The position numbers and the translations under genes are program-made. From NCBI RefSeq assembly GCF_024397975.1, contig NZ_CP073745.1:3312501-3376500 (forward strand): a stretch of 64,000 nucleotides of DNA. Reading direction: 5' to 3'. Below the pieces are notes generated by a model. The model searched no databases. It was not told the origin of the DNA and was given only the letters and a program-made list of their open reading frames with translations. Position 1 is the first letter of the stretch. Each line of letters opens with the position of its first letter. This document shows positions 1 through 64,000 of this stretch, one piece after another. The stretch comes from Bacterioplanoides sp. SCSIO 12839. Lineage in GTDB: Bacteria > Pseudomonadota > Gammaproteobacteria > Pseudomonadales > Oceanobacteraceae.

Positions 1-1059
1 GAACTCCAGGGGCGGCGCGGTGCATTAGTCGCGATCGAAGTCGCCAGTGGCGGTATCCTCAGTTTGTACAGCAACCCCAGCTTTGACCCGAATTTATTTG
101 TCACCGGCATTTCGCACAAAGATTATTCTGCATTACGTGACAATCCAGATCTGCCGCTATTTGACCGCACTCGTCGAGGCCAATACCCACCGGCCTCAAC
201 GTTAAAACCCTTTTTAGGGTTAGCCATGCTGGACGCTGGCACCACCAACTGGAGCGAAGAAATCGACGACCCCGGCTGGTATCAATTGCCCAATGATGAG
301 CGTGTTTATCGCGACTGGAAACGTAAAGGCCATGGCATGGTAGATATGCAGGACGCCATTGTGGAGTCGTGCGACACCTACTTTTATGAAATTGCGGTAC
401 GCACCGGTGTTGATGCTATCTCACCGTTTCTGGGGCAGTTTGGCTTCGGTAACAACGCCACTCTAGACGTGAACAATGCCCTGCGCGGTATTTTGCCCAG
501 CCGGGACTGGAAACAAAAACGCGCCAAAACCTTTTGGTACGCTGGCGATACCGTTAACCTCGGCATTGGCCAGGGTTATATGCTGGCCACTCCAATCCAG
601 CTGGCGACAGCAACCTCCGTGCTGGCCAACCGTGGCAAGTGGGTCACCCCGCGGTTGATTTATGCTCACAACGACACACTGGATCAGATTCCACACCCGG
701 ACACGCCGGATATTCAGCTGAAAAACCCGCAAGACTGGGACAAAATGTTTACCGCCATGCAAAAGGTAATCACTGGCACGCATGGCACCGCACGGCGTTT
801 ATTAGCCAATCTGAAATACCCCATTGCTGGTAAAACCGGTACCGCCCAGGTGGTTGGTATTAAACAGGATGAAGAGTATGACTCAGAAGCATTAAAAGAG
901 CGTTTGCGGGATCACGCCTTATTTATCGCGTTTGCCCCCATCGAACAGCCTGCTATTGCTGTCGCGGTGGTGGTTGAAAATGGTGAATCCGCCGGTAAAA
1001 CTGCCGCGCCAATTGCACAAAGCATCATCAACGAATATCTGGGAGGCGCTGAAGGCTGA
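1..1059 (+). CDS. mrdA: Penicillin-binding protein 2, C-terminal part (5' end outside window)
   Basis: Peptidoglycan DD-transpeptidase of the elongasome, anchored in the inner membrane and working with RodA. The frame is open from base 1, so the gene is cut by the window edge; about 352 C-terminal residues are present, against about 630 in the family. The visible part is the transpeptidase domain. The nucleophile motif STLK (Ser codon 196-198) is followed by the SxD form of the second motif in SCDTYFYE and by KTGTAQ near the end. SxD instead of SxN is usual for PBP2. The stop overlaps the rodA start as TGATG, so the two are translationally coupled. The first in-frame TTG at 64 is only an internal codon. 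Identification is firm from the motifs plus the rodA-mltB-rlpA neighbours. Confidence 0.96.
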   Translation, partial: ELQGRRGALVAIEVASGGILSLYSNPSFDPNLFVTGISHKDYSALRDNPDLPLFDRTRRGQYPPASTLKPFLGLAMLDAGTTNWSEEIDDPGWYQLPNDERVYRDWKRKGHGMVDMQDAIVESCDTYFYEIAVRTGVDAISPFLGQFGFGNNATLDVNNALRGILPSRDWKQKRAKTFWYAGDTVNLGIGQGYMLATPIQLATATSVLANRGKWVTPRLIYAHNDTLDQIPHPDTPDIQLKNPQDWDKMFTAMQKVITGTHGTARRLLANLKYPIAGKTGTAQVVGIKQDEEYDSEALKERLRDHALFIAFAPIEQPAIAVAVVVENGESAGKTAAPIAQSIINEYLGGAEG

Positions 1060-2204
1060 TGGCTGGCACTGACTTTTCCCGCACCATGTCTGAAACAACC
1101 AGCCAGCACGGCTTTGACCGCAGCCGCGCCTGGTTTGCCAGCATTCACGTTGACCTGATTTTATTGCTTCTATTGCTGGTACTGACGGGAAGTGGACTGC
1201 TGCTATTGTACAGCGCCAGCGGCCAGGACTGGCACATGGTCAAGCGTCAGGCCATTCATTATGGTATTGGTTTTGTTGCCCTGTTTATTGCGGCACAAAT
1301 TCCTCCAAGAATGTATCAACGTCTGGCCCCCTGGGGTTACGCCGCGGGCCTGATTGCCTTAATCGGTGTATTGGTTGCAGGCGTTGGTGCCAAGGGCGCA
1401 CAACGCTGGCTCGACCTGCCTGGATTACCGCGTTTTCAGCCGTCTGAGCTGGTAAAACTTGCCCTGCCATTAACGGTTGCCTGGTACATGGCCAAGCGCC
1501 CGGTACCTCCTAAGTTTTTTGATCTGGTCAAAGCGCTGGCAATCGTTGCCATACCCACCGTGCTGATTCTGAAACAGCCGGATTTAGGCACTTCCATTCT
1601 GGTCAGTACGTCCGGGTTATTGGTGCTGTTTTTTGCTGGTATGCCGTGGTGGCTGATTTTTTCGATGGTTGGCCTGGTTGCCGCCTGTGCACCACTGATG
1701 TGGTTTTTTGTGATGCGCGAATACCAGAAACAGCGGGTCTTAACCTTTCTGAACCCGGAGAGCGACCCACTCGGTTCTGGCTGGAACATCATTCAATCGA
1801 AAACCGCCATTGGTTCTGGTGGCATTGAAGGCAAAGGGTTTATGCAGGGCACCCAGTCGCAGCTGGAGTTCCTGCCGGAGAGCCATACTGACTTTATTAT
1901 TGCCGTGCTGGCGGAAGAACTCGGGCTTATTGGCGTGTTGGCGCTGCTGACACTGTATTTTCTGATTATCTTACGTTGCCTGATTTTATCCGTACGCTGT
2001 GAAACCTTATTCGGCCGTTTGTTGTCAGGTAGTTTAGCGGTCACATTTTTTATTTATGTGTTCGTAAATATTGGTATGGTCAGTGGCATCTTGCCAGTGG
2101 TCGGCGTACCCTTGCCATTGATTAGTTATGGCGGCACATCGGTTGTCAGTTTATTAGCCGCCTTCGGTATTCTGATGTCGATGAATACCCACAGCAAAAA
2201 ATAA
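1059..2204 (+). CDS. rodA: RodA, SEDS peptidoglycan glycosyltransferase
   Basis: Polytopic inner-membrane SEDS enzyme that polymerises lipid II into glycan strands for lateral wall growth, paired with PBP2. The 381 residues carry about ten hydrophobic segments. Family landmarks visible are the QPSELVK stretch, the KQPDLGTS stretch with the conserved Asp, the LGSGWNIIQSK loop, the FLPESHTDFI segment and the terminal PLPLISYGGTS. The ATG overlaps the mrdA stop, with a GGAGG element about 12 bases upstream; an internal ATG at 1086 is a less likely start. Length is close to E. coli RodA (370). It is in the same transcript as mrdA and mltB. Confidence 0.97.
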   Translation: MAGTDFSRTMSETTSQHGFDRSRAWFASIHVDLILLLLLLVLTGSGLLLLYSASGQDWHMVKRQAIHYGIGFVALFIAAQIPPRMYQRLAPWGYAAGLIALIGVLVAGVGAKGAQRWLDLPGLPRFQPSELVKLALPLTVAWYMAKRPVPPKFFDLVKALAIVAIPTVLILKQPDLGTSILVSTSGLLVLFFAGMPWWLIFSMVGLVAACAPLMWFFVMREYQKQRVLTFLNPESDPLGSGWNIIQSKTAIGSGGIEGKGFMQGTQSQLEFLPESHTDFIIAVLAEELGLIGVLALLTLYFLIILRCLILSVRCETLFGRLLSGSLAVTFFIYVFVNIGMVSGILPVVGVPLPLISYGGTSVVSLLAAFGILMSMNTHSKK

Positions 2205-2217
2205 GGACAGATTTTTT

Positions 2218-3201
2218 ATGATGCGTTTATCACGCTTAGCTGGAGTTGCCTCAGGTATTTTGACCTTATGGAGCCTGTCAGGCGCGTCTGCTTTTGCAGC
2301 CTATGACCAGCACCCTCGCTTTGAAGAATTCAGTAAAGAACTGGAAGCGGAATATCAGATTCCAGCCAGTGAAGCGAAAAAATGGTTATCCCAATCAAAG
2401 AAACTGGATTCCGTATTAGAAGCCATTCAACGCCCTGCAGAAAAAAGCAAAGAGTGGCATGAGTATCGACAAATTTTCCTCACCACAAAACGTATTGAGC
2501 AGGGTAAAGCCTTCCTGAAACAATACGATGATCTGCTGACCGAAGCCGAACAGAAATACGGCGTTAAAAAAGAAATTATTGCGGCAATCATTGGTGTTGA
2601 AACCTTTTATGGCAAACGCCAGGGCCGCTACCGGGTGCTAGACTCGTTATCCACTCTGGCCTTTGATTACCCCAAACGTCCATTGTTCTGGCGTGAATTA
2701 AAAGCCTTCTTTGCGCTAGCCGAAAAAGAGCAACTGGACCCGGCGGTGATCAAAGGTTCCTATGCTGGTGCAATGGGATATGGTCAGTTTATTCCTACCA
2801 GTTATCTGAGTTATGCCGTTGATGGTGATGGCGATGGCAAACGTGACCTGTGGAACAATCCGGCGGATGCCATTCATAGCGTCGCCAACTACTTTAAACG
2901 TCACGGCTGGCGTGATGGCGAACCCGTCACTCAACGTGTGCGTGTCACTGGTGATCAATATCAGCCAGTCGTTAACGATCGTCGTAAACCTAAGTGGACC
3001 GCCGGTGAGTTAAAAGCACTGGGGGTTACACCAACCGAAGCGATTGCTGACGACAAAGCCGCCACCCTGATGCGTTTAGAAGGTAAAAACGGAGCGGAGT
3101 TCTGGCTGGGGGAATACAACTTCTATGTGATCACCCGTTACAATCACAGCCGTATGTATGCCATGGCGGTTTACCAGCTTAGCGAAGAACTGGCGAAATA
3201 A
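2218..3201 (+). CDS. mltB: Membrane-bound lytic murein transglycosylase B
   Basis: Lytic transglycosylase that cleaves the MurNAc-GlcNAc bond with formation of 1,6-anhydroMurNAc. The 327 residues begin with a signal peptide ending near ASAFA; there is no lipobox cysteine, so unlike E. coli MltB it looks soluble or periplasmic (as in SltB-type members). The catalytic Glu is in GVETFYG at about residue 128, and the MltB/SLH signature AGAMGYGQFIPTSY followed by the DGDGDGKRDLW loop (EF-hand-like, metal binding in this family) is intact. The gene lies 13 bases after rodA and one base before rlpA, so it belongs to the elongasome operon. Confidence 0.95.
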   Translation: MMRLSRLAGVASGILTLWSLSGASAFAAYDQHPRFEEFSKELEAEYQIPASEAKKWLSQSKKLDSVLEAIQRPAEKSKEWHEYRQIFLTTKRIEQGKAFLKQYDDLLTEAEQKYGVKKEIIAAIIGVETFYGKRQGRYRVLDSLSTLAFDYPKRPLFWRELKAFFALAEKEQLDPAVIKGSYAGAMGYGQFIPTSYLSYAVDGDGDGKRDLWNNPADAIHSVANYFKRHGWRDGEPVTQRVRVTGDQYQPVVNDRRKPKWTAGELKALGVTPTEAIADDKAATLMRLEGKNGAEFWLGEYNFYVITRYNHSRMYAMAVYQLSEELAK

Positions 3202-3202
3202 A

Positions 3203-3991
3203 ATGCGCCATATCGTTGTTTCTCTTTCCGCTGTTCTTCTCGCAGCCAGCACTCTGCTGGCTGGTTGCAGCAGTTCTCGCTATCAGCACTCGCAAGATTT
3301 TACGCCCGCACCAATCGCCGATGTTCAGGCACTAAAAGAACCAACTCCCAGAATTGAAGCAAAGAGTGTGATGGGCAACCCCAAGCGTTACACCGTGTTG
3401 GGCAAAGAGTATCAGGTGATGGACAGTGCAGACGGCTACAGCGGTCGCGGTATTGCTTCCTGGTATGGCATGAAATTTCATGGACATCAGACCTCCAATG
3501 GTGAGATCTATGATGTTTATCAATTCACTGCCGCTCATAAAACACTGCCTTTACCCAGCTACGTTCGTGTTACCCGCCTGGATAACAACCAGTCTGTGGT
3601 TGTCCGGGTGAACGACCGCGGGCCTTTTCACGAGGGTCGCATCATCGACCTTTCATACGCGGCTGCCGTCAAGCTGGGGATCCACAAGCAAGGTACCGCT
3701 AACGTTCAGGTCGATGTCATTCATCCGCCAAAGAATCAATCCGAACGCTGGGTTCAAGTAGGGGCATTGTCGGATCCAACGGCGGCTAAAAAGCTACAGC
3801 AGCGCTTACAAACAGAATTAGGCAGTGATACTCAGGTGGGTGTTACAACCGTGAGGCATTCACAACAGCTGACATTGCACAAAGTCAGGATTGGCCCGGT
3901 TGAAGAAGGCGAACCATTACAGGCATTACTTCAACGTTTACAGGCGATGAACATCAACCAGCCATTACTGCTGGCGCGCCACCAGCTCTGA
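3203..3991 (+). CDS. rlpA: RlpA, septal-ring lytic transglycosylase lipoprotein
   Basis: Outer-membrane lipoprotein that cleaves naked glycan strands and localises to division sites. I place the start at the ATG of 3203, one base after the mltB stop, because it gives a clean lipoprotein signal with lipobox LLAGC; an upstream in-frame ATG at 3158 lies inside mltB. About 262 residues. The double-psi beta-barrel domain is seen from GRGIASWYG through VRVNDRGPFHEGRIIDLS (approximate residues 80-165), and a C-terminal SPOR domain begins near RWVQVGALSD. Pseudomonas RlpA with the same layout has lytic activity. It is the last gene of the mrdA-rodA-mltB-rlpA unit here; dacA, often next in other genomes, is absent. 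Confidence 0.95.
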   Translation: MRHIVVSLSAVLLAASTLLAGCSSSRYQHSQDFTPAPIADVQALKEPTPRIEAKSVMGNPKRYTVLGKEYQVMDSADGYSGRGIASWYGMKFHGHQTSNGEIYDVYQFTAAHKTLPLPSYVRVTRLDNNQSVVVRVNDRGPFHEGRIIDLSYAAAVKLGIHKQGTANVQVDVIHPPKNQSERWVQVGALSDPTAAKKLQQRLQTELGSDTQVGVTTVRHSQQLTLHKVRIGPVEEGEPLQALLQRLQAMNINQPLLLARHQL

Positions 3992-4008
3992 GAAAATAAA
4001 AAGCGGAT

Positions 4009-4041
4009 AAAAAAGGGGCCATAACCACAAGGGTTAGGCCC
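4009..4041 (-). terminator. Rho-independent terminator of the ccoM-like gene
   Basis: Read on the minus strand, GGGCC-T-AACC pairs with GGTT-A-TGGCCC around a short loop and is followed at once by a run of six T. It lies about 100 bases beyond the stop of the small minus-strand gene at 4145-4264. The stem could also slow plus-strand transcripts from rlpA, but the T run is on the minus-strand side. Confidence 0.8.
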
Positions 4042-4144
4042 AGAGGCAAGGTACTCACTCAGAGAGCAAGATGCTCAGCGCAGAAAAGGAAACAACCTCA
4101 GATGTCACGACTGCGAGCGTGGCACCCGGTTTTAAAAGCGTTAG

Positions 4145-4264
4145 TTATTCGCCGGTGCCGTGCTTTTTGATGTCATTTTTAACGGCCAGGTAAAAGCCTA
4201 CAAAAAAAGCACAAGTCAGCCCTACAATGGCTAAACCAGCAAATACCACTTCATCCATAAACAT
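4145..4264 (-). CDS. ccoM: CcoM-like cbb3 cytochrome oxidase small subunit (39 aa)
   Basis: A 39-residue frame too short for usual gene callers. It starts MFMDEVVFAGLAIVG, runs through one hydrophobic helix ending FFVGFYLAV and finishes with a charged tail KNDIKKHGTGE. A single transmembrane helix after a short MF-x-D-x-VV start matches my memory of the CcoM small subunit of Pseudomonas stutzeri cbb3-type oxidase, which supports assembly or stability of the complex. A strong GAGGTGA ribosome site lies 6 bases before the ATG. Two FNR/Anr boxes lie upstream and a terminator downstream, so it is a one-gene unit, as expected for a microaerobic oxidase part. The ccoNOPQ genes are not in this window. 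The reading frame is sure; the name is probable. Confidence 0.8.
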   Translation of the reverse strand: MFMDEVVFAGLAIVGLTCAFFVGFYLAVKNDIKKHGTGE

Positions 4265-4328
4265 AATGCTCACCTCTCTCTCGTATTTTTGTGTACTGGT
4301 GGAAACACCAGCTCAATTGCTATGCAAT

Positions 4329-4370
4329 TAATTTAGCAGCGACGGCAGAGGTGAACTTGATACATATCAA
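4329..4370 (-). promoter_or_regulatory. FNR/Anr box and promoter of the ccoM-like gene
   Basis: Bases 4357-4370 read TTGATACATATCAA, an exact match to the FNR/Anr consensus TTGAT-N4-ATCAA. The box centre is about 41.5 bases above a predicted start near 4322, and a TAAATT element sits at the matching -10 position on the minus strand (about 4330-4335). This is the geometry of a class II FNR-activated promoter. The transcript start is inferred from spacing alone. Confidence 0.85.
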
Positions 4371-4406
4371 GGGATTTTAGTCGTAACCAAGGACCCGGAT
4401 ACAAGC

Positions 4407-4420
4407 TTGATACAAGTCAA
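4407..4420 (-). promoter_or_regulatory. Second, upstream FNR/Anr box
   Basis: TTGATACAAGTCAA differs from the FNR consensus by one base in the second half-site. It lies exactly 50 bases above the first box, centred near -91.5 relative to the inferred ccoM start, a position known for class I or tandem FNR sites. From here to 4597 I see no gene, only A-rich sequence with three copies of CATACAAA. Confidence 0.7.
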
Positions 4421-4597
4421 ATGGCCATACAAAAACAAAGGGAATGGTATATTACTTGCTGAGCATACAAACAAGCATCATACAAAAGGTGAAAAGAAAC
4501 ACGAGTAGTTTGATGACACCATGTTCAGTGATTGGGCGTGCATACTTTAATCGCACCATCATATTGCACACCCAATTATCAATCAGGAACTAAAACG

Positions 4598-4903
4598 TCA
4601 GGCCATGACCACCTGGCCACGGTAAATTTTTTGGGTACGCTTAGCCGTCCGGGCAGCATCATCCACAACATATGCGGCTCCACGATACATCCTGGGCTCA
4701 GTTGTAAATGCCGGAGAAGGCTCCTGAGAAGGCAAAAAATCTTCGATCAGGGCTAATAGAGCCGGGCTGACACCACTTTGCACCAGCGTTCGCAGATCAT
4801 GCTCCAGTGTTGGCGAATCATAATGAATAATGCAACCCTGCTCTTCTTTGGCAAGACGTTTGATTTTTTGCAGAGTAGCGATACTTTGGCGGTTAAATTC
4901 CAC
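4598..4903 (-). CDS. Small unknown protein with two YRG motifs (DUF4278-like?)
   Basis: 101 residues. The GTG start (4901-4903) is chosen for a GGAG ribosome site 8 bases upstream. The N-terminal half is a predicted helical, charged region (QKIKRLAKEEQG...). The C-terminal 35 residues hold two spaced motifs, MYRGAAY and IYRGQVV. Paired YRG-x-x-Y motifs recall the short DUF4278 proteins, but that is a tentative resemblance from memory. No signal peptide or membrane helix. It lies about 50 bases beyond the end of the GT4 gene and may share its transcript. Function unknown. Confidence 0.6.
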   Translation of the reverse strand: MEFNRQSIATLQKIKRLAKEEQGCIIHYDSPTLEHDLRTLVQSGVSPALLALIEDFLPSQEPSPAFTTEPRMYRGAAYVVDDAARTAKRTQKIYRGQVVMA

Positions 4904-4952
4904 AGGCCGATCTCCATGATAATAGTTTTACTATTATCAGATAGAGCAAACC

Positions 4953-6125
4953 TCATACCATGGTTTGAATCTTTGCCGACACTGTCACCGGCTCACAATA
5001 AAGCGCTTGCTTCACGTGATGATCAAACAAATCTGCAACAGCGCTCCAACTTGCCTGCTCGGCATGAGTTCGGGCTGTCTTGCCTGCTTCGGATAAGTCC
5101 AGATTTAACAGCTGTTGAAATGCCTGAGTAAAGTTATCGGTGTCTTCCCCCGGAGCCAGATAACCGTTTTCTCCGTTACGAATAAACTGAGAAGCTGCAG
5201 CCAAGTCATAGGCGACGACCGGTAAACCACTCGCCATGGCTTCCAGCGTGACCAAACCAAATGTCTCTGTCAGGCTGGCAAACACAAAACAGTCTGACGA
5301 CGCATAATGCCTTGCCAGCGCCTCTCCGGTTTTTACGCCAGCAAAAACAATATCCGGATTTTGTTGTTCCAACTCATCACGCATCGGCCCATCCCCAACC
5401 ATCACCAGGCGCAAATCCGGATGTTGCTGCTGGCATTGACGAAAACTGCTGATCACTTGTGGGATATTTTTTTCGGCGGCAATACGGCCGACATACAAAG
5501 CCACGGGTTGTTCTGGAGTGATGCCCCACTGCTGTCGTAATTGTATTGAGCGTCGCTTGGGGTGGAACAATTCACAATCCACACCATGCGGTAAAACATG
5601 AACATTTAGAAAATCAGACTGTCGCAAAAAATCAGCACTTTCCCGTGACGGTACCAGAGTCGCCAGTGTTTTATTGTGAAAACGCCGTAACCAGTTCAGC
5701 GTGAGGTTTTTAATCCAACCAAAACCGTAATAACTGCTGTAACGGTGAAAATTAGTATGAAAGGCACTCAGCACGGGCAGCGTTCGACGTTGTGCCTCTT
5801 TTAAAGCGGAATAACCCAGCGGGCCTTCGGTGGCAATAAAGATCAGGTCTGGCTGAAACTGCTGCCACGCTGATGAAATTTTATTCTTTGCAGGCAAGCC
5901 AATTTGCAAATCCGGATACATAGGAATAGTAATTCCGGACGTCCAGATTTCTTCCTCTTCCGGTAACCAGTTTTTTTTGGGGGTCGTACGAATAATCTGA
6001 ACACGATAGCGCTTTGAGTCCAGCGAGCTAATTAAATGGCGCAAAGAATTGGCCACGCCATTCACATCAGGGACGTACGTTTCAGTAACAATGCTGATTC
6101 GGATGGGAGTCATAACGGGGCTCAT
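4953..6125 (-). CDS. GT4-family glycosyltransferase, MgtA/SqdX-like (paralogue 1)
   Basis: A 390-residue retaining glycosyltransferase of the GT-B fold, probably a cytoplasmic enzyme acting at the inner membrane face. The N-terminal acceptor domain opens with VTETYVPDVNGVANSLRHL, a start shared with MgtA (GDP-mannose-dependent mannosyltransferase) and SqdX-type lipid glycosyltransferases. The donor domain contains YVGRIAAEKN, GDGPMRDEL and the EX7E motif in ETFGLVTLE. A second copy of the family is at 17823-19046. The start at 6125 has no clear ribosome site; ATG at 6113 is an alternative. A Pho-box-like pair lies 33 bases upstream. Glycolipid synthesis is my inference; sugar donor and acceptor are not readable. 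Confidence 0.88.
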   Translation of the reverse strand: MSPVMTPIRISIVTETYVPDVNGVANSLRHLISSLDSKRYRVQIIRTTPKKNWLPEEEEIWTSGITIPMYPDLQIGLPAKNKISSAWQQFQPDLIFIATEGPLGYSALKEAQRRTLPVLSAFHTNFHRYSSYYGFGWIKNLTLNWLRRFHNKTLATLVPSRESADFLRQSDFLNVHVLPHGVDCELFHPKRRSIQLRQQWGITPEQPVALYVGRIAAEKNIPQVISSFRQCQQQHPDLRLVMVGDGPMRDELEQQNPDIVFAGVKTGEALARHYASSDCFVFASLTETFGLVTLEAMASGLPVVAYDLAAASQFIRNGENGYLAPGEDTDNFTQAFQQLLNLDLSEAGKTARTHAEQASWSAVADLFDHHVKQALYCEPVTVSAKIQTMV

Positions 6126-6157
6126 GGTTAGTATTTAACCAGTTTGCCCCGCTGGTG

Positions 6158-6175
6158 ATGACAGTTTAATGAAAC
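6158..6175 (-). promoter_or_regulatory. Pho-box-like site upstream of GT4 paralogue 1
   Basis: The minus strand reads GTTTCAT-TAAA-CTGTCAT: two PhoB half-sites on an 11-base period with an A/T-rich 4-base spacer, the second exact to CTGTCAT and the first 5 of 7. A possible -10 (TAAATA, about 6132-6137) is some 20 bases downstream, farther than in E. coli pho promoters, which weakens the call. Confidence 0.5.
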
Positions 6176-6238
6176 GTCATGATCAGGATTAAGATAAGGC
6201 TATTCAAATGCCTAGTTCAGATACTTCATTCAGCTACC

Positions 6239-6940
6239 TTATTCAGATAGTTTTGCCAGACGATAACGTAGCTGTCTTGGGGTCAGGCCCAGCACTTTTG
6301 CTGCCATGGTTTTATTGCCATTACATTTTTCGATAGCGTCACGAATATCGCTCAATTCGTCGCCCGTGACACGTTGATAAGGACGGGCATAAAGCGTTTT
6401 AAAGTTAGGCACCACCTGAGTCGCTAACATCTGAGCTATTTGTGCCCCCAGGAAACTCAACAGCGATAACTCCAGTGACGCTCCATTGGTATTCCGCAGG
6501 TCAATCACCAGCACGGCCAATACCGACTGACGTAATACCAGAGGCATCAACAGGCAGCGGTCCTGGGTTGTCAGCTTGCTGTGCGCCGGAACAAAGACAT
6601 CAGCCCGCTCACGGCCATCTTTGATAACCAGCCATTCGCGGGATTCAAACTGACGGCATAATGCGTGCTGTACAGCAAAACTGTAGACGCCGTTACTGAC
6701 ACCGGTTGAACAGAATTGGGCCTTAAAACGGCTTGGAGAGTCGGGCACCGCGACCGAAATATTTTGCAGGCCGGTATTTTCACATGCCAGCGATAAAATA
6801 CGCTGAATGCTGTCTTCATCCTGATAGCGTTCTTGCAGGATGGAAGCCAGAGAGTCAAACAGATCGGCATGAAAAGCCGTTGAAAAGTGTCCGCTGTGGC
6901 TAACAGTACGGTAATCCTGGATATCGGCAACTGAGTGCAT
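6239..6940 (-). CDS. GAF-domain regulator with NifA-type Fis helix-turn-helix, no AAA+ domain
   Basis: About 233 residues from the ATG at 6940, preceded by AGGAA. A GAF-like sensor domain spans roughly residues 30-180 (ACENTGLQNISVAV through LLSFLGAQIAQML). The last 40 residues are a Fis/HTH_8 DNA-binding unit: DIRDAIEKCNGNKTMAAKV, then GLTPRQLRYRLAKL. The GLTPRQ form recalls the C-terminus of NifA more than NtrC. The central sigma54-activating AAA+ module with GAFTGA is missing entirely, and the linker is only about 20 residues, so it cannot open a sigma54 complex itself. It may act as a repressor or anti-activator. It has its own sigma54-like promoter. Ligand unknown. Confidence 0.8.
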   Translation of the reverse strand: MHSVADIQDYRTVSHSGHFSTAFHADLFDSLASILQERYQDEDSIQRILSLACENTGLQNISVAVPDSPSRFKAQFCSTGVSNGVYSFAVQHALCRQFESREWLVIKDGRERADVFVPAHSKLTTQDRCLLMPLVLRQSVLAVLVIDLRNTNGASLELSLLSFLGAQIAQMLATQVVPNFKTLYARPYQRVTGDELSDIRDAIEKCNGNKTMAAKVLGLTPRQLRYRLAKLSE

Positions 6941-6984
6941 AAGCAATTCCTTTAGAATCTGGCGGCGTCGGTTATCAACCGTTT

Positions 6985-7001
6985 CGCAAACTCTGTACCA
7001 A
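6985..7001 (-). promoter_or_regulatory. Sigma54-type -24/-12 promoter of the GAF/Fis regulator
   Basis: The minus strand reads TTGGTACAGAGTTTGCG: GG and GC are separated by exactly 10 bases and the flanks match TGGyAC-N5-TTGCr. The predicted start is near 6975, about 35 bases before the ATG. A small palindrome CGGTT-ATC-AACCG (6969-6981) overlaps that predicted start and could be an operator. Confidence 0.6.
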
Positions 7002-7081
7002 GCAGCTTAAAACCCAAAAAAATAAAGCCTAAGCCATTGAATTAAATAAACTTTTACCCCAACAAACAGATTTAGCGCCAT

Positions 7082-7113
7082 AAAAAATGGCGCCTTTGTC
7101 ATGCGCCATTTTT
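7082..7113 (-). terminator. Bidirectional terminator after the CBS-domain gene
   Basis: ATGGCGC pairs with GCGCCAT and is followed by T6 on the minus strand and T5 on the plus strand. A third copy of the arm (GCGCCAT at 7075-7081) lies just beyond and allows an alternative hairpin GGCGCCAT-T5-ATGGCGCT. It closes the minus-strand run that begins with DUF2788. Confidence 0.8.
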
Positions 7114-7221
7114 AAGCATTTATAATTTTATCACGAACCAATTAAGTGCACTCAATCAGCACCCCACCGTTCGCAACAACAGCAATAGCGCTCGTAACAG
7201 CAGTGTCCGTACTAACAAGCG

Positions 7222-7656
7222 TCAGGCAATACTGGGGTCATCATTGGGCAGGTATTCCTTTTTCAGCCAGGATGCAAATCCGCGGCAGGCATCCTGACTG
7301 GTCAGGATGCCTGCCAGACGATCCTGCTTTAACACCAATACTGCGTTAATCCCTAACTCCGCCATACCCTCCAGCACAACATCGAGGCGCGTGTGCAGAT
7401 CAACTTCTTTGATTTGCTGGTGACACATATCGCCGGCGGTTAATTCAGTTAATTCAGAAGCCTGGTGCCCGGGCTGTAATGCCAGCTTGATATCTTCACT
7501 ACTGAGCAAACCAATCACTTTATGGCCCGACATCACGGGTAAATGATGGCAGTCATGTTCCTCCATGAGCTCAGCAGCATTCGCTAAAGGCATCGCCTCG
7601 TCCACATGAACCGGAAAGGCCGTCATAATTTCACCAAGGGTTGGCATATGGCGCAT
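7222..7656 (-). CDS. CBS-domain-pair protein
   Basis: 144 residues from the ATG at 7656; the ATG at 7662 is only one base from the AGGAG element, which is correctly spaced for 7656. It is made of two CBS domains and nothing else: the first is TLGEIMTAFPVHVDE through HHLPVMSGHKVIGLLSSEDI, the second TAGDMCHQQIKEVDLH through AVLVLKQDRLAGILTSQDAC. CBS pairs bind adenosine nucleotides and sense energy state or act as a regulatory subunit. Cytoplasmic, with no enzyme domain attached. The partner is unknown; it lies 45 bases after the DUF4404 gene. Confidence 0.88.
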   Translation of the reverse strand: MRHMPTLGEIMTAFPVHVDEAMPLANAAELMEEHDCHHLPVMSGHKVIGLLSSEDIKLALQPGHQASELTELTAGDMCHQQIKEVDLHTRLDVVLEGMAELGINAVLVLKQDRLAGILTSQDACRGFASWLKKEYLPNDDPSIA

Positions 7657-7701
7657 GTCCATTCTCCTGAAGCAATAAAGTATCGATTAAGATAACAGCA
7701 G

Positions 7702-7959
7702 TTACACGCCGATACGACTCAGCGTATCCAGAATTTGCTTCAGCACTTCCGACAACGCCGGGTGATCCTGTTCGAAACGAATCGCCTGTTGCTGAACCTG
7801 ATTGTTAAGACCCGGCTCGGGTTGAACATCATGGGGCTGGTTAGCAATATCAGCCGCGATTGACTGCAACAACTGGCGACTCTCATCATCCAGATCCGGA
7901 TGTTGCTGTAACATACTGTGCAGCTGTTTAAGTTGCTGCTTTAAGGTTTCCTGTGGCAT
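7702..7959 (-). CDS. DUF4404 family protein
   Basis: 85 residues, all alpha and Gln/Leu-rich. The family pattern is clear: a first helix TLKQQLKQLHSMLQQ, the DLDDESRQLLQSIAADI segment, then FEQDHPALSEVLKQILDTLSRIGV, which is the conserved C-terminal signature (HPAL..AL..I.D.LS.mGI). No signal peptide. Proteins of this family are small, soluble and without a known function. It is preceded by an AGGAGAAG ribosome site and lies between the CBS gene and the 167-residue unknown. Confidence 0.85.
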   Translation of the reverse strand: MPQETLKQQLKQLHSMLQQHPDLDDESRQLLQSIAADIANQPHDVQPEPGLNNQVQQQAIRFEQDHPALSEVLKQILDTLSRIGV

Positions 7960-8022
7960 ATCACTTCTCCTGACCTTTGCGTTTCAGTGTAGCAACGTAA
8001 TCTTCAGGAACACTAACCTATA

Positions 8023-8526
8023 TCAGTATTGAGCATGAAAAAAGAAGGTCATATCACAAGTTGAACTGATCGCCTGCAATGGATTGCGATTGGCCTGATC
8101 ACCAATATAAAACAGACTCACCTCTTCAAGTTGCATCTGTTGAGCACAAGGAACCACTTGCCTGAGGGTGTGAAAGATCATGCTGTGATTCGGAGAGACA
8201 GGCACCAGAATATGGTTAGTGTTTTGCAATGCCTGCAATAGCTTTAATAATTTCTGAGTATTATGCACCAGGCTTTCACGTGGGTTGGCATAAAACAACT
8301 GGATAGGCCGGTTTTCAAGACCATGCCGCTCTGCCATGTGGCTGACCAGTGGCATAACATCTTCAATCAGCTCCTGAATCTGCGGAGTATAGCCAAACAA
8401 ACCCGATGCTGAAGAAGAGTCCGGAGCGTTGTTGAGGTAAACCTGATGCAGGCCTACAACCGAAGGCGGCAACAACATTGCACCACCGCTGGGTAAATAA
8501 TTTGCCAGTTGAATAACAGCACTCAT
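8023..8526 (-). CDS. Unrecognised protein, 167 aa, coupled to an upstream small ORF
   Basis: I do not recognise a family. The protein has no signal peptide or membrane helix. It begins MSAVIQLANYLPSGGAML, has a small-residue loop (APDSSSASG), and then an alpha/beta pattern (PIQLFYANPRE, ILVPVSPNHS, VSLFYIGDQ) that would fit a compact Rossmann-like or regulatory domain. Its ATG overlaps the stop of the 42-codon frame before it as ATGA, a sign of translational coupling. It is in the same orientation and close to DUF4404 and CBS genes, probably one transcript. Confidence 0.7.
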   Translation of the reverse strand: MSAVIQLANYLPSGGAMLLPPSVVGLHQVYLNNAPDSSSASGLFGYTPQIQELIEDVMPLVSHMAERHGLENRPIQLFYANPRESLVHNTQKLLKLLQALQNTNHILVPVSPNHSMIFHTLRQVVPCAQQMQLEEVSLFYIGDQANRNPLQAISSTCDMTFFFHAQY

Positions 8527-8651
8527 AACACATCCTTGCTTTGTTGATATTCCATGGTCTGATCAGCAGACTCAAACGCTTTCTTCCGGAAAGCAGTGAA
8601 AGCAATATCAGCTCTGTTACCAAAAGGCAAATCATCGGCCGGTTTGTTCAT
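8523..8651 (-). CDS. 42-residue small protein upstream of and overlapping the 167-aa gene
   Basis: ATG at 8649-8651, preceded by GGAAAG at good distance; TGA at 8523-8525 overlaps the next start (ATGA). The product starts MNKPADDLPFGNRADIAFTA and ends EYQQSKDVL: soluble, charged, with no signal peptide. The ribosome site and stop-start overlap support real translation, either as a protein or as a leader that sets translation of the next gene. Family unknown. Confidence 0.6.
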   Translation of the reverse strand: MNKPADDLPFGNRADIAFTAFRKKAFESADQTMEYQQSKDVL

Positions 8652-8738
8652 CAGACTTTCCTTTATCGATATGGATTAAGGAAGGTATAGACAACAAAAT
8701 GCGCTGGCGCGAATTACCACAACAACAAATTCGCCACT

Positions 8739-8945
8739 TCAGATCACGTCTGTCAGGAAATGCTCCAGAACAATTTTGATCAGGAAGCCCGCAACCCCAA
8801 CAAATAACCCTAAAAACAGCACGAACATACCAAATTTTCCGGAGTTGGAGCGTCGTCCAAGGTCATAAATAATAAACGCCATAAAGCCGATCAATAAGGT
8901 CAGGCCAATACGCAATGCCCAGGTTTCAAACTGCTCAGCATTCAT
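8739..8945 (-). CDS. DUF2788 family small membrane protein
   Basis: 68 residues. It matches the DUF2788 pattern: an N-terminal MNAEQFETWALRIG, a first helix LTLLIGFMAFIIYDLGRRS, a short basic loop SNSGKFG and a second helix FVLFLGLFVGVAGFLIKIVL. Two transmembrane segments, with both ends probably on the same side of the inner membrane. Common in Pseudomonas-like gammaproteobacteria, no known function. About 90 bases separate it from the 42-residue frame, so promoter sharing is uncertain. Confidence 0.87.
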   Translation of the reverse strand: MNAEQFETWALRIGLTLLIGFMAFIIYDLGRRSNSGKFGMFVLFLGLFVGVAGFLIKIVLEHFLTDVI

Positions 8946-9129
8946 CTATCTGTTCCCGGTAAATTCAAAGCCTCATAGTTTACCTGCACGAGCGCTGTGA
9001 CAACAGGTTTTACGGTTTTGCTATGGGGCTGGCACTGCCGTATCATTCTTTGAACAAAAATCGCGATTCAAAAAAATAACACCACCAACAATCCCAATAA
9101 TAACAATCCCCTCCAGGAAGGATGATCTG

Positions 9130-10194
9130 ATGCGACTCTGTTTTTTTCTGACGGCCCTTTTCTTCTCAGTTAGCAGCTTTGCTGATGTTTCAACATCGAC
9201 TAACACCGTTTCGATATCGACTAACAGCGTTTCCACAGAAAATATCTCCGCCCCAGCTCAAGAGCAGGTATTCTGTATCTTTGACCCGGTCGGAACGCGT
9301 GGCCCGATTTATTCGGCCATGCTGGATTATCAGACTCAGGCTCTGAACTGGGGTGCAAATCTGCAACTCAAAGCCTATACCAATGAAGCCGTTGTCATTG
9401 CCGACTTTCAAGCTGGTCATTGTGATGCCATGGGGGTCACTGGAACCCGGGTTCGACCTTACAATGGCTTCACCGCCAGCATCGAAGCGCTGGGCGGCTT
9501 AGATGATTACCAGCAGATGCAACAATTGCTCAACATGCTGAGTAAACCCAAAGCTCAGCGTTATATGCAACAAGGCGATTACGAAGTTGCAGCGATTATG
9601 CCGGGCGGCGCTGTCTTTATTTTTGTGCGTGATAAGAGCATCAACTCGGTAGAAACCGCTGCTGGCAAACGCATCGCAACGCTGGATTATGATCAGGCAT
9701 CCGTCAATGTTGTCGAGCATGTGGGGGCCACGCGGGTACCCTCCACTGTCGCGACCTTTGCACCACGATTTAATAACGGCGATGTCGATATTGCTTATGC
9801 GCCTGCCGTCGCCTATCAGCCTTTTGAAATGTACAAAGGCCTGGGCAGCAAAGGAGGTATTTATCGTTTTCCAATGGCACAAATGAACTTTCAGATGATT
9901 ATCCGCCACGAACGTTTTCCGGAGGGTTTCGGGCAAAAAAGCCGCGAGTTTACCTATCAGCAATTTGATCTGGCACTGGAGCATATTCGTCTGGCCGAAG
10001 CCGAGATTCCGACGAATTACTGGATTGATTTACCACAGGATAAAGAAGTTGAATACAAAGAAATGATGCGCCAGATTCGCATCGGCCTCACCGAAGCAAA
10101 CGTGTACGACCCCATGATGATGAAGCTGATGTTTAAACTGCGTTGTCGCAGCAATCCGGCACATTACGAATGCGCCGAACGCAAAGAAGGATAA
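9130..10194 (+). CDS. Periplasmic solute-binding-like protein, DUF6091 family
   Basis: 354 residues with an N-terminal signal peptide (LFFSVSSFA-D). The mature part starts with a low-complexity Ser/Thr stretch made of repeated STNTVS/STNSVS units, then the family start EQVFCIFDPVGTRGP. The alpha/beta pattern with VIADFQAGHCDAMGVTGTR and GDVDIAYAPAVAYQPFEMYKG resembles TRAP-type (DctP) solute receptors, but no transporter genes are adjacent. C-terminal CRSNPAHYEC could form a disulfide. A GGAAGG ribosome site precedes the ATG. It is convergent with the AbgT gene and sits alone. The binding role is inferred from fold resemblance. Confidence 0.8.
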   Translation: MRLCFFLTALFFSVSSFADVSTSTNTVSISTNSVSTENISAPAQEQVFCIFDPVGTRGPIYSAMLDYQTQALNWGANLQLKAYTNEAVVIADFQAGHCDAMGVTGTRVRPYNGFTASIEALGGLDDYQQMQQLLNMLSKPKAQRYMQQGDYEVAAIMPGGAVFIFVRDKSINSVETAAGKRIATLDYDQASVNVVEHVGATRVPSTVATFAPRFNNGDVDIAYAPAVAYQPFEMYKGLGSKGGIYRFPMAQMNFQMIIRHERFPEGFGQKSREFTYQQFDLALEHIRLAEAEIPTNYWIDLPQDKEVEYKEMMRQIRIGLTEANVYDPMMMKLMFKLRCRSNPAHYECAERKEG

Positions 10195-10219
10195 TGGCTG
10201 AACCATTCAGCCATTATCC
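10189..10219. terminator. Perfect 14-bp inverted repeat between convergent genes
   Basis: GGATAATGGCTGAA and TTCAGCCATTATCC are exact complements around a CCA loop. The left arm includes the stop codon of the DUF6091 gene. It probably works as a transcription end or 3' stabiliser for both convergent genes, but there is no T run on either side, so it is not a standard intrinsic terminator. Confidence 0.55.
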
Positions 10220-10226
10220 CGACCAT

Positions 10227-11720
10227 TCATAATGGCCCCAGAGGAATACCAAGTAGCATCCAAATTCCCAGGAAGACGCTCCAGCTGATTAACATCACGA
10301 GTGAAAAGGGCATCATCATCGCGAGTACCGTACCAACACCAGCATCGTCACGGTACTTCTGCACCAGCGCCAGCACCAACGGAAAATACGGCATCAGCGG
10401 AGTAATAATATTGGTGCTGGAATCACCAATACGGTAAGCCACCTGAGTCAGTTCAGGCGAAATACCCGCCAGCATTAACATCGGTACCAACACCGGTGCC
10501 AACAATGTCCATTTCGCTGACGCACTGCCTACCAACAAATTAATCAGACCAACCAGTACAATTAACATCAACAGCGTCACCAGCTCCGGCATGGCTAGCA
10601 ACTGCAGTACACCCGCGCCTTTAATCGCAACTAACAGCCCCAGATTACTCCAGCCAAAGGCACTGACAAACTGCGCCGCAAAAAACATTAATACCAAATA
10701 AGGCGCCAGAGTTTTGATGGTGCTTTCAAGATCCTCAACCAGTGCATGACTGGTGGGATAGCGGCCAATCGAACGGCCATAAAACCAGCCACATAACGCA
10801 AACAACAAGCCGATTAAAACACTGAGGTTACGCATAAACGGTGATTTTAAAAAATCGCCCTCTCCCGCTAACCAGCCTCCTTCAACCATTGCAGAGGCCA
10901 GGCCTAAACCCACCAGCAAAAGCGCTAAAATGGCCGCATATTTTCCGGCGACGATATGCGACGGCGGAACGTCTTCCTGCGCAACATCAGAATCTGATGA
11001 TGACAAAGTCTGGCTGAGTGCTGGCTCGACCCACCGGTGCAATACCAGGGTAATCATCAGCGACATAAACACCGTGGAAGCGGCCATAAAATAATAATTA
11101 GCCAACAAAGACACATTGGCTTCCGGCTGAATTAGCTGTGCACTTTCGGTCGAGATACCCGACAAAATGGCATCCACAGGCCCAACCAGAAAATTGGCAC
11201 TATAACCTCCGGAAACCGCGGCAAACGAAGCAGCAATACCCGCGATGGGCGAGCGTCCGGCCAGCTGGAACAACACCGCACTCAACGGGATCACGACAAC
11301 ATAACCAGCATCGAACGCCAGGCTGGATAAGATACCCACCAACACCACGCCAAACGTCAGCCCGACGCCGGGCAGGTAGGCCATCAGATGTCGCAACCAA
11401 ATGGCTAACAAACCGCTGCGCTCGGCAATCCCCAGCCCCAGCATTACGACAATAACAGGGCCAACCGGTGCAAATCCGGTGAAGTTACTGACGGCCGATG
11501 ACAACGCCCAAACCAAGCCACCTTCACTGATTAATGCTTTGGGTAACACCGGCTCACCGGTTACCGGGTGTAATGCCTGCCAACCCAGCCAACTGCTGAC
11601 CGACGACAACAAGACAACCAGCAACCATAACCCCATAAACAACACTGCCGGGGCGGGTAAACGGTTCCCCCAGCGTTCAATTGCGGATGAAAAATTCAAC
11701 CAGAAGCCTGTTTGATTCAT
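10227..11720 (-). CDS. AbgT-family transporter (p-aminobenzoyl-glutamate type)
   Basis: 497 residues from the ATG at 11720; a TTG-started extension to 11741 is less likely. A polytopic membrane protein with about ten hydrophobic segments and two re-entrant-loop regions. AbgT landmarks are present: APAVLFMGLWLLVVLLS in helix 1, the SSLAFDAGYVVVIPL segment, SGGYSANFLVGPVDAILSGIS, NLLVGSASAKWTLLAPV and YRIGDSSTNIITPLMPYF. Members take up p-aminobenzoyl-glutamate or export sulfonamide drugs. No abgAB hydrolase genes are next to it, so the substrate is open. It is divergent from the flavoprotein gene at 11790 (about 70 bases between starts). Confidence 0.92.
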   Translation of the reverse strand: MNQTGFWLNFSSAIERWGNRLPAPAVLFMGLWLLVVLLSSVSSWLGWQALHPVTGEPVLPKALISEGGLVWALSSAVSNFTGFAPVGPVIVVMLGLGIAERSGLLAIWLRHLMAYLPGVGLTFGVVLVGILSSLAFDAGYVVVIPLSAVLFQLAGRSPIAGIAASFAAVSGGYSANFLVGPVDAILSGISTESAQLIQPEANVSLLANYYFMAASTVFMSLMITLVLHRWVEPALSQTLSSSDSDVAQEDVPPSHIVAGKYAAILALLLVGLGLASAMVEGGWLAGEGDFLKSPFMRNLSVLIGLLFALCGWFYGRSIGRYPTSHALVEDLESTIKTLAPYLVLMFFAAQFVSAFGWSNLGLLVAIKGAGVLQLLAMPELVTLLMLIVLVGLINLLVGSASAKWTLLAPVLVPMLMLAGISPELTQVAYRIGDSSTNIITPLMPYFPLVLALVQKYRDDAGVGTVLAMMMPFSLVMLISWSVFLGIWMLLGIPLGPL

Positions 11721-11789
11721 TCTTTGCCGGTTCCTGTACAATGCGACACCAAGAAAGGCACAGTACCGACTTAGTGGATAAAACGAAAG

Positions 11790-12923
11790 ATGAGTGTCGA
11801 TTTTGATTTCTGCATTATTGGTGGCGGCGTTATTGGTTTAGCCATCGCTCGGCAACTCAGTTCGCAGGGCCGGGTTTTACTGGTTGAACGGCACACACTC
11901 TTCGGCTCCGAAACCAGCAGTCGCAACAGCGAAGTGATTCATGCAGGCCTGTACTACCCACCGGGCTCTCTTAAAGAGCAGCTTTGCCTGCGCGGCAAAG
12001 AACTGCTGTATGCGTTTTGCCAACAGTTTGAGGTGCCACATCAACGCATTGGCAAACTGATTGTGGCGCAGCAACAAGACGACCCTAAGCTGGCCGAACT
12101 GGAAAACAAAGCACGTCATCTGGGCATTCCCATAGAACGGTGGACACAACAACAGCTGCAACAACAGGAACCACAGGTTCAGGCCGCTGAAGCCTTGTTT
12201 TCGCCTTCAACAGGGATTGTCGACAGTCATCAGTACATGCAGGCACTGGCACAACAAGCGGAACAAAACGGCGCCCTGTTAATGTGCCATACCCACTTTA
12301 GCAGCGCGTCAAAACCGTTCAGCACCACTGCGAAAGCACGGGAACATTGGCAAATTGCACTAAACACCCAGGATGGAATGTATCAGGTCACGGCCGCAAC
12401 ACTGATTAACAGTGCCGGCCTGAACGCCCAGAAAGTTGCCGCCCAATGTGGGTTAAGCGAGCAACAGATTCCTTCTCTATATCCTTGCCGTGGCCATTAC
12501 TTCAGCTATGCCGGCAAATCACCATTCCGGCATCTGATTTACCCGTTACCAGAAGCCAACCTGGCTGGGCTGGGCATTCACGCCACTCTGGATATCGGGG
12601 GGCAACTGAAGTTTGGTCCGGATACGGAATATCTGAATAAACCTGCGGCAGACTCATCGACACTGAGCTATACGATTCCTGCGGGCCTCGATAAGAAGTT
12701 TTCGGCTGCTATTCAAGCCTATTTTCCGACACTGGATACAACCCGACTTCATCCGGACTATGCGGGTATTCGACCAAAGCTACACCAGGCGCATGAGACA
12801 ACCGCTGACTTTGTTATACACGACGATAAAGACAGCAGGGCTATTCATTTGTTTGGTATCGAAAGTCCGGGGCTAACGGCCTCTTTAGCCATTGCAGAAA
12901 AAGTACAGGGCATCCTTAGCTGA
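11790..12923 (+). CDS. FAD-dependent oxidoreductase, L-2-hydroxyglutarate oxidase (LhgO)-like
   Basis: A 377-residue DAO-family flavoprotein. The FAD ADP-binding motif IIGGGVIGLAIARQL is at residues 9-23, then VERHTLFGSETSSRNSEVIH with the GLYYPPGSLK stretch typical of L-2-hydroxyglutarate dehydrogenase/LhgO. The C-terminal DYAGIRPKL and LFGIESPGLTASLAIA stretches also fit. The reaction would be L-2-hydroxyglutarate to 2-oxoglutarate with electrons to the membrane quinone pool or oxygen. Many gammaproteobacteria carry this shorter homologue with untested substrate. A D-2-hydroxyglutarate-type enzyme is encoded at 62344-63747. Start chosen at the first ATG (AAAGATGAG context). Confidence 0.8.
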   Translation: MSVDFDFCIIGGGVIGLAIARQLSSQGRVLLVERHTLFGSETSSRNSEVIHAGLYYPPGSLKEQLCLRGKELLYAFCQQFEVPHQRIGKLIVAQQQDDPKLAELENKARHLGIPIERWTQQQLQQQEPQVQAAEALFSPSTGIVDSHQYMQALAQQAEQNGALLMCHTHFSSASKPFSTTAKAREHWQIALNTQDGMYQVTAATLINSAGLNAQKVAAQCGLSEQQIPSLYPCRGHYFSYAGKSPFRHLIYPLPEANLAGLGIHATLDIGGQLKFGPDTEYLNKPAADSSTLSYTIPAGLDKKFSAAIQAYFPTLDTTRLHPDYAGIRPKLHQAHETTADFVIHDDKDSRAIHLFGIESPGLTASLAIAEKVQGILS

Positions 12924-12953
12924 ATAGCCGCTTAACCGTGCCCCAAAACAGCA

Positions 12954-12988
12954 AATTGTTATAGTGATCAGAAACTTATAACAATTTA
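12954..12988. repeat. Inverted repeat, 11-bp perfect arms
   Basis: AAATTGTTATA and TATAACAATTT are exact complements separated by 13 bases. It sits 30 bases after the flavoprotein stop and about 190 bases before the zinc-ribbon gene. There is no T run and low GC in the stem, so it looks more like an operator than a terminator. A second dyad, GTTAC-N11-GTAAC, is at about 13003-13023. The rest of 12924-13179 shows no gene. Confidence 0.5.
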
Positions 12989-13179
12989 TCAATATGTATC
13001 TGCGTTACTGTACACATTCGTAACAGCCAGACTACACTGTAACCTGATTAATCACTCACCAACTCAGAAGGTTATACAAAAGTTCACAAGAAGGCTGGGA
13101 TACGACACAAGCATCAGACGAACGCCTGCTAATCTAAGAACAGTTGTTAAATAAACTTTCTGAATTTAAAGGGAAACCT

Positions 13180-13428
13180 ATGAGCCATGCACTGAGTGCT
13201 AAACAGGATCAGGATACCCCAACTGTCAGCACGATTTTATCCAATCAGGTCATGATACCCGTCACATGTGACAAGTGCCGTTGCGATACGGATGTCAGCC
13301 TTTCTCAGATTAAGCAGCAAATGCCCATCATGTGTGAGCACTGTTACGACGTTAAAGCGTTCAGCGATAGTGAATTACAATTAACTCAGCTATTTTTGGC
13401 ACAAGCGGGATATCATTTTGCCCGGTAA
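13180..13428 (+). CDS. Small zinc-ribbon-like protein, unknown
   Basis: 82 residues from the ATG at 13180 (GGGAAA just before it); the upstream in-frame TTG at 13144 is less likely. After a polar N-terminus it has paired cysteines TCDKCRC (Cys 30, 33, 35) and MCEHC (Cys 52, 55), spaced as a treble-clef or zinc-ribbon site, then a helical tail. Likely binds one zinc ion; a role in protein or nucleic acid contact is possible. Single-gene unit between an inverted repeat and the TetR gene. Confidence 0.65.
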   Translation: MSHALSAKQDQDTPTVSTILSNQVMIPVTCDKCRCDTDVSLSQIKQQMPIMCEHCYDVKAFSDSELQLTQLFLAQAGYHFAR

Positions 13429-13486
13429 ACCGCAAAGTAGCAGCGGTTTAAGGTAAAAAGCAGGCAAGAGAGATGAAATAGAAAGA

Positions 13487-13514
13487 AACGCAGCTGAACA
13501 TTCAGCGGCGTTTT
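13487..13514 (+). terminator. Hairpin with short T run at the end of the zinc-ribbon unit
   Basis: AACGC-A-GCTGAA pairs with TTCAGC-G-GCGTT, loop CA, then TTTT on the plus strand. The right arm contains the last codons and stop of the convergent TetR gene. Short T run, so moderate confidence. Confidence 0.5.
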
Positions 13515-14233
13515 AACAGGTCAGGCACCAGCAGTGACAAATGACGTTTCAGTGTTGAGCTGACATAGTCAAAATCAACCTCATCCAACGACGTCAGTAA
13601 CGCAGTGTATTCAACTGAGTGGAACAAGCCCAATAATAGCTCAGCGTCTTCTTTTGGCGCTGGCGACTTCATCACTGACATAAACTCTTCAATTTTTCCG
13701 AACAGCGCGCGACGGTGCATCAGAGATAATTCGCGGATCCTGTCATTAACAATGGCTTCATAACGGAAAGCTTGCTCAGCCACCAACATGTCACGCTCCG
13801 AGCTGACCTGCTCGCGTACGTAATCTGTTAGCTGTGCAACCAGATAATCCAACATACTGTTAATCGACTCATCACTGATGGTCGCGGTATTAAACATATC
13901 CGGGTTAGCAGCTGTCAGCTGTTGTAATGGCTGATAAAACTGATCAGCAAAACGATTAACCACATTTAACGCTTTTTCGGTATACAGGGTGAAAGTGTCA
14001 ACAATCAGCTCCTGAATGTCCTTAAAGTAATACGTGGTTGCTGCCAATGGCACTTCTGCTTCTTTGGCAACGGCGCGGTGGCGAATGCCACGAACACCTT
14101 CACGGATGACAATACGCAGAGCAGCTTCAAGAATCAGTCTGCGACGATGCTCACTTTTGGCGCGGCTGGCTTTACGTCCCTGGTAGGATAAGGACTTTTC
14201 TCCAGTGCCCGAACCTGAGCTCCCTGGCGTCAT
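13502..14233 (-). CDS. TetR/AcrR-family transcriptional regulator
   Basis: About 243 residues from the ATG at 14233, preceded by GGAG; the frame is open upstream to 14284 but without a good start. The N-terminal TetR DNA-binding unit runs from RRRLILEAALRIVIREGVRGIRHRAVAKEAEVPLAATTYYFKD, with the usual helix-turn-helix and the YYF step, at about residues 28-75. The C-terminal ligand/dimer domain is helical. An unusual Ser/Gly/Lys-rich 25-residue N-terminal tail precedes the DNA-binding domain. It is divergent from the 14606 gene; four AGTGGCAA repeats lie between them. Ligand unknown. Confidence 0.88.
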   Translation of the reverse strand: MTPGSSGSGTGEKSLSYQGRKASRAKSEHRRRLILEAALRIVIREGVRGIRHRAVAKEAEVPLAATTYYFKDIQELIVDTFTLYTEKALNVVNRFADQFYQPLQQLTAANPDMFNTATISDESINSMLDYLVAQLTDYVREQVSSERDMLVAEQAFRYEAIVNDRIRELSLMHRRALFGKIEEFMSVMKSPAPKEDAELLLGLFHSVEYTALLTSLDEVDFDYVSSTLKRHLSLLVPDLLKRR

Positions 14234-14420
14234 AACGTGTCTCCGTTGGTTTTTACAGGACATGCAATTATGCCGATACAGCAAAAGATTAAAACGGCAT
14301 TCATCTGTACGTTAGTACCACTATCATAAGTTTTGCAATTCCTGACACTATATCTATCAATAAGCTTCTTATCTCAATAAACATCAGCATTTCGTTTGGG
14401 TCTGTATACATTAACGGGGA

Positions 14421-14473
14421 AGTGGCAATCAGTGCCTGCTTAGTGGCAACAGAAGTGGCAATGGCAGTGGCAA
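14421..14473. repeat. Four direct repeats AGTGGCAA
   Basis: Copies at 14421-14428, 14442-14449, 14454-14461 and 14466-14473. The last three are spaced by exactly 12 bases and the first by 21. They lie in the 372-base gap between the TetR gene and the 14606 gene, so they may be a regulator-binding array. The rest of the gap holds no gene I can support. Confidence 0.6.
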
Positions 14474-14605
14474 CCGTTCGCCTGTAACAAGGCATTGAAT
14501 AACTCAAACATCCCATAAAACCAGTGATACCAGGTGCCAACATTCAGCTGGCACATCTCCTGCTATAGCAAAAGAATCATGAACTCTGTCTGACGGACAA
14601 CCATC

Positions 14606-15067
14606 ATGCAGCTAAACGCATTATCCAATTATTTACAGAATCAACCACTGGGCAACAACGCAACCTCAGAGGCTCAGGGGATTGAGGGAATATCAGCAAC
14701 AGAAGAAAAGCCTCTGGAGCCTGGTGCCTACAGCCCGTCACAACGAGCGATCCTGATCAGTGCCGTTGCGGCAGAATTTGATGTCGAGCAACTCAGTCAG
14801 GAGCAAGTCGGTCAGTTACAGCTGAAGCTGCAACAGTTTGGTTTATTACAGGGCAATGACATTGGTGGTTTTGCGATTCTCCACAATGCCAGAGGGCAAT
14901 TAGCAGAAGGAGAAAGTCTCAATGCTCTGGCGCTGCTGGACTTCAGTCGCCAGCGCTTTGAAACCGATCAGGTCGGTTACAGCCAGCGTCAGCAAATCAA
15001 TCAAATGCAGACTCTGGTTGAAAACCTGGCATCCGCCCGTTCTCTGGCTCAACGCCAGATTGCCTGA
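14606..15067 (+). CDS. Unrecognised soluble protein, 153 aa
   Basis: Not recognised. No signal peptide, membrane helix or cysteine. The N-terminal 45 residues are polar and look disordered (QPLGNNATSEAQG..., EEKPLEPGAYSPSQ). The rest is helical, with Gln-rich amphipathic segments such as VEQLSQEQVGQLQLKLQQFGLL and YSQRQQINQMQTLVENLAS. The GAYSPSQ and ISAVAAEFDVEQLS stretches suggest a small helical domain that recognises a partner protein. Convergent with the 15092-15499 gene. Confidence 0.65.
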   Translation: MQLNALSNYLQNQPLGNNATSEAQGIEGISATEEKPLEPGAYSPSQRAILISAVAAEFDVEQLSQEQVGQLQLKLQQFGLLQGNDIGGFAILHNARGQLAEGESLNALALLDFSRQRFETDQVGYSQRQQINQMQTLVENLASARSLAQRQIA

Positions 15068-15091
15068 ACATAATGGCCTGACACAGCCCGC

Positions 15092-15499
15092 TTAAGGATG
15101 AAACACTCTGGCGTGTTGCTGTTCGGCAAATTCCGTATCACGCAACATTTTACGCAACCGATTATCCAGCTCACGCTGATTCCAGACCGATAAGCTGCCA
15201 TGCGCACGGCACAACTGATGGGTTTCTTCCTGGATTGAGCGTAACGTTTCCCGCACCTCACAAGCTGACATCGATCGTAATAAATCACCCAGCACGTCCG
15301 TCCATTCACGCTCGGCAAGATTGTCAGCATCAATACCCTGACAAATCAGCCACTCATCCACCAGCGAATGAAATAACGGCAATGGCTCACGCTCAACCTG
15401 GGTATCCGCCAAACCCGACTGGGCCAGAGCATCATCAATACGCGCCAGAATTTCCAACGGAGAAGGAATACCGGGAGAAAAAGATGATTGATTCGCCAT
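15092..15499 (-). CDS. Unrecognised acidic/helical protein, 135 aa
   Basis: I start it at the ATG of 15499 (MANQSSFSPG), with GAGACT as a weak ribosome site; the frame continues upstream to 15544. The product is soluble, with two Cys and several Trp (VDEWLICQG, REWTDVLGD, LSVWNQREL). Mostly helical by pattern; no recognised motif. It lies head-to-head with the 15650 gene, so the two may share a control region. Confidence 0.6.
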   Translation of the reverse strand: MANQSSFSPGIPSPLEILARIDDALAQSGLADTQVEREPLPLFHSLVDEWLICQGIDADNLAEREWTDVLGDLLRSMSACEVRETLRSIQEETHQLCRAHGSLSVWNQRELDNRLRKMLRDTEFAEQQHARVFHP

Positions 15500-15649
15500 A
15501 AGAGTCTCGTATTTCAGTTGTTGCCGGATCAGCCGATAATCCATTTAGTCGCATGTGAATCATGCGCTTGTTCAAATAATGCTGAGTGCTTTACTAAACT
15601 AAGCATAGACAGCAATTTAATTTTTGTGGGAAATCCGGAAGCCGGAATA

Positions 15650-16519
15650 ATGAAATCACCATCGGAAGCATCAGGTATTGATATCGAAGCGCTGCTCAAC
15701 AGCCTGATTCAGCGGCTGTTTCCGGTATGGTATGCCAATCAGGCAGTCAAAGAGTTGCCGTTGGGTAATATGGGGACTCTGAACCCCAACAGTTTTCTCA
15801 GCCATCGTTGGCTCAGCCTGCACAGTGTGATCCAGGCGATGCAGACTTCATTAGAAAATGCGGATAGTCAGTGGCAAGAGCTCTCGACGTTATTGGGCAA
15901 GCTGATTGTTGAGAACGATTACCAGCGGCCACTCTCAGTCAGCGCTATTCAGGGGCTGGAATATTCATCTATTGAAGACCCCTATCCCAACCTGGTCACC
16001 TATGCCGAGCACAACCTTGGTGCCATCAACTGGGAGAGTGCCGAAGACTTTGAACGCAACCTGAAGTCTGCTTTTGTGCAGGAAGACAGCCCTCACCGCG
16101 TGGTATACCGCGAATGGGATGGACGTTATTACTGGGTTAATAAGGAAGAAGCCCACCACTTCGCAGCGGTTATCATGCACTGCCAACATAAACAGCGCGA
16201 TGCCACCATCAACGCACTGATTAATGTTGAAAGCCTGCATATGCCAACCCTCGATAATCTGCGCAGCAAGTTCTGGTTACTCATCATGCGACGTGACGAC
16301 GCTTATCAGGTAATTGATCTATTGAACAAGGCCAGCCTGCCGGTTTTTCCTTGTGAGTTTGAATGGCGACGCAGTGATTTACTGATATTGGCCTGTCCGA
16401 AGAACAATACAAAACTCAACACCATACTGCTTAACCTGCAAAACAATCGTTCTAATCAGCAGATCACCGACCTGGGCCGGTTTCTGAATCGTTATCACCG
16501 CCCATTCCGTAACCAGTGA
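15650..16519 (+). CDS. Unrecognised protein, 289 aa
   Basis: Start at ATG 15650 (MKSPSEASGIDIEALLNS), with GGAAG 9 bases upstream; the frame is open back to 15488, but that stretch overlaps the divergent gene and reads unlike protein. Soluble and mixed alpha/beta, with a WDGRYYWVNKEEAHHFAAVI segment and a basic C-terminus (GRFLNRYHRPFRNQ). No catalytic motif recognised. It is followed after 113 bases by the AraC-type regulator in the same orientation. Confidence 0.65.
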   Translation: MKSPSEASGIDIEALLNSLIQRLFPVWYANQAVKELPLGNMGTLNPNSFLSHRWLSLHSVIQAMQTSLENADSQWQELSTLLGKLIVENDYQRPLSVSAIQGLEYSSIEDPYPNLVTYAEHNLGAINWESAEDFERNLKSAFVQEDSPHRVVYREWDGRYYWVNKEEAHHFAAVIMHCQHKQRDATINALINVESLHMPTLDNLRSKFWLLIMRRDDAYQVIDLLNKASLPVFPCEFEWRRSDLLILACPKNNTKLNTILLNLQNNRSNQQITDLGRFLNRYHRPFRNQ

Positions 16520-16632
16520 GCCTTCGATCCTAACCAAGTCTGACACTGCGAACATAGCTGCTGGAGGCTTGATTTAGCCAAAAAGCCTGTCATGCTTGTG
16601 CCGTTATAAATAAAACAATAAACGGTAAGCGC

Positions 16633-17661
16633 ATGATCAGAGGAACCTGGAGTCTGACCGAGCCTTTAATCCCGGTAAATATGCCGGCGACCATGGTTCG
16701 TCTGGGGGTTGAAAACGGATTACAACAGTCCGACTTATTGCACAACACCCAACTGAATGGTGAGATGCTGACCGATCCTGCGACACGTCTGAGCTATCAA
16801 CAACTGCTGACTCTGGTCAACAATCTGATCAAGCTGTACCCGGGGCAAACGCTTGGGCTTGATCTTGGCAACGCACTGAATATTAACCAATACGGTATGT
16901 TGGGTTATGCGATCCTCAGCTGTGCGGATATTCGCAGCGCATTACAGCTCGGCGTAAAGTACCACTCCCTGATCGATCCGGCGTTTACCTTTGAAATTAT
17001 TGAGCAAGACGACACCACCGCTATCCGCTTAACCGCACACATTCCTTTTGAACCCATTTATCGCATGTTGTGCGACGTTTTTGTTGCGAATTTTGCCTCA
17101 TTAGGCCGTTTTCTGATCGGCCAACCGGATATGCAGCCCATCGAAGTGCACCTGAACCATCCAAAGCCGGATTACGCCGATCAATACCAGCAATATTTCC
17201 AGTGCCCGGTGTTATTCGATCAACCCCGCACCGAACTGATTGTTGATTCCTCATTGCTTGATTTGCCACTGATCATGGCCGATCAGGCGACTGCCAATAT
17301 GGCGGAAAGCCAATGTGCCGAAATTCTCAGCCGCCTGGGCCCTAAAGAAGGCATCGCCGCCAAGGTACGCCGGATTTTGCTGCAAAACCCAGGGCACTTC
17401 CCGCCCGTTGATGTCGTCGCCAGCCATCTCGCGACTTCTACCCGAACCTTGAGCCGCAGCCTGCAGGAACTGGGAACTTCATATCAACGTATTCTCGATG
17501 AAATCCGCAAAGAGATGGCGATTGAATATCTGCGCAATTCCAGTTTGCCCATTGAAGAAGTCGCGGCTCTGGTAGGCTACTCGGACCCTTCTAACTTCCG
17601 TAAAGCGTTTCGCCGCTGGACAGGGCGCGCCCCTTCTTATTACCGCAAAGAGCTGTCATAA
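16633..17661 (+). CDS. AraC-family transcriptional regulator, OruR/ArgR-like architecture
   Basis: 342 residues. The N-terminal ligand-sensing domain (about 20-200; VRLGVENGLQQSDLL..., GLDLGNALNINQYGMLGYAI) is of the Arabinose_bd type found in OruR and many lipid- or catabolite-responsive AraC proteins of Pseudomonas. The C-terminal domain has two helix-turn-helix units, VVASHLATSTRTLSRSLQ and IEEVAALVGYSDPSNFRKAF, and ends with RWTGRAPSYYRKEL, the family signature. The target is not evident; it may control the 15650 gene or itself. A strong terminator follows. Confidence 0.92.
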   Translation: MIRGTWSLTEPLIPVNMPATMVRLGVENGLQQSDLLHNTQLNGEMLTDPATRLSYQQLLTLVNNLIKLYPGQTLGLDLGNALNINQYGMLGYAILSCADIRSALQLGVKYHSLIDPAFTFEIIEQDDTTAIRLTAHIPFEPIYRMLCDVFVANFASLGRFLIGQPDMQPIEVHLNHPKPDYADQYQQYFQCPVLFDQPRTELIVDSSLLDLPLIMADQATANMAESQCAEILSRLGPKEGIAAKVRRILLQNPGHFPPVDVVASHLATSTRTLSRSLQELGTSYQRILDEIRKEMAIEYLRNSSLPIEEVAALVGYSDPSNFRKAFRRWTGRAPSYYRKELS

Positions 17662-17682
17662 ACGATCTCTCAGCGTGACCAG

Positions 17683-17720
17683 AAGCCTTTGTCTGATACA
17701 AAAGACAGAGGCTTTTTTTT
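17683..17720 (+). terminator. Rho-independent terminator of the AraC-type gene
   Basis: AAGCCT-TT-GTCT pairs with AGAC-A-GAGGCTT, followed by T8. It is 21 bases after the stop codon and isolates the regulator gene from the GT4-PAP2 pair. Confidence 0.9.
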
Positions 17721-17742
17721 GATTTAAGCGGACTTCACCAGA

Positions 17743-17771
17743 CTGTCACAGCAGTGAAAGAGAAGTGTCAT
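17743..17771 (+). promoter_or_regulatory. Pho-box-like array upstream of GT4-PAP2
   Basis: CTGTCAC-AGCA-GTGAAAG-AGAA-GTGTCAT: three heptamers on an exact 11-base period, the first and third close to the PhoB half-site CTGTCAT (6 of 7 each) and the middle one poor. A weak -10 candidate (AAAGTA, 17783-17788) begins 12 bases after the array, near the pho-promoter spacing. The site lies 52 bases before the GT4 start and after a terminator, so it must serve this unit. Confidence 0.55.
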
Positions 17772-17822
17772 ATTCAGATCCCAAAGTAGAGCTCAACATC
17801 GGCAATAGCACGACAAGGCACC

Positions 17823-19046
17823 ATGAGTTCTTCTTTAACACGCATCACCCTGGTTACCGAAACCTTTGCTCCTGAGATCAATGGCGTCGCCAATACTCTC
17901 GGGCACCTGGTGCGTGGTTTATTATCACGCGGTATAGCCGTTCAGGTGATTCGCCCACGACAGCACAAGCAAGATCTCGGTACCCAGAAAGGCCAGCAAG
18001 AAAGTCAGCAGGAGCCGGGGTTAACCACTGTGATCTTACCGGGCTTGCCAATTCCCGGTTACAACGAACTGAAGTTTGGTTTGCCACTCAAGCAGAAAAT
18101 CCGCCAGGCGCTGACTGAGTTTCAGCCTCAGGCCATTTATGTCGCCACAGAAGGTCCAATGGGTTGGGCGGCAGTCAAAGCAGCCAGCGCTCTGAACGTC
18201 GCGGTGTTAAGTGGCTTTCACACGAATTTTCATCAATACATCGAACATTATCACCTTGGTCTGTTGGAAAAACCGGCTTACCGCTACCTGCGTTATTTTC
18301 ATAACCTGACCGCTGGAACTCTGGTTCCAACCAACAGCCAATGCCATGAATTACAGGCCCATGGTTTTGACAATGTCAGAGTGCTGGCTCGTGGTGTTGA
18401 TAGCCAATTATTCAGTCCAGAAAAACGCAGCTCCACGTTGAGAAAACAATGGGGTGTTAACGACGATGATTTAGTGCTGCTTTATGTTGGCCGCATTGCC
18501 GGTGAAAAAAATATGGATCTGGCACTGGCAACCTATCAACAACTTTTACACTCCGATGAACGCGTTCGTCTGGTATTGGTGGGTGACGGCCCAGAGCTGC
18601 CAAAAATCCGGGAACAACACCCGGACGTGATTTGTTGTGGTATGCAACGGGGTGAAGATCTGGCCGCGCATTATGCCAGTGGTGACGTATTTCTGTTTCC
18701 GAGCAAGACCGACACTTTTGGCAATGTCGTGACGGAAGCGATGGCCAGCGGATTGGCTGTGATCAGCTTCGACTACGCTGCAGGCCATGAGCATATTCGT
18801 TCGGGCAATAACGGTTTATTAGCGCCTTATGGTAATGACAGCCAATTCATGAATAACGCCATTACCCTGCTCGACAGCCCTAATTTATTAAAAACATTGC
18901 GCGAACAAGCGCGAGAAACCGCTCTGACGATTTCGTGGGACAGCATTGTGGATGAATTTCAGCTGCGCCTGATAACCGCTCAAACCAAGGATAAACGTTA
19001 TGCTTGCAACAAAACCGCTGGCCGCAAGAACCGCGCTACTGTTTAA
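17823..19046 (+). CDS. GT4-family glycosyltransferase, MgtA-like (paralogue 2)
   Basis: A 407-residue GT-B enzyme, clearly related to the protein of 4953-6125 (shared VTET-x-x-P-x-x-NGVANTL start, STEGPMGWAAVKA-like middle, GFHTNFHQYIEHY). The donor site includes YVGRIAGEKNMDL, GDGPELPKI and TDTFGNVVTEAMASG; this is a DX7E variant of the EX7E motif, common in MgtA-type GDP-mannose mannosyltransferases. It has a 20-residue Gln/Gly-rich insert near residue 60 (GTQKGQQESQQEPG) that the paralogue lacks. Its 3' end overlaps the PAP2 gene by 47 bases. I infer sugar transfer to diacylglycerol or a related lipid; the substrate is unproven. Confidence 0.88.
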   Translation: MSSSLTRITLVTETFAPEINGVANTLGHLVRGLLSRGIAVQVIRPRQHKQDLGTQKGQQESQQEPGLTTVILPGLPIPGYNELKFGLPLKQKIRQALTEFQPQAIYVATEGPMGWAAVKAASALNVAVLSGFHTNFHQYIEHYHLGLLEKPAYRYLRYFHNLTAGTLVPTNSQCHELQAHGFDNVRVLARGVDSQLFSPEKRSSTLRKQWGVNDDDLVLLYVGRIAGEKNMDLALATYQQLLHSDERVRLVLVGDGPELPKIREQHPDVICCGMQRGEDLAAHYASGDVFLFPSKTDTFGNVVTEAMASGLAVISFDYAAGHEHIRSGNNGLLAPYGNDSQFMNNAITLLDSPNLLKTLREQARETALTISWDSIVDEFQLRLITAQTKDKRYACNKTAGRKNRATV

Positions 19047-19569
19047 CAAAGCGGATCAGTTTGAACTGACTTTATGTCAACGCATGAACCGCATGGGTTA
19101 TTACACAGCCATTCGTTTATTTTTTAAAGGCATCAGTCGTCTGGGTGACGGGGTGTTCTGGTATAGCCTGGCGCTGTTGATGCCTGTTTTTTACGGTGTT
19201 GATGCACTCTATGCATTAGGCCACATCACCGTCACTGCATTAATTTGTGTCGCTATTTACAGCCAGTTAAAAAGTCGTTTAGTGCGCCAGCGCCCGTTTA
19301 TTTCCTTTGACGATATTACGGCTCATACCGCCCCACTGGATTTATACAGTTTTCCTTCAGGCCACACCATGAATGCGGTTAACTTTGCCATTTTATTCAG
19401 CGCCTTTTTCCCGCCATTGCTCTGGCTGGTTGTGCCTTTTGCAATTTTGGTGGCATTTTCCCGGGTTATTTTAGGCATGCATTATCCAACGGATGTGTTG
19501 GTCGGCGCTGTATTAGGCATGCTGATCAGTTTAGGGTCATTGGCACTGTACCCGGCAGGTGTTTTTTAG
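19000..19569 (+). CDS. PAP2-family membrane phosphatase
   Basis: 189 residues with about five transmembrane helices. The three PAP2 motifs are complete: KSRLVRQRPF (KX6RP), PSGHT, and SRVILGMHYPTDV (SR-X5-H-X3-D). This family removes phosphate from phosphatidic acid, undecaprenyl pyrophosphate or phosphatidylglycerophosphate, with the active site facing the periplasm. The ATG at 19000 has AAGGA at good spacing and lies inside the end of the GT4 gene, so translation of the two is linked. In this setting, making diacylglycerol for the glycosyltransferase is a reasonable guess. Undecaprenyl-phosphate recycling is the main alternative. Confidence 0.9.
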   Translation: MLATKPLAARTALLFNKADQFELTLCQRMNRMGYYTAIRLFFKGISRLGDGVFWYSLALLMPVFYGVDALYALGHITVTALICVAIYSQLKSRLVRQRPFISFDDITAHTAPLDLYSFPSGHTMNAVNFAILFSAFFPPLLWLVVPFAILVAFSRVILGMHYPTDVLVGAVLGMLISLGSLALYPAGVF

Positions 19570-19597
19570 AACATCTCTGAATAATTCAGAGGTGTCC
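19569..19597. terminator. Bidirectional hairpin between convergent pap2 and dinB
   Basis: GAACATCTCTGAA and TTCAGAGGTGTCC pair with a TAA loop and two mismatches or G-U pairs. The arms contain the stop region of both genes. On the minus strand it is followed by TAAAAAA rather than T, so it is a weak terminator by rule. Confidence 0.5.
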
Positions 19598-20655
19598 TAA
19601 AACAAACTCAATTGTTGTTCATTAATCTGAGGGCAGCGCCCTCCGATTCCCAGCAGCCGAATGCCCTGATCTTGTCGTTGTATGGCTTGTTTCAACAATC
19701 GGCTGAAACCTGCGGGCGTGGCAACTTCATGGCTATCAGCCAGGGTGGTTTGAGTGAAGTCGGCAAACTTTACTTTCACAAAGGGCGCCAGCTGCTCGGT
19801 TTCAAACTCCGTTTTCGCCACCCGCTCCGTCCATAATTGCCACAACCTCGGCAACTGAGACAGGCATTCAGCCTCGGTCATTAAATCTTCAGCGTAGGTG
19901 CGCTCCACTCCAATTGATTTACGCTCTCGTCCTAAACGAATCTGGCGGCCATCAAGACCACGACAGCGCTGAAATAACATCGCTCCCATACGGCCAAATT
20001 GCCGCACCAACGCTTCCTGGCTCCACTGCTGAGCATCCTCACAGGTTTTAATACCCACCTGTTCCAGCTTGCGTTGCATCGCCGGGCCAATACCGGGAAT
20101 TTTCCGAACATCCAATAAACGAACAAAGTCATCAACCCGGTGTGGCTTAACAACGCATTGCCCGTCGGGTTTGTTCCAGTCGCTGGCCACTTTGGCCAGA
20201 AATTTATTCGGGGCGATACCGGCCGATACCGTAATACCAATTTCCTCGCGCACCCTCTGACGGATCTGTAACGCAATCTCACTGGCATTCTGTTGTGGAT
20301 CAATTTCAAGATAGGCTTCATCCACCGATACCTGCTGCAACAAGGTAACGTCATCACGCTGCCAGGCATATTCACGCAAAATCGCCATCACCTGCTGAGA
20401 AACTTCGCGGTAACGATTCATATTGCCGGGTACCAGCGTCAACTGTGGACAGAGCTTTAACGCATGCGCAGTTGCCATCGCCGAGCGCACCCCAAATTCC
20501 CGCGCCGGATAATTACAGGTAGAGATAACCCCACGGCGGCTGGCATCCCCACCAATGGCAATCGGGATGTCGCGATACTCCGGGTGATCGCGCATTTCAA
20601 CGGCGGCAAAAAAGCAGTCACAGTCGATATGAATAACTTTGCGCTGAAGCGACAT
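19597..20655 (-). CDS. dinB: DNA polymerase IV
   Basis: Y-family translesion polymerase, cytoplasmic. About 352 residues from the ATG at 20655, chosen because AGGGGG is correctly spaced for it; ATG at 20661 is too close to that element. Metal-binding catalytic residues are in DCDCFFAAVE (Asp 11, Asp 13) and SVDEAYLE (Asp 112, Glu 113). The KVASDWNKPDGQ and VRKIPGIGPAMQRKLEQVG (helix-hairpin-helix thumb) stretches are intact. The C-terminal QLSLF is a textbook beta-clamp-binding motif. A perfect LexA box lies upstream, so it is SOS-controlled. Length matches E. coli Pol IV (351). Confidence 0.96.
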   Translation of the reverse strand: MSLQRKVIHIDCDCFFAAVEMRDHPEYRDIPIAIGGDASRRGVISTCNYPAREFGVRSAMATAHALKLCPQLTLVPGNMNRYREVSQQVMAILREYAWQRDDVTLLQQVSVDEAYLEIDPQQNASEIALQIRQRVREEIGITVSAGIAPNKFLAKVASDWNKPDGQCVVKPHRVDDFVRLLDVRKIPGIGPAMQRKLEQVGIKTCEDAQQWSQEALVRQFGRMGAMLFQRCRGLDGRQIRLGRERKSIGVERTYAEDLMTEAECLSQLPRLWQLWTERVAKTEFETEQLAPFVKVKFADFTQTTLADSHEVATPAGFSRLLKQAIQRQDQGIRLLGIGGRCPQINEQQLSLF

Positions 20656-20697
20656 ATGCATCCCCCTTAATATCCGCCTCCTGACCTCTGCCCAGCA

Positions 20698-20713
20698 CTG
20701 TAAATACATACAG
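20698..20713 (-). promoter_or_regulatory. LexA (SOS) box of dinB
   Basis: CTGT-AAATACAT-ACAG matches CTGT-N8-ACAG exactly, and the dyad extends two bases on each side (CACTGT...ACAGTG, 20696-20715). It is 43 bases upstream of the dinB start, where it would cover the promoter. Confidence 0.92.
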
Positions 20714-20803
20714 TGTTATTTTATCAATATATCAGCCCTGAAAACTAGCGGCCAGTACCAATCTGTTGCAAAATCAGGCTCTATAATTCTAAGAGGTACG
20801 ACC

Positions 20804-21226
20804 ATGCAAGCTTCCCTGATTTTATGGCCGGTTCTGGCACAGGTTTTTCTGACATTACTGATGTTTTTACTGCTGGCCGCACGCAAGGCAAAAGCAGTTA
20901 AAGCCGGTTTGGTTGACCGTCAGAAAGTGGCCCTGAATAACAAAGCCTGGCCGGATAACGTGGTGCAAGTATCGAACAACATAACCAACCAGTTTGAAGT
21001 ACCGGTTCTGTTTTATGTTCTTGCATTGCTACTGTTTTCTATCGATGCCGTCGGAGTCATAGCACTGGCGTTGTCCTGGGTATTTGTGATCAGCCGTTAT
21101 ATTCACGGCTATATTCATACCCATTCCAATTATGTCCCGATGCGATTAAGAGCGTATTTGATTGGTTCTCTGGCTGTGATGGCATTGTTCGCGACTGCTG
21201 TTATCGCTTTATTGCAAACACTTTAA
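20804..21226 (+). CDS. MAPEG-family membrane protein
   Basis: 140 residues, four transmembrane helices. It has the MAPEG core with NNITNQFEVPVLFYVLALL in helix 2 and SRYIHGYIHTHSNYVPMRLRAY between helices 3 and 4. The family includes eicosanoid and glutathione-dependent enzymes in animals; bacterial members are mostly untested. No glutathione-related gene is next to it. It is divergent from dinB, and its start (20804) is about 90 bases from the LexA box, so it could be co-affected by that site, although there is no direct sign of that. Convergent with hmuV. Confidence 0.85.
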   Translation: MQASLILWPVLAQVFLTLLMFLLLAARKAKAVKAGLVDRQKVALNNKAWPDNVVQVSNNITNQFEVPVLFYVLALLLFSIDAVGVIALALSWVFVISRYIHGYIHTHSNYVPMRLRAYLIGSLAVMALFATAVIALLQTL

Positions 21227-21235
21227 TGATTGTTT

Positions 21236-22069
21236 TTATGCTGGCAATTCAGGTTGCTGTTTACCGTATGACGGCATTGATCTAAGTGCCAGCCATTCCG
21301 CATTCTGGCGGGCATATTGCCCGGCCAGAATTCCTTCCAGATCGTAAGCCTGCTGCAAAATATCCGCTTGCGCCAATAAAGTAGCGGTACCGGATGCCAG
21401 CACTTTTCCTTGTTTCAAAATTAAAATATCGTCCGCCCAACTGGCTGCTAAAGCCACATCATGCATCACAGCCAATACCGCAACGCCTTGTTGAGCAAAC
21501 TGATTCGCCAGCGACATAATGGCGTGTTGATGCGCCGGATCAAGTGCCGAGGTGCACTCATCCAATAATAAATAACGCTGCTGAATATTGGCTTCAAAGC
21601 CAGAAGCTTGTTGTTGCCAGATTTGTAATAACACTCGCGCCAGCTGCACACGTTGCTGTTCGCCACCGGATAACAGCGGGTAAGGTCGTTGACGTAAATG
21701 CCAGACATCTGTGCATAACATTGCCTCCCGAATCAGATCGTCGCTCTGGCCTTCATCGCCATACGGGATACGTCCCATCGCCACCACCTGATACGCCTGA
21801 AAGGGAAAGGTTAATTCCACTTTCTGAGGCATCACCGCAAGACTTCTAGCCCGCTCCAGAGCTGGCCAATGCGACAACACTTTTTTTTCCAGTAGAATAT
21901 CACCCTGGTAATCATGGATTTCCTGACTGATGCATTTCAGCAATGTCGATTTACCCGCACCGTTCGGGCCTAACACAGCCAGTTTTTTTCCGGGAATTAT
22001 TTCCGCATCCACCTGATCAAGTATCGCTTTTTTACCACGATAAACAGCGAGGTTATTCACTTGAATCAT
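21236..22069 (-). CDS. hmuV: Hemin ABC transporter ATPase HmuV
   Basis: 277-residue ABC ATPase. Walker A GPNGAGKST (around residue 34-42), Q-loop MPQKVELTF, signature [16 protein letters not shown], Walker B YLLLDECTSALD and the switch His in AVMHDVALAA are all intact. It energises heme import through the HmuU channel. A short insert (QQQASGFEANIQQR) before Walker B is typical for HmuV proteins. Last gene of the heme operon, 18 bases after hmuU. Confidence 0.94.
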   Translation of the reverse strand: MIQVNNLAVYRGKKAILDQVDAEIIPGKKLAVLGPNGAGKSTLLKCISQEIHDYQGDILLEKKVLSHWPALERARSLAVMPQKVELTFPFQAYQVVAMGRIPYGDEGQSDDLIREAMLCTDVWHLRQRPYPLLSGGEQQRVQLARVLLQIWQQQASGFEANIQQRYLLLDECTSALDPAHQHAIMSLANQFAQQGVAVLAVMHDVALAASWADDILILKQGKVLASGTATLLAQADILQQAYDLEGILAGQYARQNAEWLALRSMPSYGKQQPELPA

Positions 22070-22087
22070 AAAAATAATCCGAACAAA

Positions 22088-23179
22088 TCAGTGATGACGA
22101 ACCGATTTAATTTGTTGCATTAATAACAATAAAAAGACAGGGCCACCAATAATAGCCATCACCAGACCAACGGGAATATCCGCCGGAGCTAACCAGGTAC
22201 GGGCAATTAAATCGGCTAATAACAATAATGCAGCACCACACACCATACTGGCTGGTAATAGCTGACGATGATCCGGCCCCAATATTAAGCGCATTAAGTG
22301 AGGCACCACCAAACCAATAAAACCAATCATCCCGGCAACAGCAACACCCGCCCCTACCATCAGCGCCGCAGCTGCCAATAAAACAAACTTGCCACGTTGC
22401 ACATGAAAACCCAGATGAGAAGCGACCGCTTCGCCCATCAATAATGCATTAAGCAAACGAGAATATTTTGGTAACGCCAATAAAGGTAATAGGACACAAA
22501 CAAACAACGCCGATATTTCAGCCCAGCGGCCATAAGCCAGACTCCCCATCGACCAGAACGTCATGGAGCGTAATTGCTGGTCATCAGCCACATACGTCAG
22601 AATGCCGGTTAAGGCTCCGGTAATCACATTAATCGCCACACCGGCTAACAACAGCATGGCTATTTGTGTCTGGCCATTAATCGTACCCAAACGATAAATC
22701 ACCAGGCTGACTGCCATTGCGCCGGCAAAAGCCGCTATGGGCAACGCAAATATTCCGGTTAACTCGACCCAAAAGGCCAGCCAACTGTTGCTCAGCACAA
22801 TCACAGCCACCGCCGCTAATGCAGCACCACTGGATACACCAATCAGGCCTGGGTCGGCCAACGGATTACGAAAAATACCCTGAGTGACAGCGCCAGCAAC
22901 GGCCAGCCCAGCGCCAATCAGAATCGCCATTACCGCCCGGGGTAAACGCAATTCACGCACTACCCAATCCGCCTGTCCCTGAATATCAGCGCCACTGATG
23001 GCATTCATTAAAGATTGAATTACCTGCACAAACGCGACCGGAATTGGGCCGGATGACAGCGCTGTGATAAACAGCCCCAGCAACAGCAGCACAACCAAGA
23101 TAATAACCATCAGACCCGTCAGTGGAACCGCCTGCCGCTGCTGCGCTGACCAGACAAAAATACGCCGCACAGACTGCAT
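22088..23179 (-). CDS. hmuU: Hemin ABC transporter permease HmuU (FecCD family)
   Basis: 363 residues, about ten transmembrane helices. FecCD marks: RELRLPRAVMAILIGAGLAVAGAVTQGIFRNPLADPGLIGVSSGA near the N-terminus and GMIGFIGLVVPHLMRLILGPDHRQLLPAS (EAA-like contact loop for the ATPase). It forms the inner-membrane channel for heme with HmuV and receives heme from HmuT. The ATG overlaps the hmuT stop as TAATG. Confidence 0.94.
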   Translation of the reverse strand: MQSVRRIFVWSAQQRQAVPLTGLMVIILVVLLLLGLFITALSSGPIPVAFVQVIQSLMNAISGADIQGQADWVVRELRLPRAVMAILIGAGLAVAGAVTQGIFRNPLADPGLIGVSSGAALAAVAVIVLSNSWLAFWVELTGIFALPIAAFAGAMAVSLVIYRLGTINGQTQIAMLLLAGVAINVITGALTGILTYVADDQQLRSMTFWSMGSLAYGRWAEISALFVCVLLPLLALPKYSRLLNALLMGEAVASHLGFHVQRGKFVLLAAAALMVGAGVAVAGMIGFIGLVVPHLMRLILGPDHRQLLPASMVCGAALLLLADLIARTWLAPADIPVGLVMAIIGGPVFLLLLMQQIKSVRHH

Positions 23180-24063
23180 TATTCGGTGCCGGTGAGTGTC
23201 TGCGAAGCCTGATCATCCGGGTATAACACCTTCACCAATTCCGCAACCGCTTCTCCCAACCGTGGCCCAAAGCCGAGCACAACAGAAGTGTTAATCGCAT
23301 GAATACGATTATTTTTAGCCGCTGCGGTCATGACCAGCGAATTTTGTAGCGCTTGCGGATCTGCCGGGCCGGTATAAGCAACCACAACCACCTCAGGATT
23401 GGCCAATAATGCGCCTTCCGCGGAGACGGGTTTGTAGCTGTCATAATCCATCACATTCACAGCGGACAATAAATCTAACATGGCCTGAGCCTGAGTGTTT
23501 TTCCCGGCCGCCATTAAGCCACGGTTACCCGCGCCCAGAATAAACAGCGTTTTGGGAGCAGCAGCATGTTCCGGAATAACCGCCAATGCCTGCTGAGTTT
23601 GCTCACGGATTTTTCGCTTGAGCTGCTCGCCTTTTTGTTGCTCACCCAGTGCCACTGCAACCTGATCAACTTTTGCAATGACACCCTCCAATGAATAATC
23701 CGCTGCAACCCGAACCACCTGAACACCTGCCTGCTGCAGTTGTTCAAACACCTCGGCCGGCCCGGCATCCTGAGAAGCAATAACAACATCCGGTTTGACG
23801 GACAAAATTCCTTCGGTCGATAACCGACGCATATAGCCAACATCGGGTAATGTTGTTGCGGCTTGGGGGTAACGACTGGTGGTATCCACCGCGACCAAAC
23901 GATCTCCAGCGTCCAGAGCATAAACAATTTCTGTTAATGCCCCATCAATACTGACAATACGTTGATGAGCAGAGTTTTCGGCCTGAGTCGTGACCGCGCA
24001 TAAAAACAGAACCAGCCATACAGCGGCGTTTATCCAACCCGTTTTTGTATTAGGCATTAACAT
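23179..24063 (-). CDS. hmuT: Periplasmic hemin-binding protein HmuT
   Basis: About 294 residues from the ATG at 24063, which has GGAG 7 bases before it; ATG at 24057 is possible. Signal peptide ends near VTTQA-E. The cluster-A-type heme/cobalamin binding fold is seen from RIVSIDGALTEIVYAL and TSRYPQAATTLPDVGYMRRLSTEGILSVKPDVVIAS, close to ShuT/PhuT including the Tyr region (GYMR). It captures heme in the periplasm for HmuUV. The start lies inside the end of hmuS, so the genes are coupled. Confidence 0.92.
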   Translation of the reverse strand: MLMPNTKTGWINAAVWLVLFLCAVTTQAENSAHQRIVSIDGALTEIVYALDAGDRLVAVDTTSRYPQAATTLPDVGYMRRLSTEGILSVKPDVVIASQDAGPAEVFEQLQQAGVQVVRVAADYSLEGVIAKVDQVAVALGEQQKGEQLKRKIREQTQQALAVIPEHAAAPKTLFILGAGNRGLMAAGKNTQAQAMLDLLSAVNVMDYDSYKPVSAEGALLANPEVVVVAYTGPADPQALQNSLVMTAAAKNNRIHAINTSVVLGFGPRLGEAVAELVKVLYPDDQASQTLTGTE

Positions 24064-25120
24064 GTTCCGGCTCCAGTGAGTATTCGGCAATCAGTTCCTG
24101 CAATAACTCACGCCAGCTGTGCATTTCAGGCTTACCATTTTCACGCTCACCAAACAGCAGAACCAATTGTTTTCCGTCGGCATCAAAGGCTTCGACAGAA
24201 GTAATAATGCCATCGCTGGTTGGTTTACGAACAAGCCATAACTGATCAATCATTTCCGTATTGGCGTGCAGGTTAAAACCCGGATCGAGAATATTAAACC
24301 AGGAGCCAGTACGCAGTAGCTTATGAATAACGCCGGTATGAATCTGTACCACACCGTCACTGCCAACAAACACCATAATGGATTGTTGTTTGTCGACGGC
24401 TTTTTCTAACGCTTTTTCAAACGCCAAAGGGTTCAGAGGAATCGCATAGTCCGAACCAATCGTTTGATAGGCTGGTATGCGAGCCAGACTATGCTTTTTT
24501 AATAACGCCTGGAAGTGATGCACATCTTTCAGTTCATCCCAACCCTGACGGAATTCGGCGGTATTCAGATCACCAGGTAAGGTTAATAAATCTTCTGCAA
24601 CAGAAGCAGGGCTGATCTGCGGGGCCTGTTGTTGTTCAGCGCGGTAACGCTGAACCAGTTCATCCAACTCGGATAAATCAGTCCCTTCTTTTGCATAAAT
24701 TTTATGAACAGCTTCACCCTGTGCATTAAAAAACTGAATACTGCGACGAGCCCCTTGCTCCAGCGGTTCCTGCACATAAAATCCATGCACAAAGCGACTG
24801 AAAAATAATCGCAAATCGATCACTCCCAGTGCCAGCCCCATATTGCCGTGGATTGACAGGTCTTTATATTGGCCGGTTTTTTCATGCACCATGGCGTCGT
24901 TTCGGGTCAATGCCATCACGACTCCCAGCGACTCAATTTCGGTCAATAATTTTTTAAAGTCACCCGCAAGCAAGGTTACCTGTTCACCGATTTGTGTGGC
25001 TAACAAATCGGCTTCACTCACACCCAGTTTCTCTGCCGCATTGCGAATGCGTAATTTCGGCTCTGATTGCAACAGTGACTGCCACTGTTGCTTTAAATCA
25101 CGTTGATGATTGTTATTCAT
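24050..25120 (-). CDS. hmuS: Hemin-degrading factor HmuS/ChuS family
   Basis: About 356 residues from the ATG at 25120; a GTG at 25132 directly after the previous stop is the alternative. The protein is the tandem-repeat HemS/ChuS fold: N-terminal half with GEQVTLLAGDFKKLLTEIESLGVVMALTRNDAMVHEKTGQY, C-terminal half with FVGSDGVVQIHTGVIHKLLRTGSWFNILDPGFNLHAN. Cytoplasmic heme trafficking or heme degradation after uptake. The C-terminal half contains FVGSDGVVQIHTG, equivalent to the N-terminal domain motif, showing the internal duplication. Confidence 0.92.
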   Translation of the reverse strand: MNNNHQRDLKQQWQSLLQSEPKLRIRNAAEKLGVSEADLLATQIGEQVTLLAGDFKKLLTEIESLGVVMALTRNDAMVHEKTGQYKDLSIHGNMGLALGVIDLRLFFSRFVHGFYVQEPLEQGARRSIQFFNAQGEAVHKIYAKEGTDLSELDELVQRYRAEQQQAPQISPASVAEDLLTLPGDLNTAEFRQGWDELKDVHHFQALLKKHSLARIPAYQTIGSDYAIPLNPLAFEKALEKAVDKQQSIMVFVGSDGVVQIHTGVIHKLLRTGSWFNILDPGFNLHANTEMIDQLWLVRKPTSDGIITSVEAFDADGKQLVLLFGERENGKPEMHSWRELLQELIAEYSLEPEHVNA

Positions 25121-25132
25121 TTTGAGGTTCAC

Positions 25133-26257
25133 TTATTGTGCAGAGACTTTCTTAAAACGAATTTCCGGCGTTCCCGATTCACCCAGGCTGTAATAATTAA
25201 TCAGCTGCAAGGTGTATTTATCGGAGCTGTCGGCATCTTTATTGGTATCAATCAGGAATGTGCGGAAATTCGGACGTAACTGATGCTGACCAGAAAGGTT
25301 ATAGGCATACCAGGAGTGGGCATCGAATACACCTTCCGAACGGTCTGCGCTGTAATGAGAGCTGATGTCCCGACCACTAATGGTAGTAGCACTGGTATAA
25401 GCGGCAACAGCATCTTTGGTTTGTGGGCCAAAAGCAGCGCCTTTACCTTCGCCAAAAACACCGCCGTTCGTCCATAAACCCGTTCCGGAACGAGATACCT
25501 CCAGACGTAAATCCCAGACACCGGCGTCTCCGGTACAATCCATCGTGGCTTTGCTATCCAGATCAATACACACAACCGAGGTGCCCGGAGCCATTGCGGC
25601 GGTTACCGTTTGTTCTCCACCAGCAAACTGAGTGGTATCTGCGGCCTGAGTTTCGAAGTTCAGCGTAGCGCTGTACGTACGGTCTGGTTGTGGCGTCAAC
25701 GCAGTAAAATAAAACTTAGAATAGGTTTTGCCATCAGCGTGTCGGATCAACCAGGCATTGTTTGTGTTGGCCGACAAAGTGTGGCTTTGACTGTTATAGA
25801 TGTACCAGTCTTCGCCTTTAATTGCCGGTTTATTTTCGTCCTGAGTGAAGGTTAACGAAGCCAGGTCATATGATTTTTTCAGATCATCTTCATATTGGGC
25901 GGCATCAGCATTTAAGAAAATATTACTGATGGCTTCTTCACCGTTATAAAACTCGTCCTGTGTATCAGCGACAGCGACCTGAACTTTACCTGCCCCCGAG
26001 GCGCCACCATTTGATTTAACCTTGCTGCGCTGAAAAGCCAGATGCCAATCGTCAGACGTCGCTGCTTGTTCTGCACTCAGTGCAACCGCTTCGTTACGGC
26101 TCAGGTTAACGTACGTCCAGTTTTCATAACTTGTAGCATTAACTTTTAAGCTTGAGAATTCAGCCTGATTATTATCATTGCTATCACTGCCTGAATCAGA
26201 TCCACAGCCTGTTAATACGGTGGATAAAACAATCATTGATAATATGGACTTATTCAT
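25133..26257 (-). CDS. HmuY-family heme-binding lipoprotein
   Basis: About 374 residues from the ATG at 26257, with AGGGGAAG upstream. It has a lipoprotein signal with lipobox LTGC, then an acidic Ser/Asp linker (GSDSGSDSNDNNQ). The mature part contains the HmuY-type pattern YENWTYVNLSRNEAV and DDWHLAFQRSKVKSNGG (W-x-LAF-x-R), and near the end YTLQLINYY with the expected beta strands. HmuY of Porphyromonas is a surface hemophore that hands heme to the TonB receptor HmuR. The placement between receptor and hmuS fits. At nearly double the length of PgHmuY (about 216), it has extra middle sequence with a Cys pair (VVCIDLDSKATMDC). Confidence 0.85.
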   Translation of the reverse strand: MNKSILSMIVLSTVLTGCGSDSGSDSNDNNQAEFSSLKVNATSYENWTYVNLSRNEAVALSAEQAATSDDWHLAFQRSKVKSNGGASGAGKVQVAVADTQDEFYNGEEAISNIFLNADAAQYEDDLKKSYDLASLTFTQDENKPAIKGEDWYIYNSQSHTLSANTNNAWLIRHADGKTYSKFYFTALTPQPDRTYSATLNFETQAADTTQFAGGEQTVTAAMAPGTSVVCIDLDSKATMDCTGDAGVWDLRLEVSRSGTGLWTNGGVFGEGKGAAFGPQTKDAVAAYTSATTISGRDISSHYSADRSEGVFDAHSWYAYNLSGQHQLRPNFRTFLIDTNKDADSSDKYTLQLINYYSLGESGTPEIRFKKVSAQ

Positions 26258-26285
26258 AATACTTCCCCTGAGTTTATGTAATTTT

Positions 26286-28388
26286 TTAAAATGAGTAGGC
26301 AAAACCTATGTATGGAAATCGCCCACGACTGGGGCGTCGGTCTGATACATCATTGGTATCACGCACAGCGTCATTCAAATTATTAACGCCGCCATAGATA
26401 CTGATGTGCTCATTCCAGTTAAAATCCGATTTCAAATCCCAGCGCTGGAAGCCCGGGCTGATATTTCGCTTTTCAACATCCGTATAAAACTGGCTTTGGT
26501 ATTCCCCTGATACAGTCACATTCCAGCGATGTGTGACATCCCAAAGCCATAACAACTTGATATTCTGACGAGATCGATTAGGCAACGCCTGATGTTTTTC
26601 AAGATCTCGGGCATCCAGATAGTTAAATGAAATTTGTTGCTGAAAATTTGCCAACGGCGTGTGTTGCACACTGATGCCATAACCACGCGTCATGGCTTCA
26701 GAAAAATTAGTGTATTCGTAAATCGCCACTGTGCCGTTATTATCGCGGCGACCGGTATCCGCCGCCTCAATCAGATCGGTGATCTGATTATGAAAAGCTG
26801 ACAGCTCAATATTAAGTGATTTTTGATTGGTTATTTGAACAGACGCCTGCACACTGCGTGACTCTTCCGGCGTTAATTCATCAGAACCCAGAACCTTATA
26901 ACCGTTAACGCTGTGATCAAAAATAAAATAGCTTTCTTTGAGATTTGGAGTGCGATAACCCGCCGCAACACCGCCACGTAACTGCAGGCTCCACTGATCA
27001 AAATGAATGCCATGGCGAATATTCAGACTGGGAGCGGCATGATCACCAAAACGGCTGTCATTCTGCCAGCGTATGCCAGGTGCCAGTTCTGTCTCGGCCG
27101 TTACAGGAATTGTGCTCTGTATAAAGGCTTCTGTGGTACTACGGGTTTCAAGTTCCACTTCTTCGGTATGATGCAGGTAGGTTCCATTACCCAGACTATC
27201 AACCTGATCGGTTCCCGGCTCAGGCGTCGGTGACAACTTTACTTCCGACTTATCCTGCGATAAATCTTCCTGATACCATTCAATACCTGAAACAACCGAC
27301 GCCAAACCAAATCCCCACTCCTGAGGCAGCCAACTCCATTGCAGGGTGGCTTTTTTCTGATGCGTATCGGCATCACGATATAAATTCCCGGAGGTTATTT
27401 GCGGATCATTTTTAACCTGGTCTGACTGGTCTTGCTGGCTTTCATACAACAAAGACAACGACACGGAATGAGCGTCTGAGATGCTCCAGCGATTATGATT
27501 GCTGATATGATCGCGATCTAATTGTTCAAATTTTTGCGCGTCAAATCCGCCTTTTGCTTCCGTGCGATACGCGGTATCTTCAACAAAACGTTTCAGATTT
27601 AACTGATGTTCGGCATGATCAGCCAGATAAGAAACGCCCAGCTGATAATTGCTTTTTTCACCATCAAAACCATTACTGCGGTAATTATCTTTATCCAGAT
27701 CAAAGTCATCGCCTTGGCGCTGATCAAAGCCGAGTTTCCAGTTGAGTCCTAATAATTCCGCATACGCGTCTGCTGCAATATGGCGCTCACCAAGATGATA
27801 ATCACCTTCGATTTCGCGCTCACCAAAGGTGCCAACATCCGCCCGTATTTTCCCACCCTGTTTGCTATCCGTACGGCGGGTAATCACATTAATCACGCCT
27901 CCCATGGCGGCACTGCCATATTGTGACGAACCGGCACCCGGAACAATTTCAATGCGCTCAATATCCAGTGACGCAACCTGGGACACATCCACGGTCGAAC
28001 CGGTTGTTGCGGTGATGGGTAAACCATCCACCAAAATCAGAACACGATTGCCGTCGAATCCCTGTAAAAAAACCTGCTCGCCGGTTTTTCCATGAACTTC
28101 ACGCAGTTGTACACCCGGCATAATACGTAGTGCATCACGTAAATCCCGGGTATGTAATTTATCAATGGTTGCCTTGTCTAACAGCTGAGTACGCACAGGC
28201 GTATCAGCCAGAGGTCGTTCAATACGGCCTGCTGTCACCACCACATCGGATAAATTAAAGGGCAGCTCTGACGGCTCCTCTTGAGCAAACACGCCATCTG
28301 AAAACACAACAAGAGAGATAACAATCCCTCTCTGAAGCCGGGTGGTGAACGTATTCATACGATTAAACTTAACGAGATTCATTTGCAT
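26286..28388 (-). CDS. hmuR: TonB-dependent heme receptor, HmuR-like
   Basis: About 700 residues. A signal peptide is followed by the plug domain (DVVVTAGRIERPLADTPVRTQLL, a TonB-box-like start; then LREVHGKTGEQVFLQGFDGNRVLILVDGLPI) and a 22-strand barrel ending in aromatic YIGFAYSF. The GYRTPNLKES...DHSVNGYKVLG...ELTPEES block matches the conserved heme-receptor region (FRAP and NPEL-like with a His between). It imports heme across the outer membrane with TonB energy. First gene of the hmuR-Y-S-T-U-V unit. Start uncertain: ATG 28388, 28382 or 28358 (MNTF), none with a good ribosome site. Confidence 0.9.
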   Translation of the reverse strand: MQMNLVKFNRMNTFTTRLQRGIVISLVVFSDGVFAQEEPSELPFNLSDVVVTAGRIERPLADTPVRTQLLDKATIDKLHTRDLRDALRIMPGVQLREVHGKTGEQVFLQGFDGNRVLILVDGLPITATTGSTVDVSQVASLDIERIEIVPGAGSSQYGSAAMGGVINVITRRTDSKQGGKIRADVGTFGEREIEGDYHLGERHIAADAYAELLGLNWKLGFDQRQGDDFDLDKDNYRSNGFDGEKSNYQLGVSYLADHAEHQLNLKRFVEDTAYRTEAKGGFDAQKFEQLDRDHISNHNRWSISDAHSVSLSLLYESQQDQSDQVKNDPQITSGNLYRDADTHQKKATLQWSWLPQEWGFGLASVVSGIEWYQEDLSQDKSEVKLSPTPEPGTDQVDSLGNGTYLHHTEEVELETRSTTEAFIQSTIPVTAETELAPGIRWQNDSRFGDHAAPSLNIRHGIHFDQWSLQLRGGVAAGYRTPNLKESYFIFDHSVNGYKVLGSDELTPEESRSVQASVQITNQKSLNIELSAFHNQITDLIEAADTGRRDNNGTVAIYEYTNFSEAMTRGYGISVQHTPLANFQQQISFNYLDARDLEKHQALPNRSRQNIKLLWLWDVTHRWNVTVSGEYQSQFYTDVEKRNISPGFQRWDLKSDFNWNEHISIYGGVNNLNDAVRDTNDVSDRRPSRGRFPYIGFAYSF

Positions 28389-28410
28389 TTATAGAAATAC
28401 AGCAAATAGG

Positions 28411-28429
28411 ATTTATTCTCAATAAGTTT
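28411..28429 (-). promoter_or_regulatory. Weak Fur-like site upstream of the heme operon
   Basis: The minus strand reads AACTTATTGAGAATAAAT. It contains TTGAGAAT, a common Fur half-site form, but the second half-site is poor (about 10 of 19 to the consensus by eye). Position, 23 bases above the hmuR start, and function are what favour it. Confidence 0.35.
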
Positions 28430-28506
28430 TACAAACGAATGCTGGCTTTACTGAGTTTTCCAGACCCTGCTATCCTCCCTGCCAAAGGAAACCAGGAGCT
28501 GCATCA

Positions 28507-28848
28507 TTGGCAGACCAGCACCAAGACAGTCACCCCAAACAAACCGGAACCGCCCCCGACAAGCCAGAAACGACAAGCGGATGGCGTTTGTGGCTACAAC
28601 AACGCGCTGAAAATGAACGTAGCAATCTGCGCTTATTTGTCAGTGGTGCCGCGGCATTTTTTATCGGGCTGGGGTCTGTGCTCTATGCCGATCAGAGATT
28701 ATTACCTTCGGTTATGCAGGAGCTTCTGGCGGCCAGTGGCTTAGTGTTAAGCAGTGCCGGCGCGTTAATGGCATTAACTGGTTATATTTTTTTGAGTTTT
28801 TCGAGAATCTTTCGCTTAACTCGTACAGATGAGAAACATCATGACTGA
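28507..28848 (+). CDS. Small membrane protein, unknown, 113 aa
   Basis: Start TTG at 28507, supported by AGGAG 9 bases before it. A polar, Pro/Thr-rich N-terminus of about 25 residues is followed by two transmembrane helices (RLFVSGAAAFFIGLGSVLYA and LLAASGLVLSSAGALMALTG) and a basic tail (RIFRLTRTDEKHHD). No family recognised. Its stop overlaps the next ATG by 8 bases, and both are followed closely by the VanZ-like gene, so three genes are in one unit. The overlapping frame at 28439 is a shadow. Confidence 0.7.
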   Translation: MADQHQDSHPKQTGTAPDKPETTSGWRLWLQQRAENERSNLRLFVSGAAAFFIGLGSVLYADQRLLPSVMQELLAASGLVLSSAGALMALTGYIFLSFSRIFRLTRTDEKHHD

Positions 28849-29215
28849 ACGCTTCCCCGATATTGAAATTTACCTGATGAAAGCTGAAGCAGAGGCCGTT
28901 CTCGGCTGGCTCAAGCAGACTCTGGGAGAGGTCGTGGTCAAAAATGGCGACGCGGACACCCAGCACTGGCAAGCCGCCGATATGGATATTTATTTTACCG
29001 AGCAAGCTGAAAAAAACTTTGCCAGCCTGTGGATTAAACAAAATAAAACGCCCTGGTTAACCGATCTCGAATGCGCTCGCTCAGCACATGCGACTTTGCA
29101 GTATGAAATTCGCTGCAGTGATTCCGGCTGGCAGGAAAGTGAAGGTGACGACCAATCCGGTCAGGGCTGGATCAAGCTGATCCGCGGTGAAGAAAAGTCA
29201 TTTATCTGGAAATAA
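28841..29215 (+). CDS. Conserved unknown protein, 124 aa
   Basis: ATG at 28841 inside the end of the previous gene. Soluble, with an MTERFPDIEIYLMKAEAEAVLGWLKQTLG start, similar to a small conserved Pseudomonas protein I remember only as hypothetical. The sequence is acidic, with ALCARSA-like middle (LECARSAHATLQYEIRC) and a Trp-rich end (GWIKLIRGEEKSFIWK). Function not known. It is translated in coupling with its neighbours. Confidence 0.7.
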   Translation: MTERFPDIEIYLMKAEAEAVLGWLKQTLGEVVVKNGDADTQHWQAADMDIYFTEQAEKNFASLWIKQNKTPWLTDLECARSAHATLQYEIRCSDSGWQESEGDDQSGQGWIKLIRGEEKSFIWK

Positions 29216-29217
29216 CC

Positions 29218-29580
29218 GTGTCTGTTCTGCTTCTTTTTGTACAACGTTATTGGGCTGTTTTATCAGTGATGCTGCTGGCGTTTGTAACATTGGTGTCTTT
29301 GTATCCGGCCGATCAATTACCTAAAGTTCCCGGCAGTGACAAAACCCATCACTTTGTTAGTTATGCAGCAGTAGTCTTCCCGATTGCCCTGGCAAAGCCT
29401 AAACACTGGTTATGGCTTGCGCTACTTGTCATTGGCTGGAGTGGTGCTATTGAACTGATTCAACCCTATGTGAATCGTTATGGTGAGTGGCTGGATCTGG
29501 CCGCCAATAGCGCTGGTGTGTTAATTGGAATTTTGTCAGCCATGTTAAGCCGTCGGTTGTTCCTGAAATCTTCCACTTGA
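29218..29580 (+). CDS. VanZ-like membrane protein
   Basis: 120 residues, GTG start two bases after the previous stop. Four hydrophobic helices. VanZ features: the GSDKTHHFVSYAAVVFPIAL stretch with the conserved K-x-x-H-F and Tyr, and later GAIELIQPYVNRYGEWLDLAANSAGVLIG, the family signature (E-x-x-Q-x-x...D-x-x-A-N-x-x-G). VanZ proteins act on teicoplanin susceptibility in Gram-positives; in Gram-negatives the role is unknown. Confidence 0.85.
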   Translation: MSVLLLFVQRYWAVLSVMLLAFVTLVSLYPADQLPKVPGSDKTHHFVSYAAVVFPIALAKPKHWLWLALLVIGWSGAIELIQPYVNRYGEWLDLAANSAGVLIGILSAMLSRRLFLKSST

Positions 29581-29735
29581 AACCCTCTACCTGAAGCGAT
29601 GCCGACGCCTTAACGCCTGCTACAACTTTTCCAAACGACACCTCAACCACACACGAACTACGCCTTATAAACAGGCCCTGGTCACGCTTCTCCCTCTTCC
29701 GGCTGATATTTACAGTTTATTTCTCTTGAAAGCTT

Positions 29736-29754
29736 GCAAATGCGAAACATTATC
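29736..29754 (+). promoter_or_regulatory. Candidate Fur box upstream of the unknown-flavodoxin pair
   Basis: GCAAATGCGAAACATTATC matches 14 of 19 positions of the Fur consensus by my count, with the right half CATTATC exact. It is 34 bases before the ATG of 29789, within promoter range. Iron-starvation control fits the flavodoxin that follows. The rest of 29581-29788 shows no gene. Confidence 0.6.
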
Positions 29755-29788
29755 ATTAACGTAAGCATTATTGTTGCAGGAGATGCTT

Positions 29789-30250
29789 ATGCCACAGCCA
29801 GCCAAAGCCACCAATGTTGTTATGTTACCGCACACTCAGGTTCCGTCTCACACCACACGGCTTAACCGCTTTCAGGTGGTACAGGTTGGCCAGGAGCATG
29901 CCATTCGCAGGCTGGAGCAGCTGGAAGGACGCATTCAACAATACAGCGATACCATCCAGCACCCGGAATGGCTGAATGAGTACATCGATCTGGGGTTGGA
30001 CCTGGCAGAACATGCCGGCAGCCGCAATCTGCGTCCGTTACAAGAAAGCTGGCTGAAGCGGATTTATAAAACCCTGCGTGATACGGCATTTAATCTCGAC
30101 TGCCATGAAAACTGGCGCCAGCAGTGCCTGGACTTTTTGTATCAGCCATTTTTTGCTCTGCAACATTTTTACCGCGAACAGCCCAACGGGCGACAAAAAG
30201 TTCGTTTGTTATTTAAAGATTTGTCGATGATTACCCGCTACGTGGTGTAA
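29789..30250 (+). CDS. Unknown protein preceding flavodoxin, 153 aa
   Basis: Start ATG 29789 with GGAG 5 bases before; an upstream TTG at 29771 is less likely. Helical and basic, with LNRFQVVQVGQEHAIRRLEQLEGRIQQYSDTI (heptad-like pattern) and an Arg/Trp-rich part (ESWLKRIYKTLRDTAF, CHENWRQQCLDFL). No signal or membrane segment. It follows the candidate Fur box and lies 102 bases before the flavodoxin, so it may be a second iron-starvation gene. Function not recognised. Confidence 0.65.
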   Translation: MPQPAKATNVVMLPHTQVPSHTTRLNRFQVVQVGQEHAIRRLEQLEGRIQQYSDTIQHPEWLNEYIDLGLDLAEHAGSRNLRPLQESWLKRIYKTLRDTAFNLDCHENWRQQCLDFLYQPFFALQHFYREQPNGRQKVRLLFKDLSMITRYVV

Positions 30251-30352
30251 ACATCGAACTGCCAGTGCTGCTTGCAGCACGGTAACACCAGATGGGATTG
30301 AGGGTCAGCACGGATGCTTTCTTCTTCACCCGTGATTATTCAGGAATTAATT

Positions 30353-30886
30353 ATGCAACGCATTGGACTTATTTTTGGCACAGACACCGGCAATACCGAA
30401 GAGGTCGCGCAAAAACTTCAGGAACGCATCGATTGGGCAATTGTAGAAACCCATGACATTGCCAGCTGCTCGGTGGAAGATATTCAACAATATCCGGTTT
30501 TAATTCTGGGCATTCCAACCTGGGATTTTGGTGGTATTCAGGCAGACTGGGAAGATTTCTGGCCAATTCTTGAAGACATGAGCTTCCAGGACAAAATCAT
30601 TGCATTGTATGGTTTAGGAGATCAGTTTGGTTATGGCAATTATTTTCTGGATGCCATGGGTCTGCTGCATGATGCGGTACGTGACCGCGGTGCGACCATC
30701 ATAGGTCACTTCTCAGTAGAAGGATTTGATTTCGAAGAGTCCAAAGCCTTAACCGAAGACGGCGAAAGCTTTGTTGGCCTGGCATTGGATGAAGACCAGC
30801 AATTTGAGTTATCCGACGAACGCATCGATCGCTGGTTAAAACAAATTCATGCAGAGCTGGATAACCTGCAGGTGCTGTCGGCGTAA
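30353..30886 (+). CDS. Flavodoxin (long-chain, FldA/FldB-like)
   Basis: 177 residues from the ATG at 30353 (AGGA 7 bases upstream). FMN-binding phosphate loop FGTDTGNTEEVA at residues 7-18, then ILGIPTWDFGGIQADWEDF (W stacking loop) and ALYGLGDQFGYGNYFLDAMG (the second FMN loop plus the long-chain insert) are all in place. It is a low-potential electron carrier that substitutes for ferredoxin when iron is short. The candidate Fur box over the preceding gene suggests iron-starvation induction. A terminator follows. Confidence 0.94.
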   Translation: MQRIGLIFGTDTGNTEEVAQKLQERIDWAIVETHDIASCSVEDIQQYPVLILGIPTWDFGGIQADWEDFWPILEDMSFQDKIIALYGLGDQFGYGNYFLDAMGLLHDAVRDRGATIIGHFSVEGFDFEESKALTEDGESFVGLALDEDQQFELSDERIDRWLKQIHAELDNLQVLSA

Positions 30887-30940
30887 GTCGAAGCGGGCGC
30901 TCAATTATGCGGGCATTCAATTGCCCAAGAAGTACGTATT

Positions 30941-30964
30941 ACCCGGCTCTGATTAGCCGGGTTT
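30941..30964 (+). terminator. Terminator-like hairpin after flavodoxin
   Basis: ACCCGGCT pairs with AGCCGGGT around CTGATT, with only TTT after it on the plus strand. It lies between convergent flavodoxin and the CobW-type gene and may serve both. Confidence 0.55.
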
Positions 30965-30985
30965 CGGCGTTTAACCTTTTTTGGT

Positions 30986-31987
30986 TTACTCATTGCTTTG
31001 CAAACAAGCCAGCAATGCCTGTTGTAATGCGTCCTCATCAAGGGCTGCTGAGCTGATTAATTCCAGGCGACTTTCATCCAACGCCCGCGTGGGCATCTCC
31101 GTTAATACCCCTTCCCGAAGATTAAAAACATACGCGCCTTGATCGGTGTTGATTAATCCTTTGGCTCTTTCCACCTCAAGACCAGACAACCAGTTACGTA
31201 TATTTTCCAGAGAAAATAATTGCTGCCCCTGAATCAACCACCCCAATGAGAAATGTCCCTGTCCATGATTGCTCAATCGGCGCAACATTTCATCGGCTGC
31301 CAAGGGTTGCTGAGTATCCAGTCCGGCATCTTTTTTGTGAGCATGTGCGTGCGCTTCCGGGTGTATTGCCAGACGTTGTGGATCAGCAGGATAGTGTAAT
31401 AAGGCAATATCCAATTCTCCCTGAGTCACCAACACTGCGGCTGACTTTTCAGGCTGTGAATGCTTCACCAGGGTTTCAAACTGTGCTTTGTCATCGTCAT
31501 TGGCCAGATCCGTTTTATTCGCCACCAGCACATCGGCTAACTGAATCTGATCAATAAAAGTTTCATGTTGTGTATAACGGGTTTGGCTCAGGTGGCGAGG
31601 ATCAATCAGACAGACGCTGGCACCAATTTCCAGAACGTCCTGATAATGCTCGTTACGCAGCGTTTCAAGAATATTACGCGGATGCCCTAACCCCGTTGGC
31701 TCAATTAATAAAACATCCGGCTTTTCTTTGGCAATCAGCAGGTTCAGCCCCATCTGAAAAGGCAGGCCAGAAACACAACACAGGCAGCCACCCGGAATTT
31801 CTTTGGTCACGACCTTGTTAAATTCCCCCGCCTGAGACTCCAGGATGGCGCCATCAACCCCCACTTCACCAAACTCATTCACCAGCACGGCCCACTTTTC
31901 AGCCTCTGGTTTTTGTTTTAATAAATTAATAATCGCGGTGGTTTTTCCCACCCCTAAAAACCCGGTAATAATATGTGTACGAATCAC
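30986..31987 (-). CDS. CobW/YjiA-family GTPase (metallochaperone)
   Basis: About 333 residues from the GTG at 31987 (AAAGAG upstream), at the point where the family's first strand begins. Walker A GFLGVGKTTA, the metal-site motif GGCLCC (CxCC), the NKTDL base-recognition motif, and a His-rich stretch HPEAHAHAHKKD before the C-terminal CobW domain. Zinc-transfer GTPases of this family (ZNG1, YjiA, YeiR) use the CxCC motif. No Zur-type box or zinc gene is near, so cofactor metal and client are open. Convergent with flavodoxin. Confidence 0.9.
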   Translation of the reverse strand: MIRTHIITGFLGVGKTTAIINLLKQKPEAEKWAVLVNEFGEVGVDGAILESQAGEFNKVVTKEIPGGCLCCVSGLPFQMGLNLLIAKEKPDVLLIEPTGLGHPRNILETLRNEHYQDVLEIGASVCLIDPRHLSQTRYTQHETFIDQIQLADVLVANKTDLANDDDKAQFETLVKHSQPEKSAAVLVTQGELDIALLHYPADPQRLAIHPEAHAHAHKKDAGLDTQQPLAADEMLRRLSNHGQGHFSLGWLIQGQQLFSLENIRNWLSGLEVERAKGLINTDQGAYVFNLREGVLTEMPTRALDESRLELISSAALDEDALQQALLACLQSNE

Positions 31988-32042
31988 ATTGAATCTCTTT
32001 AAAAATAATGTCGTGTTTTTATTAGGGCTAATTAAAAACCCG

Positions 32043-34550
32043 TTATTCAAGCTCACGCAATACCGTGAGCGGAGCAACGTTAACCGCTGCCCGCATTAAA
32101 AAACGCCCCACCAGCACTAACATCACAACCGTTGCCGGTGGCAACCATAACCAGGCCCGGCCCAACCCCTGAAAAACACCCTGATAAGGAATATTCAGCA
32201 AATATTGATACAAACCAAAAACAATGACCTCTCCCCCCAATAAAGCCAGCAAAGCGGAGGTCAGCGCCAGTAATGAAAACTCGGCCGTCTGAGCCTTGCG
32301 AATCACCACACGACTGGCACCCAATGTTCGCAAGATCGCTCCCTCACGCAGGCGTTCATTTAAACTGGCAATCAGCGTAGCAATCATCACCAGAGCTGCG
32401 GCAATTAAAACAAAGGTCAGAATCAATTCAACCGCCAGGCTCACTTGCATTAATAATGTCTGGATTTGCCCGAGTACAATCTGCATATCCAATAAAGTCA
32501 CGGTGGGAAAATCACGAATTAACTGAGTGAGTTGCTGCTGTTGCTCTGGTGGCACATAAAAACTGGTTAAGTAGCTACCGGGTAGCTGATCCAGCACATC
32601 CGGGGAAAACATCATATAAAAATTCGGCGATAATGAACCCCAGTCCACCTCTCGGATACTGGAAATGGTCGCCTGAAAATCAACGCCTCCCGCTCGGAAA
32701 AATAACCGATCGCCTAACCCGACACCTAAACGTTCCGCCAGTTTTTCTTCAACAGAAACCTGGTTTTCAGCATTGTTAATCGCTTGCCAGTCTCCGGCAA
32801 CAATACGATTGGAATCTGGTAATTGCCGGTCGGACGTCAAAGCTAAATCGCGATTAATCGCCGGATCAGCAGCGATATCAAGATTTTGTACATCCTGATC
32901 GTTAATTTTCAGCAAACGTCCGGGCACCATGGTGTATAAGCGCTCGGTACGATACCCCGCTGCCTCAACCTGCTGGTAAAACGCATCTTTTTCATACGGT
33001 TGAATATTAATGGCAAACACATTGGGGGCATCGTCCGGTAGGCTGGCCTGCCAGTCAGCCAATAAATCATTGCGCACCACACCAATCACCACCATCACCA
33101 GCAACGTCAGTGAAAAAGCGAGTACCTGCCCGGCTGTCTGGCGGCTATTACGGCTCAGATGCTGCCAGGCAAAGCGCAATACCAAAGGCAGCGACGTCTG
33201 ACTCAGGGGCTTACGCAACAAGGCAATTGCGCCGTGCAGCAGAGCCAATAACAACAGAACAACAATCCCGCCTCCCATCATCATCCCCAACGTCAGTGGC
33301 AGGTCCTGGGTGAAAAACCAGAGCAGTAGCGTTAAAGCCGCCAAAGCCAATAACGTGATCAGCCAACCGGACAAAGGCACGGGGGTAATATCCCGGCGCA
33401 ACACGCGTAAAGGCGCAACACGAGAGAGCGGCAAAATATACGGTAAAGCAAAACCAAATAAGGTCAGCACACCACTACTGGCGCCCAACAACCAGGCTGA
33501 CAACGGGGCCGATGGTAAATGCTCTGGCAAAATTCCCTGCAATAATTGAATCAGCCCTTGCTGCAATGACGCCGCCAGACTGCTGCCCACCACCGTAGCG
33601 AGCAATGCCAGAATGACCAGCTGCCAGGCATACACCTGATACACCTGGCGTTGCTGTAAACCAAAAGTGCGCATCAGAGCGCTGATATCATAATGGCGCT
33701 GTGCATAACGCTGGGCACAGATAGCAACAGCCACACTGGCCAATACAACGGCCAATAATGCCGCTAAACCCAAATAACGTCGTGCACGATCGAGTGCATT
33801 CGACATCGCCTGATTGCTGTCTTGTAAGGATTCAAAACTCTGATTCGCTTCCAACGGCCAGCCATTGCGCAACTGCTGCAACACCTCGCCATCACCTTTC
33901 AGCAACAGGCGATACTGCAACCGGCTGCCAGGGCCTAATAACGATGAGTTTTCCACATCCTGCCAGTGAATCATCACCCGGGGTGATAAGGTGTAAAAAT
34001 TACCGCCGCGGTCACTTTCTTCAAGAATCACCGCGCTGATGCGATATTCCCCCTCTCCGAGTTCGAGGGTGTCACCGACCTCGGCTTGCAATAACGCCAA
34101 TAAACGCGGCTCCACCCACACCTCACCCGGTTGTGGCCCTTGTGTTGCCAGAGTATGCGAGGCGGTTTGTTGATAAACCTGGTCACTGATTAATAATCGC
34201 CCACGCAACGGATACCCTTCATCCACAGCTTTGATCGCCGCCAACGACATCTCGTCGCCTTTCAGTACCACACTCGGAAACGTCAGTGTACGCGCCGTTT
34301 TGACACCTTGCTGTTGAGCTTGCAGGCGCCACTCATCGTTAATCAGGCTGGTCGATTTTAAGCGCAGGTCTGCGCCTAATAAGTCGTTTGAGCGCGACTG
34401 CATGGCCAGATCCAAACGCGCACTGAACAGTGAAATAGCAGTGGTGGAAGTCACGGCAATTAATAATGCCACCAGAATCAGGGTGAGTTCTCCACTTCTG
34501 GCTTCACGCGCCAATAAGCGTAATGCAAGGCGGATCGGCATCAGACTCAT
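32043..34550 (-). CDS. ybbP: ABC-transporter-type permease, YbbP family (FtsX-like)
   Basis: 835 residues with two FtsX-type membrane modules. An N-terminal anchor (TLILVALLIAVTSTTAISLFSARL) is followed by a periplasmic domain, then several central helices and a second periplasmic domain, ending in a four-helix C-terminal module with the NERLREGAILRTLGASRVVI coupling helix, a family mark. It pairs with YbbA, whose stop overlaps its start (34547-34550). The complex works as a mechanotransmission-type ABC system, as in MacB/LolCDE, with unsettled substrate (linked to TesA activity by gene order). Confidence 0.9.
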   Translation of the reverse strand: MSLMPIRLALRLLAREARSGELTLILVALLIAVTSTTAISLFSARLDLAMQSRSNDLLGADLRLKSTSLINDEWRLQAQQQGVKTARTLTFPSVVLKGDEMSLAAIKAVDEGYPLRGRLLISDQVYQQTASHTLATQGPQPGEVWVEPRLLALLQAEVGDTLELGEGEYRISAVILEESDRGGNFYTLSPRVMIHWQDVENSSLLGPGSRLQYRLLLKGDGEVLQQLRNGWPLEANQSFESLQDSNQAMSNALDRARRYLGLAALLAVVLASVAVAICAQRYAQRHYDISALMRTFGLQQRQVYQVYAWQLVILALLATVVGSSLAASLQQGLIQLLQGILPEHLPSAPLSAWLLGASSGVLTLFGFALPYILPLSRVAPLRVLRRDITPVPLSGWLITLLALAALTLLLWFFTQDLPLTLGMMMGGGIVVLLLLALLHGAIALLRKPLSQTSLPLVLRFAWQHLSRNSRQTAGQVLAFSLTLLVMVVIGVVRNDLLADWQASLPDDAPNVFAINIQPYEKDAFYQQVEAAGYRTERLYTMVPGRLLKINDQDVQNLDIAADPAINRDLALTSDRQLPDSNRIVAGDWQAINNAENQVSVEEKLAERLGVGLGDRLFFRAGGVDFQATISSIREVDWGSLSPNFYMMFSPDVLDQLPGSYLTSFYVPPEQQQQLTQLIRDFPTVTLLDMQIVLGQIQTLLMQVSLAVELILTFVLIAAALVMIATLIASLNERLREGAILRTLGASRVVIRKAQTAEFSLLALTSALLALLGGEVIVFGLYQYLLNIPYQGVFQGLGRAWLWLPPATVVMLVLVGRFLMRAAVNVAPLTVLRELE

Positions 34551-35311
34551 GGCAACACCTCTGTCGCAGTGACTGCCTCAGCTTCCGTTACTGACTGCAA
34601 GCGGCCATCTACCATTTCCACCTGGCGCGAACACCGGGCCGCCAGCTGTGGATCGTGGGTGACCAGAACCAGCGTGGTTCCCTGCTCCTGATTCATACGG
34701 AATAACAATTCTTCAATCTGATGCCCAGTGGCCCGATCCAGATTACCGGTTGGTTCATCGGCGAATAAAATTTTGGGCGAACCGGCAAATGCCCGGGCAA
34801 TGGCAACACGTTGCTGTTCGCCACCCGATAACTGTGTCGGATAATGTTGCTCGCGATGATCCAGACCGACCTGAGCCAACCAGGACTGAGCTTGCTGCCG
34901 GGCATTCGCGGCATTCATTATTTCTAACGGCAGCATCACGTTTTCCAGTGCTGTCAGGCCTGGCAGCAACTGAAAGTTCTGGAACACAAACGACACACCC
35001 TTAGCTCGCACGGCAGCTCGCTGATCCTCATCCATATCATCAATGCGCTGCCCTAATAAATGGATTTGTCCGGAAGTCGGCTGATCCAGGCCTGCCATCA
35101 GCCCTAACAAGGTCGATTTGCCACTGCCCGAGGCACCCACAACAGCAACGCTTTCACCCGACTTGATCTCAATATCAACACCCTGCAAGATGACCAGTTC
35201 CTGATTGCCAGCCTGCACCCGCTTTTCCAGCCCTCTAATAATCAATGAGGCGTCATCAAACGAAAGAGAAGCGTGTCTAGAATTACCGGAGAGTGTTGTG
35301 TCAGTTGTCAT
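34547..35311 (-). CDS. ybbA: ABC-transporter ATPase YbbA
   Basis: About 254 residues from the ATG at 35311. LolD/MacB-type ATPase: Walker [12 protein letters not shown]-loop [14 protein letters not shown], signature [15 protein letters not shown], Walker [13 protein letters not shown] and switch His THDPQLAAR. The frame is open upstream but only as antisense of tesA. Its first bases overlap those of tesA head-to-head by 14 bases, so the two genes' promoters must lie inside each other's coding sequence. A later start is possible because the extra N-terminal 25 residues are not family-like. Confidence 0.9.
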
Positions 35312-35942
35312 CGTATTACGAAACCTGCTGTTAGTCGTATTCATGGGCATGTTATCCGTGACGGCTATTGCCGCCGCCAATGATGCCCACTCCAAAACCA
35401 TTCTGATCGTTGGAGACAGCATTAGTGCCGGATTTGGCATCCCGTTGCAACAGGGATGGGTGGCGTTATTAGGTAAAGAATTGCAACGCCTGGGCCACAA
35501 CACCCAAATCATTAATGCCAGTATCAGCGGCGACACCACCCAGGGAGGTGTGTCGAGACTCCCTGCTCTGCTGAAATCACACCAACCACATCTGGTTGTC
35601 ATTGAATTAGGCGGTAATGACGGCCTCAGAGGAACGCCAATCCGACGGATTCAGGCCAATCTGCAACGTATGATTCATCAGGCCCGTGAGGCAAACAGCG
35701 ACATATTTCTGCTCGGCATGCAGATCCCGCCCAACTATGGCCGCAAATACACACAATCTTTTCGTGAGATATTTCCTACATTAGCCGAGGAAAACCAGAT
35801 TCCTTACCTGCCCTTCCTGCTCGAGAAAGTCGTGACTGAGCCGGGAATGATGCAGGCTGACGGTATTCACCCAACCTCAGCGGCACAGCCTCAAATGATG
35901 CAGAATGCTCTGCCAGGGATTTTGCAATGGCTTACAAAGTAA
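35298..35942 (+). CDS. tesA: TesA: acyl-CoA thioesterase I / lysophospholipase L1 (arylesterase)
   Basis: About 214 residues; GTG start at 35298 chosen for GGAG 7 bases upstream and because the signal peptide (LLLVVFMGMLSVTAIAAA) needs it. The SGNH hydrolase blocks are complete: GDSISAGFG (Ser 41), SISGDTTQGG (Gly), GGNDGLRG (Asn) and DGIHPT (Asp and His). Periplasmic enzyme cleaving thioesters, lysophospholipids and arylesters. It is divergent from ybbA-ybbP, as in many gammaproteobacteria. Confidence 0.93.
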   Translation: MSVVIVLRNLLLVVFMGMLSVTAIAAANDAHSKTILIVGDSISAGFGIPLQQGWVALLGKELQRLGHNTQIINASISGDTTQGGVSRLPALLKSHQPHLVVIELGGNDGLRGTPIRRIQANLQRMIHQAREANSDIFLLGMQIPPNYGRKYTQSFREIFPTLAEENQIPYLPFLLEKVVTEPGMMQADGIHPTSAAQPQMMQNALPGILQWLTK

Positions 35943-36010
35943 ACCGATAACCCATCGTTGTGCCGCTATACTGAATAACACGTATTGTTCTTTATCTGGT
36001 TCTTATATAC

Positions 36011-38383
36011 ATGTTTTTTCTCAACAGGCTGCCAACGGGATTGCGCAATCGTTATCTCCTGATCTGGCTACTATGCGTTATCGTGCTGGCGCTTCACTTA
36101 AGCAATACCTGGCAGCAAACTAAGCGGTTGGTCAGCGATGAGTTATATCGTCAGCAACATAGTTTCTTACAAACGGTTAAGCATCAGCTTGATTACAAAA
36201 ATATTTCTGTCGAACAGCTGCAACACAATGATTTCCCAAAGCTGGTTCGCACCCATCACTATCAGAACCTCAGCTTAAAGGTTTATTCGTCACAGGATCA
36301 GCTGCTGGCGTTTGATCATCCGAAAACAAACAATGACATCAGTCATCTGCTATCGGAAGAGGTGCCACTGCGAATTCAAAGCTTTTTGCAAAAATTACCA
36401 TCAGAACACTCACCATCCGATCAGATGCATTTCAGCGAAAAAAACAGCAATCTGGATAGTCAGGATGTCTATCGACAAATTTTGATAAGCGATAACCCGG
36501 AAGTCAAAATTGAAGCTTCGGTTCCGGCCTTTGATCTGCACCTACGAGCAGTTAAAAGTGCTATGTCTGGCATTATTTTATGGTTATTAACCAGCCTGGC
36601 GGTTTTACTGAGTTATTACCATGATAAAAAAAATAAACAAAAGCTGATTACCAAAGAGCAGGCTTTCATTAAATCACTGAAGAAATCAGAAAATACAACC
36701 TCACTGTTTTTAAATAACATCTCAGGCTGTGCTTATCAGGCCGATTATCCCAGCTACAAATTACGGTTTGTTACTCAGGGAAGTGAGCAAATTTTTTCGT
36801 TACCAGAAGAAGACTTTTCCCGACATACGTATTCGCTGCTCGATTTTCTTCATGAAGACGATAAAGATAATGTCATCCGCCAAATTGAAAAGCACGTCAA
36901 AGAACAATCATCGTTTGAATTTGTATGCCGTCTGACGATCCAAGGGTACGATAGCCGCTGGGCAATGAACAAAGGACATATTTGCACCAATAAGGATGGC
37001 ACATTAACCATCGAAGGCTTACTGGTTGATATAACAGATCAGAAGTTATCACAACAGCAAGTAGAGTACCTGGCCACGCGCGACCCGTTAACAGAGTTGG
37101 CTAATCGTTACTGTTTTAACGATGAAATGATTAATCATATTAACCGGGATACAAAACATCAGCAGCCTTTTGCTTTATTACTGATTGATCTGGATCGTTT
37201 TAAAACCGTTAACGAGTCACTGGGACATCAGGTTGGAGACCGACTGCTGAGATTAGTGTCGGAGCGATTAAAAAAAGCCGTCAATGAAAAACATTTATTA
37301 GCCCGGTTGGGTGGTGATGAGTTTGTCATCATGATGAATAATCCGGCTGATCGCGATGAAGTGATGTCACTGGCCGATCACGTCAAAGATATTCTGGCGC
37401 AAACGTTTCAGCTCGAATATTACAAACTCAGCAGCACCTGCAGTATCGGTATCAGCCTTTACCCCGATAACGCCACCGAATCACACGAGTTGATGCAGCA
37501 TGCCGATACCGCCATGTATAAAGCAAAAGAAAAGGGAGGCAATTGTTATCAGTTTTTCTCAGATGAAATGAATCACCAGGCGAAAGAACGCTTGTTATTA
37601 GAAAATGAGCTACGTAAAGCCATCAAACTGCAGCAATTTGAACTTCATTATCAACCTCAGGTCACCACTAGCGATAACCAATTATTAGGTGCGGAAGCGC
37701 TGATTCGCTGGAACCATCCTGAAAGAGGCATGATTTCACCAGCCGACTTTATTCCTATCGCTGAAGAAACCGGCATGATCAGGGACATTGGTGACTGGGC
37801 ATTAAATGAAGCTTGTTCGGTTTTCAGCCGTTGGAATCAACAGTTTGGCCTGAACCTGATCATTTCCGTGAACGTTTCGGCCTGCCAGATGGACGAGGCG
37901 TTTGTCCAACGCGTTAAGTTTCTGCTAGACAAACATCAGCTACCTGCGTCCCAACTGGAATTGGAAATCACTGAAAGTTTATTAATGGATAACCTCAACG
38001 AAAACATTCGCCTAATGCATAAAATCAATGAGTTCGGCGTTGAGTTTGCCATGGATGATTTTGGAACCGGGTACTCGTCTTTGAGTTACCTGAAGCAATT
38101 CCCGCTAAGAAAATTAAAGATTGACCGGTCTTTTATCAATGACATTACGACGGATGTTGATGACGAAGCAATTGTCCGGGCCATTATTGCGATGGCAAAA
38201 ACCCTGAAATTAAAACTGGTCGCAGAAGGTGTGGAAACAGACCAACAGCTTTCCATGCTGTCGGAAATGACCTGTGAAAGCTATCAGGGGTATTATTTCA
38301 GTCGTCCTATTCCTGAAGAAGAGTTTTGTCAGCGCTATCTGATGAAAGGCAACCTGGTTAGTTTTACCTCAGTTAGCCGATAA
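36011..38383 (+). CDS. Membrane PAS-GGDEF-EAL cyclic-di-GMP enzyme
   Basis: 790 residues. N-terminal helix (LLIWLLCVIVLALHLS), a periplasmic sensor of about 140 residues, a second helix (AMSGIILWLLTSLAVLLSYY), a PAS-like domain (SGCAYQADYPSYKLRFVT...), then GGDEF (LGGDEFVIM intact) and EAL (GAEALIRWNHPERG, DDFGTGYSSLSYL intact). Both cyclase and phosphodiesterase signatures look active; there is no RxxD inhibition site before GGDEF. It could make or break cyclic di-GMP depending on the periplasmic signal. Its 3' end overlaps the convergent lipase foldase gene by 15 bases. Confidence 0.92.
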   Translation: MFFLNRLPTGLRNRYLLIWLLCVIVLALHLSNTWQQTKRLVSDELYRQQHSFLQTVKHQLDYKNISVEQLQHNDFPKLVRTHHYQNLSLKVYSSQDQLLAFDHPKTNNDISHLLSEEVPLRIQSFLQKLPSEHSPSDQMHFSEKNSNLDSQDVYRQILISDNPEVKIEASVPAFDLHLRAVKSAMSGIILWLLTSLAVLLSYYHDKKNKQKLITKEQAFIKSLKKSENTTSLFLNNISGCAYQADYPSYKLRFVTQGSEQIFSLPEEDFSRHTYSLLDFLHEDDKDNVIRQIEKHVKEQSSFEFVCRLTIQGYDSRWAMNKGHICTNKDGTLTIEGLLVDITDQKLSQQQVEYLATRDPLTELANRYCFNDEMINHINRDTKHQQPFALLLIDLDRFKTVNESLGHQVGDRLLRLVSERLKKAVNEKHLLARLGGDEFVIMMNNPADRDEVMSLADHVKDILAQTFQLEYYKLSSTCSIGISLYPDNATESHELMQHADTAMYKAKEKGGNCYQFFSDEMNHQAKERLLLENELRKAIKLQQFELHYQPQVTTSDNQLLGAEALIRWNHPERGMISPADFIPIAEETGMIRDIGDWALNEACSVFSRWNQQFGLNLIISVNVSACQMDEAFVQRVKFLLDKHQLPASQLELEITESLLMDNLNENIRLMHKINEFGVEFAMDDFGTGYSSLSYLKQFPLRKLKIDRSFINDITTDVDDEAIVRAIIAMAKTLKLKLVAEGVETDQQLSMLSEMTCESYQGYYFSRPIPEEEFCQRYLMKGNLVSFTSVSR

Positions 38384-39382
38384 TAATTGAATCGCTGCCG
38401 GTAACCTTTTTTGCTCTTGTGCAGAGAAGTGCTGGTTACGATAAGTCATTAATAATTCTTCACGATATTCAGGGTCAATACTCTGCAACTGTTCAGAATT
38501 CATATAATTGAGGTAACTTGTCAGCCGCTGATGCCAGGCCTGTTGTTTTTGGTCTGTGGCAGCCAGACGATCTGCAGCATCATGACCAAACTTCTGTACA
38601 CGAAACTGGTGGATGGCTTCGCTACTGTGCCCTTGTTGAATCATAGCCTGCTCATGACGATTCAGTTCAACCACACTCCGGGTCTGATCGCGCATCCTGC
38701 GTATCGGTTCAGGAAGCTGTTGCTCCAGTAATCGTAACTCGTCCTCGCTAGCTCCGGATCTTCGGGCCAGAATTTGTTCTATCATATAATTGTCCAGCAG
38801 CTCATCACCCGTAAAAAACGCATCGATTATTTGTGCACTGAACCATTGTTGTCGTAACCGCTGTTGCCAACGAGTACGCTCAACCATGTCTTCAGTGGCC
38901 GCAACATCAACCCTTTTTTGCTGTTCAAGGTCGTAATGCTCTAATGCTTGCAAATAACCAATGTATTGCTGCAACAAAGCCAGTGCCTGAGAGCTGCCAG
39001 GTTCAGGTAGTTGTATCATTTGGCTTCGTATCACGAATAAAATGTCAGCCAATTCAACTTCTCCCTGAGCCGCTAAATGAAAATCCAGCCATTGTCGTAA
39101 TGCCAGGTCGATAATCAAATTCCCCTGATTATCCGTACGCAATAAACCATCACGTTCAGCACCCCGAAATGTTTTTAAGGACAATAGTTGTTTGCTTAAA
39201 ACAGTCGGATCAGATTCAGTAATAATCTGATCCGGTGTCGCCACTACGACATTATTCTGCAACACGCCCTGCTTTTTCACCTTTGTTTCAAACGTTAATA
39301 AGGCGGTGCAAATCACGACAAAAAACAACAATAAAAAAGGGCCTAACAATGGGCTGTTTAAAACAATACGTAATGGCTTCAT
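38369..39382 (-). CDS. Lipase-specific foldase (Lif/LimA)
   Basis: 337 residues: a membrane anchor (LLGPFLLLFFVVICTALL), a variable linker, then the helical chaperone domain. The foldase motif region starts at LKTFRGAERDGLL and includes LRQWLDFHLAAQGE, the counterpart of RxxFDYxLSAxGE in Pseudomonas and Burkholderia Lif. It holds lipase in the periplasm until it folds, before type II secretion. It starts 2 bases after the lipase stop, the usual lipA-lif order. T2SS genes are not in the window. Confidence 0.9.
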   Translation of the reverse strand: MKPLRIVLNSPLLGPFLLLFFVVICTALLTFETKVKKQGVLQNNVVVATPDQIITESDPTVLSKQLLSLKTFRGAERDGLLRTDNQGNLIIDLALRQWLDFHLAAQGEVELADILFVIRSQMIQLPEPGSSQALALLQQYIGYLQALEHYDLEQQKRVDVAATEDMVERTRWQQRLRQQWFSAQIIDAFFTGDELLDNYMIEQILARRSGASEDELRLLEQQLPEPIRRMRDQTRSVVELNRHEQAMIQQGHSSEAIHQFRVQKFGHDAADRLAATDQKQQAWHQRLTSYLNYMNSEQLQSIDPEYREELLMTYRNQHFSAQEQKRLPAAIQLLSAN

Positions 39383-39384
39383 GG

Positions 39385-40329
39385 TTATAACCCCGCTTGT
39401 TTTAAGCGATTGGCGTGGGTCCGGAATACCGTTAATGGATCCGTTTCCGTCAGATGGTGAATACCTAACAACAGGTTCACTTCATCCAAATGATTCATAC
39501 GGAAGTCATCACGAATTACCATTCCTAAACGCGAAGAACAGCTGCCAACCAAACCATCATTGGCCTCACCTGCCGGGAAGAAATGTTGAGCAGTGCCGGT
39601 AATAAGATCCAGAGGATCTAATACATTCGTAACAGGCTGAGCACCGCTCCACGAATAATAACGTACACCATTCACTTCATAAGCGCCTTCACCGCAGGCA
39701 GTCGTTGGAATGCCATCACCATGCAGCTGGTTAAACGCCTCCGTTTGTTCAAATGTCATGGAACGCATCGAAGCCAGAATATCCTGGGGATAATCACCAC
39801 CGGATACACCGTCAATTACCTGAGCCAGTGTATTGCCAAGCGTGGCCAGTAATCCTTCCACAACCGCTGAGTCATCACTTAACTCTGATAACGTATCAGC
39901 CACCGGTGTACCACGGTTAACACCTGCAATGGTTGTCACCGATGCCACCAGATCTGGTCGCACTGAAGCCACGTAACGCGTCGTTGGCCCGCCATGACTA
40001 TGACCTATCAGATTCACTTTTTCAGCACCGCTGATTGCTAATATTTGCTCAATCTGAGGAATTAACTGCTCACCGCGGATTTCAGGTGAATTAGAATTGG
40101 ATACGGTCGTGATATACACATCAGCGCCATCCTGGCGGAGTGTTTCAGGCACTTTATACCAGTAATCGATGCCAAATAAATTATCAAAGCCAAATAATCC
40201 ATGGGTAAGCACAATCGGGTATTTCGTCTCGGTATAGCCGGAGCTGGGTGGCTTCGACATTGACCAGACATGACCAGAGAAACAAAGAGTTATAAATGCC
40301 AGCAATGTGGCAAGCGTCCGCATTATCAT
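39385..40329 (-). CDS. lipA: Secreted triacylglycerol lipase, family I
   Basis: 314 residues with signal peptide ending near VWSMS. Alpha/beta-hydrolase: oxyanion start YPIVLTHGLFGFDN, nucleophile GHSHGG (Ser 111), Cys pair (ACGEGAYEV and GSCSSRLG) matching the structural disulfide of Pseudomonas lipases, and a late His in LLGIHHLTETDP as catalytic His candidate. Hydrolyses long-chain triglycerides outside the cell after folding by the adjacent Lif and type II secretion. AAGGAT precedes the ATG. Confidence 0.92.
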   Translation of the reverse strand: MIMRTLATLLAFITLCFSGHVWSMSKPPSSGYTETKYPIVLTHGLFGFDNLFGIDYWYKVPETLRQDGADVYITTVSNSNSPEIRGEQLIPQIEQILAISGAEKVNLIGHSHGGPTTRYVASVRPDLVASVTTIAGVNRGTPVADTLSELSDDSAVVEGLLATLGNTLAQVIDGVSGGDYPQDILASMRSMTFEQTEAFNQLHGDGIPTTACGEGAYEVNGVRYYSWSGAQPVTNVLDPLDLITGTAQHFFPAGEANDGLVGSCSSRLGMVIRDDFRMNHLDEVNLLLGIHHLTETDPLTVFRTHANRLKQAGL

Positions 40330-40490
40330 AAGAAATTATCCTTCGTTTTTATTTTTTTAAGGCAGTTCTTTATCTGTCTTAGGCAGATATCGGATTTAGT
40401 CTAGATAACAAATATATAATCGACAGACTTATGATTATTTTTTATGCAAGATTTTCAGAGGGTCGCAGACAAAATATGTCTGAATAGATA

Positions 40491-42014
40491 TTAAACGCCA
40501 GTATCGGTAATTAATGATCCTATTTCCTGGTGATGCTTTCTTTTTTGTTCGTACATATCAGCATCAGCAATTTGCATAAGTTTCGTCAGCTCATAACCAT
40601 GATCTGACGTATAGGCATAACCAATACTGGCAGATATTCTCAGAGGTTCTAAACGCGCACCGTTGATGCCAAGCACAACACGCTCAAGTCGGTTTTTGAT
40701 CATCCGTAACTGATCCATATTTTCAATAGGGTCAACCAGTACAATAAATTCATCTCCGCCTAAACGAGCCGCCATATCACCACGTCGTAACGCTTGCGAC
40801 AAGCCTGAACCAAGCTGTTCAAGTACATAATCTCCTGCATCGTGGCCCAACTGGTCATTAATGGCTTTGAACCCATTAAGGTCGAGGTAAAATACCGCCA
40901 TATCCGCCTTGGAGCGTTCAGCCGTGGATAACAAACGCTGGGCATATTCATCGAAGCTATAACGGTTAGGCAGCCCTGTCAGGCCGTCATAGTTCGCTTG
41001 TTTATAAAGGCGACGGCGCTGCTCCTCTTCACTGGCTTCAAAGCGAGAGTGTATATGGAACATCTGTCGGTATAAGGTGGGGAAAACCACAATACCCATA
41101 ATCACAATCACCAGCCAGCTCCATTTTATATCGCTCCAGGTTAGTGGCCTTGAGAATTGAATCTCAAGCGTGTAATCACTTAGTTGAATCGTACGGGTAG
41201 CCTTTAATTCGGGAAATATTGATAAAACGCCCTCATGCTGTACATCGCTCACCTTGTTTACCAAGCGGAAACGATTGTTTTCTGTAACCGTGTATAAATC
41301 CACACCGAGATGCCACTGGTCCGTAATTGAAGGTAATAAATCACTGACCTTAACCACTAATAAGGATAAAAACTGTGGCACAGACTGATGCACAACCGTT
41401 TGCATCATCACCATAACCGGCTCGTCGTCGAGTAACTGAAACGGCTCGGTCAAGACGATTTTTTCACTGACATTTTGTGGAATATGATCATTAATAAAAT
41501 CGATGGTTTTTAGATCCAACCCAAGACGCGAGGCTTCAATCGCAGGCTCAATCATAATGACAGGCAGTGCCTGGTCATCATCAATAATTCGTTGACGCAC
41601 CAGACCTTCGCCGCTCACAAACCTTAAAACGGAAGGATGGCTGAGCTGCTGATGCATATATTGTTCATATTCCTGCCAGTTGCGATCTTCTACGAATTGC
41701 GCGACCTGGAACATATGAACATGAGGAAAGCGACGTGCCATGATACTGGCATAATTACGGACGGAATTCAGATCAACCGAGTCTTTACCCTTAAAATAGG
41801 TAAACAGCCCAACCAGTAAAGTTTCATTCTGAGCCATTTTTTCTCTGACATACTGGCTGATAACATAACTTTCTGAGTCAAATTCATGCTTCAGGCTTTG
41901 CATATTCCAAGACCAGGCAAGCACCAATGACATCACAAGACCCAGTAAGGTCATGATCGTCAGTAGCCCATATAACACGGGCAAACGTGATTTTTTAGAT
42001 TTGGAGTGGAACAT
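40491..42014 (-). CDS. CHASE-GGDEF diguanylate cyclase
   Basis: 507 residues: TM helix (LTIMTLLGLVMSLVLAWSW), an extracytoplasmic CHASE-like sensor (about 40-270; NYASIMARRFPHVHMFQVAQFV fits CHASE), a second helix (LVIVIMGIVVFPTLY), then a GGDEF domain starting NYDGLTGLPNR. ARLGGDEFIV is intact and RRGD lies 5 residues before it as an RxxD product-inhibition site. Cyclic di-GMP synthesis regulated from the periplasm. Its own transcript, about 160 bases from the lipase gene. Confidence 0.92.
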   Translation of the reverse strand: MFHSKSKKSRLPVLYGLLTIMTLLGLVMSLVLAWSWNMQSLKHEFDSESYVISQYVREKMAQNETLLVGLFTYFKGKDSVDLNSVRNYASIMARRFPHVHMFQVAQFVEDRNWQEYEQYMHQQLSHPSVLRFVSGEGLVRQRIIDDDQALPVIMIEPAIEASRLGLDLKTIDFINDHIPQNVSEKIVLTEPFQLLDDEPVMVMMQTVVHQSVPQFLSLLVVKVSDLLPSITDQWHLGVDLYTVTENNRFRLVNKVSDVQHEGVLSIFPELKATRTIQLSDYTLEIQFSRPLTWSDIKWSWLVIVIMGIVVFPTLYRQMFHIHSRFEASEEEQRRRLYKQANYDGLTGLPNRYSFDEYAQRLLSTAERSKADMAVFYLDLNGFKAINDQLGHDAGDYVLEQLGSGLSQALRRGDMAARLGGDEFIVLVDPIENMDQLRMIKNRLERVVLGINGARLEPLRISASIGYAYTSDHGYELTKLMQIADADMYEQKRKHHQEIGSLITDTGV

Positions 42015-42102
42015 AACTCAGCAACCGTCAATCCTTTGGAATAAGCGTAGCTGAGTTTTGGAGTTTTATGACAACAGAAAATTGGACGAAACAACATTAC
42101 GC

Positions 42103-42137
42103 AAAATGCCAAACCACCTGAGACGGTGATTTGGCAT
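42103..42137 (-). terminator. Rho-independent terminator of the Ig-like gene
   Basis: ATGCCAAATCACC pairs with GGTGGTTTGGCAT with one G-U, loop GTCTCA, then TTTT on the minus strand. It is 29 bases after the stop of the Ig-like lipoprotein gene. Confidence 0.75.
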
Positions 42138-42165
42138 CTATTTGAACGTAATGAATCGCGAAGAG

Positions 42166-45100
42166 TTATGGCACAGACACAGCTGTATCAATACGGGTTT
42201 GGCCGCCTTCATAATTTGCAGTGCTGGTCAGAATAAAACTGGTATCCGCGTTTTTAGTCACAGTAATCGGATAGACAAAAGCACCTGAGCGAATATCACC
42301 AACCGGGAAATCACCATCAGCTGCTGCAGCTGTTGTTCTTGTACCAACAGCAACAACAGCATCACTTGTTTCTGTTGCGGTAAAGTCAGAAGGTGAAGCA
42401 AGCAGAACAGGGGCTGTATTCGTTGCATCTTCAACTACCGCCCAAAGCTCTGGAGCACTGCCATCTGCCGTAAGTGCTGAACCCTCGTATTCAGAAAACT
42501 CTTCACCTAACTCAGGCACACCATCACCGTCGTCAGCATTACCAGAACGGTAAAGCAAACGAATTGTTGGTGGACTCAAACGAATCTCCAGAGAACCCCG
42601 GACGCTTACAGCACCTAACGTTACTGCGGTCTCCAGAGGACCTAAATCAGTTGGATCATCCAAAGTTATCGTCATGGTGTATAAAGCACCACGATTCACA
42701 GGGAAGCCATTGGGGTCATTAGTTTCATTCAAATAACCAATGCTATTAGGTACTACTCCAGAATCACCATTAACCTTGTAACCATCGGCAGAAAAAGCGG
42801 CCGTAGTGCCAGAAGCTGGAATATTCCCGTTAGAATCCTGCAACAAGACCGTCACTGTATCCAGATATGTCACACCATTAGTCAGTTCAATATGGCTATA
42901 GCCCACTTCATTATTACGAACGAAGTAGCGGATGCTCGGCGCAGAAATAGCATTAGACTGAACTAAACGCGTTGAGGCGCGAACATTCATTTGACTCGCA
43001 CAATGGCCAGCAGCTTTTGCACTAGCAGCACAAGCAACGCCTTGATAAGTCACTGGTGCATTGTTGTAGGCGTTATTATTATTAAAATCTGCAAAAAATT
43101 CGACAGGAGCACCGCTAGTTCCATTATCAATGGAGCCATTGGTATTGTCGTCCCTAAACGCTTCTGCAAATGTGTCAAATGGCTCACCAACCTCGAATAA
43201 GCCATTACCATTACTATCATTAAAGCTACCTTCACCCTGGGTATAAGCCAGGATAGTGGTCATACCAAATACCGTTGATGAATCAAATGCATTCACTTCG
43301 TTGACTCTCTGCAAAGCAGCCGCATGCCGTCCTGGACGATCACCACTACTACTCCAGTTCACAGTGCACTCACCTGCCTGTATTGAGCAGCTAGAGCCAA
43401 TAGAACCGCTTTCAGCCGTGAAATTAATCACCGTTCCATCAGGAACCCGGTTGTTAAATTGATCAGCAGCAAAAACAGTAACTGTCACATCCGCTCCATT
43501 AATATCACCAGCACCTGGATTCAAGATATTTACTGAGACGTCAAAACTATCCTGATCAGGATAACCCGTAGTAATGGAGATAGGTAAGGAGTTGGTCTCA
43601 AGCTCCACTCCGGTGGACGTTGTTGTTGTTGCTTTGACGCTAACAATCGCATGCTCGGTCCCTGTATTAACGATAGCTTCAGCCTTACCTTCCGAGTCTG
43701 TGATATCGGAGTTACTCGTTAAGTTAAGACCACCGACTGTCGCACTAAGCTCAAAATCAACGGATTGATTAGAAATCGGATTACCATTACGGTCAGTGAC
43801 AATAAAGCTAACAACAGACTGACCTGGAAGCGCGGGATTACCAACCCCTCTCATGGATAGCAGCTGTTCAGAAATTTCGTTGAAATTAATTGCACCAACT
43901 TCTGCTGAGTTAACAGTAACGCTGCCCGATGCAGTTGCTAATGCTCTTGAGCGATCAATCTCCCCACCAGATACATCGTATAAAGTTACGGTAATCTGGT
44001 CACTGCCTTCGCAACCATCCGCAGTATAGGCAAATCGAGCTTCACCTTGAGAAATAATTTTTTCTTCTTCAGGAAACGTCACTAATGGTGGTAATTCCTG
44101 AAAACAGGTACTGGAAATAACCAAACCGTAAGCTTTATTCGAAACCAGCGCATCTGAATTATTACCGTCAACAACGGAAACCTCGACTACTGCTGTACCA
44201 CCGGCAGATAAAGTCGACGGAGATACAAGCAAGCTGCCTTGGTTAAAACCCGGAGATCCAGAGCCGTTACCAATTTTGGGGGCAACACCCAATTCAACAG
44301 CAATGTTTTTATTTGAGCTAGCAAGAGTGACTGAAGGGTTTGACCGTTCATACAAACGTAATCCGATAACGTTATCATTATTCAGACAATCTGCATTGGT
44401 AATATCACTGCTATAGCGAGTTCGGATTTCATCTTCAAGCGACTGCTTCTCCAAAGTGAAGGAACCCGCACTACAATCAGAACTCCACTCAACCTCATAA
44501 TCACTGCTATCCAATGCAGCATTATTGTCTAATGGGTTTACGGCGGTAGCAGTCAACTCGACAGATTCTGAACCTGATATTGTATTCAAACCTCCAATCT
44601 GGCCATCAACAAAATCAGCTCCACTACCGTTACCCAATTTAGGTAATGCGGTATTAATAACTAACGTTGCTGTTGCCAGGGCATTATCTACGACCGATGT
44701 ATCTGCCCCTCCCTGAAATAAGCGAGCGGTAATTGTGTCACCGTTTGCACAATTAATGTTTTGATAGGTTGTCGTTAAAGTACCTGTCGAAGAAGTCGCA
44801 TTGGCGATACTAAATGATGCTTGATTTGATGAGCTGCATTGTGAAGTGAAGGTATACTGATAAATAGAACTCAAAGCAGCATTGGCTTGGTTGCTATCAA
44901 CACCGTTAACAGTAATTTCTAGGCTACTGCCAGCAACAACCGAAAAGGATCCCGCGCTAATAGCACCGGATACAAACTGAGCTCCGATACCGCTGCCTAA
45001 GTCAGGATCAACAGTTGCTGGACTCGAACCGTCGCCATTATCTGATCCGCCATCACTACCAGCGCCATTCCCTGAACTACCGACAACATCATCGCCGCCA

Positions 45101-45168
45101 CCACCACCACCGCAAGCAGCTAAGAACAACGTTAATAACGGAATGGCTATCGCCGTGGGCTTAAACAT
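42166..45168 (-). CDS. Large Ig-like (bacterial Ig/invasin-type) lipoprotein
   Basis: About 1000 residues from the ATG at 45168, supported by GGAG 9 bases upstream; the first ATG at 45183 has none. Lipobox FLAAC is followed by a Gly/Asp linker (GGGGGGDD...GSDGGSDNGDG). The rest is beta-rich repeats of about 110-130 residues, each with a GSGSGADFV or GNGSGSPGF start and paired Cys. Middle repeats (VSFIVTDRNGNPISNQSVDFELS, VTVFAADQFNNRVPDGTVINF) look like Big_1 domains. A calcium-binding-like acidic insert (FNDSNGNGLFEVGEPFDTF, DDNTNGSID) lies between them. Probably cell-surface, adhesive; the anchor target is not readable. Confidence 0.8.
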   Translation of the reverse strand: MFKPTAIAIPLLTLFLAACGGGGGGDDVVGSSGNGAGSDGGSDNGDGSSPATVDPDLGSGIGAQFVSGAISAGSFSVVAGSSLEITVNGVDSNQANAALSSIYQYTFTSQCSSSNQASFSIANATSSTGTLTTTYQNINCANGDTITARLFQGGADTSVVDNALATATLVINTALPKLGNGSGADFVDGQIGGLNTISGSESVELTATAVNPLDNNAALDSSDYEVEWSSDCSAGSFTLEKQSLEDEIRTRYSSDITNADCLNNDNVIGLRLYERSNPSVTLASSNKNIAVELGVAPKIGNGSGSPGFNQGSLLVSPSTLSAGGTAVVEVSVVDGNNSDALVSNKAYGLVISSTCFQELPPLVTFPEEEKIISQGEARFAYTADGCEGSDQITVTLYDVSGGEIDRSRALATASGSVTVNSAEVGAINFNEISEQLLSMRGVGNPALPGQSVVSFIVTDRNGNPISNQSVDFELSATVGGLNLTSNSDITDSEGKAEAIVNTGTEHAIVSVKATTTTSTGVELETNSLPISITTGYPDQDSFDVSVNILNPGAGDINGADVTVTVFAADQFNNRVPDGTVINFTAESGSIGSSCSIQAGECTVNWSSSGDRPGRHAAALQRVNEVNAFDSSTVFGMTTILAYTQGEGSFNDSNGNGLFEVGEPFDTFAEAFRDDNTNGSIDNGTSGAPVEFFADFNNNNAYNNAPVTYQGVACAASAKAAGHCASQMNVRASTRLVQSNAISAPSIRYFVRNNEVGYSHIELTNGVTYLDTVTVLLQDSNGNIPASGTTAAFSADGYKVNGDSGVVPNSIGYLNETNDPNGFPVNRGALYTMTITLDDPTDLGPLETAVTLGAVSVRGSLEIRLSPPTIRLLYRSGNADDGDGVPELGEEFSEYEGSALTADGSAPELWAVVEDATNTAPVLLASPSDFTATETSDAVVAVGTRTTAAAADGDFPVGDIRSGAFVYPITVTKNADTSFILTSTANYEGGQTRIDTAVSVP

Positions 45169-45272
45169 ACGCAATCGCTCCATCTGAGGTTTATCCCGAC
45201 CAGTATCTTGTAACTTGCTAGCATAGCACTGACCAGCAACCTGTTAATACTATTTAGTTCACAAGCTTGAAC

Positions 45273-45311
45273 AAAAAAAGCGCGTAAGTGCCTGAACACC
45301 GACGCGCTTTT
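45273..45311 (-). terminator. Rho-independent terminator after gltD
   Basis: AGCGCGT and ACGCGCT pair around a 16-base loop and are followed by a run of seven T on the minus strand. It ends the gltBD unit 45 bases after the gltD stop and before the Ig-like gene. Confidence 0.85.
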
Positions 45312-45355
45312 CTACTCAGCAAAGCTTAAGGATAACTCCTCAGGCCTCTCGCTAT

Positions 45356-46825
<1,470 letters not shown>

Positions 46826-46837
46826 TTATGTGTCCGC

Positions 46838-49800
46838 TTATTCAGGACGAGCACGGGTGTTGTTCAGCAATTGTTGTAAGTCAGCGGCTTTTGGCTTAAC
46901 CAGCCAGAACTTACCGATAAAGCCATCGAAGTCATCAAGAATTTCCTGACCCCAGGCGCTGCCGGTTTCTGCAACAAACTCACGAATCACGCCACGTAAA
47001 TGGTTGCGGTGCGCTTCAGTTTCTTCGTTAGCGATGCGATGAATGTCCACCAGCTCGTGGTTGTACTTATCGACAAAGCTGTTATCGCGATCGTAAACGT
47101 AAGCAAAACCACCGGTCATACCTGCGCCGAAGTTGTAGCCGGTTTCACCCAGCACACACACCAAACCACCAGTCATGTATTCACAACAGTGGTCACCGGC
47201 GCCTTCAACAACCGCATGAGCACCCGAGTTACGCACGCCAAAACGTTCACCCGCACGGCCAGCTGCCAGCAGCTTACCGCCGGTTGCGCCGTATAAGCAG
47301 GTATTACCTACAATAGATGTGTCATTAGTACGGAACTCAGACCCTTTTGGTGGGTGAATCACCAGCTTGCCGCCAGTCATGCCTTTACCAACGTAATCGT
47401 TGGCATCGCCTTCCAGCACCATTTCCAGGCCACCGGCATTCCAAACACCAAACGACTGACCAGCAATACCGGTCAGGTTCAGGCGAACTGGCTTATCCGC
47501 CATGCCCTGGTTGCCGTGACGCTTAGCGATCTCACCCGACAGGCGAGCACCCACAGAACGATCACAGTTAGTGATGTGGAAGCTGAATTCACCGCCCGCT
47601 TTGGTTTCGATTGCGGATAGTGTTTCTTCGACCATGCGCTCAGCCAGCAGGCCTTCATCGTATGGACGGTTGCGGTCTACCTGGCAGGTATGCGGCTTAT
47701 CCGCTGGAATCAGGTCATTGCTCAGAATTGGCGTCAGATCCAGATTGCGCTGTTTCTGAGTGCTGCCTTCCAGTACTTCCAGTAAGTCAGTACGACCCAC
47801 CAGTTCTTCCAGTGAGCGAACACCAATAGAGGCCATCCAACCGCGGATTTCTTCGGCTACAAAGCGGAAGTAGTTTTTCACCATATCAGCGGTGCCAATA
47901 TAGTGCTTGTCGCGCAGATTATCGTTCTGAGTCGCAACACCGGTCGCACAGTTGTTCAGGTGACAGATACGCAGGTATTTACAACCTACCGCAACCATCG
48001 GCAAGGTACCAAAACCGAAAGACTCTGCACCCAGAATCGCAGCCTTCACAACGTCCAGACCAGACTTCAGACCACCGTCAGTTTGCACACGCACGTTACC
48101 ACGCAGATCATTACCACGCAGGGCCTGATGCGCTTCAGACAAGCCAAGCTCCCAAGGAGAACCCGCATATTTAATCGAGGTCAGTGGAGAAGCTGCAGTA
48201 CCACCGTCATAACCAGAAATGGTAATCAGATCAGCGTAGGCTTTAGCTACACCCGCGGCGATGGTACCAACACCCGGCTCAGATACCAGTTTCACCGATA
48301 CCAATGCTTGTGGATTTACCTGCTTCAAATCGTAAATCAGCTGAGCCAAATCTTCGATTGAATAAATATCGTGATGCGGTGGCGGTGAAATCAGAGTCAC
48401 ACCCGGCACCGAATAACGCAGCGTAGCGATCAGGTCGTTAACCTTACCACCTGGCAGCTGACCACCTTCACCCGGCTTAGCGCCCTGCGCCACTTTAATC
48501 TGCAGCACTTCAGCGCTGGATAGATAGTGCGGAGTCACACCAAAACGGCCAGAGGCGATTTGTTTGATCTTAGAGTTACGAGCCGTGCCATAACGCAGCG
48601 GATCTTCACCACCTTCACCGGAGTTAGAGCGACCACCCAGTTCGTTCATCGCTTCAGCTAATGCTTCGTGAGCTTCTGGAGACAGAGCACCCAGTGACAT
48701 AGCAGCGGTATCGAAACGTGGGAAAATTTTCTCAGCAGGCTCTACCTCAGAGATATCAATGCCAGCCACATCTTTACGCAGAGACAGCAAGTCACGGATA
48801 GTCGCTGTTGGACGCTCGTTAACCAGTTCAGCAAAACGGTCGTAGGCTGCCTGACTATTGGTTTGTACCGCTTCCTGAATGTTCTTGATCACATCCGGGT
48901 TGTACGCGTGATATTCACCACCGTGTACGTATTTCAGCAGACCGCCTTGCTCCAGCTTCTTACGCTTTTTCCAGGCAACACTTTTGATAATGCCCAGATC
49001 ATCTTCAAAGTCGCTGAACTCAGCACCTTCAATACGGCTGGTCACACCGCAGAAACACAGATCAACAATTTCTTTGCTCAAGCCCACCGCTTCAAACAGC
49101 TGAGAGCCACGGTAAGAAGCAATGGTGGAGATACCCATCTTAGACAGGATCTTCAGCAAGCCTTTACGGATCGCTTTACGGAAGTTCTGATGCGACTTCA
49201 GCGGATCGCCCAACAGTTCGTTGGTGCGATGTAAATCGGTTAATACATCGTACGCCAACCACGGATATACCGCGGTAGCGCCGAAGCCCAACAGTACCGC
49301 AAACTGGTGTGCGTCACGTGCAGCACCGGTTTCAACCACGATATTACCGTTAGTACGTAAACCGGTTTGTGCCAGACGGTGATGAACCGCACCGGTCGCC
49401 ATCGGCGCCGGGATCAGCATTTGATTTTCATTGACCTCGCGGTCAGACAAAATCAGTACCACGTTACCATCACGCACCGCTTGCTCAGCTTTATCGGCCA
49501 GATCCACAATTGCCTGCTTAAGGCCAACCGCCGGATCAAACGCCATACTCAGCTTGATGTTCTTAAATGCATCGCTGTTATTGCTGGTTAAACCAACAAA
49601 CTTCAGCGGAGACAGTACTGGCGAGGTCAGAATGATACGATTCGCGTGATCAGCACTTTCTTCAAAAACGTTTTTCTCACCACCAATACAGGTTTCCAGC
49701 GACATCACGATAGACTCACGCAGTGGGTCAATCGGTGGGTTGGTCACCTGGGCAAATTGTTGACGGAAGTAATCCGCAACATGGCGCACACGCTGGGATA

Positions 49801-51286
49801 AAACCGCCATCGGCGTGTCATCACCCATAGAGCCTGTTGCTTCCTGACCACCTTCAGCCATAGGACGCAGAACCTGATCACGCTCTTCATTAGTAATCAG
49901 ATGCAATTTCTGGTGAGTGTTCAGCTCATCGCCGGTCATATCGTCCAGGCCAGCATGCTTCAGATACAGCGAGCTTTCCAGACGCACAGCATTTTCTTTC
50001 AGCCATTTTTTATAAGGCTGAGCTTGCTTCAGAGCGTTATCAATATCTTCAGTGTGCAGCAGCTTGCCTTCCTGAGTATCGATCGCCAGCATTTGACCTG
50101 GGCCAACACGTCCTTTAGCCACAACGTCTTCTGGCTTGTAATCATAAGTACCAATCTCAGAAGCAACGGTAATGAAGTTATTCTTGGTGATTACCCAACG
50201 CGAAGGACGCAAGCCGTTACGGTCAAGGCCACAGACAGCATAACGACCATCCGTGATGACCAGGCCAGCCGGACCATCCCACGGCTCCATATGCATGGAG
50301 TTGTACTCGTAAAAAGCGCGCAGATCGGCATCCATGGTTTCGACATTCTGCCAGGCTGGCGGAATCATCATACGAACAGCACGGAACAGGTTCATACCAC
50401 CAGTCGCCAGCAGTTCCAGCATGTTATCCATGGAAGAGGAGTCAGAACCGGTCGTGTTAACGATTGGTGTCAGGTCTTGCAGATTCGGTAATAACTCAGT
50501 ATTGAACTGACTGGCACGGGCGTTCGCCCAGTTACGGTTACCTTGAATCGTGTTAATTTCACCGTTGTGCGCCAACATACGGAATGGTTGAGCTAACGGC
50601 CAGCGCGGCATGGTGTTGGTAGAGAAACGCTGGTGGAATACACAAATTGCCGTTTCCAGGCGCTCGTCACCCAGATCCAGATAGAAATTCGGCAGGTCAA
50701 CCGGCATCATCAGACCTTTATACGACAGCACTTTTTCAGACAGGCTGGCAATATAGAAGTCGGCATATTCCGCTAATGCTTTTTCAGCAAAACGACGGGC
50801 GTAGAACAACTTAACCGCAAGCTCTTGTTCACTTAATGCTTCTGCTGGGGCAATAAAAATCTGCTCAAACCGAGGCAAACAATCAATCGCCATTGGGCCC
50901 AGACAATCATTGCTGGTTGGCACCGTGCGCCAACCCAGAACGGTCAGCCCCTGATCTTTAATGGCTTGTTCAACAGCGGCTTTTTGTTTCTCAAAAATGG
51001 CCTGGTCCAGGTCCATAAACAGCATACCAACCGCATATCGGGTTGGCAGTGTAATACCAGCTTCCTGGGTTACCGAACGCAGGAATGAATCCGGTTTTTG
51101 CAGCAACAAACCACAACCATCACCGGTTTTACCATCCGCAGCGATGCCGCCACGGTGTGTCATGCACGTTAAGGATTCGATCGCTGTCGTCAGCAGCTCG
51201 TGGCTTGGTTGGCCTTCTAAATGTGCCAACAATCCAAAACCACAGTTGTCCTTAAAGTCGCCTGGGGTGTACAGACCAGTTCTCAT
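46838..51286 (-). CDS. gltB: Glutamate synthase (NADPH) large subunit
   Basis: 1482 residues, close to the usual 1480-1520. The N-terminal class II glutamine amidotransferase domain has its nucleophile at DNCGFG (Cys 15 before removal of the leader; cleaved in the family). The central/FMN synthase domain has [34 protein letters not shown] and the 3Fe-4S motif [12 protein letters not shown]; the C-terminal GxGxG beta-helix follows. It converts 2-oxoglutarate and glutamine to two glutamates with GltD. Divergence from damX is not the case: damX is also minus, 163 bases upstream. Confidence 0.97.
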
Positions 51287-51449
51287 AGAACAGCTCTCAT
51301 CAGTAAAAAAAACGATTTAAATCAAGGGCTTACACAGCCTAAGCGCTCAAAAAATGAGCAGCATCGAGACAAAAGGACGCTCATTCTACACATCAGAGCG
51401 CCTCGCCACAAATTTGGGTGGGAATTGACTAAGTTTCGATCAGGTAAAA

Positions 51450-52949
51450 TTACTGACGATCACTAAGTATTTTTTTGACCATTTGGACATCTTTTATCCA
51501 CGGAGCCTGGTCACGCAGAGACTTAGGCATGGATTTCACAGCGCGCGTCGCTTCAGCCCTGCCAGAGTATACCCCGGCAACAACAACATGCCATGGCTTA
51601 CCCTTATAGCTGCTACGGTAAGTATACAGCTGATTACTCAGCCTCGACTGCCATTGCGAAACAAAATCTTTGGCACCGGCTTCACTATGAAATCCGGATA
51701 ACTGAATCACATAGCCGTCAGCATTCATAAGAATTTGCTCATCAGACGAATAAACAACCGCCTTGCTTGCTGCTGGCACCTCAGATACAAGGGATTTAGT
51801 TTCTGCTGGTTGCTCAACGACTGGCTTAGCTGCTTCAGCGGCACTTGGCGGCACCTCAGCCTCTGCTTGATAATTAAAATCTGTATCACCAGCAACATTG
51901 GCATTGGAGCTTAGAACTTGTGTCTCAGGTACTTCATGAATTACCGCGACCTGCGGCGCTGCCAGCTCCGTTTTTTCGTTATCGGCAAATATCGGTTCAT
52001 CCAACCCGGTAAGTTCTTCCGGTTGTGTTGTGGCATCCGCCCATTTATCCGCTAAACCACTCGAAGCTGGCAGCTGTGCAGAATCTAGTTGTTCAGGGGC
52101 AAGTAGAGCAGAATCATCCGAACCTTCGGGAGACTGATAGAGAAAAGACATCCCCAAAACCGAAGCAACTACAGCCACAGCTACGATATGCAGAACTGGG
52201 AATTTACTTTTCACAGAAGTATCAGACTGCTCTCCGGACAACAACTGGTCTTCAAGTGCTTTCAGGAACATCCCCGGCAGGCCACCAGAGCGAGAATAGG
52301 CAAATTGCAATTGTGAATCTTTCAGAGCCCCCTGATCAAAGGTCTGCTCTGCCAGAGAGATAGCAGAATCGTAATCCAATGGCTCTAATTGCAAAATGTG
52401 CACTGGTGCCTGAGTCGGACTTTCTCGCAAACCCGTCTCGTAGCCAGATGCCCCAAACAAAGCAAATGACAATGCTTGCGGAGCTAATAAAGCCAGGTGT
52501 GCAATTTCGTTGAGAGTATCGACTTCCAGCTGCTCAGCCTGATCGATGATAACCAGCAAAGAATAACCTTCCTGCTGGCGCGCAGCAGCTGCAGTTAAAA
52601 CAGCATCTTTTGCTTCAACCAGGTTTTCTGATAACTGTGGCAAATCCCAGCTCATTGCAATTTGTTGCAATACAACTAATGAAGTCGTAGTCAGATCCGC
52701 TTGTAAAAACAGCGTATCCTCTGGCGTCTCCCGATGAGCAGACAACGCATTTGCTAGTGTCGTTTTACCAACACCCGTTAAACCAGTAACTGCGATCAAC
52801 AGTTCGCTGTAAGAAGCAAGGTGAGATAAAAGCTCGAGATTTTTCTGCTGTTGCGGCAGAAGTTTAAGCATAGGTTGCGAGAATACTTCCGAAGAAAGAA
52901 GCTGTTCATGGCCCTTCTCGGACTCCAGCACATTTAGTTCAGTATCCAT
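51450..52949 (-). CDS. damX: DamX-like SPOR-domain cell-division protein with AAA ATPase domain
   Basis: 499 residues. Cytoplasmic ExeA-type AAA domain with Walker A TGLTGVGKTTL (about residue 57) and Walker B LLVIIDQAEQL; one transmembrane helix (LHIVAVAVVASVLGMSFLY); a long acidic Pro/Ala-rich periplasmic linker; and a C-terminal SPOR domain (VIQLSGFHSEAGAKDFVSQW... HVVVAGVYSGRAEATRAVKS) that binds denuded peptidoglycan at the septum. Position after aroB and before gltB matches the Pseudomonas locus. Name by synteny and architecture. Confidence 0.9.
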   Translation of the reverse strand: MDTELNVLESEKGHEQLLSSEVFSQPMLKLLPQQQKNLELLSHLASYSELLIAVTGLTGVGKTTLANALSAHRETPEDTLFLQADLTTTSLVVLQQIAMSWDLPQLSENLVEAKDAVLTAAAARQQEGYSLLVIIDQAEQLEVDTLNEIAHLALLAPQALSFALFGASGYETGLRESPTQAPVHILQLEPLDYDSAISLAEQTFDQGALKDSQLQFAYSRSGGLPGMFLKALEDQLLSGEQSDTSVKSKFPVLHIVAVAVVASVLGMSFLYQSPEGSDDSALLAPEQLDSAQLPASSGLADKWADATTQPEELTGLDEPIFADNEKTELAAPQVAVIHEVPETQVLSSNANVAGDTDFNYQAEAEVPPSAAEAAKPVVEQPAETKSLVSEVPAASKAVVYSSDEQILMNADGYVIQLSGFHSEAGAKDFVSQWQSRLSNQLYTYRSSYKGKPWHVVVAGVYSGRAEATRAVKSMPKSLRDQAPWIKDVQMVKKILSDRQ

Positions 52950-52984
52950 AATTCCCCCAACACACAGCTCACCATTGATGTGTA

Positions 52985-54076
52985 CTATAACTGACCAAGC
53001 ATTTCTCCAGCACTCAGTGTTTGATTCAGCAAGTCAGAAGGCACATCAGAAGTAATATAAGCTTCTCCAATCGTCTTCAACAGTACCAGACGAATACGAC
53101 CATCCAAAACCTTCTTATCGACTTGCATACGCGAGGTATAGTCAATGATTGACATATCCACAGGACCAACAACCGGCAACTTCGCTTCAATTAACAACTG
53201 TCGTAATTCCGATACTTCCTGCGTGCTGATATCCCCCATGCGACAACCAAGATCAGCCGCCATCAACATACCGGCTCCAACCGCCTCTCCATGCAGCCAG
53301 TTACCATAGCCCTGGTGCGCCTCAATCGCATGGCCAAACGTATGGCCCAGATTCAGAATCGCACGAATTCCTGACTCTGTTTCATCCTGCGCCACAACAT
53401 CGGCTTTATCCTGACAAGAGCGCTCAATAGCATAGGCCAGTGCTTTTGAATCACACTGCATTAACAAGGAAGTATTTTCCTGCAACCAACCATAGAAAGA
53501 AGAATCACAGATAAGACCATACTTAATGACTTCCGCCACACCAGCAGACAGTTCACGCTCTGGCAGAGTGGTTAACGTCCTGGTATCGGCAATCACACAC
53601 TGCGGCTGATGAAACGCGCCGATCATGTTTTTACCCAGTGGGTGATTAACCCCTGTTTTACCGCCAACGGAAGAGTCCACCTGAGATAACAGTGTCGTTG
53701 GCACCTGAATAAAGTTAACACCGCGTTGATAAGAAGCCGCTGCAAATCCAGTCATATCACCAACAACACCTCCGCCCAATGCAATCAGAGTTGTTGTTCT
53801 GTTATGTTGCTTTTCCAACAAGGTATCAAAGATCTGATTCAGGGTTTCAAGGTTTTTATATTGCTCACCATCCGGCAATACAACCACATCAACCTGAAAG
53901 TCTGTTAATGCTGACTTTACTTGTTCAAGATACAAAGGTGCGACCGTTGTATTAGTTACAATAAGAGCCTGTTTACCTTTGATATAAGGTGTGTACAAAG
54001 ACGAATCAGAGAGCAGGCCAGAGCCAATAAAAATAGGGTAACTGCGATCACCCAAATCAACGGTTAAGGTATTCAT
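52985..54076 (-). CDS. aroB: 3-dehydroquinate synthase
   Basis: About 363 residues from the ATG at 54076 (AAAGAA before it); the TTG at 54091 is an extension. Converts DAHP to 3-dehydroquinate with NAD and a divalent metal. NAD-site [13 protein letters not shown] and [19 protein letters not shown], substrate-site [23 protein letters not shown] and [11 protein letters not shown], and zinc His residues in [11 protein letters not shown] and [11 protein letters not shown] are all present. Shikimate pathway, 15 bases after aroK. Confidence 0.97.
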
Positions 54077-54091
54077 TTCTTTAACTTTCAA

Positions 54092-54601
54092 TTAACTCAG
54101 GCGTTTTTTTAACTCATTAACAACCCACTTAGGGTTGCGCTGATCAGTCTCAATGACAATATCAGCAATACTTCGATACAAGGGATCCCTGACAGCAAAT
54201 AAATCACGCAATACTTGCTCTGGATTCTCCTGTTGCAATAAAGGGCGATTGCGGTCTTTAGCAGTGCGGGCTAGCTGCTGATCAACAGAGGTGCACAAAT
54301 ATACAACGGTACCGCGAGCAGCTAAATGTTTACGATTTTGCTCTCGCATAACTGCGCCACCACCCGTCGCAAGCACAACACTATCGAGCTGCGTAAGCTC
54401 GTCAATAGCGTGTTCTTCGCGCTCGCGAAAGCCAGCCTCGCCTTCCATATCAAAAATCCAGGGAATATTAGCGCCACAACGCTCTTCAATTACCTTGTCT
54501 GAATCATGAAAGTCGCACTGAAGCTCAGCCGAGAGTAATCGGCCAATGGTGCTTTTACCAGCACCCATCGGCCCAACAAGAAAAACAGAATGAAACTTCA
54601 T
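54092..54601 (-). CDS. aroK: Shikimate kinase I
   Basis: 169 residues. Walker [10 protein letters not shown] at residues 10-18, shikimate-binding [33 protein letters not shown] (Asp and Arg contacts), then the GGGAV motif and the LID region RNRPLLQQ. Phosphorylates shikimate at O3. It follows pilQ by 4 bases in the pil-aro operon. Confidence 0.97.
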
Positions 54602-54605
54602 AGAG

Positions 54606-56711
54606 TTAACGGCTGGTCAGGCTATCCTTTACCAGGCGAGGAGTGATAAATACCAGCAATTCTGATTTCTCAGAAGAGAAATTGTTGTACCGGAACAAAG
54701 CACCAATCAAAGGCAAGTCACCTAAGAAAGGAGTTTTTCTGATCGTTTTAATTTCTTCTGAACGGAAAATCCCACCCAGAACAACCGTCTCACCATTATC
54801 AACCAGCACCTGTGTTTCTACCGCATTGGTATCAATCGCTGGACCGTTAATCGTTGTTTCACCGATTGAATCCTGATTAATGATAAGATCCATAATAATT
54901 CGATCGTCCGGAGTAATTTGCGGTGTAACCTCAAGTTTCAAAACAGCTGAACGGAAAGAAATACTAACAGCACCACTCGAACTGGCTTCACGATACGGAA
55001 TTTCAGTACCTGACTCGATAATAGCTTTTTGACCATCAGAGGTAATAACGCGAGGCTGAGAAACAATCTCGCCGTTACCTTCGGTTTCAATAGCTGCCAG
55101 CTCAAGGTTTAATAGATAATCAGCAGTTTGATAGCCCAAGGCTAATGAAGGCGCACCTACATTTTCAACGATACCAAAATCAACTACGTTTGCCTGAGGG
55201 AACGAAATCGTTTGGTCACTGCTACCGTCTGTAGCACGATCAAATAAAATCTGATTCGCTTCAGTGACAGTCTGAGTGCTGCCACCGACAGTTTGCCAGT
55301 TGCTACCGTTATTCTTATAGCCAGCACCACCCCATTGAATACCCATCTCCTCACCGACATCGGTATTTGCAATCACGATGCGAGCTTCAATCAGCACCTG
55401 ACGAACTGGCACGTCGAGCAAGACTAACGCTTCTCTGACTCTTTCCAGATTACTGGCTGTGTCTTTCATTAAAAGTGTGTTGGTACGCTCATCAACAACA
55501 GCTGTACCTCGAGCGGATAACAAGCCCTCTTCTGAAGTCAGCAGCACAGCAAGATCAGATGCCTTTGCATAATTGAGCTGCATATACTCAGTTACTAATG
55601 GTGCCAGCTCTTCAACTTGCTTGACTGCTTCGAGTTCGATTTTTTCGCGTGCAGCAATTTCTTCCGCCGGAGCAATCAATAAAACTGAGCCCATCTGACG
55701 CTTACCCAACGCTTTGGTTTTCAAAACTAAATCCAAGGCCTGATCCCATGGAACATTTTGCAAACGCAGAGTTATGCTTCCCTGAACCGTATCGGAAGCA
55801 ACGAGGTTTAACCCAGTGAAGTCTGCAATTAACTGTAAAACTGCACGAACTTCGATATTCTGGAAATTAAGCGAGAGCTTTTCACCCGTAAATGGAAATT
55901 GTTTTTTACGCTCCTCAACATCTTCTTCCGGCAATTCAGATACATTGATCGAAAGGAGGTTATCAGCTTGATAAGCTAGATATTCAATATCATCAACAAC
56001 AGGGTCGATAGTTAGTATGGTTTTACCATCTTCGTATTTGGCATCAACATAACGAACAGGTGTTGCAAAATCAGTGACGTCCAAACGACGCTGCAACGCA
56101 TCAGGCAGCCTTACATTTTCTAATTCAGCAATAATTTTACCGCCTTCGCGACGGATATTCGCTGCGGCACGGTCGTCACTCAGCATAATCTGAACTTGAC
56201 CATCACCCAACTCCCCACGGCGAAAATCAACATTAACAACCTTCATTTCACCCTTAGATGCGGGAGAATCTACAGCTAAAGAATCAGCTCGTTCAGAAAA
56301 GCGCTCAGGTGCTCCTGTTGAACCCACACTTAAAATTAATGTATTCCCATTTACACGGGTGGAGTAGTCAACCAAGGTAACAAGATTAACAACCAAACGA
56401 GTTCGATCCTTAGTTGGAAGAATCATGGCACTGCGGGCATTACCGGTTCCGATTTGGTGTTTTTTAGCTTTAAGAGCGCTACCCGCCCCCATCAAATCAA
56501 GGGAAATACGAGCCGGCTTTTCAATGGTGTAACCTTTAGCTTCAGGCGGTGCCCCATCAAACTCCAACTCAATTTCTGTCACATCTCCAGGAAGAGATGC
56601 AAAGCGTATATCTTTTAATTCAGCCGCCCAGGATGGGAGTGCAATTGAGAAAAACAGCGCCATTACTGCAATAGTTTTCATGGTCTTACCGGCAACCTTT
56701 GTAATCATCAT
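54606..56711 (-). CDS. pilQ: Type IV pilus secretin PilQ
   Basis: About 701 residues from the ATG at 56711 (AAGG 7 bases upstream), overlapping none of pilP; the track of possible starts extends to 56765 into pilP. Signal peptide in [19 protein letters not shown]. Two AMIN domains ([19 protein letters not shown] and the second around [13 protein letters not shown]), an STN/N0 domain ([30 protein letters not shown]), then the secretin core ending [13 protein letters not shown]. Outer-membrane channel for pilus fibre extrusion, aligned by PilMNOP. Confidence 0.95.
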
Positions 56712-56713
56712 AA

Positions 56714-57253
56714 TCAGCCTTCTCCAATACCATCCAGAGCTAAAGTTCTTGGTCGCTCTAACCAACCACCCAATCCATCAGGAACAATTTCTATTACATT
56801 CAAGCGGTTTTCCTGTATAGAAACAACTCGCCCATGGTTTTGCCCAAGGTATTGCCCTTCACGAATCCTTACCACTCCGCCATCACCATCCCGAACTAAG
56901 GCCCACAATGTATTATCAACTCCCTGCATTGTGCCAACCATGCCCAAATCACCAAAAGAGAATTGCTCAAGGTGCTCTTTAGGACGGTCAAAATCCGGAG
57001 AGACATTATCCTGCTCTTGAGGTATTACAATATCGGTATCAAGGATAACAGGAAGGTCAAAAGGTGAACGCAATCCAGCAGCACTGTAATTAAAGAATTC
57101 ATAGGGCTTAAAAACAGGAATAGGGCTAATACGTCCGCGCGGTTGAGTAAGCGTATCTGAAACAAAAGACTTCAAGTCAGAAACATCGCCCGAGCCAGTA
57201 CAACCAACCAAGAATGAAACAACAGCCAAGCTGCCTGCAAATCGCAGCATCAT
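56714..57253 (-). CDS. pilP: Type IV pilus assembly lipoprotein PilP
   Basis: About 179 residues from the ATG at 57253, with AGGAGG 10 bases upstream. Lipobox FLVGC. A flexible Pro-rich linker is followed by the beta-rich HR domain (FSFGDLGMVGTMQGVDNTLWALVRDGDGGVVRIREGQYLGQNHGRV) that contacts PilQ. It is the inner-membrane-anchored link of the alignment complex. Adjacent to pilO with one base between. Confidence 0.93.
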   Translation of the reverse strand: MMLRFAGSLAVVSFLVGCTGSGDVSDLKSFVSDTLTQPRGRISPIPVFKPYEFFNYSAAGLRSPFDLPVILDTDIVIPQEQDNVSPDFDRPKEHLEQFSFGDLGMVGTMQGVDNTLWALVRDGDGGVVRIREGQYLGQNHGRVVSIQENRLNVIEIVPDGLGGWLERPRTLALDGIGEG

Positions 57254-57254
57254 A

Positions 57255-57902
57255 TCAGCGCCCCTCCTCATCACTGCTGTATTGGTAGGTTTTAGCCATT
57301 ATCTGCATGGTTAAACGACTATTATCTTTTTCTTTTATGATTTTAAAATCATGAAGCGTCACAATCCTGGGCAACGAAGCCACGGCAGAAACAAAGGCTC
57401 CCATTTCGTGATATCCGCCTTCCACTTCAATCTCGATTGGAAGTTCATTATAAAACTCCGTGCTAGTCAGGGTCTGCGGATCAATACCATTCAATGTAAG
57501 GCCCGCCCCCAGAGCTGCAGAGCTGATGTCATCAATCAACCCAGGCACTTCTGTTTCCCGAGGAAGCTGCTTTAAAAGAGAACCAAAGCTCTCTTCCATT
57601 TCAACCATCTGATTTTTATAGGCCTCCAGATTCGCGCCTCGGAATGCTTTCTTTTCAAAATCTTTTTTGAGCTGCTCTTCTTTTGCAGTTGCAGAAGACA
57701 GAGCAGTACGCATATCTGCAATCAGGAAGATATTCCCTGCTACCAGCAAAGCAATAAACACAAGGGCCGCAAAGAATACTTTACCAGGAAGAGGCCACCC
57801 TCCCATGTTATCCCATTGGATATTATTGATATCATCAAGCTCAATGCCCTCTACCTTTTCTTTCAGAGCATTCCAATCAATTTTTTTCAAATCCGCCATC
57901 AT
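57255..57902 (-). CDS. pilO: Type IV pilus alignment protein PilO
   Basis: 215 residues; cytoplasmic N-terminus, one transmembrane helix (VFFAALVFIALLVAGNIFLI), a coiled-coil (SATAKEEQLKKDFEKKAF...) and a ferredoxin-like periplasmic domain (FYNELPIEIEVEGGYHEMGAFVSAVASLPRIVTLHDFKI). Forms heterodimers with PilN and recruits PilP. ATG overlaps the pilN stop as ATGA. Confidence 0.94.
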   Translation of the reverse strand: MMADLKKIDWNALKEKVEGIELDDINNIQWDNMGGWPLPGKVFFAALVFIALLVAGNIFLIADMRTALSSATAKEEQLKKDFEKKAFRGANLEAYKNQMVEMEESFGSLLKQLPRETEVPGLIDDISSAALGAGLTLNGIDPQTLTSTEFYNELPIEIEVEGGYHEMGAFVSAVASLPRIVTLHDFKIIKEKDNSRLTMQIMAKTYQYSSDEEGR

Positions 57903-58452
57903 TCACCCTCCTCATCTTGCTTAGGGTTAACGCGGGCCATCGTAATTTCAAAGACGTTAACACCGGTCGATTCAGCCTGTACTTTCAACAGTACAGGATT
58001 GGTAAACCAGTCAGATCGATCGAGGTTACGCATGACAGCAGCGACACGATTATTGGACTTAGCAACGCCTGATAGTGATATTTGCTCTCCCTTGACTGAC
58101 AAATCCGTGAAGTACAAATCATCTGGAACCGAACGCGCTAATTCATCAAAAATCCGAACAATAACCGGGCGATTACCCTGCAGTGCCTGAATGAGTTCCA
58201 TACGCTCAATCAGCTCCTTACGAGTATCCTGCAGTGTACGAATTTCATCAATTTTAGCGTCAAGCACTTTCGCTTCTTTTTCCAGATAGGCATTACGGAT
58301 GCCCTGAGCATTTGTTGCATCCTGATAATAACCATAGACCAGGTAAAGCAAGAAACCCGCGAACAAAGCAACCGCAACCAGAGCAGTATGATAGTCCTTA
58401 TTTCTCTGCTCTCGGCGCTCTTCACGCCAAGGGAGTAAGTTAATATTAGCCA

Positions 58453-58453
<1 letters not shown>
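57899..58453 (-). CDS. pilN: Type IV pilus alignment protein PilN
   Basis: 184 residues. Starts with the invariant INLLPWREERR peptide that docks in PilM, then a transmembrane helix (TALVAVALFAGFLLYLVYG), a coiled coil, and a periplasmic ferredoxin-like domain. Partner of PilO. Its ATG overlaps the pilM stop by one base (TGATG). Confidence 0.95.
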
Positions 58454-59568
<1,115 letters not shown>

Positions 59569-59584
59569 CTATAGAGTTAAAATC

Positions 59585-59614
59585 ATTATAAGCACAATCC
59601 TATTAAAAGGACAA
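59585..59614 (-). promoter_or_regulatory. Sigma70-type promoter of the pilMNOPQ operon
   Basis: The minus strand has TTGTCC (59609-59614), an 18-base spacer and TATAAT (59585-59590), about 67 bases before the pilM start. A 14-base perfect palindrome CTTGCGCGCGCAAG (59543-59556) lies in the leader. A plus-strand TATAAT at 59623-59628 is a candidate -10 for ponA. Confidence 0.65.
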
Positions 59615-59679
59615 AAAACCCTTATAATGCTCCAGCCCGCATAATAGCTGGCTTTTCACGGAAATTGACATTCTTTTTT

Positions 59680-62226
59680 ATGCACAAGTCACACCCTGTA
59701 CTTTTTTTCTTATTTTGGCTGATTCTGTCCGGTGCCGCCGGAACAGGCATGGTCTCGTTTGGCATTTATCTTTATCTGGCCCCCACCCTGCCAGATGCGG
59801 AGCAATTGCGGCAAATTGATTTGCAAACGCCGCTCAGGGTTTACAGCGAAGATGGCCGCCTGATCAGTGAATTTGGCGAAAAGCGCCGTACCCCTATTCG
59901 CTTTGACCAAGTCCCGCCTGAATTCATTGACGCCTTACTGGCATCAGAAGACGATGGTTTCTTTGAACATGGTGGAGTCGACTTTAAAGGCCTGACACGG
60001 GCCGTCATTGAACTGATTCGAACCGGAAGAAAAAAATCAGGCGGTAGTACTATTACCATGCAGGTGGCGAAGAACTATTACCTCTCAAGTGAAAAAACGT
60101 TTACCCGAAAATTCACTGAGATCCTGCTGGCACTGAAAATTGAAAAAGCACTGACCAAAGAAGAAATTCTTGAGTTATACATCAACAAAATCTACCTCGG
60201 CAAACGAGCCTACGGCATCGAAGCGGCCGCGCAAGTGTATTATGGTAAATCCATTAATGAGCTGACCCTGCCACAACTGGCAATGATTGCCGGGCTGCCA
60301 CAAGCGCCATCGGCAGCGAATCCAATCAACAACCCAGAGCGGGCCAAAAGCCGTCGTAATTATGTATTGGCACGCATGCGCACCCTGGACAAAATATCTC
60401 AGGAGCAGTTCACACTAGCTGCCAGCGCCCCTATTACTGCGCGTTATCATGGTTTGATTTCTGAAGTAAGCGCCCCCTATGCAGCAGAGATGGTACGTCT
60501 GGATATGCTGCAACGGTTTGGCCGCGATATCTACACCGCCGGGTACAAGGTCACAACCTCAATCAATGCATCACGCCAATTAGCTGCCAATGAAGCCTTA
60601 CAGCGCGGGTTATTAAAATACGACCGTGATCATGGATGGCGTGTTAATACTGAAAATCTTGAGCTTGCAGAGCCGGTTTCATTAACTGTGTCTGAAGAGC
60701 AACCACTGCTAACTGAGTGGTTCCAACAAGCCGATAACACGTTTGATCTCGACTGGCCTGCCACCCTTGAACAGTGGCAAACACGTCTTAACCGCAATCC
60801 GGATAATGGTTTGCTTACTGCGGCGATTGTTACTCAGGTCAACGAAGCCGGTGCATGGGTTCTCATGCAGCAGCACGAACACTGGATTCCATTCTCTCAA
60901 ATGATTTGGGCCAAACCCTACATCACGGTGGATGTCATCGGCAAAGCTCCCAGCTCAGCTAAAGAAATTCTGCAGCAAGGCCAGGTCATTTGGCTGGAGC
61001 AAACTGAACAAGGCTTCCGGCTGGCACAAAGGCCCGAAGCCGAAGGCTCATTGGTTTCACTTCGCCCGGAAGATGGTGCGATTCAGGCACTGGTCGGTGG
61101 TTTCTCAGCAGCCAGCAATGAGTTTAACCGGGCAATTCAGGCAGACCGTCAACCAGGCTCGGCGTTTAAGCCGTTTGTCTATAGTGCAGCTCTGGCCAAC
61201 GGTTTCACACCAGCGAGCATTATCAATGATGCGCCGGTTGTGTTTGAAGATGCCAGCCTGGAAAACACCTGGCGACCACAAAACCACAGCGGTAAGTTCT
61301 ATGGCCCTACTCGCCTGCGCGAAGCGTTATACAAATCTCAGAATCTGGTATCCATTCGTATCCTGAAACAAATGGGGCCACGTAAGGCCATTAATTACAT
61401 TACTCCATTTGGCTTTCCCGAAGAAAAGTTGAATAAAGATTTATCACTGGCATTAGGAGCCTCAGCCGTCACACCGATGGAATTGGCGACAGGTTATGCC
61501 GCATTAGCCAATGGCGGGTTTGCGGTTGAACCCTACTTAATCAGCTCTATCGAAGACAATCAGGGCAATATTCTTTATCAGGCAGATCCCAAAGTTGCCT
61601 GCCGAGAATGTAACAACGAAGCGGATTCAAACGATGAAACAATCAGTGAACTGGAGAAACAACTCCAGGCCTCTTTAACACTGAACCTGGATACCTCCGA
61701 GACAATCCAGCCAACCAATCTTGCTCCCGAAGTAATGGATGCGCAAACCCACTTCCTGATGGTCAGCATGCTGCAGGATGTGGTGCGCCGTGGTACAGGC
61801 AAACGAGCACTCGCCTTGAAGCGCAATGACCTGGCGGGTAAAACCGGCACCACCAACGATCAGAAAGACGCCTGGTTTTCTGGCTTTAACCGCGACTTAG
61901 TCACAACCGTTTGGGTTGGCTTCGATCAACCCCGCACTCTGGGCAAATGGGCCTATGGCAGCAATACAGCATTGCCTATCTGGGTCGACTACATGAAGGT
62001 CGCTCTGGACGGCGTGGAACAGCGTCCATTCCAGCAACCGGAAGGTATTGTCAGCGTCCGTATCGATGCCGAAACCGGATTATTAGCAACCCCAGGACAA
62101 GACAATGCTATTTTCGAATATTTTCGCGAGCAGAATATCCCTGAGCAGCCGGTAAAAACTTCTCCAGCGTTTAGCCCTGATGAATCCAGCAGTGATGAAG
62201 AGTTAACCCCAGAGCAGCTGTTCTGA
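59680..62226 (+). CDS. mrcA: Penicillin-binding protein 1A
   Basis: Bifunctional peptidoglycan glycosyltransferase/DD-transpeptidase (also called ponA). 848 residues from the ATG at 59680, chosen so that the membrane anchor starts the protein; a TTG at 59665 is closer to a weak GGAA. TG domain: catalytic EDDGFFEHGGVD, GGSTITMQVAKN, RKFTEILLALKIEKAL and GKRAYGIEAAAQVYYG. OB-type insert of about 180 residues, then the transpeptidase with SAFK nucleophile, SQNL and KTGTTNDQKDAWF. The C-terminal tail is acidic (DESSSDEELTPEQLF). It is divergent from pilM, the usual order in Pseudomonas relatives. Confidence 0.96.
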   Translation: MHKSHPVLFFLFWLILSGAAGTGMVSFGIYLYLAPTLPDAEQLRQIDLQTPLRVYSEDGRLISEFGEKRRTPIRFDQVPPEFIDALLASEDDGFFEHGGVDFKGLTRAVIELIRTGRKKSGGSTITMQVAKNYYLSSEKTFTRKFTEILLALKIEKALTKEEILELYINKIYLGKRAYGIEAAAQVYYGKSINELTLPQLAMIAGLPQAPSAANPINNPERAKSRRNYVLARMRTLDKISQEQFTLAASAPITARYHGLISEVSAPYAAEMVRLDMLQRFGRDIYTAGYKVTTSINASRQLAANEALQRGLLKYDRDHGWRVNTENLELAEPVSLTVSEEQPLLTEWFQQADNTFDLDWPATLEQWQTRLNRNPDNGLLTAAIVTQVNEAGAWVLMQQHEHWIPFSQMIWAKPYITVDVIGKAPSSAKEILQQGQVIWLEQTEQGFRLAQRPEAEGSLVSLRPEDGAIQALVGGFSAASNEFNRAIQADRQPGSAFKPFVYSAALANGFTPASIINDAPVVFEDASLENTWRPQNHSGKFYGPTRLREALYKSQNLVSIRILKQMGPRKAINYITPFGFPEEKLNKDLSLALGASAVTPMELATGYAALANGGFAVEPYLISSIEDNQGNILYQADPKVACRECNNEADSNDETISELEKQLQASLTLNLDTSETIQPTNLAPEVMDAQTHFLMVSMLQDVVRRGTGKRALALKRNDLAGKTGTTNDQKDAWFSGFNRDLVTTVWVGFDQPRTLGKWAYGSNTALPIWVDYMKVALDGVEQRPFQQPEGIVSVRIDAETGLLATPGQDNAIFEYFREQNIPEQPVKTSPAFSPDESSSDEELTPEQLF

Positions 62227-62290
62227 TATCGAAACCAACGAAACGCTAAGCAGCCACAATAAACAACAGATCCAAACGACAACCACAAAC

Positions 62291-62328
62291 AAAAAAGGCG
62301 CCTGATTGAACAATCAGACGCCTTTTTT
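62291..62328. terminator. Strong bidirectional terminator between ponA and the FAD dehydrogenase
   Basis: AAAAAAGGCG-C-CTGATTG pairs with CAATCAG-A-CGCCTTTTTT with a two-base loop. Six T follow on either strand, so it ends both convergent transcripts. Confidence 0.92.
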
Positions 62329-62343
62329 GGTCATGCCGAGCGA

Positions 62344-63747
62344 TCACACATCCAATAACTTGCCTGGATTCATCACATTATTTGGATCAAATGCCAGCTT
62401 AACCGCTTTCATATAGGCCATTTCAGCGGCAGAGCGGGTGTATTCCAGATATGGCTTTTTGGTCATACCTACACCATGCTCCGCTGAGACTGAACCCTGA
62501 TATTTTTCGACAATTTCAAATACCCAGGTCGATACTTTCGCACATTTTTCGAAGAACTCTTCTTTTGCCAGACCTTCCGGCTTCAGAATATTCAGATGCA
62601 GATTGCCGTCGCCGATATGACCGAACCAGATAATCTCAAAGTCCGGATATTCGCGGGTAACCACTTCGTCGATGTCGCGCAGGAATGGCGGCACTTTCGA
62701 TACGACTACTGAGATATCGTTTTTGTACGGCGTCCATTCTGAAATGGTTTCTGAAATATCTTCACGCAGACGCCACAGATTCGCCGCCTGAGTTTCCGAC
62801 TGGCTGATCACACCATCAACCACCCAACCTTGCTCAACACATTGTTCGAACATGGTCATCGCCTGATCCATATCGGCATCGGTCAGAGATTCAAATTCAA
62901 TCAGCGCATAGAAGTCTGTGCTGGTCTCAAACGGCGCAGGCACATCACCGCGTGCCAGAACCTTCTGCATGGCTTTATCGGAGAAGAACTCAAACGCCGT
63001 CAGATCCATGCTCGACTGGAACTGGCTTAACACGTTCATCACGTTATCCAGCTCAGGGATACCCAGCACCAGCACCGTTAGATTCTTTGGCTGACGGGTC
63101 AGACGCATGGTCGCTTCGGTCACAAAACCCAGGGTGCCTTCACCACCAATAAATAACTGGCGCATGTCGTAACCCGTATTGTTTTTCATCAGGTCTTTGT
63201 TCAGCTCAAGGACGTCACCTTTACCAGTAACGACCGTCAGGCCTGCGACCCAATCACGGGTCATACCCCACTTGATTACCTTGATGCCACCGGCATTGGT
63301 GGAGATATTGCCACCAATCTGGCTGGAGCCTGCTGATGCAAAGTCCACCGGATAAAACAGCTCATTGTCTTCGGCGAAGGTTTGCAGCTGCTCAGTGATC
63401 ACACCGGCGCCACACTTAACTGTGCGGTCGGTGGCGTTAAAATCAGTGATCTGATTCATGTAGTCGAACGCTACTACGATTTCACCGTTCGCCGCCACGG
63501 CACCGGCACTTAAACCAGTACGACCACCGGACGGCACCAGTGCCAGCTGATGTTCATTGGCCAGCTTAACCACCTGCTGAACCTGCTCCGTGGTTTTAGG
63601 GAACACAATTGCGGTTGGTTTTGGTGGATAAATCTTGGTCCAGTCCTTACCAAAGGTTTCCAGTGAGTCGGCGTCGATACGCACTTTGTCATCACCAACG
63701 ATGGCAGATAATTGTTCTATCAGGGCTTCCTGGGTCAGAGCGGTCAT
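62344..63747 (-). CDS. FAD-binding dehydrogenase, D-2-hydroxyglutarate type
   Basis: 467 residues of the VAO/GlcD family. The PCMH FAD domain has ALVPSGGRTGLSAGAVA and GSSQIGGNISTNAGGIKVIKWGMTRD with LFIGGEGTLGFVT; the C-terminal cap has WFGHIGDGNLHLN (metal/substrate His) and SAEHGVGMTKKPYL. Length and motifs match D-2-hydroxyglutarate dehydrogenase (PA0317-like) better than D-lactate dehydrogenase or GlcD. It oxidises D-2-hydroxyglutarate, a by-product of SerA, back to 2-oxoglutarate with electrons passed to ETF. SerA is not in the window. Family certain; substrate probable. Confidence 0.88.
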   Translation of the reverse strand: MTALTQEALIEQLSAIVGDDKVRIDADSLETFGKDWTKIYPPKPTAIVFPKTTEQVQQVVKLANEHQLALVPSGGRTGLSAGAVAANGEIVVAFDYMNQITDFNATDRTVKCGAGVITEQLQTFAEDNELFYPVDFASAGSSQIGGNISTNAGGIKVIKWGMTRDWVAGLTVVTGKGDVLELNKDLMKNNTGYDMRQLFIGGEGTLGFVTEATMRLTRQPKNLTVLVLGIPELDNVMNVLSQFQSSMDLTAFEFFSDKAMQKVLARGDVPAPFETSTDFYALIEFESLTDADMDQAMTMFEQCVEQGWVVDGVISQSETQAANLWRLREDISETISEWTPYKNDISVVVSKVPPFLRDIDEVVTREYPDFEIIWFGHIGDGNLHLNILKPEGLAKEEFFEKCAKVSTWVFEIVEKYQGSVSAEHGVGMTKKPYLEYTRSAAEMAYMKAVKLAFDPNNVMNPGKLLDV

Positions 63748-63845
63748 GATTTCGTCCAGCTAAATGAATCAAATTCACCTCAAGTTGAAGAATCTTCGCG
63801 ACTATTTCGCCGCCAACAACGACTTTGAGGCTCACTTTATGGGCA

Positions 63846-63895
63846 GCGTATGCTAGCATACGCGCCTTATTTTTCAGAGTGATTTCAACTCTGAA
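63846..63895. repeat. 18-bp perfect palindrome and adjacent hairpin upstream of the FAD dehydrogenase
   Basis: GCGTATGCTAGCATACGC (63846-63863) is a perfect 18-base palindrome, about 100 bases above the dehydrogenase ATG. Next to it, TTCAGAGT (63873-63880) and ACTCTGAA (63888-63895) pair around a 7-base loop. Operator-like; whether it belongs to the dehydrogenase gene or to the next gene rightward is not clear. Confidence 0.6.
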
Positions 63896-63928
63896 GCCCG
63901 AAGCAGAGCTGACCAGTTGGACAACTTC

Positions 63929-64000
63929 ATGCATATTGCTTCCGGCCACTGGTGTGATGTCACTACCCGAATTCCCACACCAGGCAAACGACTGAATTCG
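63929..64000 (+). CDS. Possible start of a plus-strand gene, cut by the window end
   Basis: From the ATG at 63929 the frame is open to the last base: 24 residues beginning MHIASGHWCDVTTRIPTPGK. In-frame sequence is also open back to 63857, with a TTG at 63917. No clear ribosome site. Too short to identify, and not the start of SerA as I know it. It could be a shadow. Confidence 0.3.
   Translation, partial: MHIASGHWCDVTTRIPTPGKRLNS

Follow-up and report, generated by a model that had tools for sequence, protein, structure and literature searches.

Tandem FNR boxes precede a predicted stand-alone ccoM gene in Bacterioplanoides sp. SCSIO 12839

The minus strand of a 606-base gap, bounded by the rlpA stop codon (3991) and the next open reading frame (4598), holds a compact transcription unit that, judged by its sequence, is a stand-alone gene for CcoM, a known protein family, behind a pair of FNR boxes. 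The gap belongs to a 64,000-nucleotide stretch of Bacterioplanoides sp. SCSIO 12839 (NZ_CP073745.1, positions 3,312,501 to 3,376,500; hereafter the window). We propose that this ccoM serves a cbb3 oxidase and is activated by FNR in class II fashion, with the distal box tuning expression to a micro-oxic peak; we put the probability of this whole explanation at about 0.45. CcoM is already known, and its promoter is the new part. FNR control of cbb3 oxidases is established, and tandem FNR sites have also been described (accessible part of PMC11264516). Within the accessible parts of the literature on CcoM with cbb3, Anr and FNR, no description of the ccoM promoter was found, an absence that is weak evidence. 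The locus offers a clean, testable case of a tiny accessory subunit whose oxygen control is seemingly stronger than, and differently shaped from, that of the enzyme. It is also a natural and widespread test bed for a tandem-FNR logic described at yfiD and in artificial promoters (PMC11264516, in its accessible part).

Organization of the transcription unit

Read directly from the minus strand of the gap, the unit comprises two FNR boxes, an extended -10 element, a ribosome site, a 39-codon open reading frame and a terminator (Table 1). The first-pass annotation had described two FNR boxes 50 bases apart with the nearer one perfect, a TAAATT hexamer at class II spacing, a ribosome site and an intrinsic terminator; all were recovered at the same places, the offset between the boxes being exactly 50. 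The ATG is at 4264 and the stop codon ends at 4145. An in-frame GTG lies 9 bases upstream of the ATG, and a start there would give 42 residues.

Table 1. Features of the ccoM transcription unit, in window coordinates
Feature	Positions	Strand	Basis
ccoM, 39 codons + stop (MFMDEVVFAGLAIVGLTCAFFVGFYLAVKNDIKKHGTGE)	4145..4264	-	CcoM model, PDB chain match, pN < pS
Proximal FNR box TTGATATGTATCAA, perfect, centre about -40.5/-41.5	4357..4370	-	sequence; good box in 33/33 family promoters
Distal FNR box TTGACTTGTATCAA, centre about -90.5/-91.5	4407..4420	-	sequence; second box in 32/33 family promoters
-10 hexamer TAAATT, with TGC ahead (4338-4336) forming the extended -10 TGCTAAATT (4338-4330)	4330..4335	-	TANNNT at offset 35
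Predicted transcription start, about 4323	4322..4324	-	inferred from -10 and class II geometry
Ribosome binding site AGAGAGGTG	4271..4279	-	sequence
Intrinsic terminator, GC-rich stem GGGCCTAACC/GGTTATGGCCC then T6	4009..4041	-	sequence; RNAfold

The terminator stem, which is bulged, folds in RNAfold and is absent from a simple terminator scan. Terminator-like elements lie 3' of ccoM in 31 of 33 family members, by a home-made criterion applied without a shuffle control. A simple scan for sigma-70 promoters returned zero in 3800-4700; the missing -35 element fits an activator-dependent ccoM promoter and is proof of nothing. Some 100 untranslated bases separate the ccoM stop from the terminator (4042-4144) and carry predicted structure, again computed without a shuffle control; the segment could possibly be a small RNA. 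With coding bases included, two congeners shared a leader hairpin, but this was not kept across 33 leaders and was discarded.

Identity and distribution of CcoM

The 39-residue protein matched the NCBI CcoM equivalog model NF041600 over all 34 model positions (1-34) at 61.1 bits (cut-off 40), and its residues 1-34 aligned with chain N of PDB 5djq, which is 36 residues long (E=3.9e-4). That chain, labeled in the PDB as 'putative uncharacterized protein', we take to be CcoM of the Pseudomonas stutzeri cbb3 oxidase. The CcoM-like assignment made at first pass is thus borne out by alignment with known CcoM, both at a curated cut-off and against the structural chain. The accompanying remark that such short frames escape standard callers holds only in part: NCBI already has a model for the family. 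Pfam gave just two matches, both sub-threshold DUFs. Across the first 33 codons, comparison with a same-genus relative yielded pS 0.70 and pN 0.05, and comparison with eight chosen relatives pS 0.58-0.86 and pN 0.05-0.23, the pattern expected, by codon comparison, of a translated frame. The protein shares with Pseudomonas stutzeri CcoM its length, a single hydrophobic stretch, an MF-x-D start and the 34-residue alignment, and differs in a longer, charged tail (KNDIKKHGTGE). The original paper, published in mBio in 2016, reportedly assigns CcoM a role in cbb3 assembly or stability.

Within the source genome's family, CcoM was found in 33 of the 34 genomes. Of 55 relatives, 38 gave a match, 37 of these exceeding the cut-off; across the order the count was 110 of 391 genomes (101 exceeding it), and in a class-wide draw 4 of 370 (3 exceeding it). 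Among the 55 relatives, 36 had both CcoM and ccoN, 13 ccoN only, 2 CcoM only and 4 neither; the two CcoM-only assemblies are 81% and 71% complete. This co-occurrence is suggestive and not significant alone (Fisher p=0.066). The position beside rlpA is partly conserved, with rlpA inside the 1.5 kb flank of ccoM at 21 of 32 other family loci.

Conserved promoter geometry

A good FNR box (score <=1) was present upstream of ccoM in 33/33 family members, which are related genomes and not 33 independent events, and at 76 of 92 other loci; shuffles gave means of 0.6 for the 33 family promoters and 1.0 for the 92 other loci. With strict scoring, 28 of the 33 family promoters carried a box pair spaced 49-51, whereas 100 rounds of dinucleotide shuffling of the same promoters produced 0 pairs at 49-52. 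When a mismatch score <=2 was allowed, a second box lay 49-51 upstream in 32 promoters, the one remaining having a weak second box at 60. This within-family comparison supports the tandem FNR control put forward at first pass.

The spacing of the boxes to the core promoter is equally constant. In 33/33 family promoters TANNNT lies at precisely 35 bases, counted from where the proximal box begins, as the proposed class II spacing would require, and 29 of them have an extended -10 (TGNTANNNT); on sequence grounds, this fixed offset is class II FNR promoter geometry. The distance from FNR box to ccoM ATG ranges from 78 to 194 bases. Among 21 family members with spacing 50, identity is 89% in the box cores against 31% in the spacer, a contrast that is partly built in because boxes were chosen by consensus match, which does not apply to the fixed spacing. 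That the geometry is kept while the inter-box spacer varies indicates selection.

Outside the family, second boxes at 49-52 number 18 among the 76 anchored ccoM promoters (from a set that omits G595, G509, the class hit G249 and the second copies with low scores in seven genomes, and counts G754 with two loci); a few more stand at 32 or 61, and many loci have one FNR box only. A distal box scoring <=1 was present at 2 of 17 f21 loci, whose proteins resemble Pseudomonas CcoM by eye. At five promoters outside the family (L092, L096, L102, L256 and L265), two boxes stand 32 bp apart, or three helical turns.

The oxidase genes and their FNR box

A single ccoN in the genome exceeds the cut-off (744 bits); it lies 1.8 Mb from ccoM and is accompanied by ccoO, ccoP and ccoG, all above cut-off, and a metal P-type ATPase. 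An FNR gene lies in the same 18 kb stretch as ccoN. Its product scored 318 bits with the FNR model (cut-off 228), the sole other match in the genome reaching 50 bits, below cut-off. The protein contains CxxCx5C, a later Cys and ExxSR; the cysteine arrangement we take to be that of an iron-sulfur oxygen sensor, and the meaning we attach to ExxSR is likewise presumed.

Position -286 of ccoN bears a degenerate FNR box, TTGCGTTATATCAA (L043 11192-11205, minus strand), whose left half is defective (TTGCG..ATCAA). A first scan had come back empty, and the notion of an oxidase operon with no FNR box at all was given up when a lower threshold revealed degenerate boxes at -266 to -321 of ccoN in 26 of 32 family genomes; three of these boxes (G019, G024 and G029) score 2.5, and those of G019 and G029 are not the best-scoring there. 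TANNNT lies at offset 35 in 26/26 of these promoters, and an extended -10 in 0/26. The six genomes left out of the count are five of one genus, whose ccoN box lies at about -91 to -94 and finishes in TCAC or TCAT, and G033, in which no box was found at that ccoN region. The predicted ccoN leader measures roughly 220-275 bases.

Within the family, both promoters thus place a -10 at one and the same distance from an FNR-type box, whereas that of ccoN differs in its single defective box, long leader and lack of an extended -10. The ccoN box is perhaps a deliberately weak FNR site. From these box patterns, FNR probably acts on both genes, through a single weak site in the ccoN promoter and a strong pair in that of ccoM, and CcoM and the oxidase seem to have separate FNR inputs. 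The suggestion that the cell sets the amount of CcoM separately is strengthened by the distant location of ccoN and its differently built promoter.

Proposed regulation and alternatives

In the reading we favor, CcoM would be a one-helix subunit in, or assembling, the distantly encoded cbb3 oxidase. As oxygen falls, FNR would bind the proximal box (about -41) and activate the weak extended -10 promoter, while a second FNR dimer, some five helical turns upstream on the distal box (near -91), would down-tune this class II activation. CcoM would peak at an intermediate, micro-oxic tension, where the oxidase is of use, and be restrained in full anoxia, a condition under which the cell may turn to nitrate respiration; its supply would be governed by an FNR input separate from, and stronger than, that of the oxidase core. 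The micro-oxic peak is predicted from the position of the distal box near -91, within the range in which FNR represses in E. coli.

The closest parallel is E. coli yfiD, where the activating FNR site presumably lies at -40.5, giving a box spacing of 53. There the FNR site at -93.5 lowers expression even when the activating one is occupied, and in artificial melR-based promoters a second FNR site between -85 and -95 strongly represses (PMC11264516, accessible part). The ccoM and yfiD promoters alike have two FNR sites, the near one class II and the far one about five turns upstream (compared with the accessible part of PMC11264516). The ccoM spacing of 50-51, however, is 2-3 bp short of that at yfiD, and the gene is unrelated. 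Other observations also weigh against the favored reading. Judged by mismatches, the proximal box surpasses the distal in 14 of the 33 family promoters, matches it in 11 and falls short in 8; affinity thus follows no fixed order, unlike in a simple low-to-high occupancy switch. In P. stutzeri, aerobic cells contained more CcoN and CcoP than oxygen-limited ones (PMC10433244, as far as accessible). The co-occurrence of CcoM with ccoN falls short of significance, and at ccoM loci outside the family a box scoring <=1 is lacking in 16 of 92, with a single box at many.

A serious rival, which we rate as credible though well short of even odds, is that the distal box acts as a second activator: FNR near -91 would contact RNA polymerase alpha, giving strong anoxic induction with no optimum. 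Tandem CRP sites near -41 and -91 are known to co-activate. The ccoM spacings, mostly 50-51 with a few at 32 and 60-61, are near whole helical turns, so that both FNR dimers would face one side, and the -10 region mostly leans on an extended -10, so further activation would be useful. Against co-activation stands the strong repression reported for a second FNR site between -85 and -95 (PMC11264516, accessible part), which instead speaks for down-tuning.

It is improbable that the distal box only increases FNR occupancy locally or makes the oxygen threshold sharper with the maximum unchanged: the inconsistent order of box quality would suit such a role, but a mere local concentration effect would not need the 49-51 spacing seen in 32/33 promoters. 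That the frame encodes some other small membrane protein is very improbable; short one-helix proteins do match weakly and Pfam offers only sub-threshold DUFs, but the curated equivalog match is far above cut-off and joined by the PDB chain match, 36 of the 38 genomes with CcoM have ccoN, and the promoter is of FNR type.

A further and rather unlikely reading makes CcoM an oxygen-dosed regulatory subunit. The tandem FNR promoter would then let through only a micro-oxic band, and the fraction of cbb3 enzyme with CcoM, together with oxidase assembly or stability, would change with oxygen independently of the core, itself under one weak FNR site.

Paired FNR boxes elsewhere

The 3.9 Mb genome contains 30 sites with a strict FNR box (TTGAYN4RTCAA), against 4 for the reversed-pattern control, and a single strict pair with a gap of 20-50, at ccoM (control 0). 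With a gap of 22-52, exactly one strict pair was found in 24 of the 34 family genomes, at ccoM in 23 of these 24 (the exception being G006); outside the family, 4 of 21 genomes had pairs, none at ccoM, and the reversed pattern gave pairs in 0/55 genomes. Fifteen of the 30 genomic sites were fetched, and three stand beside narX-, narL- and narK-like ORFs, named by eye.

A wider scan of the genome collection for tandem boxes returned at least 119 stretches. Clustering of the downstream ORFs among the matches listed assigned 25 of 119 to ccoM, 23 to cydA, 9 to copper nitrite reductase, 5 to an OmpW-like group and 4 to ccoN. When one member of each of the last four kinds was scanned, cydA, nitrite reductase and ccoN exceeded their cut-offs, while the OmpW-like member fell below (223 bits vs 287). 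A cluster of 35 loci had the look of GC-rich frames overlapping one another and was not used. Also among the matches listed, tandem boxes precede closely similar CcoM proteins, by eye, in Thalassolituus, Oleispira, Oceanobacter and a Saccharospirillaceae MAG, and 17 of the 119 come from records that carry the name Pseudomonas and have a strict pair ahead of ccoM. Paired boxes before ccoM are thus common to some members of Pseudomonas (at least 17 records), and pairs also precede other genes; both the device and its placement at ccoM extend beyond the family.

The idea that tandem boxes 50-51 bp apart mark high-affinity oxidases generally held only partly. Among the matches listed, the cydA group (cytochrome bd oxidase) consists of 22 Vibrionaceae and one Azotobacter; the Vibrionaceae boxes are 50-51 bp apart (L116, L119, L122, L125, L134 and 17 other loci). 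TANNNT at the class II offset was present in 0/22 of the listed Vibrionaceae pairs, which argues that they work differently; they are possibly a repressing pair. Tandem FNR-type boxes also lie near copper nitrite reductase at nine loci (L105, L117, L148, L155, L166, L171, L188, L197 and L203), six of them from Pseudoxanthomonas. In the source genome, two FNR-like boxes 22 bp apart that are mutual reverse images (L305/L306, G000:C1:1597110-1597145) lie between a receptor-like gene, so named by eye, and a divergent ORF.
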